DNA of 37,355 bases from Leptolyngbya sp. (lineage in GTDB: Bacteria > Cyanobacteriota > Cyanobacteriia > Leptolyngbyales > Leptolyngbyaceae). Positions 1 through 37,355 of this stretch are shown piece by piece. The notes beneath the pieces are model-generated. The model did not search any database. It saw only the letters and a program-made list of their open reading frames with translations, and was not told the origin of the DNA. Position 1 is the first letter of the stretch. Every line of letters starts with the position of its first letter. The DNA is taken from the NCBI GenBank assembly GCA_003249025.1, contig QBMH01000021.1, positions 1 to 37,355 of the forward strand, given 5' to 3'. The position numbers and the translations under genes were made by a program.

Positions 1-485
1 TTCAAATAGAGAACCCTCCTACCTTACTTTTTCTACCAGCGATAAATCAGCCCTGCGTCCTTAAAGAAGTGTGGAAACAGTATCGTCAGTATTTTCTGCT
101 CTGGAGTCATCAAGCGCTAACGTTCGATAATACGCTCACTGGCTTCCCAGAGTATATTTTGGCTCAACGCTCTCCGTTGGGCAAGGTTGTATTTGACAAG
201 CCCTATTTACTGCTCGTGGAAGCCAAACAAGACAATTTTGAAGCAGGGTGGGCACAGTGCCTATCTGAAATGATTGCAGCACAACGACTCAATCAATCTC
301 CACCAGTTACCGTATTTGGCATTGTTTCTAACGGCACCAGTTGGCAGTTTGGCAAATTGAAAGCAGAGGTTTTTACTCGCCACATTTTGCCGTACTCTAT
401 TTTTGAGCTACAGCTTTTGTTTGCAGCCGTCAACTACATTTTTCAGCAGTGTAAGCTGCAATTGGCTGAGTATGCGATCGCTTAA
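1..485 (+). CDS. PD-(D/E)XK-nuclease-like conserved protein, 3' part
   Basis: The reading frame is open to the left edge (codons begin at base 3), so this is the C-terminal part of a longer gene that starts outside the window. A GTG at 69 is only an internal codon. The stretch YLLLVEAKQDNF followed by a helix (GWAQCLSEMIAAQ) resembles the core of PD-(D/E)XK nuclease folds, where the E-x-K of a beta strand helps bind the metal. The text FGIVSNGTSWQFGKL fits the following strands of the small cyanobacterial relatives of type I restriction R-subunit N-termini. No helicase or methylase partner is visible. The stop codon lies inside a HIP1 octamer. Fold assignment is by motif only; the biological role is unknown. 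Confidence 0.6.
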   Translation, partial: QIENPPTLLFLPAINQPCVLKEVWKQYRQYFLLWSHQALTFDNTLTGFPEYILAQRSPLGKVVFDKPYLLLVEAKQDNFEAGWAQCLSEMIAAQRLNQSPPVTVFGIVSNGTSWQFGKLKAEVFTRHILPYSIFELQLLFAAVNYIFQQCKLQLAEYAIA

Positions 486-525
486 TCTAAGTCTACGGTG
501 TTGCTGAATTTGGGTATTAGGATTC

Positions 526-591
526 GTAGTGGCAATCCCTTGTGGTTGCCCTGTATTCCAGTGAGGGCAGGCACAAGACACTACCCCCTAC
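526..591. repeat. Degenerate GTAG...CTAC dispersed palindromic element
   Basis: The element begins GTAGTGGCAATCCC, contains a small hairpin (GGCAA at 531-535 with TTGCC at 546-550), continues with GGGCAGGCACAAGACAC and ends CTACCCCCTAC. The GTAG start and CTAC end with G- and C-rich inner arms match a style of small dispersed repeat common between cyanobacterial genes. It lies just beyond the 3' end of argD and could also help end its transcript. No coding potential is credible here. Confidence 0.45.
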
Positions 592-620
592 AAGTCAATC
601 TAAACCGTTCGACCCAAAAT

Positions 621-1898
621 CTACAAAGTAGCAAATGCTTGATCGACGGCTTGCAGGGCTTGATCAATTTCAGCCGCAGAGACGATCAGGGGCGGCACAA
701 ACCGAACCACCTTGGGACCCGCAGGAACCATTAATACGCCCTGATTAATCCCAGATTGCACCACCTGAGCGGAGGTCAAATCAATTTCTGCTTTAATCTC
801 CAGCCCGTTGATTAAACCCCAACCGCGCACATCTGCCACTTTGTCAGGATACCGTTGGGCGATCGCTCGTAACCCTGTTCGCAATTGCTCCCCTCGCTCC
901 TGAGCATTTTGCAGCAGGTGATCCGATTCCAAAGTTTGGCAAACAGCCAATGCAACCGCACAAGCAAACGGATTGCCGCCAAAGGTGCTGGCATGATCAC
1001 CCGGCTGGAAAATGTTGCAAGATTCCTTACAGAGCAGGGCACCGATGGGGATACCACCGCCTAACCCCTTAGCAGAGGTGAAAATATCTGGCTCGATCCC
1101 CAAATTTTCAAAGCCCCAAAGTTTACCAGAGCGACCCATCCCTACCTGTACTTCATCACAGATTAGGAGAATGTCTTTCTCTGTGCAAATCTCGCGAATT
1201 CGCTGGAAGTAGGCGCGATCGCCCGGACGCACGCCGCCTTCACCCTGAAGCGCTTCTAGCAAAATTGCCGCCACTCGTGGTTGATCTTTATCCAACGCGG
1301 CGATCGTCTGCTCCAGTGCAGCAATATCGTTGTAAGGCACATACTCAAACCCTGGCACCAATGGGCTAAAGCCTTTTTGATACTTGGGTTGCCCCGTTGC
1401 TGTGATGGTTGCCAAGGTGCGACCGTGAAAACTGGCGTGAGCCGTGATGATCACCGGATCAGCAATCCCTCGAACCGTATGGGCATACTTACGCGCCAGC
1501 TTAATCGCGCCTTCGTTTGCCTCCGCACCTGAGTTGCAGAAAAAGACGCGATCGGCGCAAGAATTTTCGACTAGCCACTTTGCCAACTCACCTTGAGCCG
1601 CTGTGTAGTAAAGGTTAGAAACATGGTGCAACGTTTGAATCTGTTTTGTCACTGCCGCAACCATCGCGGGATGGGCATGTCCTAGGGTGCAAGTCGCAAT
1701 TCCAGCCACAAAATCCAAATACTCGCGCCCTTCCGTATCCCAAACCCGGCACCCGGTTCCACGCTCCAATGTGATGGGATAGCGCGCATAGGTTTTCATC
1801 ACATACTCGTCAAATTCTTCCGGTGTGAATGCCTTAGCGTCATCCGTTAAAGATTCAACGAAAACAGACGAGACTTGGAGTAATGTTTCTGGACTCAC
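621..1898 (-). CDS. argD: Acetylornithine aminotransferase
   Basis: A class-III PLP-dependent aminotransferase that makes N-acetylornithine from N-acetylglutamate semialdehyde with glutamate as amino donor, in arginine synthesis in the cytoplasm. The 425 residues show GAEANEG (124-130), CDEVQVGMGR (247-256) and the Schiff-base lysine K277 in FTSAKGLGGG. STFGGNP (304-310) follows. The length is slightly above the usual 390-410 because of an N-terminal extension, common in cyanobacteria. The start is GTG: the upstream frame is closed by a TAA a few codons earlier, and the next in-frame Met is residue 34, too close to the conserved core. It is transcribed alone on the minus strand. Related class-III enzymes (ornithine or succinylornithine transaminases) are the main alternative. 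Confidence 0.93.
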   Translation of the reverse strand: MSPETLLQVSSVFVESLTDDAKAFTPEEFDEYVMKTYARYPITLERGTGCRVWDTEGREYLDFVAGIATCTLGHAHPAMVAAVTKQIQTLHHVSNLYYTAAQGELAKWLVENSCADRVFFCNSGAEANEGAIKLARKYAHTVRGIADPVIITAHASFHGRTLATITATGQPKYQKGFSPLVPGFEYVPYNDIAALEQTIAALDKDQPRVAAILLEALQGEGGVRPGDRAYFQRIREICTEKDILLICDEVQVGMGRSGKLWGFENLGIEPDIFTSAKGLGGGIPIGALLCKESCNIFQPGDHASTFGGNPFACAVALAVCQTLESDHLLQNAQERGEQLRTGLRAIAQRYPDKVADVRGWGLINGLEIKAEIDLTSAQVVQSGINQGVLMVPAGPKVVRFVPPLIVSAAEIDQALQAVDQAFATL

Positions 1899-2082
1899 TG
1901 GAACTAATCCTTACATGCTTAAAAGACTACAAAACCGCAGTTTTTGCTTTGGAATAACGCCGCTTCATCTAAAAAGCGAGGGCTGTATCCATAAGTTTTT
2001 TTATTCTTAAGCTTTTACAATAGCCCATTCATTCTCAATCAGCCGCAATCGGACGAATCGGTCAAGCTCTGATGACAATCAA

Positions 2083-3978
2083 CTAAAAGATTTCAAACGA
2101 TAGGACATAGTCACTGGGTTGATTGGCAGAAATCTCAAATACATAGTCTCCATCACTGGGTAATCGCCCTTTCCAATCTGGATTGAGTGCCGTGTTGCCA
2201 AGCCGTTGACCATCTGGAGCGATCGCGCTTAAATTCACAGTTCCCTGCAACTTTTTGACCAACACCAACTGTCCTTGTTTTGCCTTGAGTAAATAGCGCC
2301 GAATCTGCTGAGGTGAGATCGCTCCAGTCACAGTCGTGCCGTTGGTGCCTCTGGCAAAAATCACCCGTTCTATGCGTTCTTGGGTAGGGCGAGAAATGGG
2401 TGTAGCTGCCACATCCAGCAGATAAGCACCCGATCCCGATATTTGAATGAAGTATTGATCATCCGTTGGTAGCTGCCCTGTCCAACTGCGGGTTTGATAG
2501 GCGGCGGCATCAATGCCATCCTGATTCGATCGCAGCAGATTCATCACCACCCCCGATCCGGTTAATGTTGCAGTCAGCACTTGTCCCTGGGATGCTTTTA
2601 CAAAGTAAGACTGCATTCCTTGCTCTTGCAGCGTTCCTTGAACGGTGGTAAAGAGTTTGCCAGGAGGAAATTCGATGGATTGAGGCTCGGAAGTCGCTTG
2701 TTTCACCGAGGCAAGATTTGGATTTAATGAGTTAGCGGATGGAGATAGTTGCAAGGCTGAATTCAAATCTCTTTGACTGCCCATAATCTGCGATGCTTCG
2801 GATTGGGGTAGTTTGGCTCCAGAAACCCAGACTTCGCCGTTAGAAACGGATTGCTCATTTCGGGCTTGCCATAAAAATGAACTAGCCACTCCGGTTCCTA
2901 ATAAAAATGCCGTTCCCATGCCGAACCATAGCCGATTATTTTTACGAGGTTGAGCAGGTAATTGGGTAGTGGCTGGACGAATGGAGCGACTTTGAGCATG
3001 GGCTGGTGAACGATTGAGCGCGGGAACTGAAGTGCCTGTGGCAAAGCGCTGATTTATCCGCGATCGCTGGATAAACGGGTCTGTCGCCTTTAGTTGAGGG
3101 GGGTTTAATGGGGGCATAACTGGCTGCAAATCGACCCAAATCTCTTGAGCCGATTGATAGCGATCGCTGGGATAGATCGACAACATCCGTTCAAAAATGC
3201 GGGTTAATGGGCTACTCAAAGTCACATAGGGCTGCCAGCACCACGCCAAGCTTTGACTATCGAGCAAGGAGTGTGGCTCTTTGCCCGTTAATAACACTAA
3301 GCAAGTGGCTGCCAAGGCATATAAATCACTGTTTGGGTAAACTCGCCCAGTTTGTAGCTGTTCTGGAGGCGCATAGCCTACCTTGCCAACCCGCGTTACA
3401 GCAGAGGTAACAGAAAGTTGGCTGGTCGCTTCTTTAACGGCACCAAAGTCAATCAAAACGGTCAGCCCTGTTTCGGCGATGGGCAATTCACGTTGAGACG
3501 ACTCATACAGCGGTTTGAGAATGATATTTTCTAAGGAAATATCGCGGTGAACAATGCCGCGATCGTGAATATAAGTCAGGACGGGCAGCAGTTGTTTGAG
3601 CAAATGACAAACTTCTGCTTCAGTGAAGGTCAATCCTTGCTGTTTGCGATCGCTTAGCAATCGTCGGTAAGTTTGCCCTTCAACAAAATCTTGAACTAAA
3701 AATAGTCGCTGTCCTTCTTCAAATGCTGCCCAAAACCGGGGTATTTGAGGATGTTGAAGTTGGTAAAGTGTGCTGGCTTCGCGCTGAAATAATAGTTGAG
3801 ATTTCTTTAACAAACCATCATCTTGATACGCGACGAAGAACTCTTTCAACACACAGCGTTCATCAAAACGCTCTTGGTCAGTTGCTAAGTAGGTACGCCC
3901 AAACCCTCCTTGTCCTAAAACCTGCTGAATTAAGTATCGTTGGCGAAGCAGAGTTCTCAGAGAAATGGGAGCAATCAT
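2083..3978 (-). CDS. Membrane-anchored Ser/Thr protein kinase
   Basis: A eukaryotic-type protein kinase of 631 residues. The catalytic domain covers about residues 15-285: glycine loop GQGGFGRTY (22-30), ATP lysine K45, catalytic loop HRDISLEN (144-151), metal-binding DFG (177-179) and APPE (203-206). The usual HRDIKPEN is HRDISLEN here, so the catalytic-loop lysine is replaced by serine, a change seen in some bacterial kinases. A basic, Ser/Pro-rich linker leads to one transmembrane helix (about 349-370). Two similar beta-rich repeats follow (about 435-520 and 535-631), each with an F/Y-V/L-K-A-x-Q-G-Q motif and a later LP-x-D-x-x-Y motif, like PPC-type domains in other cyanobacterial kinases. 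They are probably periplasmic and may sense ligands (inference). ATG start; stands alone. Confidence 0.9.
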   Translation of the reverse strand: MIAPISLRTLLRQRYLIQQVLGQGGFGRTYLATDQERFDERCVLKEFFVAYQDDGLLKKSQLLFQREASTLYQLQHPQIPRFWAAFEEGQRLFLVQDFVEGQTYRRLLSDRKQQGLTFTEAEVCHLLKQLLPVLTYIHDRGIVHRDISLENIILKPLYESSQRELPIAETGLTVLIDFGAVKEATSQLSVTSAVTRVGKVGYAPPEQLQTGRVYPNSDLYALAATCLVLLTGKEPHSLLDSQSLAWCWQPYVTLSSPLTRIFERMLSIYPSDRYQSAQEIWVDLQPVMPPLNPPQLKATDPFIQRSRINQRFATGTSVPALNRSPAHAQSRSIRPATTQLPAQPRKNNRLWFGMGTAFLLGTGVASSFLWQARNEQSVSNGEVWVSGAKLPQSEASQIMGSQRDLNSALQLSPSANSLNPNLASVKQATSEPQSIEFPPGKLFTTVQGTLQEQGMQSYFVKASQGQVLTATLTGSGVVMNLLRSNQDGIDAAAYQTRSWTGQLPTDDQYFIQISGSGAYLLDVAATPISRPTQERIERVIFARGTNGTTVTGAISPQQIRRYLLKAKQGQLVLVKKLQGTVNLSAIAPDGQRLGNTALNPDWKGRLPSDGDYVFEISANQPSDYVLSFEIF

Positions 3979-4138
3979 AGGTCAAACTAAATCCAGAAAA
4001 ATCACACCAATGGGTGTACAAATCTTCACTTTAAAGCGAAGAAGTTTCCATAGTGGATCACCCCTCAGGGGCAAGTACCCTGAAGGAGACTGGTCATATA
4101 GCGACTTTCAAATCAATGCAGTTTGCCTTATTAGAGTA

Positions 4139-4166
4139 GGTGTTGGGTTTCGGGTGTCAGGAAGAC
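4139..4166. repeat. Heptanucleotide tandem tract
   Basis: Four degenerate 7-base units in register, GGTGTTG, GGTTTCG, GGTGTCA and GGAAGAC, lie in the spacer between the kinase and the oxidoreductase genes. The units belong to the same loose family as tracts elsewhere in the window. STRR-type heptamers are known from filamentous cyanobacteria. No coding role here. Confidence 0.5.
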
Positions 4167-4242
4167 CTGATGCAAACAAGACAGACAATAATGACTTGTT
4201 TGATTGGCAAGGGTGAGCGCTCTAGGACTTTATCGAAGGAGT

Positions 4243-5280
4243 CTATCGAACAAATTTAGGCATTACCTCAGCCGCCGTGAATACCCCATGCAATCCTCGA
4301 CGATGCAGTTCAACTCCAGCTTTAAGGTAGCCAAAGGCAGGACCACAAACATTGGCTGCCATGCTAGTTTCATCGCCCAAGGTAAACGTGTGGGTTGACC
4401 GTTTTCCTTCAAAGGTGCGTCCAGTTACTTGCACGTTGGTACTAAGGGGTTTTTTGGGATTGCGAGTGTCAACGATGCCGCCTACTGTGACGCGATCGCG
4501 ATCGCAAATTCCCGCCAATTCCAGCATTACATCATCCGCATGTTCCATATTTTCTAGGGTTAACAACCCATTTGTCTGGTCTAAAAGGGCTGACACTTCC
4601 GCATCCGTCATTGCTCTGGCTGCTTCCACGTCATATCCCGGCATATGGGCAATGTCTTCTCGAATCGTGGCTCGGTAAGCTTCCCAATTGGCAATGCCAA
4701 CACCAAAAGTGATTTCAACGCTATGCACCTCGCTAAAGCTTTGGGCTGCTAGTGCAGCGGCGGCGGTTAGCAAGCCCGGTGTGGCACCGCAACCCGTCAT
4801 ATAGGTAATGCCACAGGTTTTCAAGTCATCTGACAGCGCCAGCATTTGTTCCACCGCACTGGTTCGTTTCATGGCATCCACCAGCACTCCCTGCCAGCCT
4901 GAATTAATGAATTGCTGGGCAACCGATGCCATAAAGGTATTGGGCAAGTTAGGTAATGCCAAAAAGTAGCCCTCAACGTCAGGGGCGCAGTGAATCAGTT
5001 CACGGATGCTGTTGTTGCTCAAGTTGCCATCGGTTTCTAGGTAGCCAATGGAATCGTGAGCATGACAGGCGGCAATACTAGCATCGGCACTTAAGCCATG
5101 AGGATTATGGGCATAGCCTTTGTGATCAGCGATCGCGGTCAATCTCATTTCCGTTTTGAGGGCTAATACTCGACTGGCGGCTTGCCCTAACCCCCCAAAT
5201 CCTAGTATCCCCACCTGAATGGGTGCCCTTGATAGATTGTTTGGTGATACAAGAACTTGTGTCATGTGTTGCTGAGCCAT
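4243..5280 (-). CDS. Saccharopine-dehydrogenase-like NAD(P) oxidoreductase
   Basis: A 345-residue protein with an N-terminal Rossmann fold: [20 protein letters not shown] (21-40) holds the G-x-G-x-x-G nucleotide loop. The C-terminal part ([19 protein letters not shown] and onward) fits the catalytic domain of saccharopine or homoserine dehydrogenase-like reductases. It is shorter than true saccharopine reductases, and no lysine-pathway gene is nearby. Cyanobacterial proteins of this general type have been linked to polyamine synthesis (carboxyaminopropylagmatine or carboxynorspermidine dehydrogenase). Whether this is one of them cannot be decided from the sequence alone. The ATG at 5280 is used; a second Met at residue 6 is possible. 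It is monocistronic, with a long AT-rich spacer upstream. Confidence 0.7.
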
Positions 5281-5592
5281 TTCTTACTTGCTACCCAAAA
5301 TAAATAGATTCTTATTATCTAACTGATTTTGACGGTTATCCATTCAATCACGGTTGTCCATCCCATTACAGGACACTCTCCTGCCAAAAATCTATTTCGC
5401 TGTATTGCTCTAAGCAGCCTGCGATCGCCCATAAAATAGCTGATGCAAAATGGCTGATTTCTCCAAAACATTTTCTCCAAACAGAATGCAATTGCTCCAT
5501 CGCTTTTTTTGATTTTGCCTTGACTACACTTTCTTGACTGCACTTTGAAATTAAGAGAAACTAACCAATAGTTGAGCCTTCTTCGGTTCGGC

Positions 5593-5619
5593 TTGTAAAT
5601 TTTTGTAAATTTTTATAAT
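5593..5619 (+). promoter_or_regulatory. Candidate promoter of DUF2997-ycf35-ferredoxin cluster
   Basis: A perfect -10 hexamer TATAAT (5614-5619) follows TTGTAA (5593-5598) at a 15-base spacing, shorter than the ideal 17. The 10-mer GTAAATTTTT occurs twice in a row here, so a second TTGTAA is present but too close to act as a -35 box. Transcription would start near 5626 and give a leader of about 120 bases. Prediction by eye only. Confidence 0.4.
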
Positions 5620-5680
5620 ATTTTAGTGCAGCTTTGTTTCTGAGCTTTAACTTGGTTAGTAAGCAATTTAGACATTAAGC

Positions 5681-5700
5681 AATTCTCGACAGTGAGAATT
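5681..5700 (+). promoter_or_regulatory. Leader hairpin upstream of DUF2997 gene
   Basis: A perfect 7-base-pair inverted repeat, AATTCTC and GAGAATT, encloses a 6-base loop. It would lie in the 5' leader about 47 bases before the start codon. It has no T-run, so it is not an intrinsic terminator; it may affect RNA stability or bind a protein. Confidence 0.35.
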
Positions 5701-5747
5701 TGGTTGAACGCTGAAAAAAAGCAGTACATCCCTAAGTGGACTAAAGC

Positions 5748-5957
5748 ATGGAAACTTTAGAGTTTATTATTTATCCAAATGGTCGTGTACAAGAAACAGT
5801 CACGGGAATTGTGGGAGCATCTTGTGCGGAAGTGACTGCTGCCATTGAAGCTCAGCTAGGTCAGGTTTTGAGCCAAGAGGCAACCTCTGAATATTTTGCT
5901 CAACAGATTGAACAGTCAGCCACCGTAAATACTCATTCCACCGTTAGCGAATGGTAG
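5748..5957 (+). CDS. DUF2997 small protein
   Basis: A 69-residue protein starting METLEFIIYPNGRVQETVTG, the signature beginning of the DUF2997 family: a short beta hairpin with the I-Y-P-N-G-R-V turn, then a helix around EVTAAIEAQLG. Family members in cyanobacteria stand beside ycf35 genes, as here. No catalytic residues are evident. The function is unknown; the constant pairing suggests it works with Ycf35 or with the ferredoxin encoded downstream. It is the first gene of a three-gene rightward cluster, 61 bases before ycf35. Confidence 0.85.
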   Translation: METLEFIIYPNGRVQETVTGIVGASCAEVTAAIEAQLGQVLSQEATSEYFAQQIEQSATVNTHSTVSEW

Positions 5958-6018
5958 TTTTTGCAAGGCTTCACGAATTTAAATTTTTGTCTAGTTCTCC
6001 ACTTTATAAGTAAGCACC

Positions 6019-6405
6019 ATGTCACACTTTAGCCAAATTAAAACCCAAATTCGGAATCTCTCCTCTTTGCAAATGGCTTTGACTGATCTGGGGATTGATT
6101 GGCAGCCAGGACCCCAAGAAGTAGCTGGTTATCGTGGGCAAACTCATACCGCCGATGTGGCGATCGCCCAAACTAACGGTTACGACATCGGTTTTAGCTG
6201 GAATGGCAGTGAATATGAGTTGGTTGCAGATTTGCAATTTTGGAACCAACCCATCCCGGTGGAACTATTTTTGAGCAAAATCACTCAGCGGTACGCAGTC
6301 CAAACCGTTTTGACTGAAACCGCTCAGCAAGGTTTTCAGGTTTCTGAGCAAGAACAAAAGCTAGACGGCTCCATTCGCTTAGTTTTACAACGCTGGAGTG
6401 CCTAG
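6019..6405 (+). CDS. ycf35: Ycf35 / DUF1257 family protein
   Basis: A 128-residue protein with the Ycf35 pattern: N-terminal MSHFSQIKTQIRNLSSLQMAL, then the conserved LGIDWQPGP, the GYRGQT turn and a C-terminal segment ending in VLQRWS. Ycf35 is kept in some algal plastid genomes and in most cyanobacteria. Its biochemical role is not established. It follows the DUF2997 gene at 61 bases and precedes a ferredoxin gene on the same strand, which suggests a redox-linked or iron-sulfur-linked role (inference). ATG start; full family length. Confidence 0.9.
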   Translation: MSHFSQIKTQIRNLSSLQMALTDLGIDWQPGPQEVAGYRGQTHTADVAIAQTNGYDIGFSWNGSEYELVADLQFWNQPIPVELFLSKITQRYAVQTVLTETAQQGFQVSEQEQKLDGSIRLVLQRWSA

Positions 6406-6540
6406 TTTTAAGGTGACATTTTTTCAAGCGAAGCATTTTGGATGAATCGTTATTTTGGCGATCGCCCTACGTCCATGCTTTGCTTTTGCATATTCATGTT
6501 GAGTTAATTCTTGAGTCGCATTGATGGTGAGTATATCCCT

Positions 6541-6990
6541 ATGGATGATTCAACGAATATTACCGGCGCTTTCAATGAACTCAATCGCTCAGGGCTAGAA
6601 CCCGAATTGGGCGGTTGGTTGAGGAATGAGCCTAAATTTACTGGGCTAGAACCTGAATTGGGCGGAGTCTTGCGGCAAAAAGGGGTTTATGTAGATGAAG
6701 TCACCTGTATTGGTTGCAAACACTGCGCTCATGTTGCTCGAAATACCTTTTATATCGAGCCAGACTACGGGCGATCGCGGGTGATTAGTCAAGACAGCGA
6801 CGCGGAGGAAGTCATTCAAGAAGCGATCGATACCTGTCCTGTAGATTGCATTCACTGGTTAGACTACACCGAACTAAAGCAACAGGAAGAAGACCGGAAA
6901 TATCAAGTCATTCCTGTAGCAGGTTTTCAGATCGATCATGGGTCGATCCGTCGTCAGGCCAAGGCTCAGAAAAAAAGACTGTTAGGATAG
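6541..6990 (+). CDS. 4Fe-4S ferredoxin of the Ycf35 cluster
   Basis: A soluble ferredoxin of 149 residues. The cluster ligands are C56, C59 and C62 in CIGCKHC and C99 in the CPVDC segment; C103 is an extra cysteine. The N-terminal extension carries a tandem motif: GLEPELGGWLR (18-28) and GLEPELGGVLR (35-45). The Lys/Arg-rich C-terminus (RRQAKAQKKR) is basic. The ATG at 6541 is preferred over an upstream TTG at 6511, because GGTGAG lies nine bases before it. It presumably passes electrons to a partner that may involve Ycf35 (inference from gene order). The spacer before it contains an imperfect inverted repeat (AAGCAT near 6430, ATGCTT near 6475) of unclear meaning. Confidence 0.88.
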   Translation: MDDSTNITGAFNELNRSGLEPELGGWLRNEPKFTGLEPELGGVLRQKGVYVDEVTCIGCKHCAHVARNTFYIEPDYGRSRVISQDSDAEEVIQEAIDTCPVDCIHWLDYTELKQQEEDRKYQVIPVAGFQIDHGSIRRQAKAQKKRLLG

Positions 6991-7041
6991 GTCAATTTTT
7001 AGAAGAAACACCGCATCACAGTTTCTTTAGTTTTTTAGGGG

Positions 7042-8766
7042 CTAGGAATCGCTCTGGATTTTAGGATTCTTCAACCAAGTGAAGTAGAATGTTGCTCCTT
7101 GATCAGGCTGCGATTCTAGCCAAATGGAACCGCCTTCTGTTTCAATGATTTTTTTGACAATTGAGAGTCCAATTCCTGTATTTTCTTGCTCATCCCGGGC
7201 TTTTAAGGTTTGGAAAATTACAAAAATTCGTTGATGATAGCTAGGGTCAATTCCAGCACCATCATCCGCGATCGCAAACTTATAGGCAGCCCCTTCATCT
7301 TGAACTGAAATAGTCACGTTGCCATCGTCACGGGGATGGTGCTTAATGCCATTCCCAATTAGATTAGAAAAAACTTGGCTCAATAGTAGCCTTTTAGTAG
7401 TGAGGCTGGGCATCCCCGGTTCAACGGTAATCTGAAAAGCAGCAGGGGGCGCAAGGGAATCGAGAATATCTGCCAAGAGTTGCGCTGTATCGACAGGCTC
7501 AATGGGCACCTCTTTTCGCCCCGCACGAGAGTACTCCAACAGTCCATTAATTAAGGCTTCCAATCGATAAACGCGTCTTCGCATCAATTGGAGTTGATGC
7601 TTGTTTACTTCAGGAATTTGGTTGCCCAGGTCTTCTTCAACCCATTCTGATAGGTTTGCGATCGCTCGTAACGGTGCCTTCAAATCATGAGAAACCACAT
7701 AGGCAAACTGGTCTAACTCTTGATTTCGTTCCTTCAACAAAGCCGTGGTTTGTTCCAACACGGCATTCAGCCGAGTTAGCTCCGCCGCTCGCTCTTGCAA
7801 GGACTGTTCAGCAAGTTTGCGGTTTGTCATATCCAAAACCATGCCCACCATGCGAATTGGCTCTCCGGCTGAGTTATATTCTCCACGCCCAAAGGTATCG
7901 ATCCAACGCTCTGTGCCATCGGGTAAGCGTAAGCGATATTCAAAACTGTAATCTTCGTGATTGACTAAGGCTTGATGAACGGCGGCTTCAACTTGCGGTA
8001 AATCGGCGGGATGCACTCGGCTTGCCCAATCGTCATAGGTGAGATTGGGAGTACTCACTTCATAGCCAAACATGAGTTCATGATTGGGAGTCCAGGCGAC
8101 GTGATTGGTTGTCAAATCCCAGTCCCAAGAACCCATTTTGGCAGCATTCAGCGCTAAGGTAAGTTGCTCTGCGTAGGTTTGAATTTCAGCTTTGGCATTT
8201 TCTGCTTGTGCCCTTGCTTCCTGTTCTCGGTTTAACAGATCTTCCATCTGGCGATTTGATGCTGCCAGTTGAGCCGTGCGATCGCCCACCAAATTCTCAA
8301 GCTGGGTTTGATATTGGCGGAGTTCGGTTTCAATTGCTAGCCGTTCAGAAATTTGCACTTGCAATGCTTGGTTTGATTGCTCTAACTGACCAGGACTAGG
8401 AATCGCCAGGGCAAGCGGAATAATCGGAATCAGCTTGGTTGCGGTAAAAACAGACACAAATGCTGTAATCGCCTTCAGACTAGCCGATAGCCAGTAGGTC
8501 GGGTGCCATAGCGTCCAGACATCCATCAAGTGAGTCGTGCCACACGCCACAATGAATGCACCAAACAGGAGAAAAATCCAATTAAATGGTAAATCGCGCC
8601 GTCGTTTAACAAAGTAAAACAGCGTAATGGGAATGGAATAGTAGGCGATCGCAATCAGCGCATCGGAAGTAATGTTAAGCCAAACCAGACCGGGCTTCCA
8701 CAGATAACAGTGTCCGTGGGGAATAAACGATCCAGTCCCAAATAAACTATTCAAAAACTCCACCAT
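7042..8766 (-). CDS. Ethylene-receptor-like hybrid sensor: EBD-PAS histidine kinase
   Basis: A 574-residue sensor kinase. The N-terminus holds three membrane helices (about 33-53, 63-82, 92-118) of the ETR1 ethylene-binding type, with D35, Y42, I45, P46, C75 and H79 in places equal to ETR1 D25, Y32, I35, P36, C65 and H69; Cys and His bind Cu(I) in ETR1. A coiled coil (about 126-205) leads to a PAS/PAC domain (about 200-318), a second short coil, and HisKA with phospho-acceptor H360 in VVSHDLKAPLRAI. The HATPase domain has the N box (SNLIGNGIKHHP), DDGAGID and TGIGLSIVKK. ATG at 8766 is preferred to a GTG at 8784, as relatives start just before FLNSLF. No receiver domain is fused and no response regulator is adjacent. 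Ethylene binding is inferred. Confidence 0.9.
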   Translation of the reverse strand: MVEFLNSLFGTGSFIPHGHCYLWKPGLVWLNITSDALIAIAYYSIPITLFYFVKRRRDLPFNWIFLLFGAFIVACGTTHLMDVWTLWHPTYWLSASLKAITAFVSVFTATKLIPIIPLALAIPSPGQLEQSNQALQVQISERLAIETELRQYQTQLENLVGDRTAQLAASNRQMEDLLNREQEARAQAENAKAEIQTYAEQLTLALNAAKMGSWDWDLTTNHVAWTPNHELMFGYEVSTPNLTYDDWASRVHPADLPQVEAAVHQALVNHEDYSFEYRLRLPDGTERWIDTFGRGEYNSAGEPIRMVGMVLDMTNRKLAEQSLQERAAELTRLNAVLEQTTALLKERNQELDQFAYVVSHDLKAPLRAIANLSEWVEEDLGNQIPEVNKHQLQLMRRRVYRLEALINGLLEYSRAGRKEVPIEPVDTAQLLADILDSLAPPAAFQITVEPGMPSLTTKRLLLSQVFSNLIGNGIKHHPRDDGNVTISVQDEGAAYKFAIADDGAGIDPSYHQRIFVIFQTLKARDEQENTGIGLSIVKKIIETEGGSIWLESQPDQGATFYFTWLKNPKIQSDS

Positions 8767-9009
8767 AATTCTACGATCGCCCACTATACAAATTGCTTAA
8801 ATGCAATGCTAGGGTTATGAAGATTGACTCACTAACACTGCCTTCGCCAAGAGTTCATTAAGACTAAGGGAAACAAAAAAATCACACCTTTGTCTACTCT
8901 CGCGAGAAAGAAATTCGCCCTCGCTGGAACAGAGAATCTTGACAAAGACAAATATTTGGTTGCTACCTTTTAGTCTGAGTAACTTTCACCTGCTTAAAAA
9001 TTTCTACAT

Positions 9010-9564
9010 CTATGCGCTAACGCCAATCCTCTGTTCCAAGACTTGCAGCAGCGTATCGATGCTGGCGTTGTGATCTAGAAACGAAAACAGGTGTTTGTAG
9101 CGAAGTCGCCCTTGTTGATCAAGCACAAACTGGGCTGGCAACGGTGCCCCAAGGGCTTGACCAGTATGATAAGCCCGAAAAACTTGGCAGTCGGGGTTAC
9201 TGAGTAAGGGCATCTTTAAGCCCAAGTCTTGCATCACAATTTTGCTTTGACGGAGGTCGGTGCTAGTGATCATCAACAGTTCGATGTTGCGATCGCGAAA
9301 CTCCTGATAGCGCTCATTCAACGCCTTAATGTGGGGAAAGCAAAACGGGCAATATTGATTCTCGGTAAAGATGCGCGTAAATGCTAAAACCACCGGCTTT
9401 TGCTGGCGAAAACTGGATAGCTGGATCTCCTGATCATGAGTCGCGTCCGGCAACACAAAATCAGGAGTGAGCATTCCATAGTTCAAATCATTGCTGGCAG
9501 GAATAGGCAAAAGATTTTTGAAAAAGCGATCGCTCAGCAATCCGCTAAAGTCAGTATTTAACAT
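9010..9564 (-). CDS. Peroxiredoxin-like (AhpC/TSA) redoxin
   Basis: A 184-residue thioredoxin-fold protein. After an N-terminal extension, MLTPDFVLPDA (31-41) starts the redoxin core. The active-site region is FTENQYCPFCFPHIKAL, with C72 and C75 forming a CxxC after the strand PVVLAFTR. This differs from classical peroxiredoxins, which have a single peroxidatic Cys in a T-x-x-C motif, so it may act as a thiol-disulfide oxidoreductase or as an AhpC-like peroxidase. Substrate and reductant are unknown. It is on the same strand as, and downstream of, the 2-Cys peroxiredoxin gene, but a strong hairpin between them suggests separate transcripts. ATG start at 9564. Confidence 0.8.
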   Translation of the reverse strand: MLNTDFSGLLSDRFFKNLLPIPASNDLNYGMLTPDFVLPDATHDQEIQLSSFRQQKPVVLAFTRIFTENQYCPFCFPHIKALNERYQEFRDRNIELLMITSTDLRQSKIVMQDLGLKMPLLSNPDCQVFRAYHTGQALGAPLPAQFVLDQQGRLRYKHLFSFLDHNASIDTLLQVLEQRIGVSA

Positions 9565-9573
9565 GAGAATAAA

Positions 9574-9594
9574 AGGGGTCAGAGGTCAGGGGTT
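9574..9594. repeat. Heptanucleotide tandem tract
   Basis: Three 7-base units in register, AGGGGTC, AGAGGTC and AGGGGTT, lie just before the start of the peroxiredoxin-like gene. The units match the G-rich tracts at 35801 and, in reverse complement, at 30951. Confidence 0.55.
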
Positions 9595-9691
9595 AAGCTT
9601 CATTTTTCGTGGTCAGCGATCGCCAATCATCCTAACAAACCATTTTAGAGTGTTTAGTTTTAGAACTATGGGCGATCGCTTTGAAATAAAC

Positions 9692-9724
9692 GGAAAGAGG
9701 GTAGACATTGCCTACCCTCTTTCC
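9692..9724 (-). terminator. Strong hairpin after 2-Cys peroxiredoxin gene
   Basis: A perfect 13-base-pair stem, GGAAAGAGGGTAG (9692-9704) with CTACCCTCTTTCC (9712-9724), encloses a 7-base loop. On the minus strand it is followed by GTTTATTT, moderately U-rich. It lies 43 bases beyond the stop of the peroxiredoxin gene and fits a rho-independent terminator. Confidence 0.7.
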
Positions 9725-9767
9725 TAGAGGTTCACTGTCGCTTGTGGGATGGTCTAGCCCTGCGCTC

Positions 9768-10364
9768 TTAGACTGCGGCAAAGAACTCTTTAGACTTCAC
9801 CGGATCAGGATTCATGGTTGCATCACCGGGTTTCCAACCAGCGGGGCAGACTTCATCGGGGTGAGACTGAACGTGTTGCAGGGCTTGCAGGGTGCGGAGG
9901 GTTTCATCGACACTGCGACCAAACGCAAGATTGTTGATAGTGGAATGCTGAACTACACCGTCTTTATCGATGATGAACAGACCGCGTAGGGCAATTCCGT
10001 CATCGGTCAACACGTTGTAAGCGGCGCTAATTTCCTTTTTAATGTCAGCAACAAGAGGATAGTTTAAATCGCCGACACCGCCCGACTTGCGATCGCTCTG
10101 AATCCAAGCGAGGTGAGAAAATTCACTATCCACTGATGCGCCCAACACTTCAGTGTTGATGGCTTTGAATTCTTCGTAGCGATCGCTAAAGGCTGTAATT
10201 TCAGTGGGGCAAACAAAGGTGAAATCCAATGGATAAAAGAATAAAACCACATATTTGCCGCGATAGTCAGACAGCTTAATGGTTTTAAACTCTTGGTCAA
10301 CAACTGCCGTTGCGGTGAAATCAGGAGCAGATTGCCCAACTCGCAAGCATCCTTCTTGAGTCAT
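9768..10364 (-). CDS. 2-Cys peroxiredoxin
   Basis: A typical 2-Cys thioredoxin peroxidase that reduces hydrogen peroxide and alkyl hydroperoxides, close to plant chloroplast 2-Cys Prx. In the 198-residue form the peroxidatic cysteine is C52 in FTFVCPTEI and the resolving cysteine is C173 in EVCPAGW. GGVGD (95-99) and the C-terminal EFFAAV correspond to the GGLG and YF elements tied to sensitivity to overoxidation; the usual Tyr is Phe here. The ATG at 10364 is chosen because AAGGAG lies ten bases upstream; a longer frame to 10418 would add 18 residues absent from relatives. The electron donor is probably a thioredoxin (family knowledge). It heads a minus-strand unit with its own terminator. 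Confidence 0.95.
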
Positions 10365-10868
10365 GAGAGGTAGTCTCCTTGAGAGTGCGTTATTAATTTT
10401 GATCAGTCTACAAAACAAGTGGTCAAGTGCAGATGCAATATCTACAGGCTTTACGACCCTTCGTTAAGAACTGCTACGAGTATATCATAGTCATAACGAT
10501 TTTGAGTAAGGGTCGATTTAGGAATATTGAGTAGTATGAAATGGCAGGGAACTTAGACATGAAACCTACAGTCTTTTGATTGCAAGGTGCGGCATAACGC
10601 AAGCGGTTTAGTTTTATCAATATTGCAGGTAGTTAGGAAAGTTTTTATAAAGGAAGAGTATTAATACCTGCTAGGGTTCTATGATATTTCGGTGAATTTA
10701 GAAGTACTATTAACTATCTGGGAATCAGCCATCAGCATTCCTGTTTGAGAAGAGTTCACCGATACCGATATTATTGCTGTGCCTGATAACGCAGCCTATT
10801 CGGACCCCTCATTAAATAGATTTTTTCGCCTTGTTTGTAATCCTTTAATTTTGATGCTAGGAGCAGTC
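10365..10868. other. Divergent spacer between peroxiredoxin and Tic22-like genes
   Basis: This spacer of about 500 bases must hold promoters for both flanking genes. It contains a nested inverted repeat: CGACCCTT (10454-10461) with AAGGGTCG (10508-10515), and inside it CGTTA with TAACG. A 10-base palindrome GTATTAATAC lies at 10658-10667. An in-frame extension of the rightward gene from a GTG at 10779 is not supported. No RNA gene is recognised. Confidence 0.5.
10454..10515. promoter_or_regulatory. Nested inverted repeat upstream of peroxiredoxin gene
   Basis: The outer arms CGACCCTT and AAGGGTCG are perfect complements 46 bases apart, and inner arms CGTTA (10462-10466) and TAACG (near 10494) are nested inside. 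The AT-rich centre includes TATATCATAG. It could be a paired operator or a long hairpin. It lies about 90-150 bases before the peroxiredoxin start. Function unproven. Confidence 0.3.
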
Positions 10869-11684
10869 ATGAAGTCATTAATTCGCTGGAGCGCGACTGT
10901 GGGTCTCGTGGGTAGCACCTTAGCTGGGTCGCTGCTAGTGGGCACCTTGCAAGTGCTTGCATTGACGCAGGAGCAAATTGTTCAAAAACTGCGCCCAGTC
11001 CCTGTTTTTACCATTGCTAACTCTGAGGGCGCTCCCCTAGTGGCGGCTCCACCCAGTGGACAAAAAGGCAACCCTGTCGCAGGAGTTTTTATTACCCAGC
11101 AGGATGCTCAAGCCTTCTTGGATGGGCTAAAGAATCGTAGCCCTGAGGTTGCCAAGAATGTCCGTGTTGTGCCGGTGTCGCTGGCGGAAGTTTACCAACT
11201 AAACCAAGTCAATAAAGAAAAGAAAGAAAAGCTTGATTTTGCCTTTGTACCCTCTCGTCAGCAGGTTACTACGGCTCAAGCATTAGTCAAGCTAGGGGAT
11301 AAGAAAGAGCAGCAGTTTACAGGAACTCCGCTGTTTGTGGCACGAGGGGGTGCTGATAAGGGCTATCTAACAATTCAACAGGGCAACAAGTCGGTAATTC
11401 CGATGTTTTTCAAGAAAGAAGAGCTTCAATCGTTGATGGATCGTTTTAAGCAACAAGATCCCAAAGTTGCTTCCACTCTAGAAATTCAGGTGTTGAATTT
11501 GGAAGGGGTAATTGAGGTATTGAGAACCAAAAATGATCCTCAGTTAGAACAGATTGTGCTGATTCCACCCCGTGAGTCGATGGAATATGTGCAAACTTTG
11601 CTGGAAAACAACAAAAAGCCTGGAACAACTCCAGCCCGTCCTCAGGTGGCTCCTGCTAACAAGCCTGCTGCGCCCAAAAAGTAA
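10869..11684 (+). CDS. Tic22-like family protein, exported
   Basis: A 271-residue protein of the Tic22 family, which in cyanobacteria sits in the periplasm or at the thylakoid and is proposed to act as a chaperone for outer-membrane biogenesis. The N-terminus (MKSLIRWSATVGLVGSTLAG and onward to about 32) is a signal peptide. Two Tic22-type halves follow, each starting with a strand like VPVFTIAN or TPLFVARG and including VAGVFITQQDAQAFLDGLK and VIPMFFKKEELQSLMDRF. The tail is Pro/Lys/Ala-rich. The ATG at 10869 is chosen because AGGAG lies seven bases before it and a signal peptide begins there; a GTG at 10779 gives a longer, unlikely form. It stands before prmC with 72 bases between. Confidence 0.88.
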   Translation: MKSLIRWSATVGLVGSTLAGSLLVGTLQVLALTQEQIVQKLRPVPVFTIANSEGAPLVAAPPSGQKGNPVAGVFITQQDAQAFLDGLKNRSPEVAKNVRVVPVSLAEVYQLNQVNKEKKEKLDFAFVPSRQQVTTAQALVKLGDKKEQQFTGTPLFVARGGADKGYLTIQQGNKSVIPMFFKKEELQSLMDRFKQQDPKVASTLEIQVLNLEGVIEVLRTKNDPQLEQIVLIPPRESMEYVQTLLENNKKPGTTPARPQVAPANKPAAPKK

Positions 11685-11756
11685 ATTAGTAAGCTGACTC
11701 AAATAGATGGAAAAAGCGTTGTAGTATGATTCACCTTACGCGCTTTCATCTTTACT

Positions 11757-12722
11757 ATGTCTGATGTTAATTTAGATCTTGAATCCTCGTTTCCTATTCA
11801 GAAGCGAGGATTTTTTGCGTCTGGGCAAGCGGTTTGGCAGTGGTGGAAAGACGCGCAACAAGCCGCGATCGCCGCAAATATCCCCCCTAATGAAGCCACC
11901 TGGCTTTTGCAGCAATCATCCGCGTTATCGAACCTGGATGTGCGGTTGGAACGCTTCAAAGACCAGCCCCAAATTGAATTAGGGATGCCCTTAGAAGAAC
12001 TCGTTCAGCTCTGGCAGCAACGCATTCAGCAACATACGCCCGTACAATATTTGGCAGGAATTACTCCCTGGCGAAACTTTCAGCTTAAAGTCTCAACTGC
12101 CGTCCTGATTCCGCGCCCCGAAACAGAATTATTAATTGATCTTGCACTCCGCCATATTTCCTACGGAGACGCTACCAGATCGCCCCTTGCCTCTTGCCCC
12201 TCGCCATCCAACTGGACAGATCTCGGTACGGGCAGCGGCGCGATCGCCTTAGGATTAGCAACTGCATTTCCCCATGCCACTATTCATGCCGTGGATTGCA
12301 GCAGGGAGGCATTGGCGATCGCCCAATTCAATGCAAAAACTTATGGGCTGATGGAACAAATTCAGTTTTATCAAGGAGTTTGGTTTGAGCCGTTAGCCCA
12401 TCTAAAAGGCTATCTTGACGGCATGGTTTCCAATCCGCCCTACATTCCCAGCCAAATGGTGTTGGAACTAGAGCCGGAAGTTACTCAGCATGAACCCCAT
12501 CTGGCTTTAGATGGTGGCAACGATGGATTAGACTGCATTCGTCATTTAGTGACAGCCGCACCCGACTATTTGCGATTGGGTGGCATCTGGCTGATTGAGC
12601 TAATGGCAGGACAGGCAGCTAGCGTCGTTGACTTACTTCGGGCAAATGGCAATTACCACGATGTTCAAATCCACCAAGACTTAGCAGGCATTGAACGCTT
12701 TGTGTCTGCGCTCCGCATTTAA
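11757..12722 (+). CDS. prmC: Release factor glutamine N5-methyltransferase
   Basis: Methylates the Gln of the GGQ motif in peptide chain release factors, using S-adenosylmethionine. Of 321 residues, the N-terminal helical domain (about 22-95) is followed by PVQYLAGITPWRNF, the SAM loop DLGTGSGAIALG (155-166), the acidic AVDCSREAL, and the catalytic NPPYIPS (226-232). The protein is longer than usual (about 280-300), partly because of residues 136-151, encoded by a stretch made of repeat-like DNA, GGAGACGCTAC plus 7-base units. The ATG at 11757 is the only good start, but a terminator-like hairpin covers codons 9-20. It converges with the methyltransferase gene downstream, with 14 bases between stops. 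Confidence 0.93.
   Translation: MSDVNLDLESSFPIQKRGFFASGQAVWQWWKDAQQAAIAANIPPNEATWLLQQSSALSNLDVRLERFKDQPQIELGMPLEELVQLWQQRIQQHTPVQYLAGITPWRNFQLKVSTAVLIPRPETELLIDLALRHISYGDATRSPLASCPSPSNWTDLGTGSGAIALGLATAFPHATIHAVDCSREALAIAQFNAKTYGLMEQIQFYQGVWFEPLAHLKGYLDGMVSNPPYIPSQMVLELEPEVTQHEPHLALDGGNDGLDCIRHLVTAAPDYLRLGGIWLIELMAGQAASVVDLLRANGNYHDVQIHQDLAGIERFVSALRI
11782..11816 (+). terminator. Terminator-like hairpin inside the 5' end of prmC
   Basis: An 8-base-pair perfect stem, AATCCTCG (11782-11789) with CGAGGATT (11805-11812), is followed by a T-run (11811-11816). It has the form of an intrinsic terminator about 100 bases after the Tic22-like gene, but it lies within the first 20 codons of prmC. It may end most upstream transcripts, attenuate prmC, or show that prmC starts elsewhere. 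Confidence 0.45.
12182..12209. repeat. Heptanucleotide tract inside prmC
   Basis: Four 7-base units in register, GCCCCTT, GCCTCTT, GCCCCTC and GCCATCC, lie in frame in the linker before the SAM-binding loop of prmC (residues 142-151). Just upstream, GGAGACGCTAC (12165-12175) resembles a well-known dispersed cyanobacterial repeat, so the whole 12160-12209 segment looks inserted. Confidence 0.55.
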
Positions 12723-12736
12723 AACTCTGAATCCCA

Positions 12737-13516
12737 TCAAGCTTTCTTACCAAAAATCATCACATGCTGCTGGGGCAAGAAATTTTTGGTTTCTAGCCAA
12801 GTTAAGCCCACGGATGCCAATTCCTTACGGGCTTGACGCTGGGTCATTTTGTGTAGCGGCTTGATCGGCACCAAGGGATTTTCGCCGCGATATTCTACCA
12901 GTACCACGCGCCCATTAGGTTTGAGAGATTGGGCGATCGCCATCATCATCTCGCGGGGGTGGTCAAACTCGTGGTATGCATCGACCATAATTGCCAAATC
13001 AACGCTAGCAGGAGGCAGGTTTGGGTCAGTGATGCTGCCTAACACAGGCTCCACGTTCTCAATGTGCTTCTCTTGCTTCAACCCATTTAAAATCTCGATC
13101 ATTTCCGGCTGCACATCCACCGCCAGCACCTTTCCTTTCGGCACTAAAGTCGCCATCCGAAAGCTAAAATAGCCCGTGCCTGCGCCAATGTCGGCGACTA
13201 CATCCGTTGGCTGCAAAGCCAGGGCATTAATCAATTGCTGGGGGCGTTCTTCTCGTTCACGACTCGGACGCTCTAGCCATCCTGCACCCAAATGTCCCAT
13301 GACTTGGGCAATTTCTCGCCCCATGTAAAATTTGCCAATACCGTCAGGGCTGTGGTTTGTTCGCTGCTCGTAGGATGAGTTAGTAGGGTCGGCAGTTGTG
13401 AAGGCGATCGCATCCAAAATTTTGCTGCCAATCGGCGAAACAGTCAGTCCGAGAGCTGCAATTAAGGCAAGCAGCAGTAGTCTTCTTAAGGTTTTATTTA
13501 CAGTCATCTCAGTCAT
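12737..13516 (-). CDS. Exported or membrane-anchored class I methyltransferase
   Basis: A 259-residue SAM-dependent methyltransferase with an N-terminal hydrophobic segment (about residues 10-30, RRLLLLALIAALGLTVSPIG) that works as a signal peptide or anchor. The SAM motif I is VVADIGAGTGYFSFRMA; VLAVDVQPEMIE follows, then DLAIMVDAYHEFDHP as the post-II acidic region. The fold is complete, but no substrate is indicated. Proteins of this type are common in cyanobacteria and often annotated only as methyltransferase. Two Met starts (residues 1 and 4) are possible. It is convergent with prmC and divergent from the zinc-ribbon gene, whose ATG lies 41 bases away. Confidence 0.8.
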   Translation of the reverse strand: MTEMTVNKTLRRLLLLALIAALGLTVSPIGSKILDAIAFTTADPTNSSYEQRTNHSPDGIGKFYMGREIAQVMGHLGAGWLERPSREREERPQQLINALALQPTDVVADIGAGTGYFSFRMATLVPKGKVLAVDVQPEMIEILNGLKQEKHIENVEPVLGSITDPNLPPASVDLAIMVDAYHEFDHPREMMMAIAQSLKPNGRVVLVEYRGENPLVPIKPLHKMTQRQARKELASVGLTWLETKNFLPQQHVMIFGKKA

Positions 13517-13557
13517 AGGATTTGTACACTGGAACTGTCAGGCATAGGAAAAAGCTC

Positions 13558-14100
13558 ATGGCATACGTTTGTGACTTAGGCAGCGGACAGCGAATTTCTC
13601 TGGACGGTCAGGGAGCGCAAACCATTGTCGCGATCTCCAGTAATAGCGCCGGACAACAGCAGCAAGCAACTAGCAGTTTGCAAACAGGCACATGGACTGC
13701 TCCTCCTGAAGTCTATCGAACTTCTGAGGGAGTTGTGGTTAAGCTGCAAACCGCCAATGGAACTCAGTTTATTCAAATTCAGGGCAGTCGTATGGGCATG
13801 GTCGCCACGCCTCCGTCCTTGACTAATGCGGAACAACTGCCGACCCAGCAAACAAATGTTTCTGATTCCACAATGCAGCCGATGAAACCCATGCAGCCCA
13901 TGAATATGGGCACCATGCAGATGAATCTAAAGCCGATGGAAATGAAAATGGGCGATATGGAAATGCGGATGGGATCAGCTTCTGCGGATTCTATAAATGC
14001 TGCAAAGCCTGCTCCTACGCGGCAATTTTGCACTCAATGTGGAGCATCGATCAAACCGAGCGATCGCTTTTGCGCTAGTTGTGGTCACCAAATCGTGTAA
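13558..14100 (+). CDS. Zinc-ribbon protein with Met-rich linker
   Basis: A 180-residue protein with three parts. Residues 1-85 are a mostly beta N-terminal domain (AYVCDLGSGQRISLDGQGAQ). Residues 106-138 hold 13 methionines in 33 residues, in patterns such as MxxM and MxM. Residues 157-180 form a zinc ribbon with C158, C161, C172 and C175 (CTQC and CASC). The ATG at 13558 follows AGGAAAAAG; an upstream TTG start at 13522 is poorer. Met-rich segments bind Cu(I) or Ag(I) in some copper proteins; whether this one binds metal is inference. It lies just upstream of a manganese riboswitch and exporter, on the same strand. No function is known. Confidence 0.75.
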   Translation: MAYVCDLGSGQRISLDGQGAQTIVAISSNSAGQQQQATSSLQTGTWTAPPEVYRTSEGVVVKLQTANGTQFIQIQGSRMGMVATPPSLTNAEQLPTQQTNVSDSTMQPMKPMQPMNMGTMQMNLKPMEMKMGDMEMRMGSASADSINAAKPAPTRQFCTQCGASIKPSDRFCASCGHQIV

Positions 14101-14107
14101 ATTCTGG

Positions 14108-14113
14108 TACACT
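14108..14113 (+). promoter_or_regulatory. Candidate -10 box for manganese-exporter leader
   Basis: TACACT at 14108-14113 would give a transcript start near 14120, just where the riboswitch begins at 14124. A -35 box is not clear; TTGTGG at 14079 is too far. A small dyad, TCAGAA-TG-TTCTGA (14113-14126), overlaps the same site. Weak call. Confidence 0.3.
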
Positions 14114-14123
14114 CAGAATGTTC

Positions 14124-14321
14124 TGAAGGGGAGTAGCTGCTGGTTTTCCAGCCCATCTGAATCAACATACTGGCGCAAAAGCCTGGTTCAGGTGACAAAT
14201 AGGATAGTTTGCAATAGAAGTTTTAGCGATCGTCGGTGGCTGTTTGAAGAGTGCTTCACAGTCAACGACTAGTTAACATTGTTGTCAACTATGTAAAGCC
14301 TTTTTGCAAGCGAGACCTTCA
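14124..14321 (+). promoter_or_regulatory. yybP-ykoY manganese riboswitch aptamer
   Basis: The two hallmarks of this aptamer class are present. The 5' part reads TGAAGGGGAGTAGC (14124-14137) and the 3' part GCAAGCGAGACCTTCA (14306-14321). TGAAGG pairs with CCTTCA to close helix P1. Inside are a GCTGG-TTTT-CCAGC hairpin (14139-14152), an arm CATCTGAA/TTCAGGTG, and the conserved loop segment TCAACATACTGG (near 14162-14173). The region before the 3' part is longer than usual, about 100 extra bases. The class senses Mn2+ and typically raises expression of manganese exporters. Here it precedes exactly such a gene. Confidence 0.88.
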
Positions 14322-14337
14322 CTGAGTTCACTGTTGA

Positions 14338-14406
14338 GTGAGCTTGGTGGAGTCTCATGTCTCTAATCAAGCTCACGCTGCACTTGCACGTTTGATTAGG
14401 AGATTG
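14338..14406 (+). promoter_or_regulatory. Expression platform with alternative hairpins
   Basis: Hairpin A pairs GTGAGCTTG (14338-14346) with CAAGCTCAC (14368-14376). Hairpin B pairs CTAATCAA (14363-14370) with TTGATTAG (14392-14399), and its extension with TCTC can pair the GGAGA of the ribosome binding site, with one G bulged. The two share the bases CAA at 14368-14370, so both cannot form together. A would free and B would hide the ribosome binding site TTAGGAGA before the ATG at 14411. This looks like a translational on/off switch governed by the aptamer (inference). Confidence 0.65.
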
Positions 14407-14410
14407 AATC

Positions 14411-15031
14411 ATGTTTGCTGCTTTCACCTCTGGCTTTTTGCTGGTTGGAATATCTGAGCTAGGCGACAAGACTTTTTTTATCGCGATGCTGCTAGCAATG
14501 CGTCATTCCCGCCGTTTAGTTTTTCTAGGCGTGGTAATGGCTTTGGCAGTCATGACTATTCTGTCAGTCCTCATGGGACAAGTGATTTCCCTGTTGCCCA
14601 AATACCCGATTTATCTAGCGGAAATCACGCTGTTTATTGGGTTTGGGCTGAAGCTTTTATACGATGCGTGGAGAATGTCTCCTAAAGCAACCTGCGAGGA
14701 AGTTGCCGAGGCTGAAGAAGCGATCGAACAGTCTACCCTTGAAGCAAAAGCTGGCACTAATTGGGGCGTTGTTTTAGAGGCATTTATCCTGACGTTCGTG
14801 GGAGAGTGGGGCGATCGCACTCAGTTTGCTACGATCGCCTTAGCAGCGTCCTACAATCCTTGGGGAGTAACGATTGGGGCAATTGCCGGACATACAGTCT
14901 GTGCCGCGATCGCGGTGATTGGGGGACGGCTTGTTGCCGGACATATCTCCGAACGAACCGTTACGGCGTTAGGCGGCAGTCTATTTATTATTTTTGGTGT
15001 TCTTGCTGCATTGGAAGGCATACCGAAATGA
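14411..15031 (+). CDS. mnx: Manganese exporter, UPF0016/TMEM165-GDT1 family
   Basis: A 206-residue inner- or thylakoid-membrane cation transporter of the family that includes human TMEM165, plant PAM71 and Synechocystis Mnx, which exports Mn2+ from the cytoplasm. The two inverted-repeat halves each have the family signature: ELGDKT (residues 16-21) and EWGDRT (about 132-137), whose acidic residues line the metal path. Six membrane helices are expected, with an acidic loop EEVAEAEEAIEQ between halves. The ATG is preceded by TTAGGAGA. The upstream manganese riboswitch strongly supports the substrate assignment. It is convergent with the TPR gene, with 16 bases between stops. Confidence 0.92.
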   Translation: MFAAFTSGFLLVGISELGDKTFFIAMLLAMRHSRRLVFLGVVMALAVMTILSVLMGQVISLLPKYPIYLAEITLFIGFGLKLLYDAWRMSPKATCEEVAEAEEAIEQSTLEAKAGTNWGVVLEAFILTFVGEWGDRTQFATIALAASYNPWGVTIGAIAGHTVCAAIAVIGGRLVAGHISERTVTALGGSLFIIFGVLAALEGIPK

Positions 15032-15047
15032 ATTCCTGAGAACTAAA

Positions 15048-15950
15048 TTACTTAGACGCAGGCACCGGCGCAATCGTGGGTTTCTCAGTGGGAACGGGGG
15101 GAACTCCAGGCGCTGGAGCTACGCTATTCGGGGCTGCGGGAGTGCCTGTTGCCTGCTGATTAATTTGATCTTTGTATTTTGCGGGGGCAAGCTCAGCCGC
15201 TTTGGTGAACAGCGGTTTTGCTTCAGCGATTTTGCCCTGCTCTTTTAAGACCGCAGCCTTACCGTAAACTGGGCGGAAGTCTTGCTTACTGATTTTAGCG
15301 GCTTCGTCATAAATGGCGATCGCTTCGTCATATCGCTTGCCACTGGCGTACACGCCACCCAACAACACCTGAACTGAAGTAACATCCACCGCACCGGGCT
15401 GCACCTGATTTGCCTGGGATGCAGTCTTCAGAGTGTCTTGCAATAAGCTAACCGCCGCTTCAGGACGCTTTTGCTCCACTAGCAAACCCACTAGCCCTTG
15501 CAATGCCATGATTTCCCCAGGCTTCGCGGTCAAAATGGTGCGGTAGGTTTGGGCGGCTCCTTCAAGATCGCCCGTCTGTTGCTTTGCCTGTGCCAACAAC
15601 ACCGCATAGTAAGTTTCATTGGGGTTGAGCTTCGCCAATTTTTCTAACGGCGAGATCGCCCCTTTGACATCCCCCAAGGTCAACTGCGTTTCTAGCAGCC
15701 CTCTCAACGCCGTGGGGTTTTCTGGCTCTCGCTGCAACACCGCCTCATAGCCCTTCGCCTGTAGCTCCAACTCTTCCTTTTTCACCGCTGGGCTTGCGGT
15801 CGCGCCGGGGGTGGGCGAACTCGAAACCGGGGCGGCTTGATTACTCGGAAACAATCCACTTAACAGCGGCGCGATCGAAATCCCCAAAAAAGCTAGCAGT
15901 GCCAGCCCCATCACAATACTAACGAGCCAACGATTGCTCCGTTCAGTCAC
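15048..15950 (-). CDS. Membrane-anchored TPR protein
   Basis: A 300-residue protein with one N-terminal membrane helix (about 9-31), a Ser/Pro/Ala linker (38-57), and at least five tetratricopeptide repeats between about 61 and 260. Repeats include YEAVLQREPENPTALRGLLE, YRTILTAKPGEIMALQGLVG and YDEAAKISKQDFRPVYGKAA, with the usual spacing of 34 residues. The C-terminus is a Pro/Ala/Val-rich tail. TPR arrays bind proteins; a partner is not indicated. The start is GTG, preceded by TTAAGG. It is transcribed alone, toward the manganese exporter gene. Confidence 0.85.
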   Translation of the reverse strand: MTERSNRWLVSIVMGLALLAFLGISIAPLLSGLFPSNQAAPVSSSPTPGATASPAVKKEELELQAKGYEAVLQREPENPTALRGLLETQLTLGDVKGAISPLEKLAKLNPNETYYAVLLAQAKQQTGDLEGAAQTYRTILTAKPGEIMALQGLVGLLVEQKRPEAAVSLLQDTLKTASQANQVQPGAVDVTSVQVLLGGVYASGKRYDEAIAIYDEAAKISKQDFRPVYGKAAVLKEQGKIAEAKPLFTKAAELAPAKYKDQINQQATGTPAAPNSVAPAPGVPPVPTEKPTIAPVPASK

Positions 15951-16038
15951 AGCCTTAACCCTCGAACTCCAACGCCAATCATTATGAACCAGAAATGGAA
16001 TTTAGCAAGGAAATACCGCTTTTCTTTGCATCTTCAAA

Positions 16039-16059
16039 GAGTTGGCGATTAGCGACTAG
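16039..16059. repeat. Possible short heptamer tract
   Basis: The units GATTAGC and GACTAGC follow AGTTGGC and are in a 7-base register. This is short and degenerate, similar to tracts elsewhere in the window. The rest of the spacer 15951-16170 shows a TTTACAAT sequence near 16108-16115 that may be a -10 box for the next gene. Confidence 0.25.
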
Positions 16060-16170
16060 CCTTGATAGAACGGCTCACCGCTAACTGCGATACAGGGCAT
16101 TATTTCTTTACAATATTAAGGTGAAAGCGAGGTTTCAGCTCATCATTCGGCGTTTGAGGAATTCAACATT

Positions 16171-17223
16171 GTGAAGCGGCGGCATCTTTTGAAACGAGTC
16201 TTACAGGGATCGGGGGGAATGATTGGCGCAAGTCTGCTGGCAAGCTGTGGAGAGCGGGCTTTGGATGGACTATTTTCGCTCGATTTGGCAAATCCCGCAG
16301 AGCGCTTGCCCGATCATCTGATTACGTCCCTGAGTGAGTTTTATGTTCAGTCCTATGCCTTGCCTGCCAACGTGGACAAAGACCAGTGGAGATTGCAGAT
16401 TGTGGGTGCGGTGGAAACCCCTTTAACCCTTTCCTATGCTGATATAGTAGCGGCACCCCAAGAGTTTTTTCACCTGACCATGGAGTGTATTGGCAATCCG
16501 GCAGGGGGAAATTTGATTGGCAACGCGGAATGGACAGGTACGCCGTTGCTCCCATTTTTGCAACAGGCGGGGATGAAGCCTGAAGCCGTGGTTTTTGTGC
16601 TGCATGGAGCCGATTATTATGAGACTACGCTGCCTGTGGCGGAAGTGATGCGATCGCAGGTGCGGTTGGTGCATCAAATGAATCGGGCACCGCTGACCAA
16701 AGAACACGGCTATCCAGTCCGGCTGATTGTGCCGGGATATTTTGGGCAAAAGCAGCCGAAGTGGCTTATCAAAATTGAGGCGATCGCAAAATCCAAAAAA
16801 GGATATTGGGAGCGACAAGGCTGGTCGAACACCGCACAAATTCCCACTCATGCCTTAATCCAGCAAATTGAAGAAAGCCGCGTTTGGAATAAGCGATCGC
16901 AAATCACCATCCCCAAAATGGGTACAACAGGCTGGGCAAACGGCATTTTAATCGCAGGTGTAGCGATCGATCGCGCCAATCCCATTCAACCGATTCAAAT
17001 CAGCATCGATGAGGGTAAAACTTGGCAAATCGCTGAGCAAAACCATCCCGCTTCTCCCCATGAGTGGACGTTGTGGCGTTACTTATGGCGACCCACCCAG
17101 CCAGGACGCTACAGCCTGATTGCCCGTGCCCAAACCCAGGCAGAAATTCAACCCTTAGACGACAACGATTCTAAAGATGGAAGTGCTGGAGTGCTGCGAA
17201 TTCAGGTTGACTTAGATCAATAG
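16171..17223 (+). CDS. Sulfite-oxidase-like molybdopterin lipoprotein
   Basis: A 350-residue protein of the sulfite oxidase / YedY-like molybdoenzyme superfamily. The N-terminus KRRHLLKRVL is a twin-arginine export signal, and LLASC (22-26) is a lipobox with C26, so it is probably exported folded and lipid-anchored. The molybdenum ligand is C106 in TMECIGNPAGG. HGYPVRLIVPGYFGQKQPKWLIKIEAI is the family's cofactor region, and the C-terminal beta domain has the GVAIDRANPIQPIQISIDEGKTWQ element. The substrate is unknown. The GTG at 16171 is the start, preceded by GAGG. No haem partner is adjacent. A small hairpin TCTCCT/AGGAGA follows at 17268-17282. Confidence 0.88.
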   Translation: MKRRHLLKRVLQGSGGMIGASLLASCGERALDGLFSLDLANPAERLPDHLITSLSEFYVQSYALPANVDKDQWRLQIVGAVETPLTLSYADIVAAPQEFFHLTMECIGNPAGGNLIGNAEWTGTPLLPFLQQAGMKPEAVVFVLHGADYYETTLPVAEVMRSQVRLVHQMNRAPLTKEHGYPVRLIVPGYFGQKQPKWLIKIEAIAKSKKGYWERQGWSNTAQIPTHALIQQIEESRVWNKRSQITIPKMGTTGWANGILIAGVAIDRANPIQPIQISIDEGKTWQIAEQNHPASPHEWTLWRYLWRPTQPGRYSLIARAQTQAEIQPLDDNDSKDGSAGVLRIQVDLDQ

Positions 17224-17362
17224 AACGATTTGCCTTTCGCCTGGTGAGCTAACCTTTGAATAAGATTTCTCCTAAAAGGAGATCACCTTGATTTCTAGGG
17301 GAACTCTTCCTAATAAGTTACAAAGTCCCGGTCGAAAATTTAACGTTGCTAAGTGGATTACT

Positions 17363-18223
17363 ATGGATTGGTCACAAACCCTAAAGCAGCCAAAATATTG
17401 GCTCTTAGCGCTGGTTGCCGCAATTGCCACAATTCACCTGACATTGCTCAGTCGGCTCGATAATTCAGAACTATTTGCGACTTGCCTGTTGTTTTGGATT
17501 GCGGCAGGTTCACTGATTTGGGATCGATATGAAACTTTAAATCTTGAAAGCAATTGGGTTGCAAGCCTGCTTGGAGCCTTGGTTGTGATTGGCATGATTA
17601 CCAGGGCAGGATTATCGCCCGATTCAGTTTCCTCTGCGTGGGTGCTGCCGTTGGTGGCAGGATTGGGCACCGGATTATTAGCGTCGGGGTTCAAGGGGCT
17701 TAGGCAATACTGGCGAGAATTCATCATTTTTGGTCTGCTAGCGGTCTATCCCTTACTCCGGCTCACTCTGGAAGCGATCGATTTGTCAGAAATAACCGCA
17801 AAAGCAGCATCTTTTGTGTTGTGGTATTCCGGGTTTCCAGTGCGACTGCAAGGAGTCTTTTTGTTGATGCCCACGAGTCGCGTGGAAGTCTATGGTGCGT
17901 GTTCTGGCATTCAAAGCATTCTCCAATTGCTGAGTATTTCGGTGTTGTTTTTGCTGATGTTTCCTGTGCGATCGCACATTCAAAAAGTTCTGTGCGTCGT
18001 AGCAGCCGTGGTCATCGGCTTTGTGGTAAATGCGTTGCGGGTCGCATTGATGGCAATTCTCAACAATGCGGGAAACAAGAGTGCGTTTGACTATTGGCAC
18101 GAAGGACAGGGTTCCTTAATCTTTTCGGCGATCGCGGTTCTTGTTTTCGGATGTTTCTGCTGGTTCTTTTTCTTGCGTAAACCTGACCAAAAAACAGATT
18201 CAGGAGCCGAAGGGAATGCTTAA
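17363..18223 (+). CDS. Cyanoexosortase A
   Basis: A multi-pass membrane transpeptidase-like protein of the exosortase family, which processes proteins with C-terminal PEP-CTERM-type sorting signals. In the 286-residue form about eight hydrophobic segments are seen. The catalytic triad is C180 in GACSGIQS, R226 in NALRVALM and H246 in HEGQGSLIF. Two starts are possible: ATG at 17363, which matches family length, and TTG at 17288, which has a good ribosome binding site (AGGAGA) six bases upstream and would add 25 residues. It is followed at an 8-base overlap (ATGCTTAA) by the associated protein, which suggests translational coupling. No PEP-CTERM substrate gene is visible in this window. Confidence 0.88.
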   Translation: MDWSQTLKQPKYWLLALVAAIATIHLTLLSRLDNSELFATCLLFWIAAGSLIWDRYETLNLESNWVASLLGALVVIGMITRAGLSPDSVSSAWVLPLVAGLGTGLLASGFKGLRQYWREFIIFGLLAVYPLLRLTLEAIDLSEITAKAASFVLWYSGFPVRLQGVFLLMPTSRVEVYGACSGIQSILQLLSISVLFLLMFPVRSHIQKVLCVVAAVVIGFVVNALRVALMAILNNAGNKSAFDYWHEGQGSLIFSAIAVLVFGCFCWFFFLRKPDQKTDSGAEGNA

Positions 18224-18893
18224 TTTAACCTGGCAACCTGCGCGAATCTCTCTGCTGGCAATCACCGTAGGTGGAACATTGCTCGTTTTGGGAAAATTGC
18301 TGACATTACCAAAAGTCGATAAAACCGCGACTCAACCAGTGAACACGCTAGAAACAACGGTGCCGCTATCAGGATGGCAATTGTTGAATAATTCTGAGCT
18401 AAAAGCAAACAAGGATTCTCGGTTTGGCAGAAGCTACCGTTTTCAGCAAGGTAAAAATACTCTCAATGCCGATGTGCATTACATGACTAGCGATGGTAAC
18501 GTCAGCCGCTATCTATTTGTTTACAGTCCTATCCGTACGGCAAATGCTAATCTCAAAATTAAGTATCAGCTGGAAACTGGCTTCTATGGAGTGCTGTCTG
18601 ATAAAGGACAGGCTTACTTAACGGCATGTGTGAATCCCCGTGGTAAAAGTACCGTGACAGAACAGCAGTTTACCCAAAACCGCTACACTTCCGATTTAAA
18701 GCTCAACCGGATTTTACCGTGGGTTTTGGGTCAGGAATCACTGATTGATCGGCGTTGTTTGTGGACGGTGTTATCGACTCCTGTGCCAGCAAACTCTACG
18801 CCGGAAATTTCAGAAGAAGCGGCTTATAAAACATTGGAAACTGCATGGCTTTCATGGCATCAATGGTGGCAAGCAAACTATCCACCCTCTTGA
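18216..18893 (+). CDS. Cyanoexosortase A-associated protein
   Basis: A 225-residue protein with one N-terminal membrane helix (about 9-30) and an extracytoplasmic domain beginning near VPLSGWQLLNNSEL. It resembles the EpsI-like partners that follow exosortase genes. W and Y residues near the C-terminus (WLSWHQWWQANYPPS) end the protein. The ATG at 18216 overlaps the stop of the exosortase gene, the expected layout; a longer frame from 18141 only reads through the exosortase gene. The exact function is unknown; it probably helps the exosortase act on or export substrate (inference). Confidence 0.82.
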   Translation: MLNLTWQPARISLLAITVGGTLLVLGKLLTLPKVDKTATQPVNTLETTVPLSGWQLLNNSELKANKDSRFGRSYRFQQGKNTLNADVHYMTSDGNVSRYLFVYSPIRTANANLKIKYQLETGFYGVLSDKGQAYLTACVNPRGKSTVTEQQFTQNRYTSDLKLNRILPWVLGQESLIDRRCLWTVLSTPVPANSTPEISEEAAYKTLETAWLSWHQWWQANYPPS

Positions 18894-18959
18894 TTATTAC
18901 TAGAGTTTTTTTGGATTTTATCTTTGATGAATTTGACATTTACTGGGAGAAGCTAAGCA

Positions 18960-19649
18960 ATGACGATATCAAGTGGTAATGGTGGTGATGCCAGCGAAAA
19001 TCTTTCCGTTTATCGGTTGCGTTGGGTTGGATATGGATTGCTTTTGTTTGCCTTAGTTGACACTGTTCATTCTTTTTTAATGGCAAACCCTGCCGATCCT
19101 CGCTTTGGAATTAATCTGATCGGGCAGTTTATCGAGCGTGTCGTTGTGCCTCTGTTGGGGTTTGCGCTGGTGTTTTTTGGTGAATTTTATGGACGGAAAA
19201 CGCCCGAAAAACTGGCGCTTCGTTTCCTATCCTGGTTGTGTTTGCTGTTGGCGATCGCTTACTTTCTAATGATTCCACCGCTGCTGCTGCAAACTTTCGG
19301 GTTGAAAAGCCAAGTGAACGCAAAAGCAAAAGAGTTTGAAACCGCGCAGCTTGCCCAACTTCAAAAACTAGAAGACCAACTCAAAAACAGCAGCCCAGAA
19401 GACATTAAAAAGATTGCAACTCAACTCAGCGCCGCGGGCGCATCCGTTGATCCGAGTAAGCCCGATGTGGTTAAGACTCAAATTGAAGCGCAAATTAAAG
19501 CAAAGCGCGCCCAAATTCCTGCCCAGGTGCAACAACAAGTCAGTCAATTTAAAGGCTTGACGCGAAATGCCGTGAAATGGACGCTTGGAGCGATTATTTC
19601 AGGTGTATTGTTTATCTATCTTTGGAAGAGTAGCCGTTGGGCAAGATAG
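18960..19649 (+). CDS. HpsJ-like protein, exosortase-associated
   Basis: A 229-residue membrane protein with hydrophobic helices at about 20-40, 58-77, 90-112 and 205-223. Between the last two is a long helical, Gln/Lys/Ala-rich region (120-200: KAKEFETAQLAQLQKLEDQL and onward) that is likely a coiled coil. It matches the HpsJ-like family that accompanies cyanoexosortase A; HpsJ is named from hormogonium polysaccharide secretion in Nostoc. ATG at 18960, with GGGAG upstream. It is the third gene of the module, followed by a terminator. Confidence 0.75.
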   Translation: MTISSGNGGDASENLSVYRLRWVGYGLLLFALVDTVHSFLMANPADPRFGINLIGQFIERVVVPLLGFALVFFGEFYGRKTPEKLALRFLSWLCLLLAIAYFLMIPPLLLQTFGLKSQVNAKAKEFETAQLAQLQKLEDQLKNSSPEDIKKIATQLSAAGASVDPSKPDVVKTQIEAQIKAKRAQIPAQVQQQVSQFKGLTRNAVKWTLGAIISGVLFIYLWKSSRWAR

Positions 19650-19654
19650 AGAAA

Positions 19655-19689
19655 AGTGCGAAATACGAAGTGCGAAGTGCAAAGTAGAA
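19655..19689. repeat. Heptanucleotide tandem tract
   Basis: Five 7-base units in register, two of them identical (AGTGCGA at 19655 and 19669) and others AATACGA, AGTGCAA and AGTAGAA, start right after the HpsJ-like gene. They resemble the GTGCGGA-type units at 25038. Confidence 0.6.
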
Positions 19690-19712
19690 GGTAATGCACG
19701 TTAGCTTATGGA

Positions 19713-19744
19713 GGGGATTGGCGCTGTCAGTCCCCCTATTTTTT
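19713..19744 (+). terminator. Terminator after the exosortase module
   Basis: GGGGATT (19713-19719) pairs with AGTCCCC (19729-19735) including one G-T pair, then a T-rich run follows (19737-19744). It ends the exosortase transcription unit ahead of the SDR gene. Confidence 0.7.
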
Positions 19745-19766
19745 AATCAAGGATAAGCTTTAGATT

Positions 19767-20525
19767 GTGAATCAGGAAGCACAAGACTCTCAGCACAGTG
19801 CGGCGTTGGTGGTTGGGGCAGGTCAGGGGATTGGGTTAGGGTTCGTGCGACACCTATTAGAGGGCGATCGCGCTGATTCTATTTATGCCACCTATCGCAA
19901 TCCCGATTGTGAGCTATTGCAGATCGATGATCCACGGCTGCATTGCTTGGCATTAGATCTGACAGAGGAAACACAAATTGCCGCCGTGGTGCAAAAAATT
20001 CAGGCAGAAACATCCGCGTTGCACTCTGTAATCAACTGCGTGGGAGTGCTGCACGACGACACCACGCAACCCGAAAAAAGCCTGCGTCAACTGAACACTG
20101 ACCAACTGCTGCATTATTTTCAGGTGAACAGCATTGGCGCAGTGCTGCTGGCAAAACATATTCAACCCTTACTCAAGCACCGCGATCGCGCCTTATTTGC
20201 CACGATTTCTGCCAAAGTGGGCAGCATTGGTGATAACCAGTTGGGCGGCTGGTATGGCTATCGAGCATCTAAAGCAGCCTTGAATATGTTCATGCGAAAT
20301 GTGGCGATCGAATATAAGCGCACCTGCCCACGGGCGATCGTCGTCACCTTGCATCCCGGCACCACAGACACCGAGCTATCGCGCCCATTCCAGCGCAATG
20401 TCCCCCCGGAAAAGTTGTTCTCAGTGGAGCGCACGGTGCAACAACTGCTCACCGTAATGGATAGATTGCAAGAAAGCGACAGCGGCGAATTCTTCTCTTG
20501 GAACGGCGATCGCCTGCCCTGGTAG
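19767..20525 (+). CDS. Short-chain dehydrogenase/reductase
   Basis: A 252-residue SDR of the C-factor (CsgA-like) type. The cofactor loop is GAGQGIG (17-23), the NAG-like position is NCVGVLH (90-96), and the catalytic residues are S148, Y165 and K169 in YGYRASK. The GxGxxG form and length are typical. The substrate is not predictable. GTG start at 19767, in an A-rich context after GGATAAGC. It stands alone after a terminator and converges with the HxlR-type gene. Confidence 0.87.
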   Translation: MNQEAQDSQHSAALVVGAGQGIGLGFVRHLLEGDRADSIYATYRNPDCELLQIDDPRLHCLALDLTEETQIAAVVQKIQAETSALHSVINCVGVLHDDTTQPEKSLRQLNTDQLLHYFQVNSIGAVLLAKHIQPLLKHRDRALFATISAKVGSIGDNQLGGWYGYRASKAALNMFMRNVAIEYKRTCPRAIVVTLHPGTTDTELSRPFQRNVPPEKLFSVERTVQQLLTVMDRLQESDSGEFFSWNGDRLPW

Positions 20526-20559
20526 CACCTACTTTTCACGGTTGCCATTGTTCAGCAAA

Positions 20560-20907
20560 CTATCCCCTGACACCCGACACCTGACTGCTGTACCAACTTT
20601 CTGCTAAGCCATTGAGTTGATCCAGAACGCCACACAACTCCAGCCCCCGCGATGTCAAACCATAGGTAACTTGGGGTGGCACGGTTGGTTCATAATGCCG
20701 ATAAAGAATTCCTTCCTGCTCCAACAAGCGGAGACGTTCTGTTAGGACTTTGGTAGAGATCCCTTCCACTAATCGCCTTAACGCTCCAAATCGGGTTGCC
20801 CCTTGAGTCGATAACACCCACAAAATATACATTGTCCAAGGTCCTGAAAGGATTGCCATCAAACAACTAACAGGGCAAGGGTGAATATCTTTTGGAGAAT
20901 GCGCCAT
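20560..20907 (-). CDS. HxlR-family transcriptional regulator
   Basis: A 115-residue winged-helix regulator. CPVSCLMAILSGPWTMYILW (11-30) is the family's N-terminal helix region; GATRFGALRRLVEGISTKVLTERLRLLE is the DNA-binding helix pair, and the wing includes VTYGLTSRGLEL. C11 and C15 sit where some members (YodB, QorR) use a cysteine as a redox or electrophile sensor. The last ten residues (SSQVSGVRG) are coded by a heptanucleotide tract, so the natural C-terminus may be altered. It is divergent from a WrbA-like gene, with operator-like dyads between. It probably represses that gene (inference). Confidence 0.88.
   Translation of the reverse strand: MAHSPKDIHPCPVSCLMAILSGPWTMYILWVLSTQGATRFGALRRLVEGISTKVLTERLRLLEQEGILYRHYEPTVPPQVTYGLTSRGLELCGVLDQLNGLAESWYSSQVSGVRG
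20564..20584. repeat. Heptanucleotide tract at the 3' end of the regulator
   Basis: Three units in register, CCCCTGA, CACCCGA and CACCTGA, make up the last codons and stop region of the HxlR-type gene (minus strand). They match the reverse complement of G-rich units elsewhere. Confidence 0.55.
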
Positions 20908-20928
20908 AACGAGTTGCTAAAAAGTGTT

Positions 20929-20969
20929 TAGTAGTTACTATAAAGCACCTACTTTACTTTAGTAAGTAG
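20929..20969. promoter_or_regulatory. Operator-like dyads between hxlR-type and wrbA-like genes
   Basis: Two dyads share the core TAGTA/TACTA: the perfect TAGTA-GT-TACTA (20929-20940) and the larger CTACTT...AAGTAG (20949-20969), where ACT and AGT also pair inside. HxlR-type regulators bind such paired palindromes containing TAGT/ACTA-like steps. The spacer is 111 bases and the AT-rich part could include both promoters. Confidence 0.55.
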
Positions 20970-21018
20970 TCCTTTTAATATCGGGAGGTTTACCAACTTA
21001 AGGCTCCACGAGGTTTTT

Positions 21019-21609
21019 ATGACAAGCATCGCAGTGGTCTATTTTTCAGGTTCTGGGCATACCCATCTCATGGCTGAAGCGATCGCGGAGGGCATCAGTA
21101 AGGTAACTGAAAACGTTCAGCTATTCCGGATTGTTGGTGAGCAAATCACCCATGGACGTTGGAAAGACGATCAGGTTATGGAACAACTTGCTCAGGCAGA
21201 CGCGATCGTGTTTGGGTCGCCGACCTACATGGGTGGCGTTGCAGCGCAGTTCAAAGCCTTTGTCGATGCTGCCAGTTCTGCCTGGTTCGTGCAACAGTGG
21301 AAAGATAAAATTGCGGGCGGATTTACCCATTCCGGCTCCCTCAGCGGCGACAAACAAGGAACACTCTTGTATCTCTCGATTAATGCGGCACAGCACAGCA
21401 TGATTTGGGTCAGCCCAGGCGAAATGCCCAGCGGCTCAGTTGAGCAAGGTAATAATGTTAATCGCTTGGGTTCCTACCTAGGAGTCATGGGGCAAAGCAC
21501 GCTTGATATGAGTGGCGCACCTGCCACGATTGAACCAGGCGATCGCCTGACGGCTGTGCATTATGGTCAACGGATTGCGATCGCAGCCCAGCGCTGGCAT
21601 GGGCACTAA
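21019..21609 (+). CDS. WrbA-like flavodoxin-fold NAD(P)H:quinone oxidoreductase
   Basis: A 196-residue flavodoxin-fold protein that binds FMN at SGSGHTHLMA (10-19) and carries the GSPTYMGGVAAQFKAF segment and the AGGFTHSGSLSGDKQG loop of the WrbA family. WrbA-type enzymes reduce quinones by two electrons and protect from redox stress. The ATG follows GAGG at six bases. It is divergent from an HxlR-type regulator that likely controls it. It ends near a strong palindrome that separates it from the alpha-amylase gene. Confidence 0.88.
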   Translation: MTSIAVVYFSGSGHTHLMAEAIAEGISKVTENVQLFRIVGEQITHGRWKDDQVMEQLAQADAIVFGSPTYMGGVAAQFKAFVDAASSAWFVQQWKDKIAGGFTHSGSLSGDKQGTLLYLSINAAQHSMIWVSPGEMPSGSVEQGNNVNRLGSYLGVMGQSTLDMSGAPATIEPGDRLTAVHYGQRIAIAAQRWHGH

Positions 21610-21635
21610 AAGCCACCGCACAAAATGTCCTAAAA

Positions 21636-21663
21636 GTAGAGACGCAGAGTTCTGCGTCTCTAC
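21636..21663. terminator. Palindromic repeat / bidirectional terminator
   Basis: A perfect 13-base-pair stem, GTAGAGACGCAGA (21636-21648) with TCTGCGTCTCTAC (21651-21663), has a 2-base loop. It lies between convergent genes. The GTAGAGACG...CGTCTCTAC form is a dispersed palindrome common in cyanobacterial genomes. It can work as a terminator in both directions. Confidence 0.65.
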
Positions 21664-21686
21664 AGTCGGTTTTAACTTAGATCTCT

Positions 21687-23180
21687 TTACGCTTGAGGCA
21701 CCCACACCGACACAGAACCAGCCGGACAGCGAAACTCTGCCCAGCCTTTTTCATCGGTCGTCACAGGTTCATCAATATGCTCGGTCATATCAATATAAGT
21801 GCGGTTCGGTTGACCCACTTCCATGTGCTTACTGCCCTCATCGCCATTACTGAGAACCACTGCCATCCCGCCCGGATGATCTTCATCTCCTAATCGCGTC
21901 CAGCCGAGGGTGTTGGCATGGTCAAAGTAATCGTACTGTTCGCCATAGGCATAGGTTTGTCGGGCATGAAGCAGTTTATCTAGCAAAAATTGATGTTTAT
22001 CTAGCCACACCTCATGCTCATTGCCATCGTTGCCTGTGTCTTTATACTGAGCGCCATAGTAGTCGGCATAAAACACACAAGGGTAGCCTTCTCGGCGCAG
22101 CAAGATCAGCGCATAGGCGATCGGCTTGAACCAAGGCTCCACCACCGATTCTAACGATTGCAGCGGTTGGGAGTCATGGTTTTCTACCAATGTCACTGCT
22201 AAAGCGGGCTGATCCTGCACCAGTGTATTGTCAAAAATTTGGCGCATATCATAGCCATTACCTGCTTGACTCGCAACATGGAAGTTGTAGTGTAGCGGCG
22301 CATCAAACAGCGTCACTTTGCCGTCTGTGGTTTCAATAAAGCTATGAAGCGCTTCCACATCGTAAGACCAGTACTCGCCTACAGCAAATAGATCCCGTTT
22401 GGCATGGTGACTCACATGAGCCATCCAGTCTCGGAAGAACTCGGCAGAAACATGTTTCACCGCATCAAATCGAAACCCGTCTACGCCTGTGGTGTCCACA
22501 TACCACTCACCCCAGTATTTCAACTCGCCCATGACTTCTGGATTATCCATATCCAGATCGCAGCCCATCAGATAGTCGAAGTTGCCTTTTTCTAGGTCAA
22601 CGTTATCGTCAAATTCTTTGCCTTTAAGCAAATAAACCGCATTTTCACCTTCGTTATAAGCGTTGTAATCGATCGCGTCGAAGTGCCACCAATGCCATTC
22701 CATGGTTGAGTATTTGCCAGCACGACCAGGAAACGTGAAATGAGTCCAAGCTTTAATTTTTTGATATTCGCCAATCGCTTCATTCCGGTTTTCAGCATTA
22801 AGAGGAGTGGCTTCTGCTTCTTCTTCAGCATCGGCTCCTAGCTTGTGATTTAACACCACGTCGGCATAGACTCGAATCCCAACTTTTTGAGCCGCTTTAA
22901 TGGCGTTGAGGTATTCTTCCTTCGTGCCGTACTTGGTTCGCACTGAACCTTTTTGGTCAAACTCGCCTAGGTCAAACAAGTCATAGACTCCATAGCCCAC
23001 ATCCATGCCGCCAGCGGTGCCTTTATAAGCGGGGGGTAGCCAAACGGAGGTTACTCCAGCTTTTGCTAACTCATCAGCCGATTCTGCTAATTGGTTCCAT
23101 AAGTTTCCGTCTTCTGGACTATACCAATGGAAATATTGCATCATCACACCGTTTGTTTCCGACACGAGCGAGCCTCCCAT
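21687..23180 (-). CDS. Cytoplasmic alpha-amylase (GH13)
   Basis: A 497-residue (beta/alpha)8-barrel glycoside hydrolase that cuts alpha-1,4 links in starch-like or glycogen-derived glucans. Conserved regions: DVVLNH (107-112), GFRFDAVKH with nucleophile D239, VGEYW with acid/base E269, and ENHDSQ with D336. The opening GVMMQYFHWY and the extended loop about 113-200 (GADAEEEAEA, then metal-site residues around 205) fit the AmyS-like GH13_5 group. There is no signal peptide, so it probably acts on internal glycogen. ATG at 23180 without a clear Shine-Dalgarno. It stands alone. Confidence 0.93.
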   Translation of the reverse strand: MGGSLVSETNGVMMQYFHWYSPEDGNLWNQLAESADELAKAGVTSVWLPPAYKGTAGGMDVGYGVYDLFDLGEFDQKGSVRTKYGTKEEYLNAIKAAQKVGIRVYADVVLNHKLGADAEEEAEATPLNAENRNEAIGEYQKIKAWTHFTFPGRAGKYSTMEWHWWHFDAIDYNAYNEGENAVYLLKGKEFDDNVDLEKGNFDYLMGCDLDMDNPEVMGELKYWGEWYVDTTGVDGFRFDAVKHVSAEFFRDWMAHVSHHAKRDLFAVGEYWSYDVEALHSFIETTDGKVTLFDAPLHYNFHVASQAGNGYDMRQIFDNTLVQDQPALAVTLVENHDSQPLQSLESVVEPWFKPIAYALILLRREGYPCVFYADYYGAQYKDTGNDGNEHEVWLDKHQFLLDKLLHARQTYAYGEQYDYFDHANTLGWTRLGDEDHPGGMAVVLSNGDEGSKHMEVGQPNRTYIDMTEHIDEPVTTDEKGWAEFRCPAGSVSVWVPQA

Positions 23181-23314
23181 TAAGGATAAAAATTGTTTGA
23201 TTTGTATATGTTTGTAATATTAAATGAGACAAAAGGATTAGAACATCCGTCAAGTGACTAAAACAACATCGACCCAATGATAGATGCTTAATAGCGCTGA
23301 CTCAGCCTAAAAAG

Positions 23315-23929
23315 TTATTGTGCAGAGTTCTCGGTTGTAGATCGCTCTAATTTTTTATTGGCTATTTCCTCGGTAGATAGCTCCCGCTGAAGGGTTTCTT
23401 GAAGCGCATTTAAAACGGCGATCGGATCAGCCGCTTCTTGCATGATCACTGCTTCTGGATCATAGCGATCGCGCACATTGGGAAGATCTGCCCGGAGTTC
23501 TTCTAAGATTGAAATGATTTTAGCAATCTTTTGTTCGGATAAAAGATTGAGTTGCAGCATCAATTGAGTTCGTTGCTCTGCAAAATTTTCTTCCCGGTTT
23601 TGCTCAATTAAAACTCCCGTGGAAATCAACAAAGCTGCTGCATCTAAACCATGCTCTGACCAATGAAATAGAGGAAACGTGAACGGTAAGAATTGATTGA
23701 ACATGCTGCCAGCAATCCAAACAGCAAACCCTGTTAATAAGACATACAAAAATGCAGGTTGGGCAAAAAATTTGGCGATCGCTTCAATCACTCGTTGATG
23801 AACAGTCAAGTCTTGCACTTCTTGATTGTGCATTGAAAGGATTGCTTCAATGTTTTTAGTCACAGGATCAGGTAGAGGCGCTATGAGAATTTTCTTGGGT
23901 CTCGCTTTAGGATTAAGTGGATGATTCAT
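23315..23929 (-). CDS. DUF1003-like membrane protein
   Basis: A 204-residue protein with two membrane helices close together (about 59-77 and 94-109) and an amphipathic C-terminal helix pair. The text VIEAIAKFFAQPAFLYVLLTGFAVWIAG, then STGVLIEQNREE, is like DUF1003 proteins, where the second helix ends in a Q-N-R motif. The C-terminus is Glu/Gln-rich and helical. Function unknown. ATG at 23929; its start is only nine bases from the start of the divergent LD-carboxypeptidase gene, so the two promoters must lie inside each other's coding sequence or one gene starts further in. Confidence 0.65.
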   Translation of the reverse strand: MNHPLNPKARPKKILIAPLPDPVTKNIEAILSMHNQEVQDLTVHQRVIEAIAKFFAQPAFLYVLLTGFAVWIAGSMFNQFLPFTFPLFHWSEHGLDAAALLISTGVLIEQNREENFAEQRTQLMLQLNLLSEQKIAKIISILEELRADLPNVRDRYDPEAVIMQEAADPIAVLNALQETLQRELSTEEIANKKLERSTTENSAQ

Positions 23930-23938
23930 ACCGCCATC

Positions 23939-25027
23939 ATGCCTTCAGATTTATTTCGTTATCGTCCTGCCCGTCGTCAATTTTTGCAAGTCGCTACAGG
24001 AGGAATTGCCATAAGTGCTTTGTCTGCGGCGATGCCGGATGATGTGATTGCAGCATCGCCCGTGTTGAAACCGCCCATGCTGCGACCTGGCGATACGGTG
24101 GGCATGGTTGCGCCTGCTAGTAATGCCTACGAGCCAGAGGAGATTGCGATCGCCCAGGAAACCATGGAGCAATACGGCTTTAAGGTCGTGTTGGGGCGCA
24201 ATATCACCGCGCAAAATGGCTATTTGGCGGGAACCGATGCCCAACGCGCTGATGATGTAAATGAGATGTTTCGGCGGGCTGATGTTCGCGGCATTGTCAC
24301 CTTTTCCGGCGGCTATGGCTGTAGTCGGATTTTGCCGCTGCTGGACTATGAGCAAATTCGCCGATCGCCCAAAGTAATTGTCGGTCACAGCGACATTACC
24401 GCGCTGCTGGTCGGCATTAACCGCAAAACCGGACTCGTAACCTTTCATGGGTCTTCAGGACTCACTGGCGTAGGCGATTATGCTGTGGAACATTTTCGTC
24501 GCGTGATTATGTCTGGCAGCGCGATCGGTGGAGTGGCAAAACCACCCAAGCCAGCCGAGGGTACGATTGAACGCACCAATCGCCTGATTACCATCGTGCC
24601 GGGGCAGGCAACCGGGCAACTGGTAGGTGGCAATCTCACCCTCATTACCAATCTGATCGGGACACCGTTTGAACCCGATACCACAGGCAAGATTTTGTTT
24701 TTAGAAGAAATTGGCGAGGAGCCTTACCGCATCGATCGCATGTTGACTCAACTGTGGCTAGCCGGAAAGCTGCAAGCTGCCGCCGGAATTGCCCTCGGTC
24801 GTTTTGTGGATTGTTACCCGAAGGAATACCAAGCCTCATTTCCACAAACCATCAGCCTAGAAAATGTGCTGCGCGATCGCTTTGAACCGTTGAAAAAACC
24901 AACCCTATATAACCTGATGTTTGGACATGTGCGCGAGAATGCTGTGCTGCCCATTGGCGCGATCTCAACGCTGGATGCCACTGCTAAAACCCTAACCGTC
25001 AACGAAAATGCCGTTCGCGCTAATTAG
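23939..25027 (+). CDS. LD-carboxypeptidase (S66 family)
   Basis: Cuts the L-D bond between residues 3 and 4 of murein tetrapeptides in cell-wall recycling. The 362-residue form starts MPSDLFRYRPARRQFLQV, with a twin-arginine signal (RRQFLQ) and hydrophobic core to about 38, so it is probably exported. The catalytic Ser is S151 in GHSDITALL, the Glu is in FLEEIGEEPYRIDRM (E256 or E257) and the His is H330 in FGHVREN. A longer start at 23921 is possible but would overlap the divergent gene. It ends next to a long heptamer-based hairpin that separates it from ppk. Confidence 0.88.
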   Translation: MPSDLFRYRPARRQFLQVATGGIAISALSAAMPDDVIAASPVLKPPMLRPGDTVGMVAPASNAYEPEEIAIAQETMEQYGFKVVLGRNITAQNGYLAGTDAQRADDVNEMFRRADVRGIVTFSGGYGCSRILPLLDYEQIRRSPKVIVGHSDITALLVGINRKTGLVTFHGSSGLTGVGDYAVEHFRRVIMSGSAIGGVAKPPKPAEGTIERTNRLITIVPGQATGQLVGGNLTLITNLIGTPFEPDTTGKILFLEEIGEEPYRIDRMLTQLWLAGKLQAAAGIALGRFVDCYPKEYQASFPQTISLENVLRDRFEPLKKPTLYNLMFGHVRENAVLPIGAISTLDATAKTLTVNENAVRAN

Positions 25028-25037
25028 ATAGTGAAGG

Positions 25038-25079
25038 GTACAAAGTGCGGAGTACAGAGTGCAGAGTATGGAGTACAAA
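25038..25079. repeat. Heptanucleotide tandem tract
   Basis: Six consecutive 7-base units in register: GTACAAA, GTGCGGA, GTACAGA, GTGCAGA, GTATGGA, GTACAAA. Units 4 and 5 form the left arm of the hairpin that follows. This is the cleanest tract in the window. Confidence 0.7.
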
Positions 25080-25107
25080 AAACAGTTTTACTCCATACTC
25101 TGCACTC
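25057..25107. terminator. Long hairpin between convergent genes
   Basis: A 19-base-pair perfect stem pairs 25057-25075 with 25089-25107, around a 13-base A/T-rich loop. Both arms are built from GTNNNNA-type heptamers and their inverse. It lies between the stops of the LD-carboxypeptidase and ppk genes and can end transcripts from both sides. Confidence 0.7.
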
Positions 25108-25135
25108 CTCCACTCACACGCTCCCTTCCGTCTGC

Positions 25136-27292
25136 CTATTTCGCGGCTTTCAATGCCCGTTCCATAAAGATTTTTTGGGCGTTGCGTGATGATTCTCCTT
25201 TAGTGGGAGATCGCTGGATGTACTCTCCATCTTTGTGCAAATCCCAGGCTTGGAGATTATCCGTTAGCAGGATATCCAAAATATCTTTCAGTTCATCCTT
25301 AAGCTTCGGATTTTCGATAGGAGTCACAGCTTCCACCCGGCGATCGAGGTTGCGCGTCATCCAGTCTGCACTGCCAATATATAGGTCTTCTTTGCCGTCA
25401 TTCTGAAAGTAGAAGATGCGGGAATGCTCTAAATAACGTCCCACAATGCTGATCACTCGAATAGTTTCGCTAATGCCTTTTAAGCCGGGACGCAGACAAC
25501 ACATGCCCCGCACAATCAAATCAATCTGCACTCCGGCTTGAGAAGCTTCGTAGAGTTTTTTGATCATTTCTACATCCGTCAACGCATTCATTTTGGCAAT
25601 GATTCGGGCAGGTTTGCCACTGCCGGCATTTTCGGTTTCTCTTTGGATGAGCGCACTCATGCGATCGCGTAGACTGACCGGTGCCACCAACAGTTTGCGG
25701 TAAGTGGTTTGACGAGAATATCCTGTCAAAAAGTTAGCCAGATCCGTTAAGTCGGCTCCTAGGTCTTCGCAGCAAGTCAGCAACCCTAAATCGGTATATA
25801 ACCTAGCCGTTTTAGGATTATAGTTTCCAGTGCCAATGTGAGCATAACGCTTCAATTTACCCTCTTCTTGGCGAATGACTAGGACAATTTTTGTGTGGGT
25901 TTTTAGCCCCGCTACGCCATATACCACATTCACTCCTGCTGCTTCTAAACTGCGTGCCCAGGTGATGTTGTTGGCTTCATCAAAGCGGGCTTTGAGTTCC
26001 ACCAGCACTGCCACCTGCTTGCCGTTTTCGGCAGCGGTGATCAGCGATCGCACAATCGGCGAATCGCCCGAAGTGCGGTACAGCGTCATCTTAATTGCCA
26101 GCACCTGCGGATCGTATGCTGCTTGACTAATAAACCGCTGCACCGATGCAGTGAAGGACTCATAGGGATGATGCACTAGCAAATCACCTTGCCGAATCAC
26201 GGAGAAGATATCCACCACACTTTCCTGGTTTTCAAAGGCTGTCTCTGTTTCATACTCATTTACAGCCTTTAATCGAGCCGGAATCACCGCCGTCCAAGGC
26301 GGATCTTTTAACTCTGGCAGGGGCAACCCCATGAAGGAAAACAAATCCTTTAAGTTGAGTAAACCTTCCACTTCATAGATATCATTATTCGTTAAGCCAA
26401 ACTCTTCAACCAAGGGCTTTCTGAGAGAATCAGGCATTCCCATTTGCACTTCTAACCGCACCGCTGATCCTCCTAAGCGATGCTTGCGTAATTCCTGCTC
26501 GATCGCCAACAGTAAATCATCGGCTTCATATTCCTGCACTTCTAGATCGGCATCGCGGGTAATCCGAAAGAAGCCAAACTCTTGGATTGCCATGCCTGGA
26601 AACAGCAGTTCTAAATGATGGGCAATCAGTTGCTCCAATGGAACCCCAACCCACAAACACGACATTCCCTCATGTTGACGTAGCGCTTCGGGCAAGACGA
26701 TGAAGCGGGGTAAAATGTTGGGCACTTTCACACGGGCAAAATGTTCTTTTGCCATGTCTGGATATTTGACGCTGACTGCCAAGTTCAAACTCAGGTTTGA
26801 CATGTGCGGGAACGGATGGCTAGGGTCGATCGCCAGTGGGGTCAGGATGGGGAAAACGCTCTCTTCAAAATAGCGCTTGAGATACAACCGTTGCTCTTTG
26901 CTGAGGTCGATGTAATTGACAAGATGCACTCCCTTCTCAGCTAGTAGCGGACGTAATTCACGCTCAAACAACTGATGCTGCCGAGTTACAGAGGGGCGCA
27001 AGCGATCGGTAATGGCATCTAATTGCTGTTGAGGGCTGCGTCCATCTGCGGTAGGTGGGTTAACCTCTGCATTCACCTGACCAATCAAACCAGAAATCCG
27101 CACCATGAAGAACTCATCCAAATTGGAGCTAAAAATGGCTAGAAACTTCAACCGCTCCAGTAAAGGGGTGCGCGAGTCAAGGGCTTCTTGGAGTACACGG
27201 TCATTAAACCTCAACCAACTTAGCTCTTGGCTAAAGTAATTTTGAGGATTAGATAAATCAATTTGAGGGATAATCTCTTTCGCTGTAGACAT
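25136..27292 (-). CDS. ppk: Polyphosphate kinase 1
   Basis: Reversibly adds the gamma-phosphate of ATP to polyphosphate. The 718-residue protein has all PPK1 parts: an N-terminal helical domain with ELSWLRFNDRVLQEAL (23-38), the head domain, and two C-terminal phospholipase-D-like domains. The phosphorylated histidine corresponds to H466 in LKTHTKIVLV; a second histidine, H623 in RYLEHSRIFYF, matches E. coli H592. AHIGTGNYNPKTARLYTDLG is also diagnostic. The ATG at 27292 is preferred to a frame extension to 27352, which adds 20 residues with no family likeness. Monocistronic, with no exopolyphosphatase beside it. Confidence 0.95.
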   Translation of the reverse strand: MSTAKEIIPQIDLSNPQNYFSQELSWLRFNDRVLQEALDSRTPLLERLKFLAIFSSNLDEFFMVRISGLIGQVNAEVNPPTADGRSPQQQLDAITDRLRPSVTRQHQLFERELRPLLAEKGVHLVNYIDLSKEQRLYLKRYFEESVFPILTPLAIDPSHPFPHMSNLSLNLAVSVKYPDMAKEHFARVKVPNILPRFIVLPEALRQHEGMSCLWVGVPLEQLIAHHLELLFPGMAIQEFGFFRITRDADLEVQEYEADDLLLAIEQELRKHRLGGSAVRLEVQMGMPDSLRKPLVEEFGLTNNDIYEVEGLLNLKDLFSFMGLPLPELKDPPWTAVIPARLKAVNEYETETAFENQESVVDIFSVIRQGDLLVHHPYESFTASVQRFISQAAYDPQVLAIKMTLYRTSGDSPIVRSLITAAENGKQVAVLVELKARFDEANNITWARSLEAAGVNVVYGVAGLKTHTKIVLVIRQEEGKLKRYAHIGTGNYNPKTARLYTDLGLLTCCEDLGADLTDLANFLTGYSRQTTYRKLLVAPVSLRDRMSALIQRETENAGSGKPARIIAKMNALTDVEMIKKLYEASQAGVQIDLIVRGMCCLRPGLKGISETIRVISIVGRYLEHSRIFYFQNDGKEDLYIGSADWMTRNLDRRVEAVTPIENPKLKDELKDILDILLTDNLQAWDLHKDGEYIQRSPTKGESSRNAQKIFMERALKAAK

Positions 27293-27736
27293 GGCTTTTT
27301 TTGAATAGTTGCTAGTGATAGTCTCAAAATAAAAGGAAAATGGATAGTTCAACAGAACACATTATGAACGCAGGGCAACAATTAATCGGTGAGATCTCCC
27401 AAGTGTCAGGCTGTAGAAATGCAAACAATCTATAAGTTCTTACCCTGCACATGGCGAAAACAAGCCAATAAAAGCTTATAAAAAATCGCCTAGAAGCTGA
27501 TTTTTGAGCGGGAATAGAAAGAAACTTTAAAAGATTTAGAAACAAGTCTTTTGGCTAATACTGATCAGCGAATCGCTATCAGCTTCCACCCAAATGGTAG
27601 TGAAAATATATTATTCTTCATTCATCGCCACACCCATTGATGCAATTTTGATAACAATTAGAAATGCGGTTGCAACAGTTTTGAAATAAGAGCATACAAT
27701 TATTAAAATCCAACTGAAAGACTATAGGAAGTAGCA
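27293..27736. other. Spacer between divergent ppk and HTH gene
   Basis: The 444 bases are AT-rich and must hold promoters of both divergent genes. A candidate rightward promoter is TTGCAA (27670-27675) and TACAAT (27695-27700) with a 19-base spacer. A minus-strand reading frame here (27324-27545) reads as no known protein. No PHO-box-like direct repeat was identified with confidence. Confidence 0.45.
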
Positions 27737-28336
27737 ATGACAGAAGTAGTTGAGAAACGATCAAAGGCAGTGGCAGTTAAGCAAGCATCGATTGGAAACA
27801 CAAGCGCTTTTTTAGAGTCATTGCCCGAAAAGCCTAAAGAAGATTTGTCTTTGAGAGAGGCGATCGACCAGCTACGCGAACCTCTAAGGGCAGCGCTTTC
27901 TAGAGGGTATACCTATGCAGAGTTGGCAGAAATGCTCACTGAAAAGGGCGTTAAGATTAGTGCATTTACCCTTAAAAATTATGTGCCGTCCGGTAAGCGA
28001 CGCGCCAATAAAGAAAAGGAAGCGGCTGCGGCTAAAGCTGGAAATCGTCGTGGACGGAAAACACAAGCGGTAGAATCGGCGGTTGCAGAACTAGAATTTC
28101 AAACCACTCAACCAACGGAAACATCCGCTAAATCATCAATCAGTGAGGCTAAAAAAACTGAGTCGGAGACTAGCGAAAAAGCCTCCCGAACTCAAAAAGC
28201 ATCGGCAGCAAAAACTAAAACAGATGATGAATCAACGGTAAAACAGCCTACTGCAACAAAATCTCGCGCTGCTGCAACGAAAAAACCTGCTGCCAAGTCT
28301 ACTGCCACGCAATCTCGCAAGAAACCATTGGCTTAA
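27737..28336 (+). CDS. HTH protein with histone-H1-like basic tail
   Basis: A 199-residue protein in two parts. Residues about 37-86 form a helix-turn-helix-like unit, LREPLRAALSRGYTYAELAEMLTEKGVKISAFTLKNYV, like those of small site-specific DNA-binding or mobilization proteins. From about 88 the chain is rich in Lys, Ala, Thr and Ser (GNRRGRK at 102-108; later KSRAAATKKPAAKSTATQSR), like the tails of histone H1 and bacterial nucleoid proteins. The tail alternates acidic and basic stretches. It may compact or bridge DNA (inference). ATG with AGGAAG eight bases upstream. It stands alone; its target is unknown. Confidence 0.65.
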   Translation: MTEVVEKRSKAVAVKQASIGNTSAFLESLPEKPKEDLSLREAIDQLREPLRAALSRGYTYAELAEMLTEKGVKISAFTLKNYVPSGKRRANKEKEAAAAKAGNRRGRKTQAVESAVAELEFQTTQPTETSAKSSISEAKKTESETSEKASRTQKASAAKTKTDDESTVKQPTATKSRAAATKKPAAKSTATQSRKKPLA

Positions 28337-28470
28337 ACGATGCAGCGATCGCGTATGGCATCCCAATTTTGTTCTTGTCCACCGAGCTAAAGAACTATAT
28401 TTTCACGAATATTTTAGCCTCATCTGTAGCACTTCTTCGTCAATCATCTGCCATAACCCAGGTTGACTGC

Positions 28471-29643
28471 CTAGACTCCCAGGGATACTTGCCGCAAGGC
28501 TTGGATGGTGGAGATCGCCTGTTCTGCTACAGAATCAATCTCAGTTTCTGTATTAAACCTGCCAACGCCAAAACGGAGAGAGGCATAAGCAAGATCATCG
28601 GATCGCCCAATGGCTTGCAGTACATGGGAAGGGGTTGCTTTAGCTGAGGTGCAGGCAGAGCCAGAAGAAACCGCAACATGGGGTTGCAATCCCAGCAGCA
28701 GCGCTTGTCCATCTACGCCATCCACGCTGATGTTGAGATTTCCGGCAAGACGCTGAGTGGGATGTCCATTCAGGTGAATCCCATCCAGTTGATTGAGTTG
28801 CTGCCATAGGCGATCGCGGAATTGGCTAACTCGTGCCGTTTCTGCACCCATCTCATCGATGCCTAGCTGCACGGCTGACGCAAAACCAACGATTTGCGGC
28901 GTGTAGAGGGTGCCAGACCGCATTCCGCGCTCATGTCCACCACCATGTAGCTGCGGCGCAAGCTGCACCCGTGGATTGCGGCGGCGCACATACAGCGCCC
29001 CAATACCTTTGGGTCCATAAATCTTATGGGCGGTCAGCGACATCATATCTATTTTCATTGCATTCACATCTAGCGGAATCTTGCCGATCGCTTGGGCGGC
29101 ATCGGTGTGAAACAAAATCCCACGTTGATGGCACAGTGCCCCAATTTCAGAGATCGGCTGCAATACGCCAATTTCATTGTTTGCCGCCATCACCGACACC
29201 AAAATCGTATCGGGGCGCAAGGCGTTTTCTAAGTCAGCTAGGTTAATTAATCCATCCGACTGAACGGGCAGAAAGGTAATGTCAAATCCCAGCGATCGCA
29301 GATAGCGGCAGGGATCTAGCACTGCGTTATGCTCAGTCACAACGGTAATCATGTGCTTGCCGCGATCGAGATAAGCCTCCGCCACGCCTTTGATCGCCAG
29401 GTTGTTTGCTTCCGTGGCTCCGCTGGTAAAGATAATTTCTTCGGGAGTCGCCGCGATCGCGGCTGCCAGTTGTTCTCTTGCCTGCTGCACGGCTGCTTCC
29501 GCTTCCCAGCCATATTGATGTCCTACACTGGCAGGATTGCCAAAGTACTGGGTAAAAAACGGCAGCATGGCAGCCATCACCCGCTGATCGACGGGCGTAG
29601 TAGCGTGACAATCCAGATAAATTGGGCGTGGGGAAGTATCCAT
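28471..29643 (-). CDS. Cysteine desulfurase (IscS/NifS-like)
   Basis: A PLP enzyme that takes sulfur from L-cysteine, leaving alanine, for iron-sulfur clusters, tRNA thiolation and other uses. Its 390 residues hold YLDCHATTPVD (9-19), the GATEANNLA helix (75-83), TEHNAVL with H105 stacking on PLP, the PLP lysine K207 in TAHKIYGPKG, and the catalytic cysteine C331 in SSGSACTSA. The spacing and the GSACTS loop fit the class I IscS/NifS branch, not SufS. There is no iscU or nif gene nearby. ATG at 29643, 18 bases from the neighbouring exported-protein gene on the same strand, so they may be cotranscribed. Confidence 0.93.
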   Translation of the reverse strand: MDTSPRPIYLDCHATTPVDQRVMAAMLPFFTQYFGNPASVGHQYGWEAEAAVQQAREQLAAAIAATPEEIIFTSGATEANNLAIKGVAEAYLDRGKHMITVVTEHNAVLDPCRYLRSLGFDITFLPVQSDGLINLADLENALRPDTILVSVMAANNEIGVLQPISEIGALCHQRGILFHTDAAQAIGKIPLDVNAMKIDMMSLTAHKIYGPKGIGALYVRRRNPRVQLAPQLHGGGHERGMRSGTLYTPQIVGFASAVQLGIDEMGAETARVSQFRDRLWQQLNQLDGIHLNGHPTQRLAGNLNISVDGVDGQALLLGLQPHVAVSSGSACTSAKATPSHVLQAIGRSDDLAYASLRFGVGRFNTETEIDSVAEQAISTIQALRQVSLGV

Positions 29644-29661
29644 TTAGACGGATAAACAAAA

Positions 29662-30108
29662 TTAATAAACGAAAATACCGCCCGTTTCCTGAATGTTAAC
29701 GGTGGTTTTTCCAAGGCTGCTCTCTGGCGATTGCGTCACTGTAATTATGACCACGTTGTTACGAGCAGAAACAGTGTAGTTCAGGTAAAAACGACCATCC
29801 AGAGGGCTAATCAGTAAATAAATTGGAGTCGGGACTTGGTTGAGGGTGCTAGTGCCGCTGGCTGCAAGTTTGCGGGGAGGAAATTCATTGGTCGTGGAGC
29901 TATATTCCAACCCAATGCCCGTTTTGTTGATGATTTTCACCTGGTAGGGTTTGGCGGGATCAATCCGGGCGACGGGTTGCCAGGAAGAGTCTGCCATTTT
30001 AGTATCAGCCATCGTAGTGGCAGGTGCCGCGATCGCATCAGGCAATGGCAGCATGGGTAAACCCGCAGACAGAAAAAGGCTAGCAGCTACAAACGGGTTC
30101 CAACTCAT
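29662..30108 (-). CDS. Small exported protein of unknown function
   Basis: A 148-residue protein with a signal peptide of about 28 residues ending near AIAAPATTMA. The mature part is a beta-rich domain (YQVKIINKTGIGLEYSSTT, then VVIITVTQSPESSL) without cysteine. I do not recognise a named family. The layout suggests an immunoglobulin-like or similar periplasmic fold. It lies between a cysteine desulfurase (18 bases downstream) and a membrane-anchored unknown (52 bases upstream), all on the minus strand. Confidence 0.65.
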   Translation of the reverse strand: MSWNPFVAASLFLSAGLPMLPLPDAIAAPATTMADTKMADSSWQPVARIDPAKPYQVKIINKTGIGLEYSSTTNEFPPRKLAASGTSTLNQVPTPIYLLISPLDGRFYLNYTVSARNNVVIITVTQSPESSLGKTTVNIQETGGIFVY

Positions 30109-30160
30109 TTTAGATAGACTCCATCACAGTTCCAGAATTGTGCAAGGGTATCAAGCATCG

Positions 30161-30862
30161 CTACTTGCATTTTAAAGAATTGAAGACCGTATTAGAGGTT
30201 TGCTTGGCGTTCCGCCCGATCGCGGTCAATGTCACCTGACGTTTGCTGTTCTCAAACGTTGCGATCGCGTCATATTTAACGGCTGGAATACCGGGAAGCT
30301 CGGCACTCAGTATAAGTTCACCCGTTTGAATCCGAACGGGCACCACAGAACCACAGAACTGTCTGTCCTCAATCGTTTCAGTAGTTGCCTTAAAATCTTC
30401 TCCAGAGCGGTAAGAAAAGGAAAAGTCAGGCGAGGAAAACAGATCGTAAGGATCGGTTGGCTTGGATGCATAGGCATCAGGAACCACCACGCTACCCACC
30501 GGAGTTTCTATATCCAGAGGCACTCTGGCAATGAATAATTCGACCCCATGGAGTTTTGCTAATTTAGCAGGAGAAACCAGGCTGCTATCCCTAGGAAATC
30601 CATGACTGGTGACGATCGCCACCTTTGCTCCGCCAAAGTTTGACCCAAACGCTCCTTGGGCACCCCCCGGAATTTGATAATCCATCAGGCTACGGGCAAT
30701 CAAAGTCGCCCGCTGAGGATTCGCAGCATTGCTAAAGAATTTGTAGACCAGACCTGCCGTCCCGATCGCCACCAATGAAACAGCAGCCAAAGCGATCGTG
30801 ATCGTTTCCCAAATGGTCACGGAATGCTGGGGTTTCTCTGGTTTATCTGCCGCATCAGTCAT
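30161..30862 (-). CDS. Single-pass membrane protein of unknown function
   Basis: A 233-residue protein: a short cytoplasmic N-terminus, one membrane helix (about 18-43, TITIALAAVSLVAIGTAGLV), and an extracytoplasmic domain with NFGGAKVAIVTSHGFPRD, VELFIARVPLD and two cysteines (in RQFCGSVV and at SLKCK near the C-terminus) that could form a disulfide. I do not recognise the family. The ATG at 30862 is the best start. It may be cotranscribed with the exported protein 52 bases downstream. Confidence 0.65.
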   Translation of the reverse strand: MTDAADKPEKPQHSVTIWETITIALAAVSLVAIGTAGLVYKFFSNAANPQRATLIARSLMDYQIPGGAQGAFGSNFGGAKVAIVTSHGFPRDSSLVSPAKLAKLHGVELFIARVPLDIETPVGSVVVPDAYASKPTDPYDLFSSPDFSFSYRSGEDFKATTETIEDRQFCGSVVPVRIQTGELILSAELPGIPAVKYDAIATFENSKRQVTLTAIGRNAKQTSNTVFNSLKCK

Positions 30863-30906
30863 CAGCGTAAGCCTTGCTTTGGATAACGAGGGAGAGTGGG
30901 AAATAA

Positions 30907-30971
30907 AGGTTTCAGGTTTCAGGTTTCGGGGTTCAGATGATGAGCAACCTCTGACCCCTGACCCCTGATTC
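30907..30971. repeat. Two opposed heptanucleotide tracts
   Basis: AGGTTTC occurs three times in a row (30907-30927), followed by GGGGTTC (30928-30934). A second tract reads CTGACCC twice and CTGATTC once (30951-30971) and is the opposite orientation of the G-rich units. The G-rich and C-rich parts can pair imperfectly, so the spacer after ilvC may fold into a hairpin that ends its transcript. Confidence 0.6.
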
Positions 30972-30973
30972 CT

Positions 30974-32017
<1,044 letters not shown>

Positions 32018-32092
32018 TTACCAAAGGTCATTGCACTGTAGGAATTATTCTTAGTTTCTATTAAATCTAGAGTAGAGAACAACGAGGTCAGT

Positions 32093-32590
32093 GTGCTAAC
32101 TAATTGGGTTGTGTGGGTTGTCGTTTGGATAGCGTGTGGGGTATTGAGTTTCAGCCATCCGGCGATCGCATCAGTGCATACCTATCCTGAAGGTGAAAGC
32201 CGCACGATGTTTAGATCGCTGCAAACGCTGCGAGATAACAGCGATCGGGCTTGGCAATTTGTTTTATTTAAACGCATCCATGCCGGACAAGTAGAAGGTA
32301 TTCACCTGCGCGTCGTGGGTTTTCCGGGTTCTGGAGAACTGAAACATCCGGCAGATTTGCACATAACCAGTCAGCAGCAAACCTGGACGGCTGCGGATAT
32401 TTTGCCTGAAAACTCATCATTTCCCACAAATGTGGGTGAATACGATGCCCTAGATGCCGTTACCGCCCTCACGTCAGACGCACCGTTAAAGCTAGAATTA
32501 CCTACTGTTAAAAGTAAGGTTGCGATCGCGGTGCCGCCGTTTGTAGTCAAAGAATGGCGCAGAGTTGCAGCAATGTGGCAAAACACTTAA
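32093..32590 (+). CDS. DUF3122 exported protein
   Basis: A 165-residue protein with a signal peptide (about 1-26, ending HPAIAS) and the DUF3122 signature: VHTYPEGESRTMFRSLQTLRD, then RAWQFVLFKR, GIHLRVVGFPG and a hydrophobic C-terminal strand. It is found mostly in cyanobacteria; function unknown. The start is GTG at 32093, with GAGG seven bases upstream; another GTG two bases earlier is out of frame. Its stop overlaps that of the convergent alpha/beta hydrolase in the shared bases TTAA (32587-32590). Confidence 0.83.
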   Translation: MLTNWVVWVVVWIACGVLSFSHPAIASVHTYPEGESRTMFRSLQTLRDNSDRAWQFVLFKRIHAGQVEGIHLRVVGFPGSGELKHPADLHITSQQQTWTAADILPENSSFPTNVGEYDALDAVTALTSDAPLKLELPTVKSKVAIAVPPFVVKEWRRVAAMWQNT

Positions 32591-33477
32591 AGCCCACTCA
32601 CCCACGATCTCAGCAACTCATTCACCTGATCAGGCACCTCATCATGGGGACAATGCCCTGCTTGCAGATAATACTCCGTCAGTTGGGGATAATATTCGCG
32701 AAACTTGGCTCCGCGATCGCGCGCATTGATCCACGGGTCAGCTTCACCCCACAGCATCAACAATGGGCAAGTCAACTGACCCAGCAGCACATCTACCCGT
32801 TCCCCTTGGGGCGTGCGAAATACCGAGGCAAACACCTTCGGCGCACCGGGATCGCAGGAAGGCTGATAAATTTCTTCCACTAGGCGATCGGTAACAGCGC
32901 TCTGGTCGAGATAGACCTTTTTCAGCGTTTTGCGAATCAAAGACTTTTGCCGCACATATTGAAACAGCAAATAACTCGCCCAATCCTGCTGAAACAAACT
33001 GCGGACTATCGAACCCATCACTTCCCGAATCGGATCGGGTTTAGGAGGCGTAGCTTTCAAGTCGGTAAACGGTCCCGCACTGTTGACCAAGACCAACCCC
33101 GCCGCAGAACTAGGACGCTGACTGGCAACACACAATGCCGCATAGCCGCCCAACGAGTTGCCCACCATCACCGCAGGCTGACCTATCACTTTGGTGATGA
33201 AGTCATGCAGTTGATCGCGCCACAAATCCCCGCTATATTGCCAGTCGGGTTTTGCCGATCGCCCAAACCCCATTAGATCGATCGCCCAAATCTCAAACTC
33301 ATTGCTCAACCCAAGGATATTTTTGCGCCAGTGATCCGTCGAGGCACCAAAGCCATGAATCAATAGCATCGGCGGGCGATCGCCGCGTCGTTCTCCCGCC
33401 TTCACGTAATAAACCTGCTGACCGCGCCACTGCCAATATTGCCCTGGGATCGCGATCGTGGACTCCATCACCTGCAT
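32587..33477 (-). CDS. Alpha/beta hydrolase
   Basis: A 296-residue alpha/beta hydrolase-fold enzyme. The oxyanion part is LIHGFGASTDHW (39-50), the nucleophile is S108 in VGNSLGGYAAL, the acid is D247 in GEADPW and the base is H275 in AGHCPHDE. DLMGFGRSAKP (67-77) is the usual Gly-rich strand 4 region. It is near the group of haloperoxidase- or pheophytinase-like hydrolases in cyanobacteria, but substrate cannot be given. ATG at 33477 or Met4 at 33468 are possible. It converges with the DUF3122 gene with overlapping stops. Confidence 0.87.
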   Translation of the reverse strand: MQVMESTIAIPGQYWQWRGQQVYYVKAGERRGDRPPMLLIHGFGASTDHWRKNILGLSNEFEIWAIDLMGFGRSAKPDWQYSGDLWRDQLHDFITKVIGQPAVMVGNSLGGYAALCVASQRPSSAAGLVLVNSAGPFTDLKATPPKPDPIREVMGSIVRSLFQQDWASYLLFQYVRQKSLIRKTLKKVYLDQSAVTDRLVEEIYQPSCDPGAPKVFASVFRTPQGERVDVLLGQLTCPLLMLWGEADPWINARDRGAKFREYYPQLTEYYLQAGHCPHDEVPDQVNELLRSWVSGL

Positions 33478-33507
33478 AAGTTACAAACCCTAAAAATTGA
33501 CGAAATA

Positions 33508-33576
33508 CGTTTGCGAAGCGACTCCGCAGGAGTTATGGCGAATGATGAATTACAAATCCTCAACTCAAAACTCAAT
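33508..33576. repeat. Dispersed repeat followed by heptamer tract
   Basis: The 33511-33533 part (TTGCGAAGCG then ACTCC-GCA-GGAGT) resembles a repeat found at many sites in cyanobacterial genomes. It is followed by 7-base units in register from 33535 (ATGGCGA, ATGATGA, ATTACAA, ATCCTCA, ACTCAAA, ACTCAAT) up to the stop of the ferritin-like gene. Confidence 0.5.
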
Positions 33577-34330
33577 TAACTCCTACCAACTCTGGAGCCG
33601 CCTCAGCGCGATCGGGCATTCCTTCTTGAGTTAGAGCAGGCATTTTGCCACCTTTTTGGAGGAAACCACCCACCATGGCGATTAGGGCGTTGACTTTGCG
33701 AGTGCGCCAAGTGGCGATCGCCTCATCCACCGCAGCCAGAGACAACTGCCGCTCCATCGCCTCTCGCAAATAGGCAGCATGTCCGGTTTCATCCTGAGCA
33801 ACGCTGAGAATGCCTTTTTTCAAGCTAACACTACCGAGATCGTCGCCAGGTAGGGCGTTTGCCATGCGAACAAAATCTTTGCTGGCATCCAGTTCAAGAA
33901 TGTAAGTACTGGCAAAAAACACCGTCCAATCCATGGTTTCGGGTTTTAGCGCTTCGCTGGAGTAATCCTTGAAATAGGCTTCAAAGAATGGGCTGCGGCG
34001 ACGTTCATCCGGTGTTCCGTCGGTCGTCGTTTGCGGAACAGATTTAAAGTCAATGAGTTGCTTATTCAATTGTTTCAGCGCTTGAGCAAAAATTTGACCG
34101 TGGCGACGCTCATCGTTGGCATGACGCGCCAGCCGTTCTGCCAGCCAGTCATCTCCTTCAGCAGCAGCCCGCGCACTCAGCGCTTCTAAAAAGGGAACAG
34201 AGCCAGATTCTGCCATTTGCAAAGCCGCAAGCGTATTAGGACGCGTTTGCAAATCACGCATGTTGCGGGCGGAGATATAAGCAGATGCGCCGGAGCCAAA
34301 AATATGAAGCAGTTGGGTAGAAAGATTCAT
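33572..34330 (-). CDS. Ferritin-like di-iron protein
   Basis: A 252-residue helical protein with two ExxH motifs: E74-x-x-H77 (NDERRHGQ) and E181-x-x-H184 (QDETGHAAY), plus E41 (MAESGS) and E146 (YILELDAS). These six residues are the usual ligand set of a carboxylate-bridged di-iron centre in a four-helix bundle, as in MiaE-like hydroxylases or rubrerythrin. The N-terminus (LLHIFGSGASAYISARN) is hydrophobic. The ATG at 34330 is preferred to a GTG at 34360. No cognate reductase gene is adjacent. Its substrate is unknown; iron storage is unlikely with such a form. Confidence 0.78.
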   Translation of the reverse strand: MNLSTQLLHIFGSGASAYISARNMRDLQTRPNTLAALQMAESGSVPFLEALSARAAAEGDDWLAERLARHANDERRHGQIFAQALKQLNKQLIDFKSVPQTTTDGTPDERRRSPFFEAYFKDYSSEALKPETMDWTVFFASTYILELDASKDFVRMANALPGDDLGSVSLKKGILSVAQDETGHAAYLREAMERQLSLAAVDEAIATWRTRKVNALIAMVGGFLQKGGKMPALTQEGMPDRAEAAPELVGVN

Positions 34331-34653
34331 AAAGTAGTTGCGTAGGAACGGAATCCGCACAGAAACGTACAGACGAGATCCTAGCGTTATTTATCGATTT
34401 CAACCGCAACATCAGCCGCAATGTCAGCGAATATGAATTTGATCGAATTGTCATGGTTATCAAAATTTTTATAGCAGCCTAGAAAAAATCTGGCTACAGT
34501 TTATGAGAATGTTTTCAATGGGCTGATGTGTAATCGAGGGTTTACTAAAACCTCAACAAAAAGTTGATTTTCCAGGCTCAGTCAAAGAGTCAAGCTCTAC
34601 ACGTTCAGGCTTCACAAGGTCGCGATCGCAACTTCATTAGGGGAACCCGTTCA
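34331..34653. other. Spacer before panC/cmk
   Basis: Non-coding spacer of about 320 bases. A candidate promoter for the rightward gene is TTGTCA (34448-34453) and TATAGC (34470-34475), 16 bases apart. A TTG-initiated extension of panC from 34564 is not supported: it gives no family likeness. A HIP1 octamer is at 34622-34629. No RNA gene seen. Confidence 0.45.
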
Positions 34654-36273
34654 ATGCGCCTGTTCACAACCATCTTAGGGTTACGCTGCTACTTGGAATC
34701 ATGTCGTTTTAAGCGACATGACTTAGAGCTATCAGGCAGCTATTCAGATGTGGCAACTCCCCTAGAAATTGGTTTTGTCCCCACCATGGGCGCACTCCAC
34801 ACCGGGCATCTCAGCCTAATTCAGCGCGCCCGTCGAGAGAATAAAATCGTCGTCGTCAGCATTTTCGTCAATCCATTACAGTTTGCACCCACCGAAGACT
34901 TTCAGCGCTATCCCCGCACCCTAGACCAAGACCACGCCCTCTGCGAACAAGCCCACGTTGATGCCCTATTCGTGCCCGATGCCGCAGAAATGGGTACAGC
35001 AGACAGAATGGCGAATGGCGAACTCAAAACTCCGAACCCCGAACCCCAAACGCTGAACCCCACCCTCACCAAAATACTTCCCCCACTAACTCTCACCAGC
35101 GAACTCTGCGGACGCTCTAGAGAAGGACATTTTCAAGGCGTGGCAACGATTGTGACCAAGCTATTAAATGTGGTGCAACCAACTCGCGCCTATTTTGGAC
35201 AAAAGGATGCTCAACAGCTTGCCATCATTCGCCAGTTAGTGACGGATCTGAACCTGCCCGTGGAAATTGTGGGCTGCGCGATCGCCCGTGAAACCAGTGG
35301 ACTCGCCCTCAGTTCTCGCAATCAGTATTTAACTGGCACTCAACGAGAGCAAGCGGCTATCATTTATCGGGCATTGCAGCAAGCGACACACGCCTTTCGA
35401 GCCGGAGAGCGATTAGGTAGTAAACTAATCGGGGCAGTTAAGGAAGTGTTAACAACGGTGCCCGATCTTGTCCCCGAATACGTTGAACTGGTTCACCCCA
35501 TGACTATGACTCCCTTAACCCAAATTGAGGATACAGGCTTATTAGCGGTTGCTGCCCGGATTGGCTCCACCCGCTTGATTGACAATGTGCTGCTGAGCGA
35601 TCGCCAACCCATCGTGGCGATCGATGGACCTGCCGGAGCCGGAAAATCCACTGTAGCGCGGCTCGCTGCCCAAACCCTCGGCTTGTTTTACCTCGACACC
35701 GGAGCCATGTATCGTGCGCTGACCTGGCTGGTCATGCAATCCGGAATCGCCATTGATGATGAACCCGCGATCGCGGAACTCGTCAGCCAGTGCCAGATAG
35801 AATTCAGGGGTCAGGGGTCAGGTTCCATTTTCGTCAATGGGCAAGAAGTTACTCAAGCAATTCGTAGCCTGGAAGTAACTTCCCAAGTTTCTACGATCGC
35901 TGCTCAACCCGCAGTTCGTTGGGCGTTGGTGCGGCAACAGCAACTCTATGGAAAGCAGGGCGGCATTGTAGTTGAAGGGCGAGATATTGGCACCAATGTA
36001 TTTCCGGATGCGGAACTGAAGATTTTTCTGACTGCTTCGGTGCAAGAGCGTGCCCGTCGTCGTCAGCGCGATTTGCAAAATCAGGGCATCGGCGATGTCA
36101 ACCTGGACGAGTTGGAGCAGGCAATTTACGATCGCGATCGCAAAGACAGCACTCGTTCTCTTGCGCCCCTGTGCAAAGCTGACGACGCGATCGAAATCAT
36201 CACCGATAACTTGACGATTCAGGCTGTCATCGATCAAATCGTTGAACGATACCATGCCGCAATCCAGTTTTAG
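34654..36273 (+). CDS. panC/cmk: Fused pantothenate synthetase / cytidylate kinase
   Basis: A bifunctional enzyme found in cyanobacteria. The N-terminal part joins pantoate and beta-alanine using ATP; the C-terminal part phosphorylates CMP and dCMP. Of 539 residues, PanC (about 1-310) has TMGALHTGH (44-52) with the HxGH motif, YFGQKDAQQ (180-188) and LSSRNQYL (219-226). Cmk (about 318-539) has the P-loop GPAGAGKST (325-333), DTGAMYRA (348-355), EGRDIGT (441-447) and RDRKDSTR. Two stretches are unlike the family: residues 118-137 and 383-390, both coded by heptamer tracts in frame. The ATG at 34654 has AGGGGA upstream. Confidence 0.94.
   Translation: MRLFTTILGLRCYLESCRFKRHDLELSGSYSDVATPLEIGFVPTMGALHTGHLSLIQRARRENKIVVVSIFVNPLQFAPTEDFQRYPRTLDQDHALCEQAHVDALFVPDAAEMGTADRMANGELKTPNPEPQTLNPTLTKILPPLTLTSELCGRSREGHFQGVATIVTKLLNVVQPTRAYFGQKDAQQLAIIRQLVTDLNLPVEIVGCAIARETSGLALSSRNQYLTGTQREQAAIIYRALQQATHAFRAGERLGSKLIGAVKEVLTTVPDLVPEYVELVHPMTMTPLTQIEDTGLLAVAARIGSTRLIDNVLLSDRQPIVAIDGPAGAGKSTVARLAAQTLGLFYLDTGAMYRALTWLVMQSGIAIDDEPAIAELVSQCQIEFRGQGSGSIFVNGQEVTQAIRSLEVTSQVSTIAAQPAVRWALVRQQQLYGKQGGIVVEGRDIGTNVFPDAELKIFLTASVQERARRRQRDLQNQGIGDVNLDELEQAIYDRDRKDSTRSLAPLCKADDAIEIITDNLTIQAVIDQIVERYHAAIQF
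35006..35064. repeat. Heptanucleotide tract inside panC
   Basis: GAATGGC occurs twice in register (35006-35019), then GAACTCA, which overlaps a second register of CTCAAAA, CTCCGAA, CCCCGAA, CCCCAAA, CGCTGAA and CCCCACC up to 35064. All lies in frame inside the PanC part of the fused gene, coding for residues 118-137. Confidence 0.65.
35801..35821. repeat. Heptanucleotide tract inside cmk
   Basis: AATTCAG is followed by two copies of GGGTCAG, in frame inside the cytidylate kinase part of the fused gene (residues 383-390). The units match those near 9574 and 30951. Confidence 0.6.
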
Positions 36274-36407
36274 AGAGATTCAAGCTTGGTAAAGTCTTCA
36301 CTTTGGCTGTCTTTTTCCTTTCCATCTCTTTACCTAGTCTCATGTCCTGTGCAATATGGTTGAGTCAGTTTTGACCGTAGTCCCCTAATTAATGTTGGTG
36401 ATGTTTT

Positions 36408-37292
36408 ATGGCAAAGATCCTGTTAACAGGCGCAAATGGACAGGTTGGCGCAGAACTAAAACAGACCTTAGCTCACCTGGGTGAATTGACTGCGATCGAT
36501 CGCACCCAGTGGGATCTGGCAAACCCCGACACCATTCGCGCGATCGTGGAGCAATTGCAACCCACCATTATCGTTAATGCGGCAGCCTACACCGCCGTGG
36601 ACAAGGCAGAAAGTGAGCCGGATTTGGCAACCCTGGTGAATGGCAAAGCCACTGGCATTTTGGCGGAAGCGGCAGAGAGCGTGGGAGCCGGACTGATTCA
36701 CATTTCTACTGATTATGTATTTGATGGCAAGAGCAGCAGTCCTTACCTGGAAACCGCTCCGACCAATCCTTTGGGCGTGTATGGCGCATCAAAATTGGCA
36801 GGAGAAGCGGCAATTCGGGCGACATGTCCAAAACACATGATCATCCGCACAGCCTGGGTTTATGGCGTTCAGGGCAAGGGCAACTTTGTGAAAACGATGC
36901 TGCGAGTGGGTGCCCAGCGAGATGAGTTGCGCGTGGTCACCGATCAAATTGGTGCGCCCACTTGGGCAAAGGATCTGGCACTGGCGATCGCCCACCTCGC
37001 CCCCCAACTCACCGCCGAAACCGCAGGCACCTATCACTACACCAACAGCGGCGTGTGCAGTTGGTATGATTTTGCCGTCACCATTATCGAAGAAGCGAAA
37101 GCCATGGGCTTTCCGTTGCAAGTTGAGCGCGTCATCCCCATTACCACTGAAGAATATCCCCTGCCTGCTCCCCGTCCCGCTTTTTCCGTCCTTTCCCTCA
37201 AAAAAATCTCTGCGCTCCTCGGCACTCATCCGCCCCACTGGTTGCAAAGCCTCCGCAAAATGCTCACAGAACTGCAACAAGTCTCTGGTTAA
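36408..37292 (+). CDS. rfbD: dTDP-4-dehydrorhamnose reductase
   Basis: The last step of dTDP-L-rhamnose synthesis, for cell-surface polysaccharide. The 294-residue protein is an extended-SDR reductase with GANGQVG (8-14), VNAAAYTAVDKAE (56-68), HISTDYVFDG (98-107) and the catalytic Y125 and K129 in YGASK. DQIGAPTWAKDLA is typical of RmlD. The ATG follows GGTGAT. It lies alone here, so rmlA, B and C must be elsewhere or further right. The spacer before it (36274-36407) is not long and shows no special structure. Confidence 0.92.
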   Translation: MAKILLTGANGQVGAELKQTLAHLGELTAIDRTQWDLANPDTIRAIVEQLQPTIIVNAAAYTAVDKAESEPDLATLVNGKATGILAEAAESVGAGLIHISTDYVFDGKSSSPYLETAPTNPLGVYGASKLAGEAAIRATCPKHMIIRTAWVYGVQGKGNFVKTMLRVGAQRDELRVVTDQIGAPTWAKDLALAIAHLAPQLTAETAGTYHYTNSGVCSWYDFAVTIIEEAKAMGFPLQVERVIPITTEEYPLPAPRPAFSVLSLKKISALLGTHPPHWLQSLRKMLTELQQVSG

Positions 37293-37355
37293 GCCCATGT
37301 TTGGGTAATGTTATAAACTTGTTGTTTTGCCCTAAATAGATAAGCCGAACTCATA

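Follow-up and report, generated by a model that had tools for sequence, protein, structure and literature searches.

A candidate Mn2+ riboswitch in the leader of a Leptolyngbya GDT1 gene and its conserved cyanobacterial expression platform

As judged from its sequence features, the leader of a GDT1/UPF0016 (Mnx-type) gene of Leptolyngbya sp. is a further member of the known yybP-ykoY class of Mn2+ riboswitches. It very probably acts as a translational ON switch, in which high Mn2+ would turn on translation of the exporter through a relay of mutually exclusive helices. Computation showed the aptamer, the helices with their co-variation, and a switch of the predicted nascent fold upon masking of the aptamer helix P1.1. 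Mn2+ is the presumed ligand, as suggested by class membership and the target gene. The window, i.e., the whole stretch of DNA analysed, comprised 37,355 nucleotides. An earlier note on this DNA had proposed a translational switch made of two hairpins. Its class, its gene and its mutually exclusive hairpins were recovered, but the scheme was incomplete, as the anti-aptamer helix had been missed. The features of the leader are compiled in Table 1.

Table 1. Positions of the leader features in the window.
Feature	Position	Strand	Basis or remark
Source DNA, Leptolyngbya sp. contig QBMH01000021.1	1-37,355	forward	GCA_003249025.1
Likely promoter -10 box TACACT	14108-14113	+	Conservation among relatives
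Candidate Mn2+ (yybP-ykoY) riboswitch aptamer	14124-14321	+	5' of GDT1/UPF0016 (Mnx-type) gene
Switch helix P1.1, 5' strand UGAAGG	14124-14129	+	Pairs with 14316-14321
Metal-binding loop L1, 5' strand GGAGUAGC	14130-14137	+	Near-invariant in 42 aligned cyanobacterial leaders; also in E. coli mntP
Aptamer hairpin P2	14139-14143 with 14148-14152	+	Both-side changes in 5/5 pairs
Helix P3, with loop L3 and P3.1 (14154-14194)	14154-14164 with 14184-14194	+	Covarying pairs; RF00080 alignment
Metal-binding loop L3, ACAUACU	14165-14171	+	Core identical to E. coli mntP
P3.1	14172-14174 with 14181-14183	+	Within P3 region
Variable P4 arm	14195-14309	+	One long arm, fold z = -3.0
L1, 3' strand GCGAGA	14310-14315	+	GCGAGA columns invariant, 51/51 aligned leaders
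P1.1, 3' strand CCUUCA, switching strand	14316-14321	+	Masking in nascent RNA permits hairpin A
Anti-aptamer hairpin, predicted OFF state (14312-14356)	14312-14316 and 14318-14332 with 14337-14356	+	Platform minimum-energy fold
Hairpin A, predicted ON state, 15 bp, A14365 bulged (14338-14376)	14338-14352 with 14361-14376	+	Fold of 14322-14385
Hairpin B, predicted OFF state, 12 bp, G14399 bulged (14359-14404)	14359-14370 with 14392-14404	+	Platform fold
Ribosome binding site AGGAG, 8 nt before ATG	14398-14402	+	Sequence
GDT1/UPF0016 (Mnx-type) Mn2+ exporter gene, 206 aa	14411-15031	+	PF01169, E = 2.9e-46, two repeats

Aptamer, class membership and distribution

Three aptamer motifs were read directly from the window: GGGGAGUAGC at 14128-14137, UCAACAUACU at 14162-14171 and GCGAGACC at 14310-14317. 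All three are present in E. coli mntP. The claim that the aptamer carries both class hallmarks held for the L1 and L3 motifs, in their position as well as in their agreement with mntP, and the open reading frame behind it, described in the note as an Mnx-type exporter gene, was identified as GDT1. The four arms of the four-way junction were represented by P1.1, P2 and P3, which co-vary, and by P4, which folds. Both conserved loops, L1 (GGGGAGUA...GAGACC) and L3 (ACAUACU), were present and near-invariant in relatives. Compensating changes among cyanobacterial leaders were found in 14 of the 19 aptamer pairs, with strong support for P2 and P3. P1.1 was GAAGG/CCUUC in 87 of 102 leaders, GAAGG/CUUUC with a G-U pair in seven and the compensated GAAAG/CUUUC in five. 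Compared with shuffled sequences, the leader folded with z = -5.9. The length of P4 in the 102 leaders ranged from 17 to 210 nt with a median of 37, and the window, in which 114 nt separate P3 from the 3' half, exceeded 97 of them. The insert of about 100 bases that had been regarded as unusually long thus corresponds to P4, the variable arm in the four-way junction known for this class, and is odd in length only and not in kind.

No match of the window to the Rfam family RF00080 was obtained at the gathering score of 45 bits, which is a curator's cut-off and not a structural feature. A focused scan gave 33.1 bits (E = 1.7e-7) at 14127-14210, far ahead of other families, and the window aptamer was the best RF00080 site in the whole 5.46-Mb genome (E = 7.4e-6). 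The E. coli mntP riboswitch, with 41.6 bits, also fell below gathering, E. coli alx gave no RF00080 match at E ≤ 0.01, and none of 19 clear cyanobacterial relatives passed the gathering score. Since mntP and alx fail it as well, the cut-off says little about class membership. The score is lowered because the model, as aligned, ends before the 3' half of L1 (the GAGACC strand) and P1.1. Class membership was argued from structural features instead. The earlier note had named a missing RF00080 hit as a refutation of its proposal. Formally, the hit was missing at gathering, but the focused scan returned it, and the refutation was dropped once mntP and alx had been run as yardsticks. Rfam matches to mir-1017, SNORA44 and others (E > 0.01) were rejected as chance matches of eukaryotic families to hairpin A and the aptamer.

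Leaders were gathered from Mnx-type loci and by whole-genome searches, and 102 leaders upstream of GDT1 were retained after removal of near-duplicates. At the DNA level, the window leader matched 40 of 58 relatives. A covariance model, R1, was built from the 5' part of the aptamer in cyanobacterial leaders. It matched 181 of 390 Cyanobacteriia genomes as well as E. coli mntP (E = 3e-5). The same arrangement of aptamer and hairpins recurred in about 100 cyanobacterial leaders. The genes behind the aptamer were Mn homeostasis genes, GDT1 in the window and MntP (PF02659) in two other genomes (L124; L150 and L170). In L124, the whole downstream platform was plainly the same as in the GDT1 leaders. 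The placement of this aptamer class before MntP, an exporter unrelated to GDT1, suggests that the entire leader was moved or recruited as a unit.

Further copies were observed in individual genomes. Two Mn aptamers lay 1.1 kb apart in one genome (L131 63-1500, the same stretch as L171). The first preceded a cytochrome b561-family gene (PF01292), an unexpected target of a Mn riboswitch, and the second preceded GDT1. L159 and L165 held apparently degenerate additional aptamer copies, and these genomes also carried an intact one. The genome of the window contained a second GDT1 locus (G000:C99:7071-7527) with two short frames, perhaps paired half-transporters, at which neither RF00080 nor R1 found an aptamer match.

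Most relatives showed a TATAAT/TACAAT-like box at a similar distance, about 10 bases, upstream of P1.1. By its strict rule, a generic promoter scan of the window gave no sigma-70 promoter, and the -10 box was therefore called on conservation. It is located just past the end of the upstream gene (14100), and transcription probably starts near 14120, immediately before the aptamer. The product of the upstream gene (13534-14100) contains a stretch rich in methionine (MQPMKPMQPMNMGTMQMNLKPMEMKMGDMEMRMG) and has a zinc ribbon at its C-terminus. An exosortase EpsH family gene (PF09721) was present at 17288-18223.

Competing helices of the expression platform

Four consecutive strands make up the platform (fold z = -3.7). 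The first, a', comprises the 3' strand of P1.1 and what follows it; b and c come next, and the last, d, is the ribosome binding site. They give rise to three competing helices: a'-b forms the anti-aptamer hairpin, b-c hairpin A and c-d hairpin B. The anti-aptamer hairpin takes the 3' strand of P1.1 and competes with both P1.1 and hairpin A. It was recovered unprompted by RNAalifold from 51 leaders, with 96.9% of cells paired and four pairs changed on both sides. The switch needs this hairpin because hairpins A and B alone leave Mn2+ binding unconnected to the ribosome binding site. Hairpin A had 92.8% of cells paired and four pairs changed on both sides. Hairpin B showed 77.9% of cells paired in the consensus register, partly because the ribosome binding site is masked in a different register in some leaders, the window included. 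The register of the window (CUAAUCAA/UUGAUUAG) was seen only there and in L003, the closest relative; in most relatives, this site is masked by UCAAGCUC..CUCAG / CUGAG.GAGCUUGA.

Both hairpins of the earlier note, A (14338-14346/14368-14376) and B (14363-14370/14392-14399), exist but had been drawn too short, as both were larger by folding. Likewise, they do share bases, and the shared stretch is 14361-14370 instead of 14368-14370. The pairing of hairpin B with GGAGA of the ribosome binding site was borne out, the folded hairpin taking in AGGAG.

In an alignment-free swap test, partner strands were exchanged between species in 5000 permutations. None of them was as good as the native partners for any of the three helices, and native partners were better by 2.9 kcal/mol for the anti-aptamer hairpin, 4.5 for hairpin A and 4.2 for hairpin B. 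Strand c had been placed by matching it to b, so that both the swap test of b-c and the nascent-chain test described below are biased toward b-c pairing at all, with no bias toward its dependence on P1.1; the a'-b and c-d results are unaffected. Arms of A and B that mutate without compensation had been named beforehand as evidence against the switch. The swap test argues for compensation in both hairpins, whereas position-by-position co-variation of hairpin B was weak, with 81 of 500 shuffles reaching its covariation score, because the ribosome binding site is itself constrained. Support for hairpin B came mainly from the swap test.

For the nascent-chain test, the RNA was truncated after strand c, as during transcription, and the six bases of the P1.1 3' strand were removed or masked. 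With this strand masked, the median probability of hairpin A rose from 0.03 to 0.83. A shift upward was seen in 79 of 99 leaders and a shift downward in none; in the window, the probability changed from 0.00 to 0.83. Scrambled loop segments, used as control, caused no comparable rise. Deletion of six bases 5' of the P1.1 strand had been tried as a neutral control and rejected, as it also raised hairpin A. It is not neutral because the L1 3'-strand bases belong to the anti-aptamer hairpin, and loop scrambling was adopted for this reason. The ribosome binding site of the window was unpaired with a probability of 0.20 when strand c was free versus 0.76 when it was masked. At equilibrium of the full platform without the P1.1 strand, only 10 of 97 leaders showed an opening of the ribosome binding site above 0.1, among them the window, where the unpaired probability rose from 0.19 to 0.45. 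Since the equilibrium effect is small in most species, the model requires co-transcriptional folding. Release of the covering structure by the ligand-bound aptamer helix is predicted by computation in the nascent-chain form only.

Proposed mechanism and alternative readings

We infer that the switch works in the ON direction in the cell and that its steps follow one another during transcription. At low Mn2+, the emerging RNA would fold the anti-aptamer hairpin, which takes the 3' strands of P1.1 and L1. This hairpin would lock 14337-14356 and leave the strand 14359-14370 free to pair with 14392-14404, covering the ribosome binding site. At high Mn2+, the metal would dock L1 and L3 and keep P1.1 closed, so that the lower half of the anti-aptamer hairpin would be lost. 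Half of 14338-14352 would thereby be exposed and could capture 14361-14376 during transcription. Once hairpin A had formed, this strand would not be available to hide the ribosome binding site, and the exporter would be synthesized.

The anti-aptamer hairpin could instead be an intrinsic terminator at low Mn2+, as in L. lactis, whose formation P1.1 prevents. In the transcriptional Mn riboswitch, the P1.1 3' strand does go to the terminator (PMC11087558), the anti-aptamer hairpin lies at the same place as that terminator, and TTTT follows it within 10 nt in 28 of 99 leaders. However, the hairpin in the window is followed by UCUCAUGUCUC, and the combination of hairpin and U tract typical of a transcription-terminating riboswitch was absent there. 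A terminator scan of the window found nothing at this position. Pairing with GAGAC of L1 also accounts for the U-rich GUCUU that relatives carry, and under antitermination the helix that covers the ribosome binding site, conserved and co-varying as it is, would have no role. This mode of control was considered very unlikely.

The RF00080 score below gathering would fit a structured leader whose aptamer is degenerate or retuned and responds to another divalent ion or acts constitutively. Against this stand the core bases of L1 and L3, which are intact and the same as in the E. coli mntP riboswitch, and the targets, two unrelated Mn exporters, making loss or change of Mn2+ sensing highly improbable. 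Alternative folds exist for any 100-nt RNA, and the platform hairpins might be chance structures in an ordinary untranslated region beside a real aptamer. This has next to no probability given the z-scores of leader and platform, the outcome of the swap tests, the conservation of the architecture in about 100 leaders and the contradiction by co-variation. The leader is functional-looking, and its conserved cyanobacterial platform is best read as a translational ON switch, a result that is useful rather than revolutionary.

Significance and comparison with known systems

Manganese is essential for cyanobacteria, owing to photosystem II, and is also toxic to them. The only identified Mn regulator in cyanobacteria named in a review and a 2024 study was ManS/ManR (PMC7020235, PMC11649195). 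The class, its Mn2+ ligand and the link to UPF0016 were already known (PMC7380456), as were translational control in E. coli mntP (PMC9603457) and, from a transcriptional member, the role of the P1.1 3' strand as a switch (PMC11087558). A survey credits the riboswitch to nearly all bacterial UPF0016 genes, in 328 of 333 strains (PMC7380456, citing Dambach 2015). No experimental study of a cyanobacterial Mn riboswitch was found in the searchable literature, outside which most subscription papers lie. The leader represents a concrete candidate for a Mn-excess sensor with named switching strands, and the cyanobacterial members fall under the present Rfam cut-off. The chances appear evenly balanced that about half of the cyanobacterial species control Mn export by one conserved relay of anti-aptamer hairpin and hairpins A and B, which would decide the exposure of the ribosome binding site during transcription before GDT1 and MntP and would fill the place of the missing sensor of Mn excess in oxygenic phototrophs. 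If so, the relay would have been overlooked because cyanobacterial aptamers score below this cut-off.

With the yybP-ykoY class (RF00080; L. lactis, X. oryzae, E. coli alx and mntP), the leader shares L1 (GGGGAGUAGC...GCGAGACC), the L3 core ACAUACU, P2, P3 and a variable P4 in one four-way junction, the switch helix P1.1 and the control of a Mn exporter. The cyanobacterial form differs in its score below Rfam gathering, in its consensus GAAGGGGAGUAGCUGCUGG...UCAACAUACUGG...CCUGGUUCAG and in a conserved downstream platform of its own. The E. coli mntP riboswitch has the aptamer motifs and a Mn exporter target in common with the leader, but its downstream sequence and fold are different and it controls MntP, not GDT1. 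It has experimental support and is reported to turn on translation initiation, and other class members bind Mn2+ at tens of micromolar at near-neutral pH (PMC9603457). In the E. coli alx riboswitch, a hairpin right after the aptamer takes the P1.1 3' strand (GACCUUGCC/GGCGAGGUC), as does the anti-aptamer hairpin. Downstream of it comes a single long hairpin with a U run at its end, no A/B-type relay was seen there, and the exporter belongs to another family. The L. lactis-type transcriptional Mn2+ riboswitch likewise has the P1.1 3' strand common to aptamer and expression platform (PMC11087558), but acts by a transcriptional terminator, in contrast to masking of the ribosome binding site in the cyanobacterial leader. 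The ManS/ManR two-component system also senses Mn in cyanobacteria and differs as a protein sensor that controls uptake (mntCAB).
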